From NCBI GenBank assembly GCA_017619935.1, contig JAFZRJ010000011.1, forward strand, positions 1-51,700: DNA of 51,700 nt, written 5' to 3'. Shown here piece after piece: positions 1 to 51,700 of the stretch. Numbering within the stretch: position 1 is the stretch's first letter; the number at the start of each line of letters is the position of its first letter. A program made the position numbers and the translations under genes. Source of the stretch: Muribaculaceae bacterium. Lineage in GTDB: Bacteria > Bacteroidota > Bacteroidia > Bacteroidales > Muribaculaceae. The notes below the pieces were generated by a model. The model searched no databases. It saw nothing but the letters and a program-made list of their open reading frames with translations, and was not told where the DNA came from.

Positions 1-1
1 C

Positions 2-382
2 AACTCAACCGATGTAGGGGTCAGTTTTCTCGTTACGATGGAAGACAAAAGCATTTTCCATGCGGGTGATTACACTTGCTGGCAATTTGAAGACATGAGC
101 GACGCTGAGCAACGTAAAGCGCGTGGCGATTTTCATGCCATTTTAAACAGCATCAAGGCTCACACTCCACACATGGATGTAGCCTTAATGCCTGTTGTTC
201 CTAATTTGGGTGGGGATTTCACCTACGGCGCCCGCAAGTTGCTTGAAACGGTGAACTGCGACTGGTTTATACCCATGCACACATGGGGACGCGACCGCGA
301 AGCATCACAGTTTGACCTCTATCGCAACCCAAACTATGGGCAATGCCTTTACTTGCGTGAAGGTGAAAACTTCACTTTTTAG
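2..382 (+). CDS. MBL-fold metallo-hydrolase, C-terminal part (5' truncated)
   Basis: The frame is open from the first bases of the window, so the gene starts upstream and only about 127 C-terminal residues are visible. The visible part has the pattern of a late beta-lactamase-fold strand with a metal ligand: a Ser-Thr-Asp followed by a hydrophobic strand, then Phe-His-Ala-Gly-Asp, as in Bacteroidetes UlaG-like or MBL-fold hydrolases. A second histidine in the Pro-Met-His-Thr-Trp segment is also typical of the last metal ligand. The internal ATG at 38 is not the start, because conserved sequence continues upstream of it. The substrate cannot be inferred. The gene converges on, and overlaps by 11 bp, the small DNA-binding protein gene on the other strand. 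Confidence 0.75.
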   Translation, partial: NSTDVGVSFLVTMEDKSIFHAGDYTCWQFEDMSDAEQRKARGDFHAILNSIKAHTPHMDVALMPVVPNLGGDFTYGARKLLETVNCDWFIPMHTWGRDREASQFDLYRNPNYGQCLYLREGENFTF

Positions 383-638
383 AGTGTTCATCCTTGCCTT
401 CCAAGATGGCTAATGCCATATCAAGGATTCGTGTATCATCGAGGGTGACAAAGCCCCCGTTTGGCCCTGGCTCAATGTGGATACCCATATTGGAGCCCTT
501 GTCATAATCGGTTCCGCCAAAATAGTTGCGTACCGTCTGCGTAGGCAAGTTTAGTTGGTCGGCAATAGCATGTATAGAACCTTCGGGAAGTTTATTCTTG
601 ATACTCCTTAATTCATTAAATGTAATGACTTTAGACAT
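372..638 (-). CDS. small DNA-binding-like protein (HTH)
   Basis: An 88-residue protein. Residues about 8-40 look like a helix-turn-helix: a leucine-rich first helix, then Ala-Ile-Ala-Asp-Gln-Leu followed by Thr-Gln-Thr-Val-Arg as a possible recognition helix. After this comes a short glycine-rich segment and a C-terminal helix. Short Bacteroidales proteins with this layout are usually annotated as DNA-binding proteins. It is the last gene of the long minus-strand string that begins with moxR, 6 bp after the PAP2 gene, so it is probably co-transcribed. Its target is unknown. It overlaps the convergent MBL-fold gene by 11 bp, and no separate terminator is visible. Confidence 0.7.
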   Translation of the reverse strand: MSKVITFNELRSIKNKLPEGSIHAIADQLNLPTQTVRNYFGGTDYDKGSNMGIHIEPGPNGGFVTLDDTRILDMALAILEGKDEHSKK

Positions 639-644
639 TGTATT

Positions 645-1331
645 TCAATTTATTATCTGATTAATTCCTATTAATTCCAAAAACAAAGGGGAAGCGGCAA
701 CAGCAACTATCGACACTATGACAGCCCATGTCACCAGACGACCATCTGACTGACTGAATAATTGATGATCACCATTCAAATAACGGCGCTGCGCCCAATT
801 CCACAGGACAAATCCCAACCATCCTGACAGCAAACCTACTACCACACCACCCAGTATATCACCGGGATAGTGAACACCAATATAGATGCGGCTGTAACAC
901 TGCAGTATGGCCCAAATCACAAGCGAAACGAGCGCTGGACGGCTTCGCATAATCAACCCGACAATGAGAGCTACGCCAAACGAATTGGCGGCATGACTTG
1001 ACACGAAACCATATTGTCCGCCTCCATTTCCCACAACATGAATAGCCGATGCCAATGCCGGATTATGCGAGGGGCGCAACCGCTCCACTGCGTGCTTGAT
1101 GAGCCCTGACGACAACTGGTCGGCAATCAGCACCGTAAGCGCAACGGCCAAGAGTGCGACCGCCGCCTGTCGCCAACCCTTATTTCGCAGCGTAAACAAG
1201 AATGCCAACAGAATCAAAATCCACGACAACCGGCTCGAAAGGCTATACATGAACACGTCAAAGTAAGACACATGAAGGCCGTTCAATTGCAGAAAAAGCT
1301 GCTGGTCCAAGCTGTCTAAATATTCAATCAC
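645..1331 (-). CDS. PAP2-family membrane phosphatase
   Basis: A 228-residue membrane protein with the three PAP2 (type 2 phosphatidic acid phosphatase) signatures in order. These are Lys-x6-Arg-Pro (the KHAVERLRP stretch), Ser-Ser-His in the middle, and Ser-Arg-x5-His-x3-Asp (SRIYIGVHYPGD). About five hydrophobic segments flank them. Family members remove phosphate from lipid phosphates such as undecaprenyl pyrophosphate or phosphatidylglycerol phosphate at the periplasmic face; which substrate applies here cannot be told. It lies 35 bp after batE on the same strand with no clear promoter between them, so it probably shares the bat transcript. Confidence 0.9.
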   Translation of the reverse strand: MIEYLDSLDQQLFLQLNGLHVSYFDVFMYSLSSRLSWILILLAFLFTLRNKGWRQAAVALLAVALTVLIADQLSSGLIKHAVERLRPSHNPALASAIHVVGNGGGQYGFVSSHAANSFGVALIVGLIMRSRPALVSLVIWAILQCYSRIYIGVHYPGDILGGVVVGLLSGWLGFVLWNWAQRRYLNGDHQLFSQSDGRLVTWAVIVSIVAVAASPLFLELIGINQIIN

Positions 1332-1366
1332 GTTACAATAACTATCTTAATTTATGGAACTCACGC

Positions 1367-2170
1367 TTAAATGATTTCAACGTCACTGGCATTGATCCAG
1401 GCACTACGATTGTCACTTGTGGAGACATTCAGCCAAAGGTCGTTCTTCACGCGCACTGAATCAATCAATTCCACCTTGCGACCCAGCCCCAACTCAAAGG
1501 CGATTTCACTCTTGTCTTTGGGGGTTCGGGGAGCGGTGCTCAATGTGGCAGGCTGCGCCATCACTATGGCCGTGTCATGGTTCACGGCACGGTTATAATT
1601 GACAAAAGCACAAATATTGGCCAAAATCGACACCAGCAACAACACAATAGCGCCAAAGAAGCCCACCTTGCGCCAGGTCACATGGCTCATGAACACATAG
1701 ATGCACACTGCCACCAAGCATAACAAGAAAGAGACAATTCCTATGGTAGCCCACATATTGGAGGAAAACCAACTTACAACTTTACCGGCCCAAATAGATA
1801 AAATAGATGACCCGGCCTCATCACCAATGCCTGACTTCTGTCGCACGAAGTCAAGGTTGAAACGGGCATCACCATTACCAGGATCGAGCAACAAGGCGCG
1901 TTCGTAGTAGATGATGGCATGACCCGTGTCTTTCAAACGGTAGTATGTGTCACCAATGTTGCAGCATAGCGCCGACGAGGTACCTTCGGCCAATTCGGCC
2001 TGCTGATATAATTTCAATGCTTCGGTATATAGCTCTTGATCATAGGCTTTTGCGGCCTTATCGGTCAATGGCGACGCCATTACAGGAATTGACGTCAACA
2101 ACAAAAACAAGAGCATGCACCACATTCTGTACATTTGATCTAATCTAGACAATTTGATATCTGGTTTCAT
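1367..2170 (-). CDS. batE: BatE, TPR and SH3-like membrane protein
   Basis: A 267-residue protein with an N-terminal signal or anchor (Met-Trp-Cys-Met-Leu-Leu-Phe segment), tetratricopeptide repeats at about residues 40-110, two membrane segments at about 137-160 and 168-190, and a C-terminal bacterial SH3-like domain ending in a Trp-Ile-Asn-Ala motif. This order matches BatE, the last protein of the Bacteroides aerotolerance operon. BatE is thought to act with BatA-D in the envelope; its molecular role is not known. It follows batD by 6 bp. Internal methionines at residues 13 and 16 are alternative starts, because the hydrophobic core begins only after them. Confidence 0.88.
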   Translation of the reverse strand: MKPDIKLSRLDQMYRMWCMLLFLLLTSIPVMASPLTDKAAKAYDQELYTEALKLYQQAELAEGTSSALCCNIGDTYYRLKDTGHAIIYYERALLLDPGNGDARFNLDFVRQKSGIGDEAGSSILSIWAGKVVSWFSSNMWATIGIVSFLLCLVAVCIYVFMSHVTWRKVGFFGAIVLLLVSILANICAFVNYNRAVNHDTAIVMAQPATLSTAPRTPKDKSEIAFELGLGRKVELIDSVRVKNDLWLNVSTSDNRSAWINASDVEII

Positions 2171-2176
2171 GACTTC

Positions 2177-4015
2177 TCATTTTTTGCGTTTCACACTTTC
2201 CAAACTGTCAATGACACTTGCTGCCTCGTCCCATGTTTGATGCATGTCTTGACTGGCTAGTTCCGGAGCATACTGGGCATATTCGCACTTGTCAAGCAGT
2301 TCCATGGTGCGACTACGCAATTGCTCATCCACACCATAATTCTCCAGTTCAACCATGATGTTGTCTTTGCTTAATTCCGAAACTGGAATCGAAAGCTTGT
2401 CGCTCAAATAGCCCCACAACGAGTTGAGTGTCTCAGCATAAAAACCATCGCGGTTGCCATTCGCCATGAACTGTTGGGCCTGTTTGAGGCGACGTTGCGC
2501 CACCTTGCTGGCTCGCTTGGTGCGCATCAGCCCCACATCTTCGCGCATACGAAGTTGTTTGCGGTAATAAACCAGCAACCCTGCCAGCAACAGCAACGGC
2601 AACAAGTACCACAACCAATAAGTCCACCCACCCACAACGTAGTGCGGAGTTTTCTCCAAGGCCAAGTCACCAGTCTTGATATGACGGATATCCATGTTTT
2701 GGATGCGGTAATGATTGGATGGTGCGCCTTCACCTTTAGCGACATCTAGTGTGCGACCAGGGATATTGATGGTCTCATATTGCTCTGTTTCAAGGTCAAA
2801 GAAAGTAAACTCACTAGCAGGCAACTCAAATTTTCCAGCAAACTGAGGAATAAAAGGATAATCGATGACGACCTCCCCGGTCATGTCACTGCCATTGGTC
2901 TTGGCTTTTGGTGTTGTCTTGGGGTCATATACATCCATCTCCTTGGGCATCTTCAATTCGGGCGCTTTGACATATTTAATGTTACCCGTACCTTTAATAA
3001 TATAGCTATAAGTAGCAGCTGCATAGGTTTTGAGATGCTCAGGTTTTAACTGGCTTGTAATGGTGAACTTACCCACCGCACCGGTAAATGACGCAGGGCG
3101 GGGTTCGGGTAACGGCAAAATATTGACCGTAGCCGTGTTGGACTGCACCTTAAGGCTCTTTTCCACAGGTTGCTGCAGCGTGCCGAAGATGGTGCGATAT
3201 TGCTCATACTGCACCACGTTTACATCATAATTACCCGAAGTAATGGTCAGTTTTCCAGACTTTTGTGGATACAGCAAGCATTTTTTTAGAATTGCTACCA
3301 TATACTGCTGACCATTCACCGTTTCCACATTATTCAGACTGGGTTGCATGGGAATTTCTTCAATCAAAAATCCATCGAACGACGGTTGCTGCGTGGGCAT
3401 GAACTGCGACACCTGATATTTCGTGTAGAGTTTGATGGTGCACACCACCGCCTGCTGCTCATAAACGCGAGGCTTCGACATCTCGATGCGCACAAAAATA
3501 TCATTGCCCGTCACCGCACGGTCAGCACTTTGCGTACTTGGGTCATTATAACGCACACCCCCCCGGCGTTGCTCCTCTTCTTGCTGAGCAGGGCCAGATG
3601 AATTGCCTCCGCCAGCCTGCACTTCGATGGTGAACGGATTGGTGTGCATCACTTTTCCATTGACCTCGACAGTGGCAGAACCCACATGGAGCTTGCCTGG
3701 TTGCGAAGCTTTATATATCATGGTGTACTCCTGCGACGAAGAACTGCTGGTCTTCCCGTTGACCCACGTTGAACTATAAGACGTGGATAACGCCGGACCA
3801 TAAATCTTGGCGGCACCGGGAATATCGGGAGCCATGAAGTTGTTGCCTTCGGCATTCTTCAAGACAAATGTCACATTAAATTTATTGCCGACAACCACTT
3901 GTCGGGGCGCTTGCACCGTGAATGAGACAGCTGCATGCACACTTATGCCAACAAGTAACAACAGCAATGCCGTTATTTCCCTTAATCGTTGGTTGATATG
4001 TATCGATTTGTTCAT
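2177..4015 (-). CDS. batD: BatD (oxygen tolerance family)
   Basis: A 612-residue protein with a signal peptide (about residues 1-29, ending near Val-His-Ala-Ala). A long beta-rich periplasmic part follows, beginning with the typical BatD pattern of Val-Gln-Ala-Pro then Val-Val-Val-Gly. A serine- and glycine-rich linker lies near residue 140. One membrane segment (about 466-487, Trp-Tyr-Leu-Leu-Pro-Leu-Leu-Leu-Leu) is followed by a basic cytoplasmic domain. The length and layout fit BatD of the aerotolerance operon. It sits between batC and batE with gaps of 21 and 6 bp. It presumably forms an envelope complex with the vWA proteins BatA and BatB. Confidence 0.93.
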   Translation of the reverse strand: MNKSIHINQRLREITALLLLLVGISVHAAVSFTVQAPRQVVVGNKFNVTFVLKNAEGNNFMAPDIPGAAKIYGPALSTSYSSTWVNGKTSSSSSQEYTMIYKASQPGKLHVGSATVEVNGKVMHTNPFTIEVQAGGGNSSGPAQQEEEQRRGGVRYNDPSTQSADRAVTGNDIFVRIEMSKPRVYEQQAVVCTIKLYTKYQVSQFMPTQQPSFDGFLIEEIPMQPSLNNVETVNGQQYMVAILKKCLLYPQKSGKLTITSGNYDVNVVQYEQYRTIFGTLQQPVEKSLKVQSNTATVNILPLPEPRPASFTGAVGKFTITSQLKPEHLKTYAAATYSYIIKGTGNIKYVKAPELKMPKEMDVYDPKTTPKAKTNGSDMTGEVVIDYPFIPQFAGKFELPASEFTFFDLETEQYETINIPGRTLDVAKGEGAPSNHYRIQNMDIRHIKTGDLALEKTPHYVVGGWTYWLWYLLPLLLLAGLLVYYRKQLRMREDVGLMRTKRASKVAQRRLKQAQQFMANGNRDGFYAETLNSLWGYLSDKLSIPVSELSKDNIMVELENYGVDEQLRSRTMELLDKCEYAQYAPELASQDMHQTWDEAASVIDSLESVKRKK

Positions 4016-4036
4016 TACTCAGTTTTGGCTTTGATT

Positions 4037-4891
4037 TTACCACTTGCGATTGGTGCGCGCCCTTTCGTTTCGCTGCTGCTGCGCTTGACGCGCGTTGATG
4101 CGTTGTTGGGTGGCACGCTCTTGGTCTTGCATAGCCTTCAGCACTTGTTCCACATTTTGCTGGCTCATACCATTTTGCTGTTTAGGTTGGCCGTTTTGTT
4201 GGTTTTGTGGCTGCTGATTCTGCTGATCCTGATTCTTCTTATCCTGCTTGTTCTGGTCTTGATCTTGCTGATCTTTGTTTTGGTCTTTTTGGTCCTTGTT
4301 CTTATCTTGCTGATCTTGATTTTGGTCTTTATTCTTGTCCTGATTATTCTTGTTATTCTTGTTATCCTTGTTCTGCTTGTCCTGCTGTTGCTTTTTGAGT
4401 TGCGCCAGACGAAGATTTTCACGCGCATGATCGTCATTTGGATTGCATCGCAACGCATTCTTATAACAATCAATAGCTTCTTGCCATTTTTGCTGAGCAT
4501 AGGCAATATTACCCAAATCGTACGACGCCTTTCCACGCAAATCACGGCTGGGCGATGTTTTGACCAAATTCTCTAGCAATGCTTGTGCCTCATTCATCGG
4601 GTTGTCCTTGCTGTCCTGGGAAGCGGTAGCACTCCCCTGCCGCATGAGTGCCGTGGCCAGGTTGAACTGGGCTATTGATGACTGTGGAGCGACCTGCAGA
4701 GCCTTGCGGTATTCCACTTCGGCCTCGGCGTAACGCTTGTCATTGTAGAGTTTATTGCCCTTTCTGATGAAATTCCGTTCCTTTTTCACTGTGGGGGTAT
4801 CGTCTCCCGCCGTACTGGCCGAGACCGACAATGTGCCTAACATCACCACAAGGGACAGAAACCATATTTTGATATCAAGCATCTTCATCAT
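4037..4891 (-). CDS. batC: BatC, TPR protein with Q/N/D/K-rich segment
   Basis: A 284-residue protein with a signal peptide (residues 1-28), TPR motifs at about 40-160, a strongly biased Gln/Asn/Asp/Lys segment at 166-241, and a Gln/Arg-rich C-terminal helix. The start is placed at 4891 because the open frame upstream of it lies entirely inside batB. From 4891 the protein begins with Met-Met-Lys-Met-Leu and a clean signal sequence, overlapping the batB stop by 17 bp. This matches BatC of the aerotolerance operon, where TPRs probably mediate contacts between Bat proteins. The biased segment is likely disordered; on the opposite strand it produces a spurious hydrophobic ORF. Confidence 0.9.
   Translation of the reverse strand: MMKMLDIKIWFLSLVVMLGTLSVSASTAGDDTPTVKKERNFIRKGNKLYNDKRYAEAEVEYRKALQVAPQSSIAQFNLATALMRQGSATASQDSKDNPMNEAQALLENLVKTSPSRDLRGKASYDLGNIAYAQQKWQEAIDCYKNALRCNPNDDHARENLRLAQLKKQQQDKQNKDNKNNKNNQDKNKDQNQDQQDKNKDQKDQNKDQQDQDQNKQDKKNQDQQNQQPQNQQNGQPKQQNGMSQQNVEQVLKAMQDQERATQQRINARQAQQQRNERARTNRKW
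4169..4396 (-). repeat. low-complexity Gln/Asn/Asp/Lys coding tract in batC
   Basis: About 76 codons drawn almost only from CAA/CAG, AAC/AAT, GAT/GAC and AAA/AAG encode irregular repeats of Asp-Gln-Asn-Lys type. The DNA is purine-rich on the coding strand and made of many short near-repeats. It is a candidate for slippage-driven length variation between strains. Confidence 0.85.
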
Positions 4892-5918
4892 TCTTGGTGA
4901 AAAAATTAAATTGTTTGAGCCACGGATTCTTGCGTTCCAACACAAGCATAAGTGCCACAATGACCAACAAGGCAATCCATGCAAACACAGGGAATTGCTC
5001 ATCGTGTTGAGTAAACGACACCGTGGCCAGATCGGTTTTTGACAGTTTGTCAAGCGTGTCGTGCAAAGTTTCCACGGCATCGCTGGCATTGCCGTTCACA
5101 TAGACTCCTTTGCCGGCATCGGCTATTTGCTGAGCCATCTTTTCGTTAAGATAGGTAACGACCGGCTGTCCCGAGTCATCCGTCAAATAAGAGCCATCGC
5201 CCATAGGGATGGGGGCGCCATGATCACTACCCACGCCCATCACATTGACTTGTATGCCATTCTTTCGTGCCCTACTAGCAGCACCCACAGCATCATCTTC
5301 AAAGTTTTCGCCATCGGTTATCACAATGATGGTCTTTTGTGATTTCTTGCTTTGTGAAAACGCGCTGGCAGCCATATCGATAGCCGCTCCGATAGCCGTG
5401 CCCTGCGTGGGGGCCATATTGGTATTGATGCCATTGAGAAACAACTTGGCCGAACTCACATCACTGGTCATGGGCATCTGCATATAAGCATTTCCTGCAA
5501 ACACAATGAGCCCGACCTTGTCGTTTTGCGAACGGTCAATGATTTTCTCCAATATCATCTTGGCGCGCTGTAAACGCGAGATATCCTGCGGGTCATCGGT
5601 CGCGCTTGCATTCATTGAATTGGACACATCCACAGCCACCATCATTTCAATGCCATGCACAGTTGTGGAAGTGGAAGAGGAACCGGCACGTGGACGCGCC
5701 AATATAATGATGACGAGAGCCAACAACAACAATTCCAGCGACAACTGTATCCAGGGTTTATATGGCGACACATCAGGCATTTGTTGCTCCACGATTTCAG
5801 TACGGCCGAAGGTCTTCAGCTTTTTGATGCGGGAGTTTCTTCCCCACACCATCAACCCAGCCACTACGGGTAACAGTAGCAACAAATAAAGATATTGTGG
5901 ATATGCAAAACCAAACAT
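4875..5918 (-). CDS. batB: BatB, von Willebrand factor A membrane protein
   Basis: A 347-residue protein with two N-terminal membrane segments (about 8-25 and 58-74), a vWA domain and a C-terminal membrane helix (about 310-328). The metal-ion-dependent adhesion site is visible as Asp-Val-Ser-Asn-Ser at 97-101. A threonine in the Gln-Gly-Thr-Ala-Ile-Gly stretch and Thr-Asp-Gly-Glu further on complete it. This is the BatB pattern: two vWA proteins in tandem followed by TPR proteins. It begins 35 bp after batA and overlaps batC by 17 bp, so translation may be coupled. Confidence 0.93.
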   Translation of the reverse strand: MFGFAYPQYLYLLLLLPVVAGLMVWGRNSRIKKLKTFGRTEIVEQQMPDVSPYKPWIQLSLELLLLALVIIILARPRAGSSSTSTTVHGIEMMVAVDVSNSMNASATDDPQDISRLQRAKMILEKIIDRSQNDKVGLIVFAGNAYMQMPMTSDVSSAKLFLNGINTNMAPTQGTAIGAAIDMAASAFSQSKKSQKTIIVITDGENFEDDAVGAASRARKNGIQVNVMGVGSDHGAPIPMGDGSYLTDDSGQPVVTYLNEKMAQQIADAGKGVYVNGNASDAVETLHDTLDKLSKTDLATVSFTQHDEQFPVFAWIALLVIVALMLVLERKNPWLKQFNFFTKNDEDA

Positions 5919-5953
5919 TCTATTTAACTCTTATACATTCTTTGTTTTCCACA

Positions 5954-6946
5954 TCATGGAACGTGGCGAAGGATGGTATATCGACCCACCAGATAGAACA
6001 ACAGCAGTCCCAGCAAAGCCCATGCCCATGGCATGTAGTTGTCCTCGGTGTGACTGAAGCGCTGGATATCCATACGCGTTTTTTCCATGCTGTCAATCTC
6101 TTTGAAAATATTCGACAATGCGCTCTTGCTTGTGGCACGGAAGTATTTGCCTCCAGTAGCGGCAGCAATCTTTTGCAATGTGCCTTCATCAATTACTACA
6201 GGCAAAGTCTGATACTGGATATTGCCCGCATAGTCGATAGCCACTGGATAAGGTGCGGTCCCGTTGCTGCCCACTCCTATGGTATATATTTTCACATCAT
6301 ATTGCTTGGCAATCTCAGCGGCTGTGAGTGGGGCCACCACACCGGTATTGTTAGAGCCATCGGTCAAAAGGATGATGCTTTTGGATACAGCCTTTCCGTC
6401 TTTGATACGGTTGATGGCGGTGGCTATTCCATCGCCTATGGCCGTCCCGTCTTCCAGCACACCTGTTTTCACTTCATGAATGGCATTCATGAGCATGGCA
6501 TTGTCCATGGTCATTGGCACCTGGGTAAAACTCTCGCCTGCAAACAACACCAGCCCGATGTTGTCATGGTCCCGACCACTCACAAACTTCGTGGCAACAT
6601 CCTTGGCTGCTTCCAGACGGTTGGGACGGAAATCTTTGGCAAGCATACTGGTAGAGACGTCCATCGCCACCACGATATCGGTACCCTCCACATCGCTCGT
6701 AGCCCAACTGTCATGGGTCTGCGGACGACATAAGATGATAATCAGACATCCCACAGCACCGAGCAAAGCAACGAACAACAAATGTTTGAACCACACTCGC
6801 CAACTGGTGGGCAAGCGGTCAAAAGCTTGCGTCGATGATAATTGCATGGTGGGCTCGTTACGGTTCCAACTATACACATACCATGCAATCATGGGCAGAT
6901 ACAGCAAGAACAACCATAACAATCGTGGATGAGCCATCTGCATCAT
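5954..6946 (-). CDS. batA: BatA, von Willebrand factor A membrane protein
   Basis: A 330-residue protein with N-terminal membrane segments (about 8-25 and 52-72), a vWA domain with the MIDAS motif Asp-Val-Ser-Thr-Ser at 96-100 and the matching Thr (Asp-Gly-Thr-Ala-Ile-Gly) and Asp (Thr-Asp-Gly-Ser) positions, and a C-terminal membrane helix (about 307-325). It is paralogous to the following batB. Its start codon overlaps the stop of the preceding gene in an ATGA arrangement (6943-6946), which indicates translational coupling. It probably acts as a Mg2+-dependent protein-binding module in the envelope. Confidence 0.93.
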   Translation of the reverse strand: MMQMAHPRLLWLFLLYLPMIAWYVYSWNRNEPTMQLSSTQAFDRLPTSWRVWFKHLLFVALLGAVGCLIIILCRPQTHDSWATSDVEGTDIVVAMDVSTSMLAKDFRPNRLEAAKDVATKFVSGRDHDNIGLVLFAGESFTQVPMTMDNAMLMNAIHEVKTGVLEDGTAIGDGIATAINRIKDGKAVSKSIILLTDGSNNTGVVAPLTAAEIAKQYDVKIYTIGVGSNGTAPYPVAIDYAGNIQYQTLPVVIDEGTLQKIAAATGGKYFRATSKSALSNIFKEIDSMEKTRMDIQRFSHTEDNYMPWAWALLGLLLFYLVGRYTILRHVP

Positions 6947-7893
6947 GGCTGTACCTCCTTTCTGTCGTCTTCAGCCACCATAGGCTTGGTGGCCTCTACA
7001 AAGTTCACGGCACGTTGATATGCCATTTCATTATCATCGGCCAATGGACGAGCACCAGCAAATTTCACGAAATCGGCGATTTCCAAAATCATGCTCAACT
7101 GCTCGTTCACGGCACGTGTTTCTTCGTTCTGCTTGAGTGTGTCAATAATTTGAGTGGTTGTCATTTCCACCGCATTTACATGGAAACGGCGGTCGATATA
7201 TACACGCAAAATGTCGGTCAAGCCCGTGAAGTACTCTTTTTCTTGGCCGTTCTGCCATAATTGCTGCTGCTTGAGATTCTGCAAGTTAAGCATTGCTTCC
7301 TCATAAGGCGGCAGACGTTTACGCTCAGGCTTAAGCGGGTTGATGCCTTTCTTGTACCAGTGGAAATAGTAATACAATGCTCCGCCAATCAAGAGCAAAG
7401 CCAAAAGCCATGCCCACCAATAATCGGCTATCACATCGGGCACCCAGTCGAAAAACTTAAATGGTACGCCCTCCACAGGCTTAATGTCGTGAATATCTTG
7501 CAACGTGTCAACGTTCACGGGCAGCACCTTGAGTGTGAGTTGCTTGGAGAAAAACGTGTCCCTGTCCACAATATACGCGATGGGACCTACGGCATACAGC
7601 CCAGAATCAAACGACTGCAAAATAATGTCGCGATTAATCTGAATACGGTTATTGCCCAAATCGGTGGTGTCGGCTTTTCGATGCTCGGCTATCTCAACCA
7701 TCGCGCTCAACGTGTCGGTTTGGTCGATGGGGAACATTCCGTGCTGGTTCTTGTCCTGAACCACTTCGAGATGCAGCGCTGTGGTTTTGCCCATCAGCAA
7801 AATAGCCGAATCCAGCTTGGCCGTCACAGTAACTGGTGCAGACATGGCCGATAGTGCCACCATCGCAAGCAATATGATTGACAATCTCTTCAT
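6943..7893 (-). CDS. single-pass envelope protein of the bat operon
   Basis: A 316-residue protein with a signal peptide (residues 1-19), a beta-rich periplasmic domain (about 20-150), one membrane helix (about 160-178) and a charged helical cytoplasmic domain (about 190-300). In many bat/moxR operons a protein of this layout (often annotated DUF4381-like) sits between the DUF58 gene and batA. I rely on that position and topology, not on a recognised motif. It begins 43 bp after the DUF58 gene and its stop overlaps the batA start. It is probably a structural partner of the vWA proteins. Confidence 0.75.
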   Translation of the reverse strand: MKRLSIILLAMVALSAMSAPVTVTAKLDSAILLMGKTTALHLEVVQDKNQHGMFPIDQTDTLSAMVEIAEHRKADTTDLGNNRIQINRDIILQSFDSGLYAVGPIAYIVDRDTFFSKQLTLKVLPVNVDTLQDIHDIKPVEGVPFKFFDWVPDVIADYWWAWLLALLLIGGALYYYFHWYKKGINPLKPERKRLPPYEEAMLNLQNLKQQQLWQNGQEKEYFTGLTDILRVYIDRRFHVNAVEMTTTQIIDTLKQNEETRAVNEQLSMILEIADFVKFAGARPLADDNEMAYQRAVNFVEATKPMVAEDDRKEVQP

Positions 7894-7936
7894 TCTTTCA
7901 AGTTTTAGTCACACCATGGAGAAGTCTTACGCGTCA

Positions 7937-8812
7937 TTATCCCCTCCTGCGGAACAACGCCATCAATGCCTTTACATAATCCTCATCGGTGGCGACACTC
8001 ATCAAGTCAACATTACAACGCTGCACAACCGACGACATCTGTTGCTGACGGTCATACCACCACCGGTCGTAGGCTTGACGAACCCGACGGCTGCTTGTGT
8101 CCACCCAACGCTCGGTGCCACGTTCGGCATCAAGCACCCTCATGAGGCCCACATCAGGCATCTGCGATTCGCGTTTATCGTAAATTTGCAATGCGATCAG
8201 GTCGTGCTTGTGATTGGCTATGGACATCGCCTTTTCAAAGTCTTTGGTATCGATAAAGTCACTGACCAAGAACGTGGTGGTGCGTTTTTTCAGAGCACTG
8301 GTCATGTATTCCAGCACATGATTGATATCAGTGCCCTTGCTGGTTGGCTTGAAATCAAGCAATTCCCTTATCACCAGCAAGATGTGCTTACGTCCCTTCT
8401 GTGGTGGTATGAATTTCTCAATCTTGTCGCTAAAGAAAATCACACCCACCTTGTCATTATTCTGAATGGCCGAGAAAGCCAACGTAGCAGCCACGTGAGC
8501 CATCACCTCGCGCTTGAGGTCACCCACGGCGCCAAAGCTGCGACTGGCGCTCACGTCTACCAAAAGCATCACTGTGAGCTCGCGTTCTTCTTCATATACT
8601 TTGACGTAAGGTTTGCCGTAACGGGCCGTGACATTCCAGTCAATATCGCGAACATCGTCGCCATACTGATACTCACGCACCTCGCTGAAAGTCATACCGC
8701 GACCCTTGAAAGCCGAATGGTATTCTCCCGCAAAGATGTTTTGTGAGAGTCCTTTGGCCTTGATTTCAATTTTGCGTACTTTCTTGAGCAGTTCGTTACG
8801 TTCCATAGTCAC
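7937..8812 (-). CDS. DUF58 domain protein (vWA-like)
   Basis: A 291-residue protein without membrane segments. It carries the DUF58 signature Gly-Asp-Asp-Val-Arg-Asp-Ile-Asp-Trp at residues 51-59, followed by a vWA-like core with Asp-Val-Ser-Ala-Ser at 86-90 and Val-Ser-Asp-Phe later. Proteins of this family are almost always encoded next to MoxR AAA+ ATPases and are presumed substrates or adaptors. It starts 2 bp after moxR, which indicates one transcript and probably coupled translation. A methionine two codons in is an equally possible start. Confidence 0.92.
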   Translation of the reverse strand: MTMERNELLKKVRKIEIKAKGLSQNIFAGEYHSAFKGRGMTFSEVREYQYGDDVRDIDWNVTARYGKPYVKVYEEERELTVMLLVDVSASRSFGAVGDLKREVMAHVAATLAFSAIQNNDKVGVIFFSDKIEKFIPPQKGRKHILLVIRELLDFKPTSKGTDINHVLEYMTSALKKRTTTFLVSDFIDTKDFEKAMSIANHKHDLIALQIYDKRESQMPDVGLMRVLDAERGTERWVDTSSRRVRQAYDRWWYDRQQQMSSVVQRCNVDLMSVATDEDYVKALMALFRRRG

Positions 8813-8814
8813 AT

Positions 8815-9810
8815 TTAAGGCACTGCTATCTTGTCCAGAATTTCACTGATAATTTCGTCGGCGGTGATATTGTTGGCCTCAGCTTCGTAGCTCAAGCCCA
8901 TGCGGTGGCGCATCACATCGTGGCACACAGCGCGCACGTCCTCGGGAATCACATAACCACGGCCTTTGAGGAAGGCATAAGCCCGTGATGCCAATGCCAT
9001 ATTGATAGACGCACGTGGTGATGAGCCAAACGAAATCATGCTCTTCAGATCATTCATGCCAAAGTCCGACGGGAAACGTGTTGCAAACACAATATCCACA
9101 ATGTAACGCTCTATTTTTTCATCAATGTATATCTTTTGGACAATGCTGCGTGTTTCAACGATATCGGCTGGCGTGACAAGTGGCTGGACCTGTTTTTGCT
9201 CGGGAGCAATATTCATGCGAATGATTTGTGCTTCCTCGGCTTTCGAAGGATAACCAATCACCACTTTCATCAAGAAACGATCGACCTGGGCCTCGGGCAA
9301 TGGATAAGTGCCCTCTTGCTCGATGGGATTCTGCGTGGCGAGCACCAAAAACGGCTCGTCTAGTTTGAACGTCTGCTCCCCGATGGTCACTTGACGTTCC
9401 TGCATGGCCTCCAACAAGGCGCTTTGAACCTTCGCCGGTGCACGATTGATTTCATCAGCCAATACAAAGTTGGCAAACACCGGGCCTTTCTTCACCTCAA
9501 AACGCTCCTTCTGCATGCTGTAAACCATGGTTCCAATGACATCGGCCGGCAGCAAATCGGGGGTAAACTGAATGCGATTGAAACGGGCATCGATGAGCGA
9601 AGCCAGAGTCTTAATGGCCAGTGTCTTGGCCAAACCGGGAACACCTTCAAGCAAAATGTGTCCGTTAGCCAATAAAGCTATCAGCAATGAATCAACAAGG
9701 TGCTTTTGACCCACAATGGTCTGGTCCATACCCTGTTTAATCATATTCACAAAGTTGCTTCGACTGGCTATCAAGTCGTTAAGCTCTCGAATATTTACTG
9801 TCTCACTCAT
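8815..9810 (-). CDS. MoxR-type AAA+ ATPase
   Basis: A 331-residue AAA+ ATPase of the MoxR (APE2220-like) group. The Walker A motif GVPGLAKT is at 56-63, Walker B Val-Leu-Ala-Asp-Glu at 116-120 and sensor 1 Ala-Thr-Gln-Asn-Pro at 158-162. A C-terminal lid domain follows. It probably works as an ATP-driven chaperone that matures or remodels the vWA proteins encoded downstream. It is the first gene of the bat string. A well-matched promoter lies at 9872-9903, giving a leader of about 55 nt. Confidence 0.94.
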   Translation of the reverse strand: MSETVNIRELNDLIASRSNFVNMIKQGMDQTIVGQKHLVDSLLIALLANGHILLEGVPGLAKTLAIKTLASLIDARFNRIQFTPDLLPADVIGTMVYSMQKERFEVKKGPVFANFVLADEINRAPAKVQSALLEAMQERQVTIGEQTFKLDEPFLVLATQNPIEQEGTYPLPEAQVDRFLMKVVIGYPSKAEEAQIIRMNIAPEQKQVQPLVTPADIVETRSIVQKIYIDEKIERYIVDIVFATRFPSDFGMNDLKSMISFGSSPRASINMALASRAYAFLKGRGYVIPEDVRAVCHDVMRHRMGLSYEAEANNITADEIISEILDKIAVP

Positions 9811-9871
9811 TTCTTTTATATAAATTGTGTCATTAAAATTTCTGTTGTTCCATCCTCATTCAATGGTGTTG

Positions 9872-9903
9872 CAAAATTATTATTTTACTTCCTTATCACA
9901 CAA
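9872..9903 (-). promoter_or_regulatory. promoter of the moxR-bat operon
   Basis: Read on the minus strand, TTG (9901-9903) is followed after 21 nt by TAATTTTG (9872-9879), a full match to the Bacteroidetes -7 element TAnnTTTG. Transcription should begin near 9866. The rest of the 9811-10017 gap shows nothing else. Confidence 0.7.
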
Positions 9904-10017
9904 GAAATGCTAGTTAAATAAACAAATTTTAAGTTACAATTGTTAAAGCCACCGCCATTCCCATTCGCCACAAGATAACAGCTTTCTAATTATTAATTGT
10001 TAATTACGATTTATCAA

Positions 10018-10048
10018 TTGCCAGTTAGCAATTAATATAGTACCTTTG
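10018..10048 (+). promoter_or_regulatory. promoter of pheS
   Basis: TTG at 10018-10020, 20 nt spacer, TACCTTTG at 10041-10048. The expected transcription start near 10054 lies downstream of the ATG at 10046, which rules that codon out as the pheS start. Confidence 0.75.
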
Positions 10049-10072
10049 CATGATATTTTACACTCTACAATC

Positions 10073-11110
10073 ATGTTAATTGACAAGATAGAAGCCCTTA
10101 AGGGTCAAATCGAACAACTGAAGGCCGATAACGAGGCCATGCTCGAAGAACTGCGCATCAAGTATCTGAGCAAAAAAGGTGAAGTAGCAGCTTTGTTCAA
10201 CGAGTTCAAAACAGTTGCGCCTGAACAAAAACGTGAAATGGGCCAGCGACTGAATGAACTTAAAAACCTGGCCACTGAACGCATCAATCTCTTGAAAGAG
10301 AACTTCAAGGCCCAAGAAAAAGAGAAAAACAGAATCGACATCACTCGACCGGCATTCCCTGCGCAACAAGGAACACGACATCCCATTTCGGTCGTGCGGA
10401 AACAGATTATCGACATTTTCTCCCGGCTGGGATTCACCCTGGCCGATGGACCTGAAGTTGAAGACGACTGGCATGTGTTCAGCGCTCTGAACTTCGCTCC
10501 TGATCATCCTGCTCGCGACATGCAAGACACCTTCTTCATTGAGCAAAACAATGATGATGTGACCCGTAACATTGTGCTTCGCTCTCATACCAGCAGTGTG
10601 CAAGTACGCACAATGGAAAGCAAGCAACCGCCCATTCGCATCATCTGCCCAGGACGTGTCTATCGCAACGAGGCCATCACCGCTCGTGCACATTGCTTCT
10701 TCCATCAAATCGAAGGATTGTATATCGACAAGGGTGTCACATTCGCCGACCTGCGACAGGTGTTGCTCAACTTCGCGCAAGAACTCTTCGGAACCGACAC
10801 CAAGATTAGACTGCGCCCCAGTTACTTCCCATTCACCGAGCCTTCGGCCGAAATGGATGTTTCATGTATGCTGTGTGGTGGCGAAGGCTGCGGTTTCTGC
10901 AAGCATACCGGATGGGTGGAGATTTTGGGTTGTGGAATGGTTGACCCCAATGTGCTTGAGGCAAGCGGCATCGACAGCAAGGTTTACACCGGATATGCTT
11001 TCGGACTTGGTATTGAGCGCATCACCAACCTGAAGTACATGGTTAAGGACTTGCGTATGTTCAGTGAGAATGATGTGCGCTTCCTTAACGAGTTCAAAAG
11101 CGCCCATTAA
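10073..11110 (+). CDS. pheS: phenylalanine--tRNA ligase, alpha subunit
   Basis: A 345-residue class II aminoacyl-tRNA synthetase subunit. The N-terminal coiled coil (about 1-85) binds tRNA. The catalytic part contains the Arg-Ser-His-Thr-Ser segment at 170-174, the motif 2 region Pro-Gly-Arg-Val-Tyr-Arg-Asn-Glu at 193-200 and Phe-Gly-Leu-Gly-Ile-Glu-Arg-Ile (motif 3) near the end. A Cys-rich segment (Cys-Met-Leu-Cys, Cys-Gly-Phe-Cys) precedes motif 3. It pairs with PheT, which is not in this window, to charge tRNA-Phe. The start at 10073 is chosen over 10046 because the promoter -7 element overlaps 10046. Confidence 0.96.
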   Translation: MLIDKIEALKGQIEQLKADNEAMLEELRIKYLSKKGEVAALFNEFKTVAPEQKREMGQRLNELKNLATERINLLKENFKAQEKEKNRIDITRPAFPAQQGTRHPISVVRKQIIDIFSRLGFTLADGPEVEDDWHVFSALNFAPDHPARDMQDTFFIEQNNDDVTRNIVLRSHTSSVQVRTMESKQPPIRIICPGRVYRNEAITARAHCFFHQIEGLYIDKGVTFADLRQVLLNFAQELFGTDTKIRLRPSYFPFTEPSAEMDVSCMLCGGEGCGFCKHTGWVEILGCGMVDPNVLEASGIDSKVYTGYAFGLGIERITNLKYMVKDLRMFSENDVRFLNEFKSAH

Positions 11111-11125
11111 TAAACGACACAAACG

Positions 11126-11169
11126 ATGCGAGATGCGCCTGCAACATCGGCAGTGCATCTCGCATTTTT
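11126..11169 (+). terminator. intrinsic terminator after pheS
   Basis: A perfect 11-bp stem (11126-11136 with 11155-11165) is followed directly by a T-rich run. It lies between the pheS stop and the nth start. Confidence 0.85.
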
Positions 11170-11183
11170 CATTTTATATCAAC

Positions 11184-11819
11184 ATGACTATCAAAGAACG
11201 CTATCAAGGTGTACTGGATTATTTCCAACGCACACAACCCGAACCAACCACCGAACTGGAATACAGAAACCCATTTTCGCTGTTAGTCGCTGTCATGCTT
11301 TCGGCACAATGCACCGACAAACGGGTCAACATGGTCACTCCCGCCCTACTCGATGCATTCCCCACACCGGCCGCCATGGCTAACTCGACAGTCGATGACA
11401 TTTATCAATACATCAAAAGCGTTTCTTACCCCAATAGCAAAGCGCAACATCTCCAACAGATGTCACGAATGCTCACCGATGAGTTCAATGGTTGTGTGCC
11501 CGACACTATGGAGCAGCTTACAAGCCTGCCCGGTGTAGGTCGGAAAACGGCCAACGTAATGCTCGGGTTGGCTTTCGGCAAAGCGGCTATAGCAGTAGAT
11601 ACTCACGTCTTCCGCGTGTCTAACAGGCTCGGCCTGGCCAACGGGAAAACACCGCTGGAAGTTGAACAGACGCTTACCCGGCACATCCCGGCAGAGTTGC
11701 GATTCAAAGCCCATCATTGGATCCTGCTCCACGGACGATATGTGTGCAAAGCACAGCATCCCGACTGTCTCAACTGTGCCATCACACAGTGGTGCAAGAC
11801 ATTCAAGAAAACGAAATGA
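11184..11819 (+). CDS. nth: endonuclease III
   Basis: A 211-residue base-excision repair glycosylase/AP lyase. The helix-hairpin-helix LPGVGRKTAN holds the catalytic lysine at 121. The catalytic aspartate is in Ala-Val-Asp-Thr-His at 139. The C-terminal [4Fe-4S] ligands are Cys188-x6-Cys195-x2-Cys198-x5-Cys204, exactly the Nth spacing. It removes oxidised pyrimidines and nicks the abasic site. The longer open frame starting at 11064 runs through the pheS end and its terminator, so the ATG at 11184 is the start. It lies just after the pheS terminator, so it relies on read-through or an unseen promoter. Confidence 0.96.
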   Translation: MTIKERYQGVLDYFQRTQPEPTTELEYRNPFSLLVAVMLSAQCTDKRVNMVTPALLDAFPTPAAMANSTVDDIYQYIKSVSYPNSKAQHLQQMSRMLTDEFNGCVPDTMEQLTSLPGVGRKTANVMLGLAFGKAAIAVDTHVFRVSNRLGLANGKTPLEVEQTLTRHIPAELRFKAHHWILLHGRYVCKAQHPDCLNCAITQWCKTFKKTK

Positions 11820-11834
11820 ATGGTTGAACAACAA

Positions 11835-11876
11835 AGGCGCTCGGCATTTCCACAATACCAAGCGCCTCCTTTTTTC
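11835..11876 (+). terminator. terminator after nth
   Basis: A 7-bp stem (11835-11841 with 11861-11867) is followed by CCTTTTTTC. It lies between two convergent genes. On the other strand the hairpin is followed only by TTTGTT, so it is weaker there. Confidence 0.75.
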
Positions 11877-11921
11877 GCGGTTATTTACCGTTATGTTTTA
11901 ACCCGAATCGGTCATTAGGAT

Positions 11922-12413
11922 TTAATACTCTATTTTATCGGTCTTTTCGGTCCATTTGCGGAAATGATCGATGGCATGTTCATCTTCAATGTGAACACAT
12001 GGAATGCTACGTTCTAACGATGGTGTATCAATTTCTTCATAGATAAAGTTATCGTCGAAACCAATTTCTTGAGCATCCACCTTGGTGTTGGCGTAATAGA
12101 TGCGTTTCACCCCAGCCCAGTAGAGTGCGCTCAGGCACATGGGGCATGGTTCGCAACTACTATAGACGACGCAACCATCTAATTTGAAATTATGCAAACG
12201 CCCACATGCACAACGTATTGCGTTCATTTCAGCATGGGCAGTGGGGTCATTGTCGAGGGTAACAGTGTTGTTTCCCGTTGAAATCACTTCTCCGTCTTTT
12301 ACAATCACGGCACCGAAAGGACCGCCACCTTGGTCTATGCTGTTACTGGCCAAGTCACATGCCATACGGATATACCGCAAATCTTGGTCATTCAATACGA
12401 TTTTTTTGTCCAT
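11922..12413 (-). CDS. guanine deaminase-like nucleoside/nucleobase deaminase
   Basis: A 163-residue zinc-dependent deaminase of the cytidine deaminase-like fold. The catalytic His-Ala-Glu is at 60-62 and the zinc-binding Pro-Cys-Pro-Met-Cys at 89-93. The later stretch with Gly-Phe-Asp-Asp-x-Phe-Ile-Tyr closely resembles Bacillus-type guanine deaminase (GuaD), which converts guanine to xanthine. TadA-type tRNA adenosine deaminases share the motifs, but the GuaD-like C-terminus and family resemblance favour purine salvage. It converges on nth. No clear TAnnTTTG promoter is visible upstream. Confidence 0.85.
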   Translation of the reverse strand: MDKKIVLNDQDLRYIRMACDLASNSIDQGGGPFGAVIVKDGEVISTGNNTVTLDNDPTAHAEMNAIRCACGRLHNFKLDGCVVYSSCEPCPMCLSALYWAGVKRIYYANTKVDAQEIGFDDNFIYEEIDTPSLERSIPCVHIEDEHAIDHFRKWTEKTDKIEY

Positions 12414-12467
12414 AATACTTAATATTTGTTAAAAATAAACTTAAAAACGACATTTTTCGCTAACAAC

Positions 12468-12500
12468 TTGTGTTATAACGAAAAATACTCACTACATTTG
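12468..12500 (+). promoter_or_regulatory. promoter of a short plus-strand RNA
   Basis: TTG at 12468-12470 and TACATTTG at 12493-12500, a full -7 match, with a slightly long spacer of 22 nt. No plus-strand gene follows; only a 60-nt stretch and a terminator do. Confidence 0.55.
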
Positions 12501-12505
12501 CATGT

Positions 12506-12570
12506 GTGTTTTTCATGGTATTAGATTTAAGGTTTGTGAAGGCCCTCGTGAGAGTCCCTTCACTTTTTTT
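12506..12570 (+). ncRNA. candidate small RNA between def and the deaminase gene
   Basis: A stand-alone transcription unit. The promoter -7 element ends at 12500. About 30 nt of unstructured AT-rich sequence with a TTAGATTTAAGG segment follow. Then comes a strong hairpin (12536-12542 with 12557-12563, plus an inner CTC/GAG pair) and seven T residues. It encodes no plausible ORF and faces into the convergent def gene. The RNA would be about 60-65 nt. The family is not recognised. It could also be a transcription fragment or attenuator relic, but nothing downstream on this strand needs one. Confidence 0.5.
12536..12570 (+). terminator. terminator of the small RNA
   Basis: A GTGAAGG/CCTTCAC stem, extended internally by a CTC/GAG pair around a short loop, is followed by seven T (12564-12570). 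The T run is only on the plus strand, so it does not serve def. Confidence 0.8.
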
Positions 12571-12594
12571 ATCTAATCCACCATAAAACTGCCT

Positions 12595-13164
12595 TTATCG
12601 CTTCGTTTTGGTATACGCGCGAGTGCGATAACTGCAATTCACATTACCCTTGACAATGTTATTGAGTTTCGCACGAACAAGCTGCTTGCGGATGGGAGAA
12701 ATACGGTCAACAAACACAGTTTGGAACAAGTGGTCGCACTCGTGCTGGATGACCCGCGCCAGATAACCCTCAAAATCCTGCTCGTGAGTCTGCCAGTTTT
12801 CATCGGTCCATTTCAAATGTATCTTTTCGTGACGTGCCACAGACTCGTGAATGCCGGGGACACTCAAGCAACCTTCTTCACGCGATGTGGTTGGTACCGA
12901 TTCATCAATCGTAATTTCGGGATTGATCAGCACCATGCGCACATCTTTCAATTCGGGTAAATCTTCCGACAGCACATCTACATCGATATAAACCAATCGC
13001 AAACTCACCCCCACCTGAGGCGCAGCTATGCCAATGCCATCGCTGGCATACATCGTTTCTTTCATGTTTGCTATCAACTCAGCCAGTCCAGGATAGTCTG
13101 GCGTCACCAATTGGGTCGGCGTACGCAACACCGGATGTCCATATAAATAAATGGGTAGGATCAT
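12595..13164 (-). CDS. def: peptide deformylase
   Basis: A 189-residue metalloenzyme that removes the formyl group from the initiator methionine of new proteins. All three motifs are present: GIAAPQVG at 45-52, Glu-Gly-Cys-Leu-Ser at 97-101 (metal ligand Cys99), and His-Glu-Cys-Asp-His at 141-145 (two metal-binding His, catalytic Glu). It is the third gene of rho-ruvX-def, 24 bp after ruvX. Confidence 0.96.
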   Translation of the reverse strand: MILPIYLYGHPVLRTPTQLVTPDYPGLAELIANMKETMYASDGIGIAAPQVGVSLRLVYIDVDVLSEDLPELKDVRMVLINPEITIDESVPTTSREEGCLSVPGIHESVARHEKIHLKWTDENWQTHEQDFEGYLARVIQHECDHLFQTVFVDRISPIRKQLVRAKLNNIVKGNVNCSYRTRAYTKTKR

Positions 13165-13188
13165 GTTTACAACATATTACAATATTGA

Positions 13189-13620
13189 TTAGGGATTTTG
13201 AATGTCACTCTTTGTCGAATTCAGATAATCATTGAGAATGATAGTGGCCGCCATGCTGTCGACACGAGCCTTGTCACGTCGGTCGCTCTTTTTCACGCCA
13301 CCATCCAACATGGCCTGATGAGCAATTGTCGACGTAAATCGCTCGTCGTACATGACAACGGAAATCTGCGGGAGAGCCTTATTGAGCTGCCGCAGAAATG
13401 GCTCTATGTAACGCATGCTCTCACTGGGCTGGCCATTGAGTTGAGTGGGCAATCCCACAACAATGCGCTCAACCGGCTCACGCGCCACATAGTCCATAAT
13501 GAATGGCAACAATTCATGAGTGGGAACAGTGCCTAGCGCGGTAGCGACTATCTGCAACACATCTGTCACTGCCACGCCTGTGCGTTTCCGCCCATAATCT
13601 ATGCCCAATATTCGTCCCAT
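13189..13620 (-). CDS. ruvX: RuvX/YqgF-type nuclease
   Basis: A 143-residue RNase H-fold protein of the YqgF family. It shows the Gly-Ile-Asp-Tyr-Gly start of strand 1 (Asp8 as a catalytic residue), a Val-Gly-Leu-Pro segment, and Asp-Glu-Arg-Phe-Thr-Ser later. Family members are linked to Holliday junction resolution and to rRNA 5' processing. It lies 9 bp after rho and 24 bp before def on one strand, so all three are probably co-transcribed. Confidence 0.93.
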   Translation of the reverse strand: MGRILGIDYGRKRTGVAVTDVLQIVATALGTVPTHELLPFIMDYVAREPVERIVVGLPTQLNGQPSESMRYIEPFLRQLNKALPQISVVMYDERFTSTIAHQAMLDGGVKKSDRRDKARVDSMAATIILNDYLNSTKSDIQNP

Positions 13621-13629
13621 TGCAAATCA

Positions 13630-15651
13630 CTATTCATTCTGCATGTTCAACAAGAACTCCTCATTGTTACGCGAACGCTCCATGCGCTCCTTGATGAACT
13701 CCATCGCTTCGACCGAAGTGCGATCACTCAAGAATCGCCGTATAATCCACATCTTGTTGAGGACATCCTTAGGCAGAAGCAAGTCGTCGCGACGAGTACT
13801 CGAAGCCATCACATCCACAGCGGGGAAGATGCGCTTATTGCTCAACTTGCGGTCGAGTTGCAATTCCATGTTACCTGTTCCCTTGAATTCCTCAAAGATG
13901 ACTTCATCCATCTTTGAACCCGTTTCGGTCAATGCCGTAGCGATGATGGTGAGACTGCCACCATTCTCAATATTGCGAGCTGCTCCAAAGAAACGCTTGG
14001 GTCGCTGCAACGCATTGGCGTCAACACCACCGGTCAAAATCTTGCCCGATGCAGGGGCAATCGTGTTATAGGCACGCGCCAGACGTGTGATACTGTCAAG
14101 CAAAATCACCACATCGTGGCCACATTCCACCATACGCTTTGCTTTGGAAATCACCAAATCAGCGATTTTTACATGGCGGTCGGCGGGTTCATCAAAAGTG
14201 GATGCGATAACTTCGGCCTTCACACTGCGTGCCATGTCGGTCACCTCCTCGGGACGCTCATCAATGAGCAAAATAATCATGTAAGTCTCGGGATGGTTTT
14301 CGCTGATGGCATTGGCGATGTCCTTCAGCAAAATGGTCTTACCCGTCTTGGGCTGAGCGACAATCAAGCCGCGCTGGCCTTTACCGATGGGAGCGAACAT
14401 ATCCACCACACGTTGTGAGATGGTAGGACGAGTCTTGCTCACAAGGTCAAATTTTTCTTCGGGGAACAGAGGCACCAAATGCTCAAACGGCACACGGTCA
14501 CGCACATATTCTGGCGTGCGGCCGTTAATAAGTCGAACATCACACAGCGGGAAATATTTCTCACCTTCGCGTGGTGGACGTATGTTGCCCTCTATCACGT
14601 CGCCAGTCTTGAGGCCATAATTCTTGATTTGCTGCTGAGAAACATAAATGTCATCGGGCGAATTCAAGTAATTATAATCGCTGGAGCGCAGGAAACCATA
14701 TCCATCGGGCATGATTTCAAGCACACCGGTACCGTCAAGAATTCCTTCAAAATTATATGGAGAAGCCATGTATGGGTCAGCCATTTCAAGCTGAGCCTGC
14801 TGCTGGGCAAGTTGATTCTTTTTGTTCTTCTTGTTCTTTTTGCCCTGTTGCTGAGGCTGTTGTTTGACTCCCTGGGGTTCCTGAAGAAGAATCGGAGCCT
14901 TGGCGGCCTCTTCAACACGACGACGACGCTCTTCATCGGCTCGGCGCGCTGCTTCCTCACGTTCTTCGGGTGTGCGAGGCTTAAAAGTCTGCCCGCCACC
15001 AGCCTTGAAGAACGAACCTAACGAAACCTCTCGCTTGCTCTGAATGTCGGCAGTGTCGGCTGCTTGAATCGGTTGTCCAACCGGTTCCTGCTGTGGCTGG
15101 ATGTCTTGTTGTTCAGGATTCTGTTCGGGCGCTTTTTCGCTATCAACAGGTGCTGGCACTTGCTCCACCTTTGATTCATCGGGATTTTCATCGCCAGATG
15201 GTTGCTCTACCACATTTTGCTTGCGTGGACGGCCACGACGTTTTTTCGGGCTTTTGGTTTCCACTGCAGGCTCAGCTGTGGATTGTGGCTGCTCTTCAAC
15301 AGGAGCGACAACACTCTCTTCAGTTTGATTGTTTTCGATAACAGCAGGTTCTACACTCTCTTTTTTCTCTGCATTGTCGTCCGAAGAACGACCACGCTTT
15401 CTCTTAGGAGCGGACGTTGTCTCCGACTCATCATTATTATCCTGCTTTTCTTCTTTTTTGCGAGTCTTGCGAGTCTGATTACGCTTGGGTTTAGCATCTA
15501 CTTTTTTGCTTTCATCGATAGCTTGCTGGTCTATAATTTGATACACCAGTTCATCCATCTTGAGCGAATCAGCCTTCTTAATACTCATTGATTTGGCGAG
15601 TTCACGCAATCGTTCCTCGCTCATCGCATTTAATTCATTAATATTGTACAT
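13630..15651 (-). CDS. rho: transcription termination factor Rho with a long disordered insertion
   Basis: A 673-residue hexameric RNA helicase. The Rho N-terminal helical domain is at about 1-48, the cold-shock RNA-binding domain at about 303-375, and the RecA-like motor carries Walker A QPKTGKT at 433-439 with [11 protein letters not shown] later. Between them lie about 250 residues of low-complexity Glu/Gln/Lys/Pro sequence, making it far longer than the E. coli protein (419 aa). The insertion contains an AT-hook-like KKRRGRPRK at 136-144 and a Lys/Asn block near 271-279. Start 15651 is chosen over 15714 because it begins at the conserved Tyr-Asn-Ile-Asn-Glu-Leu. The leader from its promoter is about 150 nt. 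Confidence 0.95.
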
Positions 15652-15804
15652 ATATAAATAATGTGTATGTATCCAGTTTTCATGCACGCAACAAAACATT
15701 GCGTTACGCATCATAACATGTGATGTGAAAAAAAATTATCGACAAAAAGTGTGATTGTAATTGTGACCCTTTCTCATTAATAGGTCTAGAACTGAAAACT
15801 GATG

Positions 15805-15834
15805 CAAAATTACAATTATTTTTTGAATTGGCAA
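15805..15834 (-). promoter_or_regulatory. promoter of rho-ruvX-def
   Basis: On the minus strand, TTG (15832-15834), a 19-nt spacer and TAATTTTG (15805-15812). The predicted leader of about 150 nt before the rho start is long for this window, which would leave room for rho autoregulation. Confidence 0.7.
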
Positions 15835-15886
15835 TATTTCATCTACAAATTTTCAGCAAATCAGGAAAAATGCCTAATTTCGCACT

Positions 15887-17857
15887 ATGTTTTCAGTTGA
15901 CCAAACAAATATTAGTCATGCACTCACCCATCCGGTGTTTCGGTTGGTGGGTAACGTAGCCGACAAGCTGAACCGGGAATGCTACGTCGTGGGCGGCTAT
16001 GTTCGTGACATTTTTTTGGAACGAACCAGCAACGACATTGACTTTGTGACCGTCGGGAGCGGAATTGAGCTGGCACGGGCCGTGGCAGAAGCATTTGGAC
16101 GCAAACGCGTGGCGCTGTCGGTTTTTAAGACCTACGGCACCGCTCAAGTGCGTACGCACGACCTGGAGTTGGAATTCGTGGGGGCGCGCCGAGAGAGTTA
16201 CAGGCGCGAGAGCCGTAATCCCATCGTGGAAGACGGCACGCTCGAGGATGACCAACTTCGCCGCGACTTCACCATCAACGCCATGGCGATTTCTCTCAAC
16301 AGCCACAACTTCGGACTGCTGCTCGACCCGTTCGATGGATTGGGCGACTTGAAACGACGTATCATTCGCACTCCACTTGACCCCGACATCACTTTCAGCG
16401 ATGACCCGTTGCGCATGATGAGGGCCGTGAGATTTGCCACTCAACTGGAATTTGACATTTTCCCTGACACGTTCCAAGCCATCAAGAAAAACGCCCATCG
16501 CATTAAAATCATCACACTCGAGAGAATTGCCGAGGAATTAATGAAAATCATGCGTTCCCGACAGCCATCTCGAGGATTTGAGTTACTGGAATCGTGCGGA
16601 TTGCTCCCTCTCATTTTCCCCGAACTATCGGCACTGAAAGGCGTGGATACAAGCCACGGGCGTGGACACAAAGACAACTTCAAGCACACAATGCAGGTAC
16701 TTGACAACGTAGCCGTTTCCAGCGACAATGAGTGGCTTCGGTGGGCCGCCCTGCTCCACGACATTGGCAAGCCAGCCACCAAACGCTGGGACGATGCGTT
16801 GGGATGGACATTCCACAACCATAATTTCATCGGCGAAAAGATGGTGCCACGCATCTTCGGAAAAATGCGATTGCCGCTCAATGAGCACATGAAATATGTG
16901 AAAAAACTCGTTGGTTTGCACATGCGCCCCATCGCCCTTGTCGAAGACGGGGTGACTGACTCGGCCGTGCGCCGACTGCTCTTTGATGCAGGCGACGACA
17001 TCGACGACCTCATGACCCTGTGCAAGGCCGACATCACCAGCAAGAATGAAGAAAAGGTGAAGCGTTTCCGCGACAACTTCGACCTTGTGAAACAGAAACT
17101 TATTGACATTGAAGAAAAAGACCGTGTTCGCAACTTCCAGCCACCCATCGACGGCGAGGAAATCATGACCACGTTTGGCCTTTCGCCCAGTCGCGCAGTG
17201 GGCGAAATTAAGGAGGCTATAAAAGAAGCCATTCTTGAGGGCAACATCGCCAACGACTACGCCCAAGCCTATTCGCTCATGATGAGGTGCGCCGGCAGAC
17301 TGGACATCACCCCTGTTCACTCCACCGAGTTGTGTCACATTTCCACCCCCACCCCGGCCGGCTTAATCACTATCGCCGCCACCACTCAGGGCGTAGCACT
17401 TGTCACATTCGGTGAAGCACAAGATAAGTTACAACACTTGGCAAAACAGTTTAAACTTTCACTTGCCACAATCGAGACACCACTGTTGAAGCAATGCCGA
17501 ACGCAATTACAGGAATACTTCAGTGGTGAGCGACGCAATTTCTCACTGCCTTTGCACCGAACGCCAACAGCATTTCAGGCACTGGCATGGAAAGAACTTG
17601 AACGCATTCCTTACGGATGCACCGAAAGCTATACCGAACAGGCCGAACACATTGGGCATCCTAAAGCATCTCGCGCGGTTGCACAAGCCAACGCAGCCAA
17701 TCCGATTTGCATTATCGTACCGTGTCACCGCGTGATTGCCACCGACGGGTCGATTGGAGGCTACAGCGCCGAAGGGGGGACCGAAACAAAGCGCTTCTTG
17801 CTCCAGTTGGAGCAAGAAGTGCTCAATAACGATAAAAAGACCCAGCCAGCTGATTAG
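15887..17857 (+). CDS. CCA-adding enzyme fused to O6-alkylguanine-DNA alkyltransferase
   Basis: A 656-residue protein joining two enzymes in one frame. Residues 1-470 are a class II tRNA nucleotidyltransferase/poly(A) polymerase: Gly-Gly-Tyr-Val-Arg-Asp at 36-41, the Asp-Ile-Asp metal site at 50-52, Arg-Arg-Asp-Phe-Thr at 125-129, and an HD domain with His291-Asp292. Residues about 482-645 are a complete alkyltransferase (Ogt/MGMT): Ile-Pro-Tyr-Gly at 574-577, the arginine-finger segment Ser-Arg-Ala-Val-Ala at 595-599, and the active-site Pro-Cys-His-Arg-Val at 612-616 with acceptor Cys613. The junction is near base 17297. The first would add CCA to tRNA 3' ends, the second would repair alkylated guanine. 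Start 15887 is at or near the predicted transcription start. Confidence 0.93.
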   Translation: MFSVDQTNISHALTHPVFRLVGNVADKLNRECYVVGGYVRDIFLERTSNDIDFVTVGSGIELARAVAEAFGRKRVALSVFKTYGTAQVRTHDLELEFVGARRESYRRESRNPIVEDGTLEDDQLRRDFTINAMAISLNSHNFGLLLDPFDGLGDLKRRIIRTPLDPDITFSDDPLRMMRAVRFATQLEFDIFPDTFQAIKKNAHRIKIITLERIAEELMKIMRSRQPSRGFELLESCGLLPLIFPELSALKGVDTSHGRGHKDNFKHTMQVLDNVAVSSDNEWLRWAALLHDIGKPATKRWDDALGWTFHNHNFIGEKMVPRIFGKMRLPLNEHMKYVKKLVGLHMRPIALVEDGVTDSAVRRLLFDAGDDIDDLMTLCKADITSKNEEKVKRFRDNFDLVKQKLIDIEEKDRVRNFQPPIDGEEIMTTFGLSPSRAVGEIKEAIKEAILEGNIANDYAQAYSLMMRCAGRLDITPVHSTELCHISTPTPAGLITIAATTQGVALVTFGEAQDKLQHLAKQFKLSLATIETPLLKQCRTQLQEYFSGERRNFSLPLHRTPTAFQALAWKELERIPYGCTESYTEQAEHIGHPKASRAVAQANAANPICIIVPCHRVIATDGSIGGYSAEGGTETKRFLLQLEQEVLNNDKKTQPAD

Positions 17858-17871
17858 TTTGCTGGGTCTTT
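17836..17871. terminator. bidirectional terminator over two convergent stop codons
   Basis: A perfect 11-bp stem (17836-17846 with 17861-17871), flanked by A runs on the left and T runs on the right, works in both directions. The loop holds the stop codons of the fusion gene (17855-17857) and of gtrA (17854-17856). Confidence 0.88.
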
Positions 17872-18357
17872 CTGTTTTTTCTCACGGAAAGTCACCATTC
17901 GGTTATAAAGATAGTTGGAGATGGTGTAAGCCGCCATCGCAACCACCATAACGATATTCTGCCCGGCATTCTTCATAGGCAAGAATGGAATGGTGTCGAC
18001 AGGAAGATTCTTCCAACCCAAGCCCTCCAGCAAAACGAGGCTCACAATACCCTGCAAAATCCAGCAGGCAAAGAAGCCACATGCAAACAAAACCGCTTGA
18101 ACCCATACATTGCTTTCGGCTTTGAACACCCAATTTCGGTTCCACAAGAAACTGTTGATGACGCCCAAAATATAAGCCACAATATTGGAAAGGCCATAAG
18201 GCAAGCCCGCACAGGTGTTCAACAAGTAGAACGACACCAGTGTGATGATGGTGTTCATCACGCCTATGATTCCATATTTGAGCAAATGAATGCCCGTTTT
18301 CCGCATTTCGGCTTTATCCAGTTTCATCACATTTTCGTTTGTCAGCCTTTTGGTCAT
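17854..18357 (-). CDS. GtrA-family membrane protein
   Basis: A 167-residue protein with four predicted membrane helices (about 24-45, 52-72, 90-110 and 130-150) and the GtrA-family start pattern Leu-Lys-Tyr-Gly-Ile-Ile-Gly-Val-Met-Asn-Thr. The Trp-Asn-Arg-x-Trp-Val-Phe motif typical of the family follows the second helix. GtrA-like proteins are thought to move undecaprenyl-linked sugars across the membrane or to assist glycosyltransferases. It overlaps the gldH stop by 4 bp and ends the string that begins upstream of zapA. Confidence 0.9.
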   Translation of the reverse strand: MTKRLTNENVMKLDKAEMRKTGIHLLKYGIIGVMNTIITLVSFYLLNTCAGLPYGLSNIVAYILGVINSFLWNRNWVFKAESNVWVQAVLFACGFFACWILQGIVSLVLLEGLGWKNLPVDTIPFLPMKNAGQNIVMVVAMAAYTISNYLYNRMVTFREKKQKDPAN

Positions 18358-18869
18358 TTTGTGTGGTGCATGATAACACCCACATCGGTTATTCCTTTCA
18401 ACAGAAGCGAGTCGTCACCCATTGCTTGCCATATCACCACGCGGTGTAATGCCGACGGATTGACGGCTTTCGCCACCCACGACCGACATTGAAACACCGA
18501 TCCGAACCCAGTGCCAAGCCAATTCCCGTAAGCATCGGCCAACTCCATTTTGACCATTCGGCGCTGCTGCACATGAGTGCTGTCGTCCATCAAGTCAATC
18601 ATCAGACACAAGTTGCGATATTCATAAGAATTGGTATGCCTGATGGCGACTTCCAAGTCATAGGTAGCGCTGGAATCATCAATCTGAGGAGCAAACACCA
18701 ACGGCATGGTATGGCCCCAACCTTCGGCTTGCGGCACTTGCTTGAATACAGAATAGGACGGTTCAGTCGTGCAAGCGATGAATCCAAGCCAAAGCAGCGT
18801 TACGGCAAAAATCCTGCTGGTCGCACACCGCAATTTATTCCGCGCCCTCTTGTGAGGTGTTGTTGCCAT
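18354..18869 (-). CDS. gldH: GldH-like lipoprotein
   Basis: A 171-residue lipoprotein. A basic N-terminus and hydrophobic helix lead to a lipobox Gly-Phe-Ile-Ala-Cys (Cys33). After it comes the GldH pattern with Tyr-Ser-Val-Phe-Lys and a beta-rich domain with Ile-Arg-His-Thr-Asn-Ser-Tyr-Glu-Tyr-Arg-Asn-Leu. GldH was defined by gliding motility in Flavobacterium but is widespread in non-gliding Bacteroidales, where its role is unclear. The open frame runs upstream to 19187, but that part is the out-of-frame shadow of the ricT lysine/arginine-rich tail. The ATG at 18869 precedes the signal peptide and overlaps ricT by 35 bp. Confidence 0.85.
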   Translation of the reverse strand: MATTPHKRARNKLRCATSRIFAVTLLWLGFIACTTEPSYSVFKQVPQAEGWGHTMPLVFAPQIDDSSATYDLEVAIRHTNSYEYRNLCLMIDLMDDSTHVQQRRMVKMELADAYGNWLGTGFGSVFQCRSWVAKAVNPSALHRVVIWQAMGDDSLLLKGITDVGVIMHHTK

Positions 18870-20229
18870 TGACGCTTCCATTGTTACGAGGCTTGAATAC
18901 CTTTCGTTCGCCTTTGCCTCCGTCGTTCTTGGACGATGATGAAGGTCTTTGAGATCGATCGTCGCGGCCTTTTCCTGAACGCGGGCGCCGACGGTCTCCA
19001 TTGTGGTTCTTTTGACCGCGATTTTCCTTGTTGTCACGATTCTCTTGAGTCTCTTGGGCTTCACGATTCTCGCGATTTTCGCGGTTTTTCTTCGATTTTT
19101 TCTTTTTCTTGTCGAAACGGTTGATGGCATCTTGTGTAAGAATGTCGCCAAACGCATTCTTTTCAAACTCACGCTCAACATCGTCAAGAGCCAGTTTGTC
19201 GGGTTTCATTCCATTCTCATTAAGAGAAATCACCTCATAAACACGCTCAATGGGCAAAGTAACCAGATTTTCGGGCACGCCCTTCTTGGTACTGTACGAT
19301 ATTTCTCGCTTGAGCACATCGGCCTTGAAATAGAAGTACTGCTTGTCCTTGGTCTCCAGAACCACATCGTGTGAGGGCATCTCTTTCCCGGCCTCTACAT
19401 AGGAGTCAACTTCAAAGTTGATGCAGCATTTGAGTTTGGCGCATTGGCCAGCCAATTTCTGCGGATTCAACGAGATGTCCTGGAATCGAGCAGCACTGGT
19501 TGCCACACTCACGAAACTAGTCATCCACGAAGCACAGCACAGAGGGCGGCCACAAGGGCCTATGCCACCTATACGACCAGCCTCTTGGCGGGCGCCAATC
19601 TGTTTCATCTCCACACGAATCTTGAACACATCGGCGAGCACTTTGATGAGTTGGCGGAAATCGACTCGATCGTCAGCGATATAATAGAATATGGCTTTAT
19701 TTCCGTCGCCTTGATATTCCACGTCGCCAATTTTCATCTTCAGCCCTAAGTCCACCGCGATTTTCCTTGAGCGAATCATGGTATCCACCTCACGGGATTT
19801 GGCTTCCTCATAACGCTCCAAGTCGGTGGATTTAGCCTTTCTGAACACACGCAGAATTTCGGCGTCAGGCTTGAGGTTGGCGCGTTTCATCTGCAACTTG
19901 ACCAACTTGCCTGTCATAGCCACCTGACCAATGTCGTGACCTGGATTGGCTTCGACGGCTACCATGTCGCCCACGTGCAAGTCCAGCCCTGCCGAATTGC
20001 GATAGAAACCTCGGCGCGTGTTCTTGAAATGCACTTCCACAATGTCGAAGTCATTCATTTCACCGGGGATATCCTCCAGCCAGTTGGTGCTACGCAAGTT
20101 GCAACGTCCGTTGACACCGCCAGCTCCTATATGTCGGCAACAACAACCGTTACCATAACTTTTTTCAGGTGGCAACTGTGTGTTGGCCGGTTGATTTGGT
20201 TTCACTTGGTTCATGATGTTACTTGGCAT
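18835..20229 (-). CDS. ricT: RicT/PSP1-domain protein with a charged tail
   Basis: A 464-residue protein of the PSP1/YaaT family. Cysteines cluster as Cys29-Cys30-Cys31 and Cys43 near the N-terminus, Cys226 with Cys231-Cys232, and Cys263 with Cys268-Cys269. The central ones match those that hold Fe-S clusters in RicT of the Bacillus RicAFT complex, a partner of RNase Y in mRNA processing. The last 90 or so residues are a Lys/Arg/Glu/Asn-rich tail, probably disordered and able to bind RNA. The start overlaps the rny stop by 11 bp; Met6 (20214) is an equally good start with no overlap. Its place directly after rny supports the RNA-processing role. Confidence 0.9.
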
Positions 20230-21763
20230 AGCTTACCGCACGCGTCTCACGGATAACGGTAATGCGCACCTGTCCGGGATAGGTGAGCTCATCCTGAATC
20301 TTTTGTGCAATCTCAGTGCTGAGACGTTCGGTTTCGGCGTCGGTAATCTTGTCGGCACCAACAATTACGCGCAGTTCACGACCAGCCTGGATGGCGTAGG
20401 TCTTCACCACTCCGGGATAACTTGCAGCCAGATGCTCAAGGTCGTTAAGGCGCTTGATATAGGCCTCCACCACCTCGCGACGTGCGCCTGGACGTGCGCC
20501 CGAAATGGCGTCGCACACTTGCACGATGGGTGAATAGATGCTTGTGGCTTCAATCTCGTCGTGGTGAGCGCCGATGGCGTTGCAGATGTCGGCTTTTTCT
20601 TTATATTTCTCAGCCAACTTCATACCCAACTCGGCATGTGGCAGTTCGGGTTCATCATCGGGCACTTTGCCGATGTCATGAAGTAGTCCGGCACGACGGG
20701 CCTTCTTGGGGTTCAGACCGAGTTCGCTCGCCATGATCGCGCACAAGTTAGCCGTTTCACGGCTGTGTTGCAACAAGTTTTGGCCATAGCTGGAGCGATA
20801 TTTCATCTTACCAATAAGACGAATAAGTTCGGGATGCAAACCATGAATACCCATGTCAATGGCTGTGCGTTTTCCGGTCTCAATCACCTCTTCCTCAACT
20901 TGTTTCTTCACCTTCGCCACCACTTCTTCGATGCGGGCGGGATGGATGCGGCCATCGGCCACAAGCTGATGCAGGGCAAGACGGGCAATCTCACGACGCA
21001 CGGGGTCAAATCCTGAAAGCACAATGGCCTCAGGTGTGTCGTCAACGATAATCTCAATGCCTGTAGCGGCTTCGAGCGCACGAATGTTGCGGCCTTCACG
21101 ACCGATGATGCGACCTTTGATTTCGTCGTTGTCGATGTGGAACACTGTCACCGCGTTTTCAACGGCGGTCTCAGTGGCAACGCGTTGAATGGTTTCCACG
21201 ATGATGCGCTTGGCCTCCTTGTTGGCGGTGAGCTTCGCGTCGTCCATAATATCGTTGATGTAACTGGCGGCAGCCGTCTTGGCCTCATCTTTCATGCTCT
21301 CCACCAGTTTTTCCTTGGCTTCTTCGGCGGTGAGACCACTCACATGTTCAAGGGTCTCGCGCACATTCTTTTCCAGTTTGTCAACTTCCTTGGTGCGATA
21401 TTCCAGCTCGTTGGTTTGACTGTCCAGCTTCTGTTTGAGCGAGTCCAGTTCATTGCGACGTCGTTGCAAGTCACCTTGTTGCTGATTGAGTTGGATTTCA
21501 CGTTGCTTGGCCTTTGCCTCGCTATTTTGCACCTTCTGCAATCGCAGGTTGGCTTGTTTCTCGGCCTCACTCTTGATGGCCATTCCCTCTTCCTTGCCTT
21601 TGATTACCTCGTTGTTTTTCAGCACCTCGGCCTCAAGCTTTGCCTTTTCTACAATCTCGCGTGCTTGCGACTTGGCGCTTCTGCGCACTATGTAGTTGGT
21701 AATCAGTGCACCCAATGCGAGCGCAACGACAGCAACTACCACAATAATTATAATGTTCTCCAT
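20219..21763 (-). CDS. rny: ribonuclease Y
   Basis: A 514-residue membrane-anchored endoribonuclease. An N-terminal membrane helix (about 3-20) is followed by a long coiled coil (about 25-190), a KH RNA-binding domain (about 205-265, with Gly-Arg-Glu-Gly-Arg-Asn-Ile-Arg) and a metal-binding HD domain (Leu-Leu-His-Asp-Ile-Gly-Lys). The length is typical. It starts bulk mRNA decay by single-strand cleavage. It sits between the structured RNA downstream of zapA and ricT, which encodes its likely partner. Confidence 0.97.
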
Positions 21764-21791
21764 TACATTAAAATTGATAATATATTAATAA

Positions 21792-21904
21792 AAACGCACC
21801 ACCCCGCGGCGTGTCGACGCATCGTTCATGTGCATGCGTCGCACTCTCCGCTCAGGGAAGTGCAGGAACCTATTCTCTCTTCAAAACAGCCGCGAGACAA
21901 CCCG
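21792..21904 (-). ncRNA. structured RNA between zapA and rny, probable 6S RNA
   Basis: The 163-nt zapA-rny gap has no ORF but is dense in secondary structure on the minus strand. A closing helix (21889-21894 with 21805-21810, extended by 21885-21888 with 21812-21815 across one bulge) encloses two hairpins. One is GACGCAT/ATGCGTC (21816-21840); the other is GCACT/AGTGC with an inner TCC/GGA around CTGAGC. The strand ends in GTGCG and five T. 6S RNA (ssrS) sits next to zapA in many bacteria, so 6S is the leading call. I could not compare it with a covariance model, and exact ends are uncertain. Confidence 0.55.
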
Positions 21905-21926
21905 ATAAAACCCGGTTGAAAAGCGG

Positions 21927-22229
21927 TTATTCGATATTCACGACCACTTCATCAAGCTGACGCTCGAATTCGGCCAAATAGTCATTGACTTCGTTGGTCT
22001 GCTGGTAAGCCACCCAGTAGAGCCGGGCAAACTGAAACGCCACACGGGCCAGCAGCTCATGTGACGACGACTTCTCACCATAACGCTTCATCCACGTGTC
22101 CCACAGCGTGTTGACCAGCTTCTCGGCCTCGCGCGAGGCCACTTCGTCTTCCGGTGTCACACTCAGCGCTATGGGCTGATTCACATCGGCGAGATTGATC
22201 CAGATGTTATGTCGTTTTTCGTTTGCCAT
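21927..22229 (-). CDS. zapA: cell division protein ZapA
   Basis: A 100-residue protein with the ZapA pattern: a short beta-rich N-terminal part (Ile-Asn-Leu-Ala-Asp-Val then Leu-Ser-Val), a Glu/Ala-Ser-Arg-Glu-Ala-Glu-Lys-Leu-Val helix, and a long C-terminal helix. ZapA tetramers bundle FtsZ filaments at midcell. It lies between a small coiled-coil gene and the structured RNA, a common Bacteroidales arrangement. Sequence identity within this family is low, so position carries part of the call. Confidence 0.85.
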   Translation of the reverse strand: MANEKRHNIWINLADVNQPIALSVTPEDEVASREAEKLVNTLWDTWMKRYGEKSSSHELLARVAFQFARLYWVAYQQTNEVNDYLAEFERQLDEVVVNIE

Positions 22230-22279
22230 TTTTCATTACGGCTATCGGACAACCACAGTCGTCCACAGCCATCATTTAT

Positions 22280-22573
22280 CTATGTATTCAATTGTGAAAT
22301 ACACTTGTCAATGTCCCGCACAAGACGGTTAATCATCAGGCGAGCCTCGCTCAGTTGCTCAGGAGTCGACGACATCGTTCGAGCCACACGCAAGTAATGG
22401 TTCTCACGTTCCAGTTTCTCCTTTTCCACGCGCAATGCTTCATTGTCGTGACGCAACTGCTCCAACTGCTCATCCAAAACTTGCTTTGAGGCAAGCAGTT
22501 GCTGGTACTTCTCCACCAGCACATTGCTCTTGCCCACAATGCGATTGAGCCGTTGTTGCAAGTCAGTTGCCAT
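22280..22573 (-). CDS. small coiled-coil protein upstream of zapA
   Basis: A 97-residue all-helical protein. A heptad pattern runs from about residue 20 to 60 (Leu/Val at a/d positions, Glu/Lys elsewhere), then a conserved-looking Ser-Thr-Pro-Glu-Gln-Leu and a C-terminal helix with Arg-Asp-Ile-Asp-Lys-Cys. Bacteroidetes often carry such an uncharacterised gene in front of zapA. A ZapB-like role with ZapA is a guess from length, coiled coil and position. The start is set at the Met before Ala-Thr-Asp; three codons upstream (22582) are also open. A TAACTTTG element lies at 22595-22602. Confidence 0.75.
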   Translation of the reverse strand: MATDLQQRLNRIVGKSNVLVEKYQQLLASKQVLDEQLEQLRHDNEALRVEKEKLERENHYLRVARTMSSTPEQLSEARLMINRLVRDIDKCISQLNT

Positions 22574-22594
22574 AATCATCAACTAAATTTGGCA

Positions 22595-22602
22595 CAAAGT
22601 TA
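22595..22602 (-). promoter_or_regulatory. -7 element upstream of the coiled-coil/zapA string
   Basis: TAACTTTG on the minus strand, a full match. No TTG is seen at the usual distance upstream, so this promoter is weaker or only partly matched. Confidence 0.5.
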
Positions 22603-22689
22603 GCAAAAAAAATCCATTCTTGCATCATTTTTAAAGCAAAACTTTAATTTTGCCACCCTAAATTCACCGAAAAACTATGGAAACGAGCA

Positions 22690-22712
22690 AAATACCGACC
22701 ATGACGGTCGGT
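22690..22712 (-). terminator. terminator after the CotH-like gene
   Basis: A perfect 7-bp stem ACCGACC/GGTCGGT around a 5-nt loop, followed on the minus strand by ATTTTG. It lies about 50 nt after the stop codon. Confidence 0.6.
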
Positions 22713-22759
22713 TTCACACTCGCGAAAATAGGATCATCCCGCAATCGGATGGGTTGAGG

Positions 22760-24358
22760 TTATGACAAGAAAATGATGTTGATGATTTCGCCCACGTCGG
22801 AGATATCCACCTTGCCGTCGTCATTAAGGTCGGATTTACCGGGATAGCTCAAGGCATCATTGAGTTCGAGGATTATGTTGATGATGACGTTCACGTCGCC
22901 CACGTCCACGAGCCCGTCACCGTTGATGTCGCCGGGCAGCAAGGTAAATTCCAGTTCCTTGTCCATCCATGCCAGGCGTTGAACAATCCAGTCTTTCATG
23001 TACGAGATCTCATCCTTGTAATCTTTGGCGATGTACTTGTTGGGCCACACATATTTTCCCCATCGCGGCCAGGCCTTGCTGTTGCGCGCCTCAGCACCTT
23101 GCACGGTGAGCACATTGACCATCGAATCAATCTTGGCCATGATGCGGTCAATCCTGAAGTTGTTGTTCCTGTATTCACTCCATCGCTCCTTGAGCAAGTC
23201 GGTGTACTCGGAATCCTGATTGAGTTTTTGCCACCAGAAAGGCACAAAATTGTAACCATTGCGACTGTAAAACACATCGTTGTTCTGCCACATCCAACTG
23301 TCGGTACACCACCCGTTGTCGTATTTCGTATTTCCAAAAGCCAGATTGAAGTCCCAAAGCACCATCCTGAACCGGCCATCCATGCTATCACGACGCTTGT
23401 ACATCTTGGCACTGAGACGGTAAGCATCCACGTTGTGCCCGAACTCCTGCGCCAGCTGGAAATCGACGAACGACAATGGGTCAATATACTGGTGATAGCC
23501 CGTCTCATGGTCTTTGTAATCGTCAGAATGGAACACATCTTCCATCAGGTCGATGCGGTTGTTGATGTAGTCGATTTGCTCCGGAGTCATCTCCTCGTAA
23601 TCGGGCGATTTGTACTGATAATAGACATATCGGTCAGTAAACTCATTGCCCGCATTGTCAACGGGGTGGTATTTTGAGGTATAGTGGACCTCGTCGTCAC
23701 GGTCCACCTCCACTAGATAGTCGCCCGTAACCGCATCCCCTGCAGTACCTGGGTCTTCAAGATTCAGACGGCGCTTACCCTTGCTCACGACCTCGGTCAT
23801 AATATACACCCCATAGTAAATGCCGTCGAGAAACAGTTCGCAGAATCGACCCGTGGGAACATAGTCCATCCATGGCCGTGACAATTCAAACGTCAGCAGG
23901 TCGCGAATCATGCTCTTGTCGCTGTAAGGCGCCAGCAAAGCCCAGTTGTTGTCCTTGCTCATCCCCATGATTTTCACCTTCACTTTTTCGCCTCCGTCTT
24001 CCAGCGGCTTGTCAAGCGGGCGGAACGAATAGGGCTTCTTGGCACTGGTCGAAAAAGAGGAGTTGCCACGGTAACGCAGGGCGATGTATCCCTCATAGTC
24101 AATGCGCTGGCCAGGATGAGCCACAGTGTCGGCATAGTTGAGCCGACCGTCTCCGTTGTCGATAATCTTCATGCGGGCCGTGATACGCTCATGGAGGTCG
24201 ATGCGTGCGCCATCAACTTCCATCCACACGATGGGCAGATTGGTCTGCTCCAATTTCACATTTATTCTATCTGGCGGATAATTGACCGAACTCAAGTCGG
24301 CAGCTTGAGTCAATATGGCCATAACCATCACAGCCAAGAGCAATAAAAGTCTCTTCAT
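22760..24358 (-). CDS. CotH-kinase-family exported protein with C-terminal dockerin-like pair
   Basis: A 532-residue protein with a signal peptide (1-19). A CotH-like domain follows (about 60-455): Tyr-Arg-Gly-Asn-Ser-Ser near 104-109, Lys-Lys-Pro-Tyr-Ser-Phe, Leu-Leu-Ala-Pro-Tyr-Ser-Asp-Lys and a later Trp-Asp-Phe-Asn-Leu-Ala-Phe-Gly. CotH of Bacillus spore coats is an atypical protein kinase; secreted Bacteroidetes members have unknown targets. Residues 474-532 form two EF-hand-like repeats with calcium-ligand spacing Asp-x-Asn-x-Asp-Gly-x-Val-Asp, as in type I dockerins. It has its own promoter at 24430-24459 and a terminator at 22690-22712. Confidence 0.88.
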   Translation of the reverse strand: MKRLLLLLAVMVMAILTQAADLSSVNYPPDRINVKLEQTNLPIVWMEVDGARIDLHERITARMKIIDNGDGRLNYADTVAHPGQRIDYEGYIALRYRGNSSFSTSAKKPYSFRPLDKPLEDGGEKVKVKIMGMSKDNNWALLAPYSDKSMIRDLLTFELSRPWMDYVPTGRFCELFLDGIYYGVYIMTEVVSKGKRRLNLEDPGTAGDAVTGDYLVEVDRDDEVHYTSKYHPVDNAGNEFTDRYVYYQYKSPDYEEMTPEQIDYINNRIDLMEDVFHSDDYKDHETGYHQYIDPLSFVDFQLAQEFGHNVDAYRLSAKMYKRRDSMDGRFRMVLWDFNLAFGNTKYDNGWCTDSWMWQNNDVFYSRNGYNFVPFWWQKLNQDSEYTDLLKERWSEYRNNNFRIDRIMAKIDSMVNVLTVQGAEARNSKAWPRWGKYVWPNKYIAKDYKDEISYMKDWIVQRLAWMDKELEFTLLPGDINGDGLVDVGDVNVIINIILELNDALSYPGKSDLNDDGKVDISDVGEIINIIFLS

Positions 24359-24429
24359 TCCACACTTTTCTGAGGCAGCATCTCCCTAGTAGTGACACTG
24401 CTATTCATTAAGAATCTCCAAAGAATTTG

Positions 24430-24459
24430 CAAAATTACGCAAAATTCAAAGACTATCAA
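24430..24459 (-). promoter_or_regulatory. promoter of the CotH-like gene
   Basis: On the minus strand, TTG (24457-24459), a 19-nt spacer and TAATTTTG (24430-24437). The predicted leader is about 65 nt. Confidence 0.7.
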
Positions 24460-24587
24460 CGATTTGTGATTATTTTCTGATTTTTTCTCCGATAAAATAT
24501 GGAAAAAAATATGGGATTATAGGTATCAAAGTGCCCACAGACCTAAAAATCAACCTGTCGTCAGCCTAATGACCGATGCGGGTTAAA

Positions 24588-26336
24588 CTAAAGGGCAATG
24601 CGGAAACCGAGGGAGTCGGCAGCAATCAGCGGCGAACCGTTGGTGCGGTATGTCACGCGACAGTTTTTGGCATAGAAGAACCAGCAGCCGCCACGGACCA
24701 CTCGGTAATAACCATCATCGGGCCCGACAGGATTGGTCTGCGTACTGCTGCTATAGCTTCCATAATAGTCTTGGCACCACTCACTCACATTGCCACTCAT
24801 ATCGTACAAGCCCAGTTCGTTCGGTGCCTTGGTAGCCACAGGTTGTGGCTTATCGCTATGAGAGGGAAGACTATAACAATACCATGCCACCTTTTCGATA
24901 GTATTGCTCCCGGCATACTTGTACCCCTGGCTCTTGTTCCCGCCACGGGCAGCATACTCCCACTCGGCTTCGGTCGGCAAACGGAACTTCTTGCCTGTAA
25001 GTTCGTTCAAGCGGGCGATGAACTCCTGGCAGTCGTCCCAACTCACACACTCCACCGGGCACTGCAAATTACCGGTGAAGTTGCTCGGGTTGCTGCCCAT
25101 CACCGCTACCCACAGTTCCTGGGTGACTTCGGTCTCGCCAATGCTGTAACTGGTCAACGTCACTTCGTGAGCGGGTTTCTCCTCGTTTCCGGCATCACTG
25201 CCCTGCTCGGTGGTGGCGCCCATTGTGAACGTGCCTCCATCCACTCCTATCATCGTGAACTTCACGCCGTTAACCGTATAGGTCGCCGTCAAACCATCGG
25301 TGGCTGAGCCTTTAAGCGTCACCGTCACCGAAGGGGCTCCTTCGCTAGTGAGAATTAAACGGGCGGTCTGGGTGCCCGCCGACTGCGGAGCATAGGTCAC
25401 GGTCAGTTCGACACCTTGCTGTACCTGCTCCAGCGACAATGTCGTGGGAGAAACCGCAAAAGTACCGTCGCCACCGATTACCTCGGCATTTACCGCTTCG
25501 TGAAGGTTGTCACTGCCAATGGTCAACGTCTTTGTGTAGATGTCGTTCACCTCCCCGGCGAACGTGAGCGCCTTGTCGCTCACAACGATGACCCGGGGGC
25601 CGCCGTGCGGCAAGCCCAGGATAATGTTGACAATCTCGTTCACGTCTGCAATATCCACCTTGCCGTCAGCGACGACGTCACCATCACCCGGATAATCGTC
25701 GGCGGTCTTGAGTTCCAGAATGATGTTGATGACAGCGTTCACGTCGGCAACATCCACCTTGCCGTCGCCCGACACGTCTCCATACATCACTTCGCCCCAA
25801 TCACTTTCAATGATTTGATTGAATTCACCCCACTGGTCGGCATCACGATACTCCTGTTCTCGCCCGACGGGCACATAGAGGATGCACTTGTCCTTGGCAA
25901 TGCCATAAAAAACGGAGATACCCAGCTGAACATCTGTCGGGTGGTCGATATGGTTGTTGATAGATGTAAAACCGCTGCACTCGGCGAAAGCACCCTCGCC
26001 TATTTCAGTGACCGTACCAGGAATGGTCAGCGCGCCCGAGAAACCGCGACAACCGGCGAAGGCGTAACCGCCTATCGTGGTCACCTCGTAATCAATGCCG
26101 TCGTGCGTTACCGATGCAGGAATGGTCAGCGAACCGTTGGCATTGGAATATGTAGGGTCGAAACGGAGCTGTAATTCATCAAAATTAGGATTCGTTTCAT
26201 AAGTAACAGTCACAGTTAAGCCATCACCATTGATATAGTAAGCGATGCCGTCTTCCATAAAGTCGTAGGCAACGGCGACATGCGGCAGCAGCACGGCCAC
26301 CATCAGCAGAAGCGGGGTAAAAATTCTTTTCATCAT
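24588..26336 (-). CDS. exported LRR / dockerin-like / Ig-like / SUMF1-domain protein
   Basis: A 582-residue protein with four modules. A signal peptide (1-23) is followed by BspA-type leucine-rich repeats (about 70-165, with Ile-Gly-Glu-Gly-Ala-Phe-Ala). Next comes a pair of dockerin-like EF-hand repeats placed internally (186-242), then an Ig-like beta-sandwich (about 250-345). Last is a formylglycine-generating-enzyme (SUMF1) fold (about 358-582) with Gly-Gly-Thr-Phe-Thr-Met-Gly, Leu-Pro-Thr-Glu-Ala-Glu-Trp-Glu-Tyr-Ala and Gly-Asn-Val-Ser-Glu-Trp. Only one cysteine lies in the C-terminal stretch where true FGE has two, so catalytic activity is doubtful. A related protein is encoded at 29435-30415. 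Confidence 0.88.
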   Translation of the reverse strand: MMKRIFTPLLLMVAVLLPHVAVAYDFMEDGIAYYINGDGLTVTVTYETNPNFDELQLRFDPTYSNANGSLTIPASVTHDGIDYEVTTIGGYAFAGCRGFSGALTIPGTVTEIGEGAFAECSGFTSINNHIDHPTDVQLGISVFYGIAKDKCILYVPVGREQEYRDADQWGEFNQIIESDWGEVMYGDVSGDGKVDVADVNAVINIILELKTADDYPGDGDVVADGKVDIADVNEIVNIILGLPHGGPRVIVVSDKALTFAGEVNDIYTKTLTIGSDNLHEAVNAEVIGGDGTFAVSPTTLSLEQVQQGVELTVTYAPQSAGTQTARLILTSEGAPSVTVTLKGSATDGLTATYTVNGVKFTMIGVDGGTFTMGATTEQGSDAGNEEKPAHEVTLTSYSIGETEVTQELWVAVMGSNPSNFTGNLQCPVECVSWDDCQEFIARLNELTGKKFRLPTEAEWEYAARGGNKSQGYKYAGSNTIEKVAWYCYSLPSHSDKPQPVATKAPNELGLYDMSGNVSEWCQDYYGSYSSSTQTNPVGPDDGYYRVVRGGCWFFYAKNCRVTYRTNGSPLIAADSLGFRIAL

Positions 26337-26386
26337 AAGTCGTTATTTCCTAGGCATTTCGATTAACGCCCATTCTTATTGGCATA

Positions 26387-26394
26387 CAAATTTA
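26387..26394 (-). promoter_or_regulatory. -7 element upstream of the LRR/SUMF1 gene
   Basis: TAAATTTG on the minus strand matches TAnnTTTG, about 50 nt before the start. No TTG is seen at the expected distance. Confidence 0.45.
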
Positions 26395-26470
26395 ATATCC
26401 TTTGATGAGTATTTTTAGGGAATTTATATAATTTAAAAATCATGTGCTCAAATACGGCACACCATGTGCC

Positions 26471-26478
26471 TAATTTTG
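26471..26478 (+). promoter_or_regulatory. -7 element upstream of the 44-aa ORF
   Basis: TAATTTTG, a full match, about 49 nt before the ATG at 26527. No clear TTG lies 19-22 nt upstream. Confidence 0.45.
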
Positions 26479-26526
26479 TAACGTGAAAACTTCACAAACC
26501 TAAAATAACATCAAAAACACACCACA

Positions 26527-26661
26527 ATGAAAGAGATGATGAACCTTATTGAAAAGACCATGAGTTCGACACAAAAGTGCAGCCATGTTGACCAGCATTT
26601 CCAACTCACTATGCTGGCCATCGCCACCATCCTGGTGGCCCTGATGGAATGGATGTACTAA
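26527..26661 (+). CDS. 44-aa predicted membrane peptide
   Basis: A short ORF starting MKEMMNLIEKTM and ending in Glu-Trp-Met-Tyr. The first 25 residues are polar with a Cys-Ser-His-Val-Asp-Gln-His stretch; residues about 26-43 form one hydrophobic helix (Leu-Ala-Ile-Ala-Thr-Ile-Leu-Val-Ala-Leu). It follows a TAATTTTG -7 element at 26471-26478 and an AT-rich upstream sequence, and stops 7 bp before the convergent transporter gene ends. I do not recognise the family. A small regulatory membrane peptide is one possibility; chance cannot be excluded at this length. Confidence 0.55.
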   Translation: MKEMMNLIEKTMSSTQKCSHVDQHFQLTMLAIATILVALMEWMY

Positions 26662-26668
26662 GCCTGAA

Positions 26669-28009
26669 CTACAACAGGCCCACGTAGTAGAGGAAGATGA
26701 GCAGTATGGCTACCGGTGCCACAAATCGCAGGCAGAACACCACGAAGTTCCTCACCAGCGGCGACAGGCGAGAGTCGCCGCTGAGTTGCTCACGCACCAC
26801 CTTGCGGTCGACAATCCACCCCACAAAGGTGGCTGTGAACAGGCCACCCAACAACATGAAGATGTTGGCGGACGCATAATTGAGCAGGTCGAATATGTTC
26901 ATGCCGAATGCTTTGACATGGTCCAACACGTTGAACGACAAAGCGCACACCGACGCCACCACAACCACTACCAAAGCGCACCAAAGGGTAGCCTTGGTTC
27001 GGCTCATCTTCCTTTCCTCAATCAAGAAGGAAACAGGTATTTCGCTCAACGAAATGGTGCTGGTGAGCGATGCCACAAGCAGCAACACAAAGAACAACAC
27101 ACACCAAATCTGCCCGCCAGACATTTGCTCGAAAATCGCCGGCAAAACCTGAAACACGAGTTTGGGACCCGCCTCAGGTTGGAACCCGTAGGAGAACACA
27201 GCCGGGAAAATAACCACACCTGCCAGCAATGCCACCAGCGTGTCGAGGAAAGCAATCACACCGGCATCGCGGGTGAGCGATGTCTTGTCGCTAAAGTACG
27301 ATGAATAGGTAATCAGGCACGCCACACCCAACGACAGCGACATGAACGCCTGGCCTAACGCGTCAATCACGCCATGCCACGTGAAGTGGGATAAATCAAT
27401 CGCAAACATGAAATTCAAACCCTCACGGCACTTAGGCATCGTGAACGAGTTCACGCAGAAAATCACCAACAACAGGAACAACAGCGGCATAAGTAACGTG
27501 GAGAGGCGCTCAATGCCTTTCTGCACACCTCGCAACAGGACAGCGAAGTTCACCACAAGGAATAGCACCGTCCATCCCACACAACGCCATGGCGAAGCCA
27601 TAAATGTCGTAAAGATTCCTCTGTACTCCTCCATCGTGCGGCCGCTCAACGCTCCCGTCATGGCAAGATACAAATATTCACATACCCAGCCACAAACCAC
27701 ACTGTAAAAACTCAACGTGATTACAGCACCTGTGATGCATACCAGCGTGAACCACTTGATCTTGCTGCCGCCCGTGAGTTGATCCAGCGCACCCATCATC
27801 GACTTGTGGGTGGAACGCCCTATCACAAACTCACTAAGCATCACCGGGATGCCTAGCAACAGTACGCACAACACATAAACGAGAATAAAGGCACCACCGC
27901 CGTTCTCTCCGGCTTCGTAAGGGAAACGCCATATATTGCCCAACCCAACGGCCGAGCCCACCGATGCCGCAATGGCACCTAATCTTGTCGCAAATCCTGA
28001 TCGCTTCAT
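26669..28009 (-). CDS. sodium-dependent transporter, neurotransmitter:sodium symporter (SNF) family
   Basis: A 446-residue membrane protein with about 11-12 helices. The N-terminus has the family signature: Gly-Ser-Ala-Val-Gly-Leu-Gly-Asn-Ile-Trp-Arg-Phe-Pro-Tyr at about 18-31, the unwound helix 1 that holds Na+ and substrate. A glycine-rich Glu-Asn-Gly-Gly-Gly-Ala-Phe follows. Bacterial members such as LeuT and Tyt1 import amino acids; the substrate here is unknown. It lies 51 bp after rsgA on the same strand with no clear promoter between, so the two may be co-transcribed. Confidence 0.93.
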   Translation of the reverse strand: MKRSGFATRLGAIAASVGSAVGLGNIWRFPYEAGENGGGAFILVYVLCVLLLGIPVMLSEFVIGRSTHKSMMGALDQLTGGSKIKWFTLVCITGAVITLSFYSVVCGWVCEYLYLAMTGALSGRTMEEYRGIFTTFMASPWRCVGWTVLFLVVNFAVLLRGVQKGIERLSTLLMPLLFLLLVIFCVNSFTMPKCREGLNFMFAIDLSHFTWHGVIDALGQAFMSLSLGVACLITYSSYFSDKTSLTRDAGVIAFLDTLVALLAGVVIFPAVFSYGFQPEAGPKLVFQVLPAIFEQMSGGQIWCVLFFVLLLVASLTSTISLSEIPVSFLIEERKMSRTKATLWCALVVVVVASVCALSFNVLDHVKAFGMNIFDLLNYASANIFMLLGGLFTATFVGWIVDRKVVREQLSGDSRLSPLVRNFVVFCLRFVAPVAILLIFLYYVGLL

Positions 28010-28060
28010 GCTTTGTTGGTTTTTTTAATCATTTCTAAGGAATCCGTATCTCTCTTGAAA

Positions 28061-28999
28061 TCAATAAGGCTTTCGGTATTTATTTTCGGGGTCTTCTTCC
28101 AGTATGCTCAAGTAACTGGCATAGCGCGACTGACTGATGCGGCACTCCTCCACCGCCTGCAGCACGGCACATCCCGGCTCGTGCGTGTGGGTGCAGTCAT
28201 CATACTTGCACTTGCTCGATTCGGCAAAAATCTCGCGAAAAAAGTGCGCCACTTCGTTACGTTCAAAATCGATGGTGCCGAAGCCCTTCACCCCGGGAGT
28301 GTCGATGATGGCACCACCATCGGGCAAATCTATCATTTCGCTGAACGTGGTCGTGTGCATACCCGTGTGGTGCGACGTGGACACATCTCCCACGCGCAAA
28401 TTCACATCCGGCACCAGCCAGTTGATGATGGAGCTCTTGCCCACCCCACTGTTGCCCGACAACAACGACATCTTTCCCGTCAGTTCTCGTTTGAGCGATT
28501 CCATGCCATCGCCAGTGACGGTTGACGTGGTTATCACCGTGTAACCGATGGTGCGATAGAGGTGAGCCACCGCATCCAACAGAGCAACATCGTCTTCGGA
28601 CGTGAGCAGGTCGGTCTTGTTGATGACGATGACCACCGGCACACGATAGGCCTCGGCAGTAGCCAAAAAACGGTCGATGAAAGTGGTGTTGGTCACAGGA
28701 TGCATCAGAGTGACCACCAGCACAGCCTGGTCGAGGTTGCTCGCAATAATCTGGAACTCCTTGCTCAGGTTACTCGCACGGCGAATGATGTAGTTGCGAC
28801 GCGGCTCAACCGACACGATGAAAGCCGTGCCGTCGGGTTTTGGCTCCATGTTCACCACATCGCCAACGGCTACAGGATTGGTGCATCGAAAACCCTTCAA
28901 ACGCAGGTTGCCCTTGATTTTGCAATCAATGGAAGCGCCTCCGTCTAAAGGCCGCACCACATACCAGCTTCCAGTGTTTCTAACGACTAGACCTTGCAT
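28061..28999 (-). CDS. rsgA: ribosome small subunit-dependent GTPase A
   Basis: A 312-residue circularly permuted GTPase that helps mature the 30S subunit. An N-terminal OB-fold (about 1-70) is followed by G4 (Asn-Lys-Thr-Asp) ahead of G1 (GNSGVGKSS) and G3 (Asp-Thr-Pro-Gly), the order that defines the family. The C-terminal zinc knuckle is Cys-x4-Cys-x-His-x5-Cys. The promoter at 29007-29036 predicts a start of transcription at or within a few bases of the ATG, so the mRNA may be leaderless. Confidence 0.96.
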
Positions 29000-29006
29000 A
29001 AGACTG

Positions 29007-29036
29007 CAAAATTACAAATTTTCATGGGTTATGCAA
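29007..29036 (-). promoter_or_regulatory. promoter of rsgA
   Basis: On the minus strand, TTG (29034-29036), a 19-nt spacer and TAATTTTG (29007-29014). The -7 element ends only 8 nt before the ATG at 28999, leaving almost no 5' leader. Confidence 0.68.
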
Positions 29037-29075
29037 TCGTTTTACTCGCATTTTTATCATATAAACCAAATAATC

Positions 29076-29108
29076 TTGAATTTATGCCATGACAAGGGTG
29101 TAACTTTG
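29076..29108 (+). promoter_or_regulatory. promoter of the winged-helix gene
   Basis: TTG (29076-29078) and TAACTTTG (29101-29108) with a 22-nt spacer. The leader would be about 35-40 nt. Confidence 0.62.
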
Positions 29109-29151
29109 CAGCGTTTTTAAGAGAAAAGATTATATTTTAAAAGTTTTAATT

Positions 29152-29355
29152 ATGAACGTAGAAACTATTGGATTGTGGGCTGGTGCCACTTGGAATGCTC
29201 TCAACGACGCCAATGGCATGTTGAACATGAAGGGCCTGAAGAAAGCTACAAAATTAAAAGAGAAAGAAGTTTATGCAGCTATTGGCTGGCTTGCCCGCGA
29301 AGGTAAGGTTAATGTCAATGAGACTGAAACTGACGTTGAAGTCACTCTGCTCTAA
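29152..29355 (+). CDS. small winged helix-turn-helix protein (DUF2582-like)
   Basis: A 67-residue protein covering a single winged-helix domain: a first helix with Gly-Leu-Trp-Ala-Gly-Ala-Thr-Trp, the central pair Leu-Lys-Lys-Ala-Thr-Lys-Leu-Lys-Glu-Lys-Glu-Val-Tyr-Ala-Ala, then Trp-Leu-Ala-Arg-Glu-Gly-Lys-Val and a short beta wing. This matches the short DUF2582-type Bacteroidetes proteins of unknown role. It is a monocistronic unit with its own promoter (29076-29108) and a strong terminator (29379-29409). It probably binds nucleic acid, but no target is suggested by neighbours. Confidence 0.87.
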   Translation: MNVETIGLWAGATWNALNDANGMLNMKGLKKATKLKEKEVYAAIGWLAREGKVNVNETETDVEVTLL

Positions 29356-29378
29356 ACTACAATTAGTTAAGCAAACTG

Positions 29379-29409
29379 AGTGCCATGCGATTTCGCGTGG
29401 CACTTTTTT
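29379..29409 (+). terminator. terminator after the winged-helix gene
   Basis: An 11-bp stem with one G-U pair (29379-29389 with 29394-29404), a 4-nt loop and a run of six T. Confidence 0.88.
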
Positions 29410-29434
29410 GTTGTTATGAAGGAATTATGGAGGG

Positions 29435-30415
29435 CTATTGGGCGAGGCGAAGGCCCAAGTTGTAATATCTGGTCGATGGAGAGTAGCTATGACGATTCGT
29501 CACACGGCAGTACCAAGCGTAATAGAACCAACTGCCGCCACGGTTCACGCGCACAGAACCTGACGACGGACCCGACGGATTGACTTGTGCGCTGCTTCTA
29601 TAACTGCCATACCAATCCTGGCACCATTCCCACACATTGCCGCTCATATCATACAGTCCCAACTCATTGGGAGCCTTCTTGCCCACAGCCTGTGTCCCAT
29701 AGCCATTTTTCCCGATCGTCTGTGAAGGAATGCTCTCAAAATACCATGCCACGTCACCAATGTTGTTGCTCCCGGCATATTTATAACCCTTGCTCTTATT
29801 CCCACCACGAGCGGCATACTCCCATTCAGCCTCCGTCGGCAGTCGGAATTTTCTGCCCGTGAGCTTGTTCAATTTGGAGATGAACGTCTGACAATCGTCC
29901 CAGCTCACATTTTCCACTGGTCGCTGCAAGTTGGTGGTATAATTGTTTTTCGAAGTGAAATAGCTCGGATTGCTACCCATTACCGCCTGCCACAGCGCCT
30001 GTGTGACCTCGGTATCGGCAATTCTGAAGTTTGATACGGTTACTTGATGAACTGGGCTCTCTGTGACGTCGGCTTCACCACCCTGCTCCGCCGTAGCGCC
30101 CATCGTAAACGTGCCGCCTTCAACTGCCACCATATTAAACGACACGCCATTGACCGTATAAGACTCATCTTCATAATACAGCCCCAAAATGATGTTGATG
30201 ATGATGTTCACATCTTCAATATCCATCTTTCCGTCGCCGTTGAGGTCTTTATTCCCGTCATAGTCATCCGCACTCTTGAGTTCAAGAATGATATTGATGG
30301 CCGCGTTCACGTCTTCCACGTCAACCTTGCCGTCGCCAGTCACATCTCCTAGCACCGCAGCCCAAGCAGGCAGCAGCCCCATGCTCAGCACCAATATCAG
30401 CAACAATCGCTTCAT
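29435..30415 (-). CDS. exported SUMF1-domain protein with N-terminal dockerin-like pair
   Basis: A 326-residue protein with a signal peptide (1-20), then immediately two dockerin-like EF-hand repeats (23-79) and a formylglycine-generating-enzyme fold (about 88-326: Gly-Gly-Thr-Phe-Thr-Met-Gly, Arg-Leu-Pro-Thr-Glu-Ala-Glu-Trp-Glu-Tyr, Gly-Asn-Val-Trp-Glu-Trp-Cys-Gln-Asp, Arg-Gly-Gly-Ser-Trp). It looks like a shorter paralogue of the 24588-26336 protein, with the dockerin-like part moved to the front and the LRR and Ig-like parts absent. True FGE oxidises sulfatase cysteines; SUMF1 folds also serve as binding domains, and only one cysteine lies near the expected active site. It has its own promoter at 30451-30481. 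Confidence 0.88.
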   Translation of the reverse strand: MKRLLLILVLSMGLLPAWAAVLGDVTGDGKVDVEDVNAAINIILELKSADDYDGNKDLNGDGKMDIEDVNIIINIILGLYYEDESYTVNGVSFNMVAVEGGTFTMGATAEQGGEADVTESPVHQVTVSNFRIADTEVTQALWQAVMGSNPSYFTSKNNYTTNLQRPVENVSWDDCQTFISKLNKLTGRKFRLPTEAEWEYAARGGNKSKGYKYAGSNNIGDVAWYFESIPSQTIGKNGYGTQAVGKKAPNELGLYDMSGNVWEWCQDWYGSYRSSAQVNPSGPSSGSVRVNRGGSWFYYAWYCRVTNRHSYSPSTRYYNLGLRLAQ

Positions 30416-30450
30416 CGTTGATTACTTCAGACATTACGTATTAACATCGG

Positions 30451-30481
30451 CAAAATTAAGAAATTTCACTTGTTCAACAAA
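30451..30481 (-). promoter_or_regulatory. promoter of the dockerin/SUMF1 gene
   Basis: On the minus strand, TTTG (30478-30481), a 19-nt spacer and TAATTTTG (30451-30458). The leader is about 30 nt. Confidence 0.7.
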
Positions 30482-30552
30482 CAAAAAACACATTTTTTCG
30501 CTCAAGTGGCACGAATTCAGCCCCACTCGACCACACCTGAAGCACCATGCAC

Positions 30553-30591
30553 AAAAAGAGCGATGACCCTTCCTCCCGGGAGAGTCACCGC
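30553..30591 (-). terminator. terminator after the lipoprotein gene at 30627
   Basis: An 8-bp stem with one G-U pair (30560-30567 with 30584-30591), extended inside by CTCC/GGAG, and on the minus strand followed by five T (30553-30557). Confidence 0.75.
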
Positions 30592-30626
30592 TAGCACTTA
30601 TCACTATTTATCACCTATAAAATTGA

Positions 30627-31382
30627 TTAGTCTATTTTACCACCCTTGAGCAGGTAGAGATGAAGCACGTTGTAGAAGTCCTTGATTTGTGCTTCGGTAA
30701 GAGCCTTGCGATGGTGGATGCCGTTTGAAGCAAGCAATATCATCTCGCCCCATTGTCCGTGCGACAGCGCATACACCAAATCCTTGTCGACAGCCTTGAC
30801 TGCGTCATCGCTGTTCTCCCAATAGAATTTAGGCTTCTCTTTGCCACGGTTGATTTTCTCGGGCTTGAAACGATATTCAAATCCATTGATGTTGAACACC
30901 GCTTCGTAATACTGCAACGGGTCGTCGGCATAATACTGGATACGCAAGCGCAAGGGCTCGGGAGTGCCGTCGGCCTGCTCCTTGAAGCAGAAGTAGATGG
31001 CATTGTCCGAGTTGCTGGTCGTCACACCGATGGGCATATACTGGCCATCCTTGAACTTGAGTCCCGACATCAACTCTTCCTGTGTTTCATGAATCGTGTC
31101 GTCGAGCCAAACAATTCGCTGGGGCTCTTCGGGCAGATAACTTTTGAGTTCATACTTTGACAAATCGAGCAATACGCTCAACAAAGAATCATCGGCTACG
31201 GTATCTCGCTGAATGTTTTGATGCCCCACCACGACACCTGTCTCACAACACACGCAGGGGCCGGGATGTGTGCAATGGCAATTGGGATTACCACCGAACA
31301 AAGATGCACAACTCGACATGCCTACAGTCATCGCTGCAAACACCAGCATTGCACCAATATTGGTTTTGATTCTTTGATTCAT
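30627..31382 (-). CDS. lipoprotein of unknown family (paralogue of the next gene)
   Basis: A 251-residue protein with a lipoprotein signal (Met-Ser-Ser-Cys near residue 25) and a Cys/His-rich stretch soon after (about 34-47). The C-terminal half (about 125-251) closely resembles that of the protein encoded at 31508-32380: shared Leu-Arg-x-Gln-Tyr-x-Ala-Asp-Asp-Pro-Leu, Gly-Phe-Glu-Tyr and a final Gly-Ile-x-His-Arg-Lys plus Leu-Tyr-Leu-Leu-x-Gly-Gly. I do not recognise this domain. Separate promoter (31422-31451) and terminator (30553-30591) make it a single-gene unit. Confidence 0.8.
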   Translation of the reverse strand: MNQRIKTNIGAMLVFAAMTVGMSSCASLFGGNPNCHCTHPGPCVCCETGVVVGHQNIQRDTVADDSLLSVLLDLSKYELKSYLPEEPQRIVWLDDTIHETQEELMSGLKFKDGQYMPIGVTTSNSDNAIYFCFKEQADGTPEPLRLRIQYYADDPLQYYEAVFNINGFEYRFKPEKINRGKEKPKFYWENSDDAVKAVDKDLVYALSHGQWGEMILLASNGIHHRKALTEAQIKDFYNVLHLYLLKGGKID

Positions 31383-31421
31383 TTTTTCAACTCAATTTAT
31401 CAAGGTTTTGTTATCTGCGTG

Positions 31422-31451
31422 CAAAATTACAAAAACAAATTGAATTTACAA
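31422..31451 (-). promoter_or_regulatory. promoter of the lipoprotein gene
   Basis: On the minus strand, TTG (31449-31451), a 19-nt spacer and TAATTTTG (31422-31429). Confidence 0.7.
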
Positions 31452-31507
31452 AAATAAATCAAGAATTTTCAAAAATAAATTTTTTCGTTGGATTTTTTAA
31501 CACTCCA

Positions 31508-32380
31508 CTAGAGCGTTCCGCCATGCAGCAAATAGAGCTGAAGCGTGGCTTTAAGCGCCTTGAGCTGGTCTTCGTTCAACTCTTTGCGGTGATTGATGCC
31601 ATCGGCTCCAATCAGCAGCATTTCGGCCCAATTGCAGTGAGTCAAGGCATAAATCAAGTCTTTGTCGGCTTGTTTCACCGGCTCATCGCTCATCTCCCAG
31701 TAAAGCCGAGCCGAGATTTTCCCGCGCTTGGTTTGGACTGGGGTGTAACTGTATTCGAATCCGTCTATCACAAAATCGATGCGGGAAAAGCGCAAGGGGT
31801 CGTCGGCGCAATACTGCACCCTCAAGCGCAGCGGGTCGGGCACACTGCGTTCATCAAAGTACAGGAAGAATGCGTTGTCCGTATTCTGCATGGTGACGTT
31901 TCGTGGCATGAAACGCATGGCCGAACCTTCGTTGCCACGGTTGAGAACACGCAACAAGTCACTTTCGTTCTCATCGACAGGTTCATCTTTCCATTTGTAG
32001 GGTTGGGGCGCATCGGGAACAATCTGCACAAGCGAATAATCTTTGCTCAAGATTTCTTTCAAAGCGGCTTTGTCGCTTGTCGAAGTCTGCTGGTGCGGGA
32101 CCCTGCCCACCACCTTGCGATTGTCCTTCTTGGGACGGCTCGGAGTGGTTTCTTCTTCATTGTCGGTCCAAGTGCCGTTGGCACGTTGCAGACGTTCCTG
32201 CTCCTTCTGGTATTCCTTGATGGCTTTTTCGCGTTCACGCTCGGGATGAAGACGACGAACGGGCTTACGCACGCTCTCATCACGATCTTTCTCATCATCG
32301 GGCCATGGCGATTGTGCCGCAACCGAGCATGTGGTTGCAATTGTAAACAGAACGATGACTAACAAACGAAACAATTTCAT
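31508..32380 (-). CDS. exported protein of unknown family (paralogue of the previous gene)
   Basis: A 290-residue protein with a signal peptide (1-22, ending Ser-Val-Ala-Ala). A charged, probably disordered segment (about 28-100, rich in Arg, Glu and Lys) follows, then the same C-terminal domain as the neighbouring lipoprotein (Arg-Val-Gln-Tyr-Cys-Ala-Asp-Asp-Pro-Leu at about 187-196, Gly-Phe-Glu-Tyr-Ser, Gly-Ile-Asn-His-Arg-Lys and Leu-Tyr-Leu-Leu-His-Gly-Gly at the end). No lipobox is present. The pair is a tandem duplication that has diverged in its N-terminal half. Its promoter is at 32402-32433. Confidence 0.8.
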   Translation of the reverse strand: MKLFRLLVIVLFTIATTCSVAAQSPWPDDEKDRDESVRKPVRRLHPEREREKAIKEYQKEQERLQRANGTWTDNEEETTPSRPKKDNRKVVGRVPHQQTSTSDKAALKEILSKDYSLVQIVPDAPQPYKWKDEPVDENESDLLRVLNRGNEGSAMRFMPRNVTMQNTDNAFFLYFDERSVPDPLRLRVQYCADDPLRFSRIDFVIDGFEYSYTPVQTKRGKISARLYWEMSDEPVKQADKDLIYALTHCNWAEMLLIGADGINHRKELNEDQLKALKATLQLYLLHGGTL

Positions 32381-32401
32381 AGGCTTTCATGATTTGCGCG
32401 A

Positions 32402-32433
32402 CAAAAATAGCACTTTTCGGCTAATTTGCCAAA
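32402..32433 (-). promoter_or_regulatory. promoter of the exported paralogue gene
   Basis: On the minus strand, TTTG (32430-32433), a 20-nt spacer and TATTTTTG (32402-32409). Confidence 0.65.
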
Positions 32434-32479
32434 TTCATAATCCACACACTATGATAAAAATGGGTATCTATCATTAGGC

Positions 32480-33445
32480 TCAACCTTGATTCCGCCGCTT
32501 GTTTTCAAGATGTCGGCGCAAGTCCTCGGGCGTTGTTTTCCATCGGTCATGCATCCACACCCACTGCTCAGGATGCTCACGAATAATTTGTTCAATCACA
32601 TCATTGTGAATTTGGGTGTTATACCTGAGGGTCTCCAGTTCGGTTGACTTTTGCACAAAAGGTATTTCGGGCAAAATACGGAACTCGTAAGTGTCGTCGG
32701 CATCATTTCTAATCGTATGCATGGGCACTATCGCCGCTCCAGTAGCCATGGCCAAACGAGCGCAACCAATAGGAGTGTATGCCTCTTTACCAAAGAACTG
32801 CAAGAACTCACCCCGGGCTTTTAAGGTGTCTTGATCTATCATGATAATCAAGCATTCACCCTGTTTGAGCCGTTCGACAAGAATGTCATAACTGTGATCG
32901 CGTGTGATGTTGGCCATGCCACGCGATTCACGAGATTGAATCATCAATCGGTTGAGTGCTGGATTATGAATGCGACTGCTCGCCCCCATCGATTTGTAAC
33001 CCATCACTGGAGGCAAAATGGCAGAGAACTCCCACCCTAGCGTGTGCGTCACCATACAAAGCACCCCATTTCCCCTTTCGTAAGCGGCTTTGAGGTTTTC
33101 CTCACCAACAAATTTGAAATAACGCGAAAACTGTTCGCGAGTTTTCAACTTCCAAAATATCATATAATCGGTGAAAGTTTTTGACAGCGAAACAAACATA
33201 CGTTTTCCGATTGAATAGTACTCGTCTTCGGACTTCTCAGAGCCAAATGCCGTTTGTAAGTTTTTTATCACCGAGTTCCGAGTTTTTTTCAATAATACAT
33301 ATGCCAGTTTCGCCAAACAGCCATGCCACCACAACAACAACTTGCGCGGCATAAACCTTCCGAACACGAACATCAGGTAGAGCAGATGATAAATCAGGAA
33401 GTTTCTGACAGGTCGAATGACGTAAACCTTGAATTTTGAAGCCAT
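32480..33445 (-). CDS. lipid A biosynthesis acyltransferase (LpxL/HtrB family)
   Basis: A 321-residue inner-membrane acyltransferase. A hydrophobic N-terminal anchor (about 13-32) precedes the conserved His-x4-Glu catalytic motif in Thr-His-Thr-Leu-Gly-Trp-Glu, and later Ile-Asp-Gln-Asp and the Phe-Phe-Gly-Lys segment typical of the family. It transfers a secondary acyl chain to the lipid A precursor on the cytoplasmic face. Bacteroidales usually have a single enzyme of this type and make penta-acylated lipid A. Its promoter is at 33527-33555. Confidence 0.93.
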   Translation of the reverse strand: MASKFKVYVIRPVRNFLIYHLLYLMFVFGRFMPRKLLLWWHGCLAKLAYVLLKKTRNSVIKNLQTAFGSEKSEDEYYSIGKRMFVSLSKTFTDYMIFWKLKTREQFSRYFKFVGEENLKAAYERGNGVLCMVTHTLGWEFSAILPPVMGYKSMGASSRIHNPALNRLMIQSRESRGMANITRDHSYDILVERLKQGECLIIMIDQDTLKARGEFLQFFGKEAYTPIGCARLAMATGAAIVPMHTIRNDADDTYEFRILPEIPFVQKSTELETLRYNTQIHNDVIEQIIREHPEQWVWMHDRWKTTPEDLRRHLENKRRNQG

Positions 33446-33526
33446 GTAGTTGTTTCCCTAAATAAATAGATAACATCGTAGTTCGTAGCAATGTGCTTGC
33501 TCTCCCCAGAAATTAACGAATTGCTG

Positions 33527-33555
33527 CAAAGTTATATAAAAATGGGGATTATCAA
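33527..33555 (-). promoter_or_regulatory. promoter of the lipid A acyltransferase gene
   Basis: On the minus strand, TTG (33553-33555), an 18-nt spacer and TAACTTTG (33527-33534). The leader is about 75 nt. Confidence 0.65.
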
Positions 33556-33586
33556 GCCGTCTCAAGAAGAAATTACCATTATGCAA

Positions 33587-33608
33587 GAAAAAACCAGCAT
33601 CAAGCCGG
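33587..33608 (-). terminator. terminator directly after the porin gene
   Basis: A 5-bp stem (33594-33598 with 33604-33608) around a 5-nt loop, next to the stop codon, with seven T on the minus strand (33587-33593). Confidence 0.7.
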
Positions 33609-33609
33609 A

Positions 33610-34623
33610 CTAGAATGCCACCTGCACCTGCGTGAGGATGCCATGCTCGTGACCCAGGCCATCATAGTCGGTATAGGAATAACAAGCTTGAACGCGGCAT
33701 TTCTTATAGAACCAGTATTGCAATCCTGCTTGGTATCGGTTGACCTTCTCACCATCCTTGTTCAGATAATCGACCGAAGCCACAATGTCCAGGTTTTTCA
33801 CGCCCACATTGCTGACTTGAGCGGTGGCATAACCACCATTCGACTTCAACTGGTCATCTTTGCCCCACATCCACTCGCCACGCAAATTCACGGGTGTTGT
33901 CTTCAGTTCAAATCCTGCAGCAAAGCGGTTGCGGGTATAATCGCCTGTAACTGTCGACGGCTCATCTTCTCCAAGGTATTCAGCCAATGTGGAGCGTTTT
34001 CCCTTACCAGCAATGACCGAGCCACTCAGATTCAATTCTTTGATGGGATGGAATGTGATGCGCCCGACAAAATCCTTCCATGAATTGTCGTCCCAGCGGT
34101 TACGGCCCGCCCCATTCATCAAGGCGAGGTCATAACTCACCCACTTGTCAATGTCGCCATTCACGGCCACACCGATGTCACGGCCTGCACCACCTGGCAT
34201 CATCAGCGGACAGGAGCCGCCCACCATGTATGTGCCCACCATCGACATTTGGGTTATCATCTCCATCTCCACGGGTGTAATGGGATTTTCAATCGAGAAC
34301 GGCGTCTTGAACTGCCCTATTTTCCATTGCATCCAAGGCGCCACCTTGTAACCCACCCACATTTCGTGCAAACTACATGACTTGAAATCTCCCATTGCAA
34401 AGGCATTCCAGCGGTCGGTAATCTGATAGTTGGCCATAAGAATAATCCGATGAACCGCGAACGAATGCTTCGGACTCGACTGGTCGTGATATTCCCATCC
34501 CAGTTGAGCATAACCGGCTAAAGTGATATGTTCCTTAACATAATCAATCGCGTCATTCAGTTTTACCTGTGCGGTAGCGTGGATTGACAACATTGCCAAT
34601 CCACATAAAATCATTTTCTTCAT
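33610..34623 (-). CDS. outer-membrane porin, OprO/OprP-like
   Basis: A 337-residue beta-barrel protein. A signal peptide (about 1-18, ending Ala-Thr-Ala-Gln) is followed by alternating beta strands with the Gln-Phe-Lys-Thr-Pro-Phe-Ser motif of phosphate-selective (OprO/P-type) porins and aromatic girdles. The C-terminus ends in an aromatic residue (Val-Ala-Phe), as outer-membrane barrels do. The start is placed at Met-Lys-Lys-Met (34623); an in-frame ATG six codons upstream (34641) is possible but adds no signal sequence. It follows the TlpA-like gene by about 21 bp and is probably co-transcribed with it. Confidence 0.85.
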   Translation of the reverse strand: MKKMILCGLAMLSIHATAQVKLNDAIDYVKEHITLAGYAQLGWEYHDQSSPKHSFAVHRIILMANYQITDRWNAFAMGDFKSCSLHEMWVGYKVAPWMQWKIGQFKTPFSIENPITPVEMEMITQMSMVGTYMVGGSCPLMMPGGAGRDIGVAVNGDIDKWVSYDLALMNGAGRNRWDDNSWKDFVGRITFHPIKELNLSGSVIAGKGKRSTLAEYLGEDEPSTVTGDYTRNRFAAGFELKTTPVNLRGEWMWGKDDQLKSNGGYATAQVSNVGVKNLDIVASVDYLNKDGEKVNRYQAGLQYWFYKKCRVQACYSYTDYDGLGHEHGILTQVQVAF

Positions 34624-34644
34624 TACTCTACTTGTTATCAACTT

Positions 34645-35619
34645 TTATAAGCCTAGTTCTTCGATGGTTTTCTTCATCGCTTCACCTTCCAAGCCACGGG
34701 CCACAATCACGCCTTTAGGATCGATGAGCAGAATGTGAGGAATGCCGCTGATGCCATACAGGTCTGTAGGTTCGGCCCAGTTCTTTCCTCCCTCCAGCAC
34801 TGGCCAGGTAATGGCTAAGTCCTGCATCGCCTTGTGCGTATCATCGGGATTGTCCCACACAGCAACGCCCACAAAATTCATTTTCGTCGAATACTTGTCA
34901 TAGAGTTCCTTGATGTTGGGAATTTCCCGACGGCATGGGCCACACCAACTGGCCCAGAAATCTACCAGTGTGTATTTGCCATTTCCTGCAAAATCCGACA
35001 ATTTTTGTCCTTCGGGCGCAGAGAAATCAACAAAAGGCTTACCCTCTGCTGTGATTTCCATACGCTCGGCGGCTTTGATGGCTTTATGCACGCGTTTCAA
35101 ACCACGATAATTTTCAGGAGCGACATTCAGCAACGAATCAATCTGTGCAGGTTGAAACTGACTACACATTAAATAATAATTGAACGCCCATGGGCCAATT
35201 CCATTGTCTTTATTCTCCTCGTAGGCTTTGTAGTATACTTTGGCGGCTACCGAATCCTCCTCAATATCATCGAGTTCTTCATTGAGGGCATTCAATTTCT
35301 CGTTCAAGGGAGTTCCCGTCACTTTACCGTCGTCATACATCACCGAGATTTCTCCAGGCTCCACAACGAATGTCTTGCGCTTGCCTGCGACCAGCATACG
35401 GGTCATGAACGACCCGTCCACTTCGCCTTCAAGCACCACAAATTTATCTTTTACCACACCGCTTACCAGCGTGTCGCCCGAATCATAACTAGTGAGATAG
35501 ACCGTGTCGCCATCAGCACTATCCGATGCAAAAGTCACCACCACCTTGTAGTGCCCACTCTTGCTGCACGAGGCCACCAACAACAACCCCAATGCCATAA
35601 TCGAAATCCATTTTTTCAT
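34645..35619 (-). CDS. TlpA-like thioredoxin-fold lipoprotein with DUF4369-like N-terminal domain
   Basis: A 324-residue lipoprotein (Leu-Val-Ala-Ser-Cys lipobox near residue 18). The N-terminal beta-rich part resembles DUF4369. The C-terminal thioredoxin domain has the active site Trp-Cys-Gly-Pro-Cys and the cis-proline region Gly-Ile-Pro-His-Ile. It probably reduces disulfides of envelope proteins. The promoter is at 35707-35738, and the porin gene follows. Confidence 0.92.
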   Translation of the reverse strand: MKKWISIMALGLLLVASCSKSGHYKVVVTFASDSADGDTVYLTSYDSGDTLVSGVVKDKFVVLEGEVDGSFMTRMLVAGKRKTFVVEPGEISVMYDDGKVTGTPLNEKLNALNEELDDIEEDSVAAKVYYKAYEENKDNGIGPWAFNYYLMCSQFQPAQIDSLLNVAPENYRGLKRVHKAIKAAERMEITAEGKPFVDFSAPEGQKLSDFAGNGKYTLVDFWASWCGPCRREIPNIKELYDKYSTKMNFVGVAVWDNPDDTHKAMQDLAITWPVLEGGKNWAEPTDLYGISGIPHILLIDPKGVIVARGLEGEAMKKTIEELGL

Positions 35620-35706
35620 TTTATCTGTTATTTATTGTTCAAATTCATCCTCTTTTTCGGCGAAAGCTTCTCTTGCTCTTTTTTGCCGAGATATCTTTTC
35701 GAAGAG

Positions 35707-35738
35707 CAAAATTAGTGTTTTCTGACTAGATATACAAA
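35707..35738 (-). promoter_or_regulatory. promoter of the tlpA-like/porin operon
   Basis: On the minus strand, TTTG (35735-35738), a 20-nt spacer and TAATTTTG (35707-35714). It is divergent from the LRR gene promoter at 35830-35861. Confidence 0.7.
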
Positions 35739-35829
35739 ACCAACACGCATTTCATGCTTTTTATGATTGAGAAAGTGGAGGAAAAGCCTCTGTTTTTTGA
35801 TGAAAAACGACCAGTCACACCTCCCAAAA

Positions 35830-35861
35830 TTTGGATTTACAATTTTTATGATGTAACTTTG
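35830..35861 (+). promoter_or_regulatory. promoter of the LRR-dockerin gene
   Basis: TTTG (35830-35833), a 20-nt spacer and TAACTTTG (35854-35861), a full match to both elements. The leader is about 50 nt. Confidence 0.78.
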
Positions 35862-35916
35862 CGCCAACAACGAGGCGAACAACAACTCACGATTATCAAC
35901 TAAAACAACAATAATT

Positions 35917-37737
35917 ATGAAAAATTTTATCTCATCCTTGATGCTGCTGACTCTGGTTGTTATGGTGTCGCACGCCAGTGTCACCATTGATTCCAACAAA
36001 TTTCCCGACAGCAATTTCCGAAGCTATGTGTCAAGCAACTTTGACTCCAACAAAGATGGTATCCTTTCCGACGCTGAACTATCAGCGGTCAATACCATCC
36101 AAGTGCCTAACAAGAACATCAGCAATCTTCAGGGTATTGAATATTTCACCAATCTGACCTCTCTTGATTGCAGCTACAACACGATGCGCGACCTGTTCTT
36201 GAGCAGCCTAACCAAACTGAGAACCCTCAAGTGTAATAACATGGGCCTGTCTAACCTCAGTTTCAGTTCAAGTGTTGTGACGCTTGATTGTTCTCACAAT
36301 AACCTTAGTGGGCAACGCAGTTATTTTGGCATGACCAACCTTAAAAGTATCAACTGCTCCTATAATCAAATGACCCTCCTCAGTTTCAAGAACTGCTCCA
36401 ATCTTGAGATGGTGAGTTGTCATCACAATCAATTGAATAAATATATTGACTTTGGGGGATGTTCAAAATTGAATAATATCAGCTTTGAGCACAACATGAT
36501 TCCTTATTACGAGATAGGCAAAACTATTCAAACACTCCCCAACGCCCCATCGTCTTCTTCCTACATTTATGTGTATGAGTCCTATTCTGGCCAGGACGGC
36601 AATGAAGTGAGTCCCAAACAGGTGATTCAATTGAAAGACAAATCCTGGAATGTTCGGGCCATGTCGGACGAAGACAATACATACACTTTCAACGGTATAG
36701 GTGTGGATGTGGACACCGACAATTTCCCCGACCCTGTTTTCTTTGAATATCTCAAGACGCTCAATTCTGTGCGTTATGATATGTATCTCTCTCCTTCCGA
36801 AATTAACGCGATTACCGAACTGGACTTTAACGGCAAAGGCATCAGCAACCTCAAAGGCATTGAGCACTTCACCGCGCTCACCAAGTTGCTTGTGGGCTCA
36901 AATAACCTAACAACACTTGATGTGAGTAGGAACACCAAGCTCCAGACGCTGTCTTGCGGCAACAACAAACTGGCCTCTCTCAACCTGCAAGGATGCAAAG
37001 CGTTGAAAACCCTCTATTGTTTCAGCAATGATTTCACCACGCTGGACTTGTCGGGGCTCAATGTGGAATATGTGGATTGCTACTCCAACAAACAACTCAT
37101 CTCACTTAAAGTGAATGTTTGCACTTATCTCAAACAATTGTATTGCCAAGATTGCCAGCTAACAACGCTTGGATTGAGCGACTGTAATGAACTCCGAACG
37201 CTTTCTTGCTACAACAACAAAATCCGCAAGATTGACGTAAGCGAATGCCCCTCTCTGCAAACACTCAATTGCTACCAAAACCAACTCACTACCCTGAACC
37301 TCTCCAACAACTCTTCGCTGACTAAACTGGCTTGTCAGCAGAACCTGATTAGGGGCGGAAACATGGACAGAATGATTGAATCCCTTTACAACCGAGCCAA
37401 TATCGGCTCAACCGGCACTCTCAATGTGCGCTATGCCAACAATTCCAGTTGGCTTGAAGGCAACCGAATCACACCCGCACAAGTCCAGGCCGCACGTAGC
37501 AAGGGATGGTATCCTAAGCATTATAGTGGTGGCTGGGTGGATTACGATGGCGACCCTGTCAATGGCGATGTCAATGGCGATGGAAAGGTCGATATTGAGG
37601 ACGTGAATGCTGTCATCAACGTTATCCTGGAGCTCAAAAGCCCAATCTCTTTCAAAGGTTACGCCGATGTGAACAACGACGGAAAGGTCGATATTGAGGA
37701 CGTGAATGCTATCATTAATATTATCCTGGCCAATTAA
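35917..37737 (+). CDS. exported leucine-rich-repeat protein with C-terminal dockerin-like pair
   Basis: A 606-residue protein with a signal peptide (1-20). Leucine-rich repeats of about 20-23 residues (roughly 65-480) follow the pattern Leu-x-x-Leu-x-Cys-x-x-Asn-x-Leu, with the cysteine in the Asn-ladder position of each turn. The repeat block is interrupted near 200-300 by a non-repeat segment with Asp-x-Asn-Phe-Pro-Asp, a motif that also occurs near the N-terminus, suggesting internal duplication. Residues about 548-606 are two EF-hand dockerin-like repeats. It is likely a surface or secreted binding protein. Its promoter (35830-35861) and terminator (37759-37794) frame it as a single-gene unit. 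Confidence 0.88.
   Translation: MKNFISSLMLLTLVVMVSHASVTIDSNKFPDSNFRSYVSSNFDSNKDGILSDAELSAVNTIQVPNKNISNLQGIEYFTNLTSLDCSYNTMRDLFLSSLTKLRTLKCNNMGLSNLSFSSSVVTLDCSHNNLSGQRSYFGMTNLKSINCSYNQMTLLSFKNCSNLEMVSCHHNQLNKYIDFGGCSKLNNISFEHNMIPYYEIGKTIQTLPNAPSSSSYIYVYESYSGQDGNEVSPKQVIQLKDKSWNVRAMSDEDNTYTFNGIGVDVDTDNFPDPVFFEYLKTLNSVRYDMYLSPSEINAITELDFNGKGISNLKGIEHFTALTKLLVGSNNLTTLDVSRNTKLQTLSCGNNKLASLNLQGCKALKTLYCFSNDFTTLDLSGLNVEYVDCYSNKQLISLKVNVCTYLKQLYCQDCQLTTLGLSDCNELRTLSCYNNKIRKIDVSECPSLQTLNCYQNQLTTLNLSNNSSLTKLACQQNLIRGGNMDRMIESLYNRANIGSTGTLNVRYANNSSWLEGNRITPAQVQAARSKGWYPKHYSGGWVDYDGDPVNGDVNGDGKVDIEDVNAVINVILELKSPISFKGYADVNNDGKVDIEDVNAIINIILAN
37582..37710 (+). repeat. direct DNA repeat within the dockerin-like module
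   Basis: A 30-bp stretch is identical at 37582-37611 and 37681-37710, 99 bp apart, encoding the two EF-hand halves. Synonymous positions are also identical, so the duplication or conversion is recent. Confidence 0.85.
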
Positions 37738-37758
37738 TAGAAGAAAACAATTAGCATA

Positions 37759-37794
37759 TAAGTGCGACTCTCGTTACGAGGGCCGCGCTTTTTT
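37759..37794 (+). terminator. terminator after the LRR-dockerin gene
   Basis: A long hairpin (37759-37787 region, 12-13 pairs with one mismatch and G-U pairs) around a short loop, followed by six T. Confidence 0.78.
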
Positions 37795-37849
37795 CATTAA
37801 CAAGGTGATCTCCATACCTCTTAATAATATATAAAATATGTGGGTCATA

Positions 37850-37880
37850 TTGTACCATCGAAAAAAACAATCTAACTTTG
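37850..37880 (+). promoter_or_regulatory. promoter of the gene at 37981
   Basis: TTG (37850-37852), a 20-nt spacer and TAACTTTG (37873-37880). The leader is about 95 nt; I see no strong structure in it. Confidence 0.72.
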
Positions 37881-37980
37881 TGCCGCAAACCATTGGAGTA
37901 TGAGAGATTTCTAATTTTGCTTCTCTTTTTGACCTTCGTTCATTATCTTTATTTGTAATATATTAGCAATTAACCGAAGT

Positions 37981-39405
37981 ATGAAAAAAAATTTTAAATT
38001 TTTGTTGTTGGCATTGGCAGCTATTTTCTGCCTTTCGTCTAGTGCACAACTGAAAATCAAAGGTGTTTACCAACAAGGTCGTGATGACGACGGCGAAATG
38101 GCAGGGACTTATCTGGGGTGGAATTCAAACCTGGGTAAATCCATATCGATTGTTCCCCAAGGCATCTACATGATGCAGTGGGACGGCACCACACTAACTA
38201 CAGCCGAAAAAGAACCCCCTGTAAACGTAGAAGATTTCTTCGAGCGCACAGGACAATGGTCGGGTGTCTTCACCAATGATGAAATGGCGGCATGGGCAAA
38301 CGATTTCAACCTCATGTCGGGCAACTCTGGCGCTGGTATTCAGAACGGGGTAATCACCACCATCCATTCACGCTCCGGTGACGACATCGAAGACAGTGAG
38401 CGCTTTGCCGTTCGCAAATGGGATGCTCTGACCGGCAATTTGCTTTCAGGAAGAAACGACTATTTCCCAAGAAGCATGTGTCTGGAATCAGCCGGCATGT
38501 CAGTGAATCCTGTTGACGGAAAAATGTATGGCTTGTTCTACCTTACCCAACAAGACCTGCCCGAGGAAATTTTGAACGACCCCGATTTCTTCGTTGATCA
38601 AGAAGGCGACGCCACTAGTACCGACGCCGGTTATTGCATCTGCTCCATTGATCTTGAAACGATGATTATCACTCCTATCACTCCTGGACTATACTACGGC
38701 AACTTCGTCACTTTCGCCATCAATAGCGAAGGACGTGCTTTTGCTCTCACCAGTGGTGGCACACTGCCTGCCTTGAATGGCAATCAGGATGTTAAAGTGT
38801 ATGACATTGACGGCAATCTGGCTGGCGCCCAACTTTATGAGTTCGACCTTGAAACAGGTCTTATGCTCACTGTCCCCGTTGAGGCTATTGACGAAGAAAC
38901 CGGCGAGCCTTATACTGAATACGTCAACAAATACTCGCAAGGTACCGGTTATTGTTCACAAGCCAAACGTCAGAGCGCCTGCTTCAGCAAGTCGAACCCC
39001 AACATCATGTACTGGGTGGGATATGTCAATAGCGGAAAAGGCTACAACGACTCTGGCAGTTTAGGCAATTTGCCCGACCGCGAGTGGAAGACTAACGGCA
39101 AGTATGACACCGCCCTCTACGAAGTGGATATCACCACGGGCGAAGCCACCCGCATTTCACTCATTACCAACCGCTACACATTCTCCACCATCTGGGTCGA
39201 AGAGGATGACGAACCCACCCCAGGACTCCGAGGTGATGTCAATGGCGACGGTAAGGTGGACGTTGAAGATGTGAACGCAACCATCAATATCATCCTGAAT
39301 CTCAAGACCACTGAAGATTATCCAGGCAATGCCGACCTCTTGGAAGACAACAAAATTGATGTTGAAGACCTGAACGCCATCATCAACATCATCTTGGGCC
39401 TATAA
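37981..39405 (+). CDS. exported protein of unknown fold with C-terminal dockerin-like pair
   Basis: A 474-residue protein with a signal peptide (1-22, ending Ser-Ser-Ala-Gln). The body (about 25-410) is not recognised. It contains beta-strand-like segments with Asp-Gly-Lys-Met-Tyr-Gly-Leu, Tyr-Glu-Phe-Asp-Leu-Glu-Thr-Gly and Leu-Tyr-Glu-Val-Asp-Ile-Thr-Thr-Gly. Such repeated blade-like patterns suggest a beta-propeller. Residues about 418-474 form two EF-hand dockerin-like repeats. It is framed by its own promoter (37850-37880) and terminator (39422-39458). It sits directly after another dockerin-bearing gene on the same strand but is not co-transcribed with it. Confidence 0.85.
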   Translation: MKKNFKFLLLALAAIFCLSSSAQLKIKGVYQQGRDDDGEMAGTYLGWNSNLGKSISIVPQGIYMMQWDGTTLTTAEKEPPVNVEDFFERTGQWSGVFTNDEMAAWANDFNLMSGNSGAGIQNGVITTIHSRSGDDIEDSERFAVRKWDALTGNLLSGRNDYFPRSMCLESAGMSVNPVDGKMYGLFYLTQQDLPEEILNDPDFFVDQEGDATSTDAGYCICSIDLETMIITPITPGLYYGNFVTFAINSEGRAFALTSGGTLPALNGNQDVKVYDIDGNLAGAQLYEFDLETGLMLTVPVEAIDEETGEPYTEYVNKYSQGTGYCSQAKRQSACFSKSNPNIMYWVGYVNSGKGYNDSGSLGNLPDREWKTNGKYDTALYEVDITTGEATRISLITNRYTFSTIWVEEDDEPTPGLRGDVNGDGKVDVEDVNATINIILNLKTTEDYPGNADLLEDNKIDVEDLNAIINIILGL

Positions 39406-39421
39406 TCCATCACACCACATA

Positions 39422-39458
39422 AAAAAGGAAGCGACTCCAACAGGGTCGCTTCCTTTTT
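39422..39458. terminator. bidirectional terminator between convergent genes
   Basis: A 14-bp stem including A/T ends (39422-39435 with 39445-39458), with T runs on both strands. It serves the dockerin gene on the plus strand and could end the GH3-fusion transcript on the minus strand. Confidence 0.87.
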
Positions 39459-39484
39459 GGGACACAGGGACGGTTCTTTGTCCC
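39459..39484. repeat. REP-like imperfect palindrome
   Basis: An isolated 26-bp element beginning GGGACACAGGGACGG and ending TTGTCCC, immediately after the terminator. GGGACA and TGTCCC form the ends of an imperfect palindrome. Similar GC-rich palindromes occur as dispersed intergenic repeats in unrelated bacteria, linked to RAYT transposases. Only one copy is in this window and no transposase is nearby. Confidence 0.5.
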
Positions 39485-39538
39485 ACTTTTCCTTCATTTA
39501 CCGCACATGCTGCACAAATGATTCGCCCCGCTTGTTCC

Positions 39539-42500
39539 TTAGTCCTTCAAACTCTTATAGATTAAGGATTGAATGTGACTGCGGGCACTGATGCGCGAGA
39601 AATTAGGATTGTTGCGCGTTGGGCTCACGCGGTTGCTCAAGAAGATATAGAACATGTCGTTCTTGGGATCCACCCAAAAGCACGTTCCAGTGAAACCCGT
39701 GTGGCCAAAGGTCTCTGGAGTAGCCTCGGCGCATGTGTTTGATGCTTCTGGATCGCCCACCACCGGTTTGTCGAATCCTAACCCACGGTGACTGTTGGCG
39801 CTTTTCTGTGTGGTAAAGACATCAACCGTCGATGGTTTGTAGAAACGCATGCCGCCGTAGGTGCCGCCATTCAACCACAATTGCAACAATTTGGCAAGGT
39901 CGTTGGCCGATGAAAACAGTCCAGCATTGCCTTGAACGCCTCCCGAAAATGCCGCCAACTCATCGTGCACATAACCATGAATGTGTTGCCGCCGTAAATA
40001 TGTATCCACCTCGGTATAAGCAATCTGCTCACGCGGGAACTTGCTCAACGGCCGATAAAGCGTGTGATAAGCGCCCAGAGGGGCAAAAACGTAACTATTG
40101 ACAAAATAGTTGAGTGGCGCCTTTGACATTCGCTGCACAGCATCGGCAAGCAAGCAGAAGTTCAAACAACTGTACAGGTATTTTTTCTTGCCAAGTTTGG
40201 CATGATAGATGCGCTGCATGATGGAGTCGTAGGTCACTCGTCCACCCCAAATGCCATCAGCAATGGCTATGTTGAAACGGTCGGTTTTGGACGTGGAAAG
40301 AATGTCGGTACGCAGTCTGGCATCCTTATGCCCCCATGCGCCGTTCATTATTTTTATGGTATGAACATCATCGGCACTGTTGGCCACTAGCGTGCCAGTA
40401 TAGGTGTTTTGGTCCATCATCATATTCCACATGTTCAGCGAGGCGGGCATTCCAGTCTCGTGATAGAGCAAATCGCGGAAAGTGAGATCTGACTTGTCAC
40501 CGTCGCGCAAATCAGTAATAACGCGACTCACTGGTTCATCAAGTTTGAACTTACCATCGTCATAGAGCTTCATCACCGCTGACAGGGTGCCAGTGGCCTT
40601 GGAGACCGACGCCAACCCGTAAAGTGTGTTGTCGTCGACAGCCACACCGCTGCCAAAGTCTGTTTCGCCATAAGAACGCTTGCAGACAATTTTGCCATGA
40701 CGCCCTACAACAACCTGACAGCCTGAGAAAGCCTTCGCCCTGACACCCAAATTGGCCACCGAGTCAATTTGATGCAGCAGATAATCGTTCATCCCCACCT
40801 CGCTTGGCAATGTATATCCCAGTCGGCAAGCCACATAGTGAATGCCATGACCCGCTTTATATGTCTTGTTGCCACATTTGACAGAAACAGGCAGATTGCC
40901 TTGGGCCGCATTACCGCCAAAGATGGTCTGCACAGCATAATCCTCAGCTAGGTCACCGCTCTGATAGGTAAGCACGACAGCTTTCACATGACTGCTGGTA
41001 ATCACGTCGGCACAATGGGCGATGTCGTACGGTTTGTTCATGATGGTGACTACCAGATGGTCGCACTGCTTAGCTATGGTTTGCAATGCGTAACGGCTAG
41101 TGGCGTCATCGTCACATAAAGCCACCAAAATCAGGTTATAACGGCCATCCTTGAGTTGCTGGGCCAATGCCGACGCCGATTCTCCTGTTTGATAATGATA
41201 GGATGTGATGGCGGCATAATCATCGGCACGGTTATGGAACATCGCTTTTTTACCCTTTTCTCCGCCAATGGTCACCACGGCTATATGGCGACTCTGCAAG
41301 TTGCGGATGGGCAGAATGTCCTTGTGGTTCTTGATAACAGTCACCGCACCGCCCATGAGTTGACGCATCAATGCTTGCGACGGAGCTGCATTCAGTTCGG
41401 CCGCCAATCCATTTTCAACCACATTTTGACCTGTAGTGATGCCCAACGCATATTTATATCTCAGCATCTTGCGGCAACGTTCATCAATATCGCTTTGAGA
41501 AAGTTGGCCTGCTCCGATGGCGGTCATCACAGCCTGAACCTCGGCATCGGCATTGGCGGGCATGAGCAACACGTCATTACCGGCCAACAATGCATTGACA
41601 CAAGGCGAGCCAGTCATGTTTTTCTTGACCCCTTCCATGCCCAAGGCATCGGTAAACACTAGTCCGGAAAAGCCCATCTGCTTCTTGAGCAGATCGGTGA
41701 CACAGCGTCGTGACATGGTTGTGGGACGACCACTGTCGTCAATGGCGGGAACATTGAGGTGAGCCATCAGAATGCCCGACAAACCAGCATCGATGTAATG
41801 ACGGAAAGGAACAAGTTCACAGGTATTAATTTCACGCATCGACTTGTCAATAACCGGCAATGTCTTATGTGAATCCTCAATCGAAGACCCATGTCCCGGG
41901 AAATGTTTGCCGACCGAAAGCACCCCTCCGTCTTCCAGACCACGCGCGTAAGCGATGGCATGGCGAGAGACCTGTTCGGGACTTTCACCGAAAGAGCGCG
42001 AGCCAATTACAGGATTCTTGGGATTATCGTTAACGTCGAGCACGGGAGCGAAATTGACATGAATGCCAGCTCGGCGCAATTCCCGCGCCACCTCACGGCC
42101 ATATTGATACAGCAATTTGTCATCATCAATAGCACCCAACAATAAATTGCGAGGGAACTTTGGGGTCTTATCCACGCGCATGGCCAGTCCCCACTCGCCA
42201 TCGATGGTTATCATCAGTGGCACCGCAGCCAACGACTGCGCATAATTGGTGATGGAAGCCAACTCATGCACCGTGCATTCGTTGTAGATAAGTCCACCCA
42301 CCCGGTTTTCCGACACATATCGTTTCACTAGCGCCCGTGTGGGCTCATCGTCTTTAGGATCAACGGCCATAATGATGAGTTGCGATACGCGTTGTTCAGG
42401 AGTCATGGCGCTAATTTGGGTCTCCACCCAAGCCTCCATGGCCTTCTGGTCCACATTGTTGAAAATGGTGGGTTGGGCGCCCTTGTCACGAGCCCCGAGG

Positions 42501-42553
42501 CTCATCACTGCCATCAACGCCACAATAGCAGTCTGCATTCTTAGTCTTTTCAT
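39539..42553 (-). CDS. glycoside hydrolase family 3 fused to a serine beta-lactamase-like hydrolase
   Basis: A 1004-residue exported protein with a signal peptide (about 1-21). The GH3 part (about 40-370, NagZ-like) has Lys-His-Phe-Pro-Gly-His-Gly at 216-222 and the likely nucleophile Asp302 in Phe-Thr-Asp-Ala-Leu-Gly-Met. A GH3 C-terminal domain (about 395-560) follows. The last 400 residues are a class C-type serine hydrolase with Ser649-x-x-Lys652 and a Tyr-Ser-Cys-Leu-Asn motif in the Tyr-x-Asn position. This architecture recurs in Bacteroidetes and probably acts on peptidoglycan fragments or beta-N-acetyl sugars plus an attached peptide. It lies 56 bp after the 5'-nucleotidase gene and is probably co-transcribed. 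Confidence 0.93.
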   Translation of the reverse strand: MKRLRMQTAIVALMAVMSLGARDKGAQPTIFNNVDQKAMEAWVETQISAMTPEQRVSQLIIMAVDPKDDEPTRALVKRYVSENRVGGLIYNECTVHELASITNYAQSLAAVPLMITIDGEWGLAMRVDKTPKFPRNLLLGAIDDDKLLYQYGREVARELRRAGIHVNFAPVLDVNDNPKNPVIGSRSFGESPEQVSRHAIAYARGLEDGGVLSVGKHFPGHGSSIEDSHKTLPVIDKSMREINTCELVPFRHYIDAGLSGILMAHLNVPAIDDSGRPTTMSRRCVTDLLKKQMGFSGLVFTDALGMEGVKKNMTGSPCVNALLAGNDVLLMPANADAEVQAVMTAIGAGQLSQSDIDERCRKMLRYKYALGITTGQNVVENGLAAELNAAPSQALMRQLMGGAVTVIKNHKDILPIRNLQSRHIAVVTIGGEKGKKAMFHNRADDYAAITSYHYQTGESASALAQQLKDGRYNLILVALCDDDATSRYALQTIAKQCDHLVVTIMNKPYDIAHCADVITSSHVKAVVLTYQSGDLAEDYAVQTIFGGNAAQGNLPVSVKCGNKTYKAGHGIHYVACRLGYTLPSEVGMNDYLLHQIDSVANLGVRAKAFSGCQVVVGRHGKIVCKRSYGETDFGSGVAVDDNTLYGLASVSKATGTLSAVMKLYDDGKFKLDEPVSRVITDLRDGDKSDLTFRDLLYHETGMPASLNMWNMMMDQNTYTGTLVANSADDVHTIKIMNGAWGHKDARLRTDILSTSKTDRFNIAIADGIWGGRVTYDSIMQRIYHAKLGKKKYLYSCLNFCLLADAVQRMSKAPLNYFVNSYVFAPLGAYHTLYRPLSKFPREQIAYTEVDTYLRRQHIHGYVHDELAAFSGGVQGNAGLFSSANDLAKLLQLWLNGGTYGGMRFYKPSTVDVFTTQKSANSHRGLGFDKPVVGDPEASNTCAEATPETFGHTGFTGTCFWVDPKNDMFYIFLSNRVSPTRNNPNFSRISARSHIQSLIYKSLKD

Positions 42554-42609
42554 CCCGTAAGATTTTTACCGCAAATGCTCGTTAAACATCTGTACCAAAT
42601 AGCGAAATT

Positions 42610-44130
42610 TTACTTTTTCAGCATACGCACTTCATCGGTGCTGTCTATCTTCTTACCTTGAGCGCTGAGCGACTTCACATAGTTAAGGATGTGTTCGCCA
42701 TATTTCACGTCATCCTCAAAGAGGCGAGTGGCTTTTGTCAGCGGCACCATGTAGTCTCCTCCATTAGCCAGATAGTCAATGGTGGCCATACGGTATTTCT
42801 TCTTGGGGTCCACTTTCTTGCCATTGACCTTGGCCGAAGTGATTTCGCCCTTGTCATTGAACGTCACCTTGAGTTCCTTGCTCACAGCATCGCCTCCGCG
42901 ACCTGCCATCACCTTCAGCGCGTCGAGCAAGTCCTGACCAGTGATTTCAAGCACCATGAAACGGTTGTCGAAGGGGAACATCGAACTAATCAAGCCTTCG
43001 GTAACGACACCTTCTGGCATATCGGTGCGGATACCGCCCTTGTTCATGATGGCAAACTGCACGTCTTTCACGCCCGACAAAGCGGGTATGATAGCCATCG
43101 TGGCATCACTCACCCAGTTCTGGGCGGCAGCACTCTTGTTATTCATATATCGTACCGACTCGCCCACAGGATTATTCATCAGCGAATCCACACCATGCTT
43201 GTAATAACCCAACCAAGCTTCCATGGCAGGATAGGACTTTGCAGCCTCATCCCAATCGGAATTGACAGGAATCTGATTATACACCACATTGCCAGTTTCC
43301 AAATCCAAATCGTAAGTGGCTACAAACTTGCCGCTCTTTCCGTTTTGGCCGATGGGGATGGGACGGCCGTCGGCATTCATTACGGTGGCATATTCTGTAC
43401 CGGGTTTTACCACGGTATGAGAGTGGCCGCCAATTACCAAGTCGATGTAATGGCTCGACTTGATGACATCTACATCGTTAGGCTCGTTGGGGTCATATGA
43501 AGTGTAACCAATGTGTGAGATCATCACCGCATAATCCACTTTCAACACTTCCTTCAGGAAACGGGCTGTGGCGTCTGCCACGTCGAGCGAACGCACATAA
43601 CGCACGCCTTTATAGTTGTTCGCCGAAATCAGTCCTTCAGGATTTACGTTGATGCCGAAGAATCCCACACGCTTGTCGCCATAAGCCTTGATGACATACG
43701 GCTCAAACATGCCTTCCATCGGGGTTCCGCTAAAATCATAGTTCACACTCAGTTTTTTGGCTTTCACATGGCTATAATAACCAGCAACACTTTCCAAACC
43801 GTTGTCAAACTCATGGTTGCCAATCACAATCATGTCATAACTCAGTGTGTCGAGCAACGCATATTCCACCTCGCCACCATAGAGCGAAAAATACACCGTG
43901 CCTTGCACAGCATCGCCGGCATGCACCAGCAGTGTGTTCTTGTTGTCACGACGCACCTGGTCGTAGATGGCGCGACGACGCATCACACCTCCCTGATTGT
44001 CGTTGGCTGGCTCGATTTGCGAATGTGTGTCATTCGACGCAATAATCACCACATGCTCGGCCTGCACAGCCACAGCCGCCATGACTATCATCACAGCAGC
44101 AATAAGGATTTTTCTTAAGTTATTCATCAT
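42610..44130 (-). CDS. 5'-nucleotidase / metallophosphatase (UshA-like)
   Basis: A 506-residue exported protein. After a signal peptide (about 1-24) comes the calcineurin-like metallophosphatase domain with Asn-Asp-Thr-His-Ser, His-Ala-Gly-Asp, Gly-Asn-His-Glu-Phe-Asp and Gly-Gly-His-Ser-His-Thr (metal ligands), then the 5'-nucleotidase C-terminal domain with Asn-Lys-Gly-Gly-Ile-Arg and Phe-Pro-Phe-Asp-Asn. It probably cleaves phosphate from nucleotides in the periplasm. The start is set at Met-Met-Asn-Asn (44130), because codons upstream to 44193 run through the promoter. Confidence 0.94.
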   Translation of the reverse strand: MMNNLRKILIAAVMIVMAAVAVQAEHVVIIASNDTHSQIEPANDNQGGVMRRRAIYDQVRRDNKNTLLVHAGDAVQGTVYFSLYGGEVEYALLDTLSYDMIVIGNHEFDNGLESVAGYYSHVKAKKLSVNYDFSGTPMEGMFEPYVIKAYGDKRVGFFGINVNPEGLISANNYKGVRYVRSLDVADATARFLKEVLKVDYAVMISHIGYTSYDPNEPNDVDVIKSSHYIDLVIGGHSHTVVKPGTEYATVMNADGRPIPIGQNGKSGKFVATYDLDLETGNVVYNQIPVNSDWDEAAKSYPAMEAWLGYYKHGVDSLMNNPVGESVRYMNNKSAAAQNWVSDATMAIIPALSGVKDVQFAIMNKGGIRTDMPEGVVTEGLISSMFPFDNRFMVLEITGQDLLDALKVMAGRGGDAVSKELKVTFNDKGEITSAKVNGKKVDPKKKYRMATIDYLANGGDYMVPLTKATRLFEDDVKYGEHILNYVKSLSAQGKKIDSTDEVRMLKK

Positions 44131-44162
44131 TTTATTATTTGATATAATTTGTTTCAATGTTG

Positions 44163-44194
44163 CAAAGTTACACCAACTCACCCAAAAACACAAA
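44163..44194 (-). promoter_or_regulatory. promoter of the 5'-nucleotidase gene
   Basis: On the minus strand, TTTG (44191-44194), a 20-nt spacer and TAACTTTG (44163-44170). Transcription should start near 44157, which fixes 44130 rather than 44193 as the translation start. Confidence 0.75.
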
Positions 44195-44238
44195 TAAAAT
44201 CGCCACTACGCACCCGATGGAAAACCATCGAAAATGTT

Positions 44239-45420
44239 TCAGCACGATTCGGTTTTGCGACAAATGAGCAATATACGCTTGCCCGACGCCGTGGTTGTAC
44301 CAAAGATGTAGGTGTCGCCACCATCTTTGAGACCTAGGCGCTTGGCCAAATCAGCGGCCCGCATCGGAAAGTTCCGCACCGCCACATTGGCATGGCTGAT
44401 GCCGACCAATATGTGTTTCAATTCGCCTTTATTCATGGTCGTTACTGCATCTATGATAAAGCACCGGCCGCTGAAATTATCGGCATATTTGTCTGAAACC
44501 AACAAATGGCTGTCGTGACTCACCACTTGCATCCCATAGTATTCCGCCACCTGATTAAAGCAACCGGCTTTCATCATCGACGGGTTGGGTTCGTAGAGGT
44601 ACATCACCCCGCGACTCTCACCATCCCACAATTCTACCGCTGGTATCGTTCCACCCAACTCATAGGCAAAATCTATTCCATCGTTCACGCAATGCACTGT
44701 CTTCGGCGACAGCGCACCGCGACGCATGAGCACAAGCAATTCCTTGCATTCCCCTCCCGTGCTCACTATGTGCACATCGGTCACGCATGGCAATGTGGCC
44801 AGCACGTGGCTCACATCAAGCATAGGCGACAGTTTTACTAGCACAGTCGGAGCTTTGGCTAGCAGTGTGTCGGCCAGCGCCTGCACATCGGGCGTACAGT
44901 CGGCTATGCTATAGGTTCGCCGCCCCGCAGCATCGCGACGGGCGGGATCCAGATAGATGACATCGACAGGAAACATATCATTTAAATACTGGACGCCGTC
45001 ACCATTCACCACTTCAATATTGTCAAATTCCATCAAACGGAAGTTATGGTCTACAATTTCGCACAAGGCCTCTTGACGTTCGACATAAATAGCCCGCTGG
45101 AAGCCCCTGGACATAAACGAGAAATCCACTCCTAGCCCTCCGGTAAGATCAACCAGCGTACCACCGCTCAACAGCGACGCCTTGTAACGCGCGGCCGCCT
45201 CTCCAGAGCATTGTTCCAGAGCAAGATGTGGAGGATAAACAATGCCTTCTATCGCGGCCCATGCAGGCAACTTATGGCGAGCCACTTCACGACCGGCGAT
45301 TTGGTCGAGCGCAAAGGGCATATCCACATCATGCCGACGAGGCTGCAAGGCCAACCGCCTCACATCCTCACCGGTGTGTTCGCGAATATAGAGCCTTGTA
45401 GCCTCGTTGATCTGCAACAT
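44239..45420 (-). CDS. class I SAM-dependent methyltransferase with THUMP-like C-terminal domain
   Basis: A 393-residue protein. The Rossmann methyltransferase core has Asp-Leu-Thr-Gly-Gly-Leu-Gly-Val-Asp (SAM binding) and the catalytic-loop pattern Tyr-Leu-Asp-Pro-Ala-Arg-Arg. The C-terminal THUMP-like domain ends Arg-Ala-Ala-Asp-Leu-Ala-Lys-Arg-Leu-Gly-Leu. Such proteins are widespread in Bacteroidetes and probably modify RNA; the substrate is unknown. It starts 19 bp after gpmI on the same strand. Confidence 0.9.
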   Translation of the reverse strand: MLQINEATRLYIREHTGEDVRRLALQPRRHDVDMPFALDQIAGREVARHKLPAWAAIEGIVYPPHLALEQCSGEAAARYKASLLSGGTLVDLTGGLGVDFSFMSRGFQRAIYVERQEALCEIVDHNFRLMEFDNIEVVNGDGVQYLNDMFPVDVIYLDPARRDAAGRRTYSIADCTPDVQALADTLLAKAPTVLVKLSPMLDVSHVLATLPCVTDVHIVSTGGECKELLVLMRRGALSPKTVHCVNDGIDFAYELGGTIPAVELWDGESRGVMYLYEPNPSMMKAGCFNQVAEYYGMQVVSHDSHLLVSDKYADNFSGRCFIIDAVTTMNKGELKHILVGISHANVAVRNFPMRAADLAKRLGLKDGGDTYIFGTTTASGKRILLICRKTESC

Positions 45421-45438
45421 CGTGACAAACAGATGGAT

Positions 45439-46959
45439 TTATCGCTCGATGAGCGGTGTGCCTGTCATGTCGGCAGGTTGCGGCAAATCCATGATTTGCA
45501 GGATGGTGGGCGCCACGTCGGCCAATCGGCCCGCTTTCACCATCGCCTCACGGTTTTCCGTCACATAGATGCACGGAACTGGATTGAGCGAATGAGCCGT
45601 ATTGGGCATTCCATCGGGATTGACGGCATGGTCGGCATTGCCATGGTCGGCAATGATAATCGCCTCATATCCTGCCATGCGCGCAGCCTCCACGGTGTCG
45701 CGCACGCAGGTGTCGATGGCGGTCACCGCGTCCTGGATAGCCAAATACACGCCTGTATGACCCACCATATCGCCATTGGCATAATTCACCACAATGAAGT
45801 CATATTGCTCGGTTCCGATGGCTTCCACCAACTTGTCGCGCACCTCATAAGCACTCATTTCGGGCTTGAGGTCGTAAGTAGCCACCTTGGGCGAAGGCAC
45901 CAAGATGCGGTCTTCGCCATCGTATGGAGCCTCACGACCACCGTTGAAGAAGAAGGTGACATGAGCATATTTCTCCGTCTCGGCAATGTGCAACTGACGT
46001 TTGCCGATTGATGACAAATATTCGCCCAGGGTATTGGTTACATCCTCCTTGGGGAATAAGATATGAACACCCGTAAATGTGGCATCATACGGAGTCATGC
46101 AGTAATACTGCAAACCCGGAATAGTGCGCATACCAGCCTCGGGCATATCCTTCTGAGTCAAGGCGATGGTTATCTCCTTGGCGCGGTCGTTGCGATAGTT
46201 GAAGAAAATCACCACATCGCCCTCCTTGATGCGACCGTCAACGGTAGAATTCACAATGGGTTTGATGAATTCATCGGTCACTTTTTCATCATAACTCTCC
46301 TGGATGGCGCGCGTCATGTTGTCGCTCTGGCGACCCTCGCCATTCACCAGTTGGTCGTAGGCCAACTTGATGCGGTCCCAGTTCTTGTCACGGTCCATGG
46401 CATAATAACGGCCAGTTATTGTCGCCACCACACCCGCCGACTTGGCACAATGGGCCTCCACGTCGGCCACAAAACCCTTGCCGCTCTCGGGGTCGGTATC
46501 ACGGCCGTCCATGAAACAGTGGATGAACACATCTTTCAGCCCATAGTCCTTTGCCAGGTCGCACAAGGCATACAGATGGTCAATCGAACTATGCACGCCG
46601 CCCGTTGATGTCAGCCCCATGAAATGGATGCCCTTACCCGTCTGTTGGGCGTAAGTGAAGGCGTTCACAATTTCCGGGTTGCGTTTGATGGACCCGTCAG
46701 CGATAGATTTGTTAATCTTCACCAGGTCCTGGTACACCACTCGGCCGGCACCGATGTTGAGGTGCCCCACCTCGCTGTTACCCATCTGCCCGTCGGGCAA
46801 ACCCACATTTTCGCCACTTGCCTGGAGTTGGTTGTTTGGATAACGCGCCAACAGATAGTCCCAGTAAGGAGTGGGCGTATAATAAATGGCATTACTCTTG
46901 GCATGAGGGCCTACGCCCCAGCCGTCAAGAATCATCAATAAAGCTTTCTGTCCCTTCAT
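45439..46959 (-). CDS. gpmI: 2,3-bisphosphoglycerate-independent phosphoglycerate mutase
   Basis: A 506-residue Mn2+-dependent glycolytic enzyme that interconverts 3- and 2-phosphoglycerate. Visible are Ile-Leu-Asp-Gly-Trp-Gly at 10-15 (metal ligand Asp12), Asn-Ser-Glu-Val-Gly-His with the phosphoserine Ser62, and Asp-His-Gly-Asn-Ala-Asp later. The length is typical. The start is at 46959; the upstream in-frame ATG (47004) overlaps the -7 element at 47002-47009. Confidence 0.96.
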
Positions 46960-47001
46960 TTTTTCTTTCTTTTCAAAAATGCACCAAATGATAATTTCAT
47001 G

Positions 47002-47009
47002 CAAATTTA
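47002..47009 (-). promoter_or_regulatory. -7 element upstream of gpmI
   Basis: TAAATTTG on the minus strand, a full match, about 43 nt before the start. No TTG at the usual distance is visible. The rest of the gap up to 47181 shows nothing I can assign. Confidence 0.5.
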
Positions 47010-47181
47010 GCTATAATTCCCGAATAATAAGCCAGTCATTATAAAAAAGACCGATAAAAACACCAGATAGTAGTCAAAAGCCCTATTGCAAAGTGCCAAA
47101 TAGGTAGTCATCTTTCATGGGCTTGAAAATTTGGTGAGTGCCAAGCACATCATTTTTTATTGTACAAACGGGCGTAACAAA

Positions 47182-47203
47182 GGCGGCCCCACATGGAGCC
47201 GCC
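47182..47203 (-). terminator. hairpin after the helical-repeat gene
   Basis: GGCGGC/GCCGCC stem with a 10-nt loop. On the minus strand it is followed only by TTTGTT, so termination may be partial. Confidence 0.5.
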
Positions 47204-47228
47204 CAGGTTACAGCGTGTCGCTGCACGA

Positions 47229-47501
47229 TTATTTCTCTTCTTCTTTCTTGCCGAAAGTGTCCTTGAGGAAGTCAACAGCCTTGTCGACCATTCCTTCAAC
47301 TTTGTCGTCAAGCGAATCGGGAGTGATTGATTTGCCCACTTCCACGGCTTTCTTCTTCAGTTCATCAGCGTTTTCCAGCAAATCACCGGCCTTCTCACCG
47401 ATGAAGTCCTTTGCCTTGTCCACCAATTCACCGGCATCGCCCACCTTATCGCCAATAAAATCTTTCGCAGCATCTAAGATGCCTTTTTTCTCTTCTGCCA
47501 T
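47229..47501 (-). CDS. small amphipathic helical-repeat protein
   Basis: A 90-residue protein of charged amphipathic helices. An 18-residue unit occurs twice in tandem: Ala-Lys-Asp-Phe-Ile-Gly-Asp-Lys-Val-Gly-Asp, then Ala-Lys-Asp-Phe-Ile-Gly-Glu-Lys-Ala-Gly-Asp. A related Lys-Ala-Val-Asp-Phe-Leu-Lys-Asp copy is near the C-terminus, which ends in Lys-Lys-Glu-Glu-Glu-Lys. There is no signal peptide. It resembles small stress-related or antitoxin-like helical proteins in composition only; I cannot assign a function. A weak promoter (47565-47595) lies upstream. Confidence 0.75.
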   Translation of the reverse strand: MAEEKKGILDAAKDFIGDKVGDAGELVDKAKDFIGEKAGDLLENADELKKKAVEVGKSITPDSLDDKVEGMVDKAVDFLKDTFGKKEEEK

Positions 47502-47564
47502 AGTTTCTTGATTTTTAGTTTGCGCCTACTCCCTTTCGAGCGTTTCGGCCATCTCTTTCGCTTG

Positions 47565-47595
47565 CGAAATTACATAATTAAATTGACAATTGCAA
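47565..47595 (-). promoter_or_regulatory. possible promoter of the helical-repeat gene
   Basis: On the minus strand, TTG (47593-47595), a 20-nt spacer and TAATTTCG (47565-47572), one mismatch to TAnnTTTG. Confidence 0.4.
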
Positions 47596-47655
47596 CAAAA
47601 TGTAATAAAGTGACGCATTTTTATCTCTACGTCTTCAAAAAATGTGGCCAACCAT

Positions 47656-47693
47656 AAAAAAACAACGAGGAAGCCACCAATGTGAACCTCCTC
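47656..47693 (-). terminator. terminator after rplS
   Basis: A GAGGA/TCCTC outer stem (47667-47671 with 47689-47693) followed on the minus strand by GTTGTTTTTTT. Confidence 0.65.
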
Positions 47694-47720
47694 ATGTTTT
47701 CATCTTTGTTGTAAAGAGCT

Positions 47721-48083
47721 TTAAGCCTCTTTCTTGACGATGCGACGCTCTTTGATGCGAGCCTTCTTACCTGTGAGCTTGCGCAAGTAGTACAGCTTTG
47801 CGCGACGCACCTTACCGTGCTTGTTGATGGCGATATTGTCGATGAACGGAGACTCAATGGGGAAAATGCGCTCCACACCGATGTTGTCACTGATCTTGCG
47901 AACAGTAAAACGTTTCTTCTCACCTTCGCCAGTGATGCGAATCACCACACCACGGTACTGCTGGATACGTTCCTTGTTACCCTCTTTGATGCGATAAGAC
48001 ACTGTGATGGTGTCGCCAGGGAAAAACTCAGGAAGTTCCTTGCCTGTTGCAAATGCTTGCTCAACAACCTTAATTAAATCCAT
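47721..48083 (-). CDS. rplS: 50S ribosomal protein L19
   Basis: A 120-residue ribosomal protein. The features are Phe-Pro-Gly-Asp-Thr-Ile near 22-27, Gln-Gln-Tyr-Arg-Gly-Val-Val-Ile, and Arg-Arg-Ala-Lys-Leu-Tyr-Tyr-Leu-Arg near the end, all standard for L19 at the 30S-50S interface. The start is at Met-Asp-Leu-Ile (48083); the open frame to 48134 adds non-conserved residues. It is alone on its transcript, with a promoter at 48169-48198. Confidence 0.97.
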
Positions 48084-48168
48084 TGTTATAGGTTTTAATT
48101 CATTAATAATCAATTCGCAATATGCGCAAGCCACTCGATTTTCTTGCCAGAGATTGCGAAAAGCGGCA

Positions 48169-48198
48169 CAAAATTACAACGATTTTTTTGTTTGGCAA
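48169..48198 (-). promoter_or_regulatory. promoter of rplS
   Basis: On the minus strand, TTG (48196-48198), a 19-nt spacer and TAATTTTG (48169-48176). The leader is about 80 nt. The stretch 48199-48380 beyond it shows nothing else. Confidence 0.7.
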
Positions 48199-48380
48199 TG
48201 ATTTTTCCCAAATAAAATTGACAATTAACAATTTATAATCATTTCGGACCCACCAATCAAGCACACGCTTCCGACCTGATTGCCCCTCGGCATCAGCCGG
48301 CACTCGCCATCATTTCCAGCCATCAAATCGCTTGAAAACTGCAGTTCTTAGAGTTGTCGAAATTCAACAAATTACACCTT

Positions 48381-48965
48381 TTAGTCGCTGAGATACTGCT
48401 TGATGTATAATTCACAGTTAGCCACCAACTCATCGTACCACTCCTTGCCAAAGCGTTCAATGAGCGGCTCTTTCAAAAATTGGTAAGCACGCAATCCTTG
48501 CTTACGCCCCAGCACCTCGGCACATTTGCAAATTTTCCAACGGTTATAATTGACAGCCGAATAGCCATCGTACTGTTTCACCCTAACCGGATAGAGGTAG
48601 CACGAGATGGGTTTACGCATCGTAACACGTCCCGCACGATATGCCCGTTCGATGGCGCATGAACACAATCCTCCGGGCTCATAGCAAGTAAACACGCAGT
48701 TCTTCCCGTCGATAATGGAGGTCACCAGTTCGCCTTCGGGGTCGGTATAAGCCACCCCATTCTCGCGGATTTCCTGTTGCGCGCGAGGCAAAAGATCGTT
48801 CCACACTTCGGGCAAAATGGCCTCCAGTTGTTCGCGTTCGGCCTGCGTGATGGGAGCGCCGGCATCACCCTCAATGCAACAAGCGCCCAAGCAAGTGTCC
48901 AAATCGCAGCAGAAAAACCGTTCCACCAGATCAAGACTGACCAGCGTGTTTTGGATTTGAAACAT
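48381..48965 (-). CDS. DUF3109 family protein
   Basis: A 194-residue cytoplasmic protein rich in cysteines: Phe-Phe-Cys-Cys-Asp-Leu-x-x-Cys-x-Gly-Ala-Cys-Cys near 18-30, Cys-Val-Phe-Thr-Cys and Cys-Ser-Cys in the middle, and Ile-Cys-Lys-Cys later. This spacing matches the DUF3109 family, which probably binds a metal or Fe-S centre. Function unknown. It lies 33 bp after cdaA on the same strand. Confidence 0.88.
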   Translation of the reverse strand: MFQIQNTLVSLDLVERFFCCDLDTCLGACCIEGDAGAPITQAEREQLEAILPEVWNDLLPRAQQEIRENGVAYTDPEGELVTSIIDGKNCVFTCYEPGGLCSCAIERAYRAGRVTMRKPISCYLYPVRVKQYDGYSAVNYNRWKICKCAEVLGRKQGLRAYQFLKEPLIERFGKEWYDELVANCELYIKQYLSD

Positions 48966-48998
48966 AACAATCGTATCGAAAAAAACTATTGGCGAGCA

Positions 48999-49778
48999 TC
49001 AACTCTCGGCAATCTGCGACAGGGCGTGCTCCAACTCGGTACTGCTCAACTTTTGATGCAACTCGCCCTTATAGGCGTAGGAAATGTTACCTGTCTCTTC
49101 GCTCACCACAACGGCGATGGCGTCGGTGACCTGGGCGATGCCCAAAGCCGAGCGGTGACGCAAGCCCAAATAACGCGGCAAAGACGTGTCGTGCGACACC
49201 GGCAAAATACAGCCGGCACTCTTCACCTTATTATCCGCTATGATGAGCGCGCCATCATGAAGCGGACTGTTCTTAAAGAATATATTTTCAATCAATCGGG
49301 TATTGATGTTGGCGTCTATCATGTCACCCGTGTGTTCGTAGTCATCAAGCGGGACTTGTCGCTGGATGACAATCAGCGCGCCGGTCTTTGACTTGGACAT
49401 ACTCATGCAGGCATACACCACAGGCATCACCCAACGTTTGTCCTCATCGCTCGACGACTTGTGGCGAAACACCTTCGCTACAAAGCCCCAGCCTTTATGA
49501 GAACCCAGTTCTATCAAGAAACGCTTGATTTGGTCTTGGAAAAGGATCACCAAAATAAACAAACCGATGTCAATAAACTTGTCCATGATGGTGCCTATTA
49601 GCCTCATGTCTAATATTTTATACATCACCACCCACAGAATGACAAAAGCCAACACACCGATGAAGATGTTGAGCGACCCCGAATCCTTCATCGTACGATA
49701 CAGATAATACAGCATCGTGGCGACCAACAAAATGTCGAGCAAGTCCTTGACTCCAAATATCGCGAATATTGAGTTCAT
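48999..49778 (-). CDS. cdaA: diadenylate cyclase CdaA
   Basis: A 259-residue membrane protein that makes cyclic di-AMP from two ATP. Three N-terminal membrane helices (about 10-28, 36-55 and 62-82) precede the DAC domain with Asp-Gly-Ala-Leu-Ile and Arg-His-Arg-Ser-Ala-Leu-Gly (ATP-binding and catalytic motifs). Its start shares a base with the folP stop (49778), so translation is probably coupled; linking cdaA and folP is common in Bacteroidetes. Confidence 0.95.
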   Translation of the reverse strand: MNSIFAIFGVKDLLDILLVATMLYYLYRTMKDSGSLNIFIGVLAFVILWVVMYKILDMRLIGTIMDKFIDIGLFILVILFQDQIKRFLIELGSHKGWGFVAKVFRHKSSSDEDKRWVMPVVYACMSMSKSKTGALIVIQRQVPLDDYEHTGDMIDANINTRLIENIFFKNSPLHDGALIIADNKVKSAGCILPVSHDTSLPRYLGLRHRSALGIAQVTDAIAVVVSEETGNISYAYKGELHQKLSSTELEHALSQIAES

Positions 49779-50671
49779 TATAAGGAGAGTTTACTGTGTT
49801 TATTATTCCTGTTCAAAGTTTCTATCAAAGTGCAGGCTTCAACGGCAGCCCTCACGTCGTGCACCCGCAGAATGTGGGCACCCTGCAGCAGCGCCAGCGT
49901 GTTAATCACAACTGTTCCATTCAACGCGTCTTGAGGAGTGCAGCCAAGCGCTTTGTATATCATGGATTTGCGCGAGACCCCAACAAGCAACGGGACTTCC
50001 AGCGAGTGAAAGGCTTCCAAGCCCGACAACAATTCATAGTTTTGGTCCAGCGTTTTACTGAAGCCGAAACCTGGGTCAGCGATGATTTGTGTCACGCCCG
50101 CCTGCCGCCATAATGCGATGGTCTGAGCCAATTCGCTCAGCACGTCGCCAACCACATTGTCATATTGCGACAACTGTTGCATAGTCGCTGGTGTGCCACG
50201 CATGTGCATCACCACCGCAGGCACATGAAGCCGGGCGACCGTTCGGCTCATTTCCGGGTCCAACGTTCCACCCGATACATCGTTGATAACATCGACACCA
50301 AACTCTTCGACCGCCAGTTGGGCCACACGCGACCTGAAAGTATCGACCGAGACATACACATCGGGCGACACCCGTTTGACCACCTCCAGCGCCAGCGACA
50401 ACCGCAAGATTTCCTCCTCAGGCTCCACCACAGCAGCCCCTGGTCTTGTGGAATAAGCGCCCACGTCTATCATGTCGGCACCTTCGGTCACCATCTGTTC
50501 GACCCGCTCCTGCAATCCCTGCTCGGTCATGCGACGACTTTCGGCGTAGAACGAGTCGGGCGTCACATTGAGGATGCCCATTACCCAAGGACGTTCAATG
50601 GTCACTTCACGGCCACGCAAGTTCAATTGATATGTCTTGAATCTATTCAGCATGAGTTGTTCGGCTTTCAT
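49778..50671 (-). CDS. folP: dihydropteroate synthase
   Basis: A 297-residue TIM-barrel enzyme joining p-aminobenzoate to the pterin in folate synthesis. It has the motifs Met-Gly-Ile-Leu-Asn-Val-Thr-Pro-Asp-Ser-Phe (about 31-41), Asp-Val-Gly-Ala-Tyr-Ser-Thr-Arg-Pro-Gly and Asp-Pro-Gly-Phe-Gly-Phe-Ser-Lys-Thr. It overlaps cdaA by one base and lies 40 bp after the small membrane protein gene. Confidence 0.96.
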   Translation of the reverse strand: MKAEQLMLNRFKTYQLNLRGREVTIERPWVMGILNVTPDSFYAESRRMTEQGLQERVEQMVTEGADMIDVGAYSTRPGAAVVEPEEEILRLSLALEVVKRVSPDVYVSVDTFRSRVAQLAVEEFGVDVINDVSGGTLDPEMSRTVARLHVPAVVMHMRGTPATMQQLSQYDNVVGDVLSELAQTIALWRQAGVTQIIADPGFGFSKTLDQNYELLSGLEAFHSLEVPLLVGVSRKSMIYKALGCTPQDALNGTVVINTLALLQGAHILRVHDVRAAVEACTLIETLNRNNKHSKLSL

Positions 50672-50711
50672 TTAATACATGGGGGTCTTTGTCCATCGTT
50701 CACAACGCACC

Positions 50712-51059
50712 TCACTGGATGTGAGGCACCGGAGACGGCAATCCCTGCGGCCGCGGTTTCGGCGTTGACGGCGATTTCTTGGATCCTTTCTTGTGAGCGT
50801 CACCATGCGAGTCATGCGACTTGTGGCGATGAACCCGCGCAGTTCTGGATGCTTTGGCCATCGAGTCGCGCACCGCAGCCTGTTGCCGTGCGCTATCGAC
50901 CTGCGTGGCCCATTGCTCCAATGCCGCCTTGTCGACAGCCGACGGCGATGGCCGATAGGTCGAAGCCGCCCACAACATGGCAACCACAACAACTATCAAC
51001 GCCAACACCACCAGAGCGCCCCTGCGCTCGTGACGCGACATCGACAGGAATTCTTTCAT
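50712..51059 (-). CDS. small single-pass membrane protein, start resembles ComEA-like proteins
   Basis: A 115-residue protein. Residues 1-13 (Met-Lys-Glu-Phe-Leu-Ser then Ser-Arg-His-Glu-Arg-Arg-Gly) and the following membrane helix (about 14-32) resemble the N-terminus of Bacteroidetes helix-hairpin-helix (ComEA-like) proteins. No helix-hairpin-helix follows: the rest is an alanine/glutamine-rich helix and a His/Lys/Ser/Pro-rich tail. The start is set at 51059 rather than 51068 because the promoter ends too close to the latter. It probably leads the folP-cdaA-DUF3109 operon. Function unknown. Confidence 0.65.
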   Translation of the reverse strand: MKEFLSMSRHERRGALVVLALIVVVVAMLWAASTYRPSPSAVDKAALEQWATQVDSARQQAAVRDSMAKASRTARVHRHKSHDSHGDAHKKGSKKSPSTPKPRPQGLPSPVPHIQ

Positions 51060-51076
51060 TTTACCCATTATTGTCG

Positions 51077-51107
51077 CAAAAGTACTGAAAGACGAGTGAA
51101 ATACAAA
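51077..51107 (-). promoter_or_regulatory. promoter of the small protein-folP-cdaA operon
   Basis: On the minus strand, TTTG (51104-51107), a 19-nt spacer and TACTTTTG (51077-51084). The expected transcript start near 51070 leaves about 10 nt before the ATG at 51059. Confidence 0.72.
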
Positions 51108-51206
51108 ATGAAAACATGATTTTTTTCAATTTTATCTACAATGTGGGGATATTTTGACTGATAAAACCCTCAACAAACCGCAAACAGTGTGTAAATGCAA
51201 ATAAAT

Positions 51207-51237
51207 TTTGTTTTTCATTTCATTTGCCGTAATTTTG
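51207..51237 (+). promoter_or_regulatory. promoter of the VanZ-like gene
   Basis: TTTG (51207-51210), a 19-nt spacer and TAATTTTG (51230-51237), both elements matching. It is divergent from the promoter at 51077-51107; the leader is about 27 nt. Confidence 0.72.
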
Positions 51238-51270
51238 CAACAAACTTAGAAATGTCTATCTCATTTGTTT

Positions 51271-51700
51271 ATGAAAACTTTTTTACGCAACATACCTGTA
51301 GGAACGCTTTCGGTGATTGCTATCGCCATCATCGCCTATCTATCGCTTGCCCGCGATCCGTTGGGCGCGTCACATGTGTCCCTGTTCAAGCATTCCGACA
51401 AAGTGGCCCATTTCCTCATGTATTTCATGGCCACATACGCTTTCACCATAGACTACGCCAAATTCAAACTGCCCCACCACACCAAGCTCAATCACGAATT
51501 GGCGCTCATGGCTAGCGCCATGCTGCTGGGACTTATCATGGAAGTGCTGCAGTTGACCATGAAAATCGGGCGTGGTTATGATATCATCGACATCTTGTTT
51601 AATTGCCTGGGGGCGTTTGCTGGATTTCTTCATCTCAAATGGAGAGGACTCAAAAATTTCCGTCACATCATGCTCCACTCTCATTCACACCATCATCACC
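51271..51700 (+). CDS. VanZ-like family membrane protein (3' truncated)
   Basis: The frame is open from the ATG at 51271 to the window end, so about 143 residues are visible. An N-terminal membrane helix (about 9-25) precedes Asp-Lys-Val-Ala-His-Phe, further helices (about 47-58 and 75-95), a Glu-Val-Leu-Gln pair and Arg-Gly-Tyr-Asp-Ile-Ile-Asp-Ile-Leu-Phe-Asn, the last two being the core VanZ-like pattern. The visible end is His-rich (His-Ser-His-Ser-His-His-His), unusual for the family. VanZ-like proteins are linked to teicoplanin resistance in enterococci, but most, as here, have no known role. Confidence 0.85.
   Translation, partial: MKTFLRNIPVGTLSVIAIAIIAYLSLARDPLGASHVSLFKHSDKVAHFLMYFMATYAFTIDYAKFKLPHHTKLNHELALMASAMLLGLIMEVLQLTMKIGRGYDIIDILFNCLGAFAGFLHLKWRGLKNFRHIMLHSHSHHHH

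Follow-up and report, generated by a model that had tools for sequence, protein, structure and literature searches.

An Ogt-type alkyltransferase fused to a class II tRNA nucleotidyltransferase in a genus of Muribaculaceae

Within a window of 51,700 nucleotides from a Muribaculaceae genome (contig JAFZRJ010000011.1, the whole stretch of DNA analysed here), a single open frame joins a tRNA nucleotidyltransferase to a complete O6-alkylguanine repair enzyme, and this fusion is the norm of the genus to which the window belongs (g1) and is present in two further genera of the family (g47 and g52). It is likely that the product is a bifunctional protein consisting of two probably active, largely independent enzymes, with Ogt supplied by a housekeeping gene. 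The half spanning residues ~1-477, a class II tRNA nucleotidyltransferase with its HD domain, would be the cell's CCA-adding enzyme, acting on tRNA ends, and the Ogt-type half, spanning residues ~480-645, would be a suicide alkyltransferase acting on alkylated DNA. Loss of the stop between adjoining cca and ogt genes would have created the fusion, the fusion would have made a stand-alone ogt unnecessary, and the sole detected alkyltransferase would now be expressed constitutively at housekeeping level, in a genus without a detected Ada sensor. We infer the enzyme activities, the independence of the halves, the constitutive expression and the route of origin alike from comparison of sequences.

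The fused gene, cca (class II) followed by ogt, occupies positions 15887-17857 of the forward strand and runs through 656 codons and a stop without interruption. Five Pfam domains, each exceeding its curated cut-off, follow one another on that strand: the nucleotidyltransferase head domain PF01743 (PolyA_pol; 15980-16369, residues 32-161; 92.9 bits against a cut-off of 23), with its GGYVRD, DxD and RRDFTINA motifs; the PolyA_pol_RNAbd domain PF12627 (16451-16633, residues 189-249; 72 bits against 22); the HD domain PF01966 (16685-16936, residues 267-350), with H267, H291 and D292; Methyltransf_1N, the N-terminal ribonuclease-like domain of the alkyltransferase, PF02870 (17345-17554, residues 487-556); and DNA_binding_1, its catalytic and DNA-binding domain, PF01035 (17573-17815, residues 563-643; 101.7 bits against 27). 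The NCBIfam Ogt model TIGR00589 scores 102.7 bits against a cut-off of 46.4. The NCBIfam cut-offs for CCA equivalogs are missed, the best being TIGR02692 at 359.8 bits against 438.8, and because the name of that model points to actinobacterial enzymes, the miss weakens the exact CCA name and not the class. The source genome (1.86 Mb in 38 contigs, 66% complete) holds only one PF01743 protein, which, for all the incompleteness of the assembly, makes full CCA addition by this protein likely. The first-pass annotation had described one frame with two complete enzymes and a cysteine at position 613 in Pro-Cys-His-Arg-Val, and both descriptions are borne out, Cys613 sitting within VPCHRVI (codon 17723-17725). 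It was also right that the frame is fused, and only the place of the join shifts, from 17297 to slightly downstream at 17309-17338 (residues ~475-484). Seventy-nine Bacteroidota CCA enzymes without an alkyltransferase align to the window protein at 57-69% identity, most of them up to residue ~480, so that the alkyltransferase starts where ordinary CCA enzymes stop.

Both enzymes appear intact and are probably active, judging by the residues that fusions retain. An alignment of 44 fused proteins, from which duplicates and also the proteins of G119, G192 and G170 had been left out, was extended by those three to 47, of which 38 come from g1 and nine from g47 and g52. P612, C613, H614, R615, R596, N605, K635 and E642 are invariant in all 47, and Y582 and Y576 are each present in 46. 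Cys613 we take to be the acceptor cysteine, Arg596 (codon 17672-17674) the arginine finger, and N605 and E642 the active-site Asn and Glu, so that the complete alkyltransferase with arginine finger proposed at first reading stands, with both R596 and PCHR invariant. An alkyltransferase-like protein (ATL), in which the acceptor cysteine is replaced, is ruled out, since Cys613 is kept in 47 of 47 fusions. The head motifs of the other half, GGxVRD, DxD, RRDFTINA and DDPLRxxRxxRF, are present in the window protein; their key residues are retained in 42-44 of the 43-44 fusions whose sequence extends to them, and H267, H291 and D292 of the HD domain are present in 44 of 44; the remaining positions of the nucleotidyltransferase and HD motifs vary in the 44-fusion alignment. 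An internal start giving a separate alkyltransferase finds no support at either candidate position: Met465, found in all 44 fusions, lies inside the CCA part, and position 487 is Met in 19 of 44 and Thr in the window.

The distribution of the fusion was followed in a scan of 397 genomes of the family, one per species and 84 of them g1, with places counted among the matches listed. Seventy-two of the 84 g1 genomes are fused, 67 matching through residue 642 or beyond and five counted as partial (G399, G027, G386, G390 and G414); in nine others the CCA enzyme stops at about residue 480, and the remaining three lack an orthologous match. All five sampled genomes of g52 carry the fusion, as do four of nine in g47, including one (G170) cut by a contig end. 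Identity to the window is 68-79% for 66 of the 67 full-length g1 fusions. These counts answer the question, raised in the first-pass annotation, of whether a genus shares the two domains in this order. Frames longer than 600 amino acids were confined to g1, g47 and g52 in a complete alkyltransferase search of 149 genomes from 30 genera of the family. Across the order (393 genomes, ~150 places among the matches listed) the window protein alone extends beyond residue 494, and across the phylum (296 genomes) no other alkyltransferase frame among the matches listed exceeds 423 amino acids. The named loci, 80 kept from at least 586 candidates, include one fusion, L032 of 'Muribaculaceae bacterium RGIG4880' from roe deer rumen, whose frame equals in length and scores that of L020 from G028 (g1).

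Two irregular loci were seen among the relatives. In L129 (G386) the fused gene is split over two frames in its CCA part, near query residue 353, for which an assembly error and a real break are both possible. In L201:3062-5755 (G045) an 898-amino-acid frame leads from a CCA enzyme across a run of unknown residues (X) to a part resembling an HD-domain protein, and the X stretch suggests a scaffold gap, not a real fusion.

Where it occurs, the fused domain seems to have replaced the stand-alone Ogt. PF01035 was sought in 101 g1 genomes, many of them incomplete and their counts not phylogenetically independent, and a match was present in 90, including all 48 with a completeness of 90% or more and contamination of 5% or less. 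Eighty-two of the 101 count as fused (77 by a frame of at least 600 amino acids, not all of them aligned singly, and five partial by sequence), each with exactly one PF01035 match and no second one. Stand-alone matches occur in eight genomes: the CCA enzyme is unfused in seven of these (G014, G347, G393, G401, G404, G228 and G335), and in the eighth, G434, the alkyltransferase is free-standing; G228 has two stand-alone matches, and the sole match of G335 is a 133-amino-acid frame scoring 51.4 bits to the ogt model. The 11 genomes without a PF01035 match are all less than 90% complete; among them are G380 and G397, whose CCA enzymes just end, the next gene being convergent and similar to the GtrA of the window. 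The same mutual exclusion appears in g47, where eight genomes were examined (G205 not included): G082, G170 and G182 have one fused match each, and G103, G123, G141, G157 and G195 one separate match each. The check for a second stand-alone ogt suggested at first reading detected none in the source genome, although at 66% completeness such a gene could be absent from the assembly. The Ada sensor domain PF02805, which binds Zn, was found in none of 61 g1 genomes. Where it occurs, the fused domain is thus the only alkyltransferase detected, with no sign of Ada-type induction.

The stand-alone enzymes have features of their own. In G228 a 317-amino-acid frame (L115:1759-2709) places an AraC-like region before the alkyltransferase domain, in a genome that has no match to the Ada Zn-binding domain. 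Eight stand-alone enzymes (L113, L120, L122, L124, L126, L197, L198 and L229, from G014, G347, G393, G404, G401, G080, G121 and G434, respectively) keep PCHR and have AQAV instead of RAV, and L191 (G064) keeps PCHR with YQAV in place of the RAV of the other stand-alone enzymes shown. The arginine finger thus appears replaced by glutamine in these enzymes, several of which also have altered spacing before it, and five of them belong to g1 species without the fusion.

The history of the fusion was approached through one tree of CCA enzymes (52 chosen rows) and three of alkyltransferases, the first with 63 chosen rows, the second without the long branches L115 and L191, and the third without 12 rows including those two. 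On the CCA tree g1, g47 and g52 each form one group (100/98, 100/99 and 100/97), and the fused state needs at least seven changes. Two unfused groups are nested within fused g1, and G380 and G397 group with the window's species (99/95); by parsimony, two lineages inside g1 would have lost the alkyltransferase half while keeping the CCA enzyme. A clade of g1, g47 and g52 is rejected on this tree (p-AU 0.003), implying several fusions, several losses or transfers, and a clade of g47 and g52 is not rejected (p-AU 0.292). The alkyltransferase trees do not reject a single clade holding every fusion (p-AU 0.383, or 0.237 with more outgroups), nor a clade of the fusions with the adjacent ogt of G086 (p-AU 0.432). 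Fusions from g47 and g52 fall into one group (94/91 in the first tree, 97/80 in the second), which in the first tree lies apart from g47's own stand-alone alkyltransferases, and those from g1 make up a group of their own (92/96 in the second tree) that is broken by one free enzyme in the third. The fusion may have arisen several times, or once long ago and then been lost in places. An origin of the fused domain from Ada was rejected, because Ada-labelled C-domains form a group of their own (100/97) that contains no fusions and consists of 13 such domains and one free enzyme; one of the 13, L220, has no Ada N-terminal part in its frame.

A plausible precursor arrangement is found in G086 (g51), where cca and a separate ogt of 169 amino acids overlap by ATGA; the G086 ogt is placed firmly with no fusion in the three alkyltransferase trees. 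In G070 (g35) cca, two closely packed frames and ogt lie on one strand (L182:3231-6159). The intervening frames look like queD and queE, and the cluster may be an operon that combines tRNA-modification with repair genes. The G070 ogt falls among ordinary stand-alone enzymes in the first alkyltransferase tree. A neighbouring alkyltransferase seems rare elsewhere, none adjoining cca in the 79 named loci L033-L111, some of them shortened by contig ends. Loss of the stop in a neighbouring cca and ogt pair is the simplest route to the fusion.

The first-pass annotation had suggested that alkylation damage could signal to the CCA enzyme or alter its turnover, naming a simple gene fusion without functional coupling as the plain alternative. 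It is the plain alternative that fits best, with the addition that the stand-alone enzyme has seemingly been replaced; the suggestion of signalling is disfavoured by the nested losses of the fused domain, which argue against an essential link of the halves, and by the rate at which the domain diverges. The ratio of alkyltransferase to CCA divergence, a crude measure drawn from identities in 44 genomes with G228 left out of its group, has medians of 3.02 (g1), 3.06 (g52) and 3.37 (g47) for fused proteins and of 3.13, 2.37 and 2.92 for stand-alone groups, with a wide spread in each group (0.22 to 6.15 over all). The alkyltransferase half therefore diverges from fusion to fusion, when scaled to the CCA half, about as much as stand-alone enzymes do.

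Coupling of the halves would mean that suicide alkylation of Cys613 alters how the whole chain folds or turns over, and that CCA addition, and translation with it, declines under alkylation stress. The length of the join, residues 470-492, is identical in 38 of 38 g1 fusions, which may hint at constraint there, and the fixed join and the retention of the fusion in most of g1 (72 of 84 genomes) might both reflect an advantage of physical coupling. In the nine fusions of g47 and g52, however, the join is 1-12 residues longer, and loss of the fused domain in groups nested within g1, by parsimony, and its stand-alone-like divergence also count against coupling. Alkylated human MGMT is destabilised and degraded, according to a review (PMC10814553), but the degradation described there is by the proteasome in human cells. 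Taken together, these observations leave coupling unlikely. The more elaborate proposal of a damage gauge is quite improbable: each repaired base would permanently mark one CCA enzyme, the marked chain would be less active or less stable, and tRNA maturation would fall in proportion to alkylation damage, and an advantage of such coupling may then have led to the fusion more than once.

Other roles for the fused domain fare worse. The tRNA-binding half might bring the alkyltransferase to O6-alkylguanine within tRNA molecules, and the one point in favour is that the two halves are physically linked. Position 599, which by the human numbering and the Arg-to-Cys spacing would correspond to Gly131 in human MGMT, is Ala in the window and in 37 of 47 fusions and Gly in the other 10, and no opening for RNA is seen. 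In human MGMT the 2'-hydroxyl of RNA reportedly collides with the C-alpha of Gly131 and hinders the enzyme (PMC10814553), and an alanine where even glycine is reported to clash makes RNA repair less likely, so that dealkylation of tRNA is very doubtful. That the alkyltransferase domain is a decaying passenger, a tolerated remnant without function, is highly improbable: its two domains have median identities (over 528 pairs) of 44% and 58%, far below the 81% of the CCA half, and some relatives do without it, but its catalytic residues are invariant in 47 of 47 fusions, its divergence is about that of stand-alone alkyltransferases, and it is the only PF01035 match in the genomes where it is present. 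An assembly or frameshift artefact joining two genes, a caution voiced at first reading and made conceivable by an incomplete source genome in 38 contigs, is excluded for practical purposes, since 67 assemblies, each of a different g1 species, and the named record JAFUWD010000045.1 all show the same uninterrupted frame.

Seen against known systems, the window protein shares the head, RNA-binding and HD domains and the motifs of class II CCA enzymes and differs from them by a second complete enzyme at its C-terminus. With Ogt and MGMT (PF01035, TIGR00589) it shares both domains, PCHR, the arginine finger and the active-site Asn and Glu, but those are free proteins of ~170 amino acids, whereas here the enzyme stands at the end of a CCA enzyme. 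Ada also carries a C-terminal alkyltransferase in a multidomain bacterial protein, and the best phylum matches of the fused alkyltransferase, among the matches listed, are to the C-domains of Ada proteins, with identities reaching 46%; the fused protein, however, has neither the Zn-binding domain PF02805 nor the AraC part of Ada. Natural alkyltransferase fusions in the available part of a review of the family involve endonuclease V in Ferroplasma and a histone-like partner in C. elegans AGT-2, and in both the C-terminal part is all that is retained of the alkyltransferase (PMC10779285). These too join an alkyltransferase to another protein, as far as that text describes them, but their partners act on DNA or resemble histones, whereas the partner in the window is a tRNA enzyme and both alkyltransferase domains are present. 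The words 'tRNA' and 'nucleotidyltransferase' do not occur in the available text of that review, nor 'fusion' and 'fused' in that of a review of the Ada response (PMC4437013). No published pairing of a CCA enzyme with an alkyltransferase was found in searches of open-licence PubMed Central papers, in agreement with the initial remark that no such description was known, and the protein is therefore taken to combine the domains of two well-known families in a new way.

With the fusion, a tRNA-maturation enzyme joins the few natural partners of alkyltransferases, and does so as the norm of a genus and not as a curiosity. Human MGMT is the source of the SNAP-tag, and the fused protein would in effect be a naturally self-labelling tRNA enzyme, which would make any coupling between repair and CCA addition directly testable in vitro. 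Within one family the domain is variously fused, missing or replaced by a different stand-alone enzyme, and the Muribaculaceae thereby offer a natural comparison for the function of the fusion.
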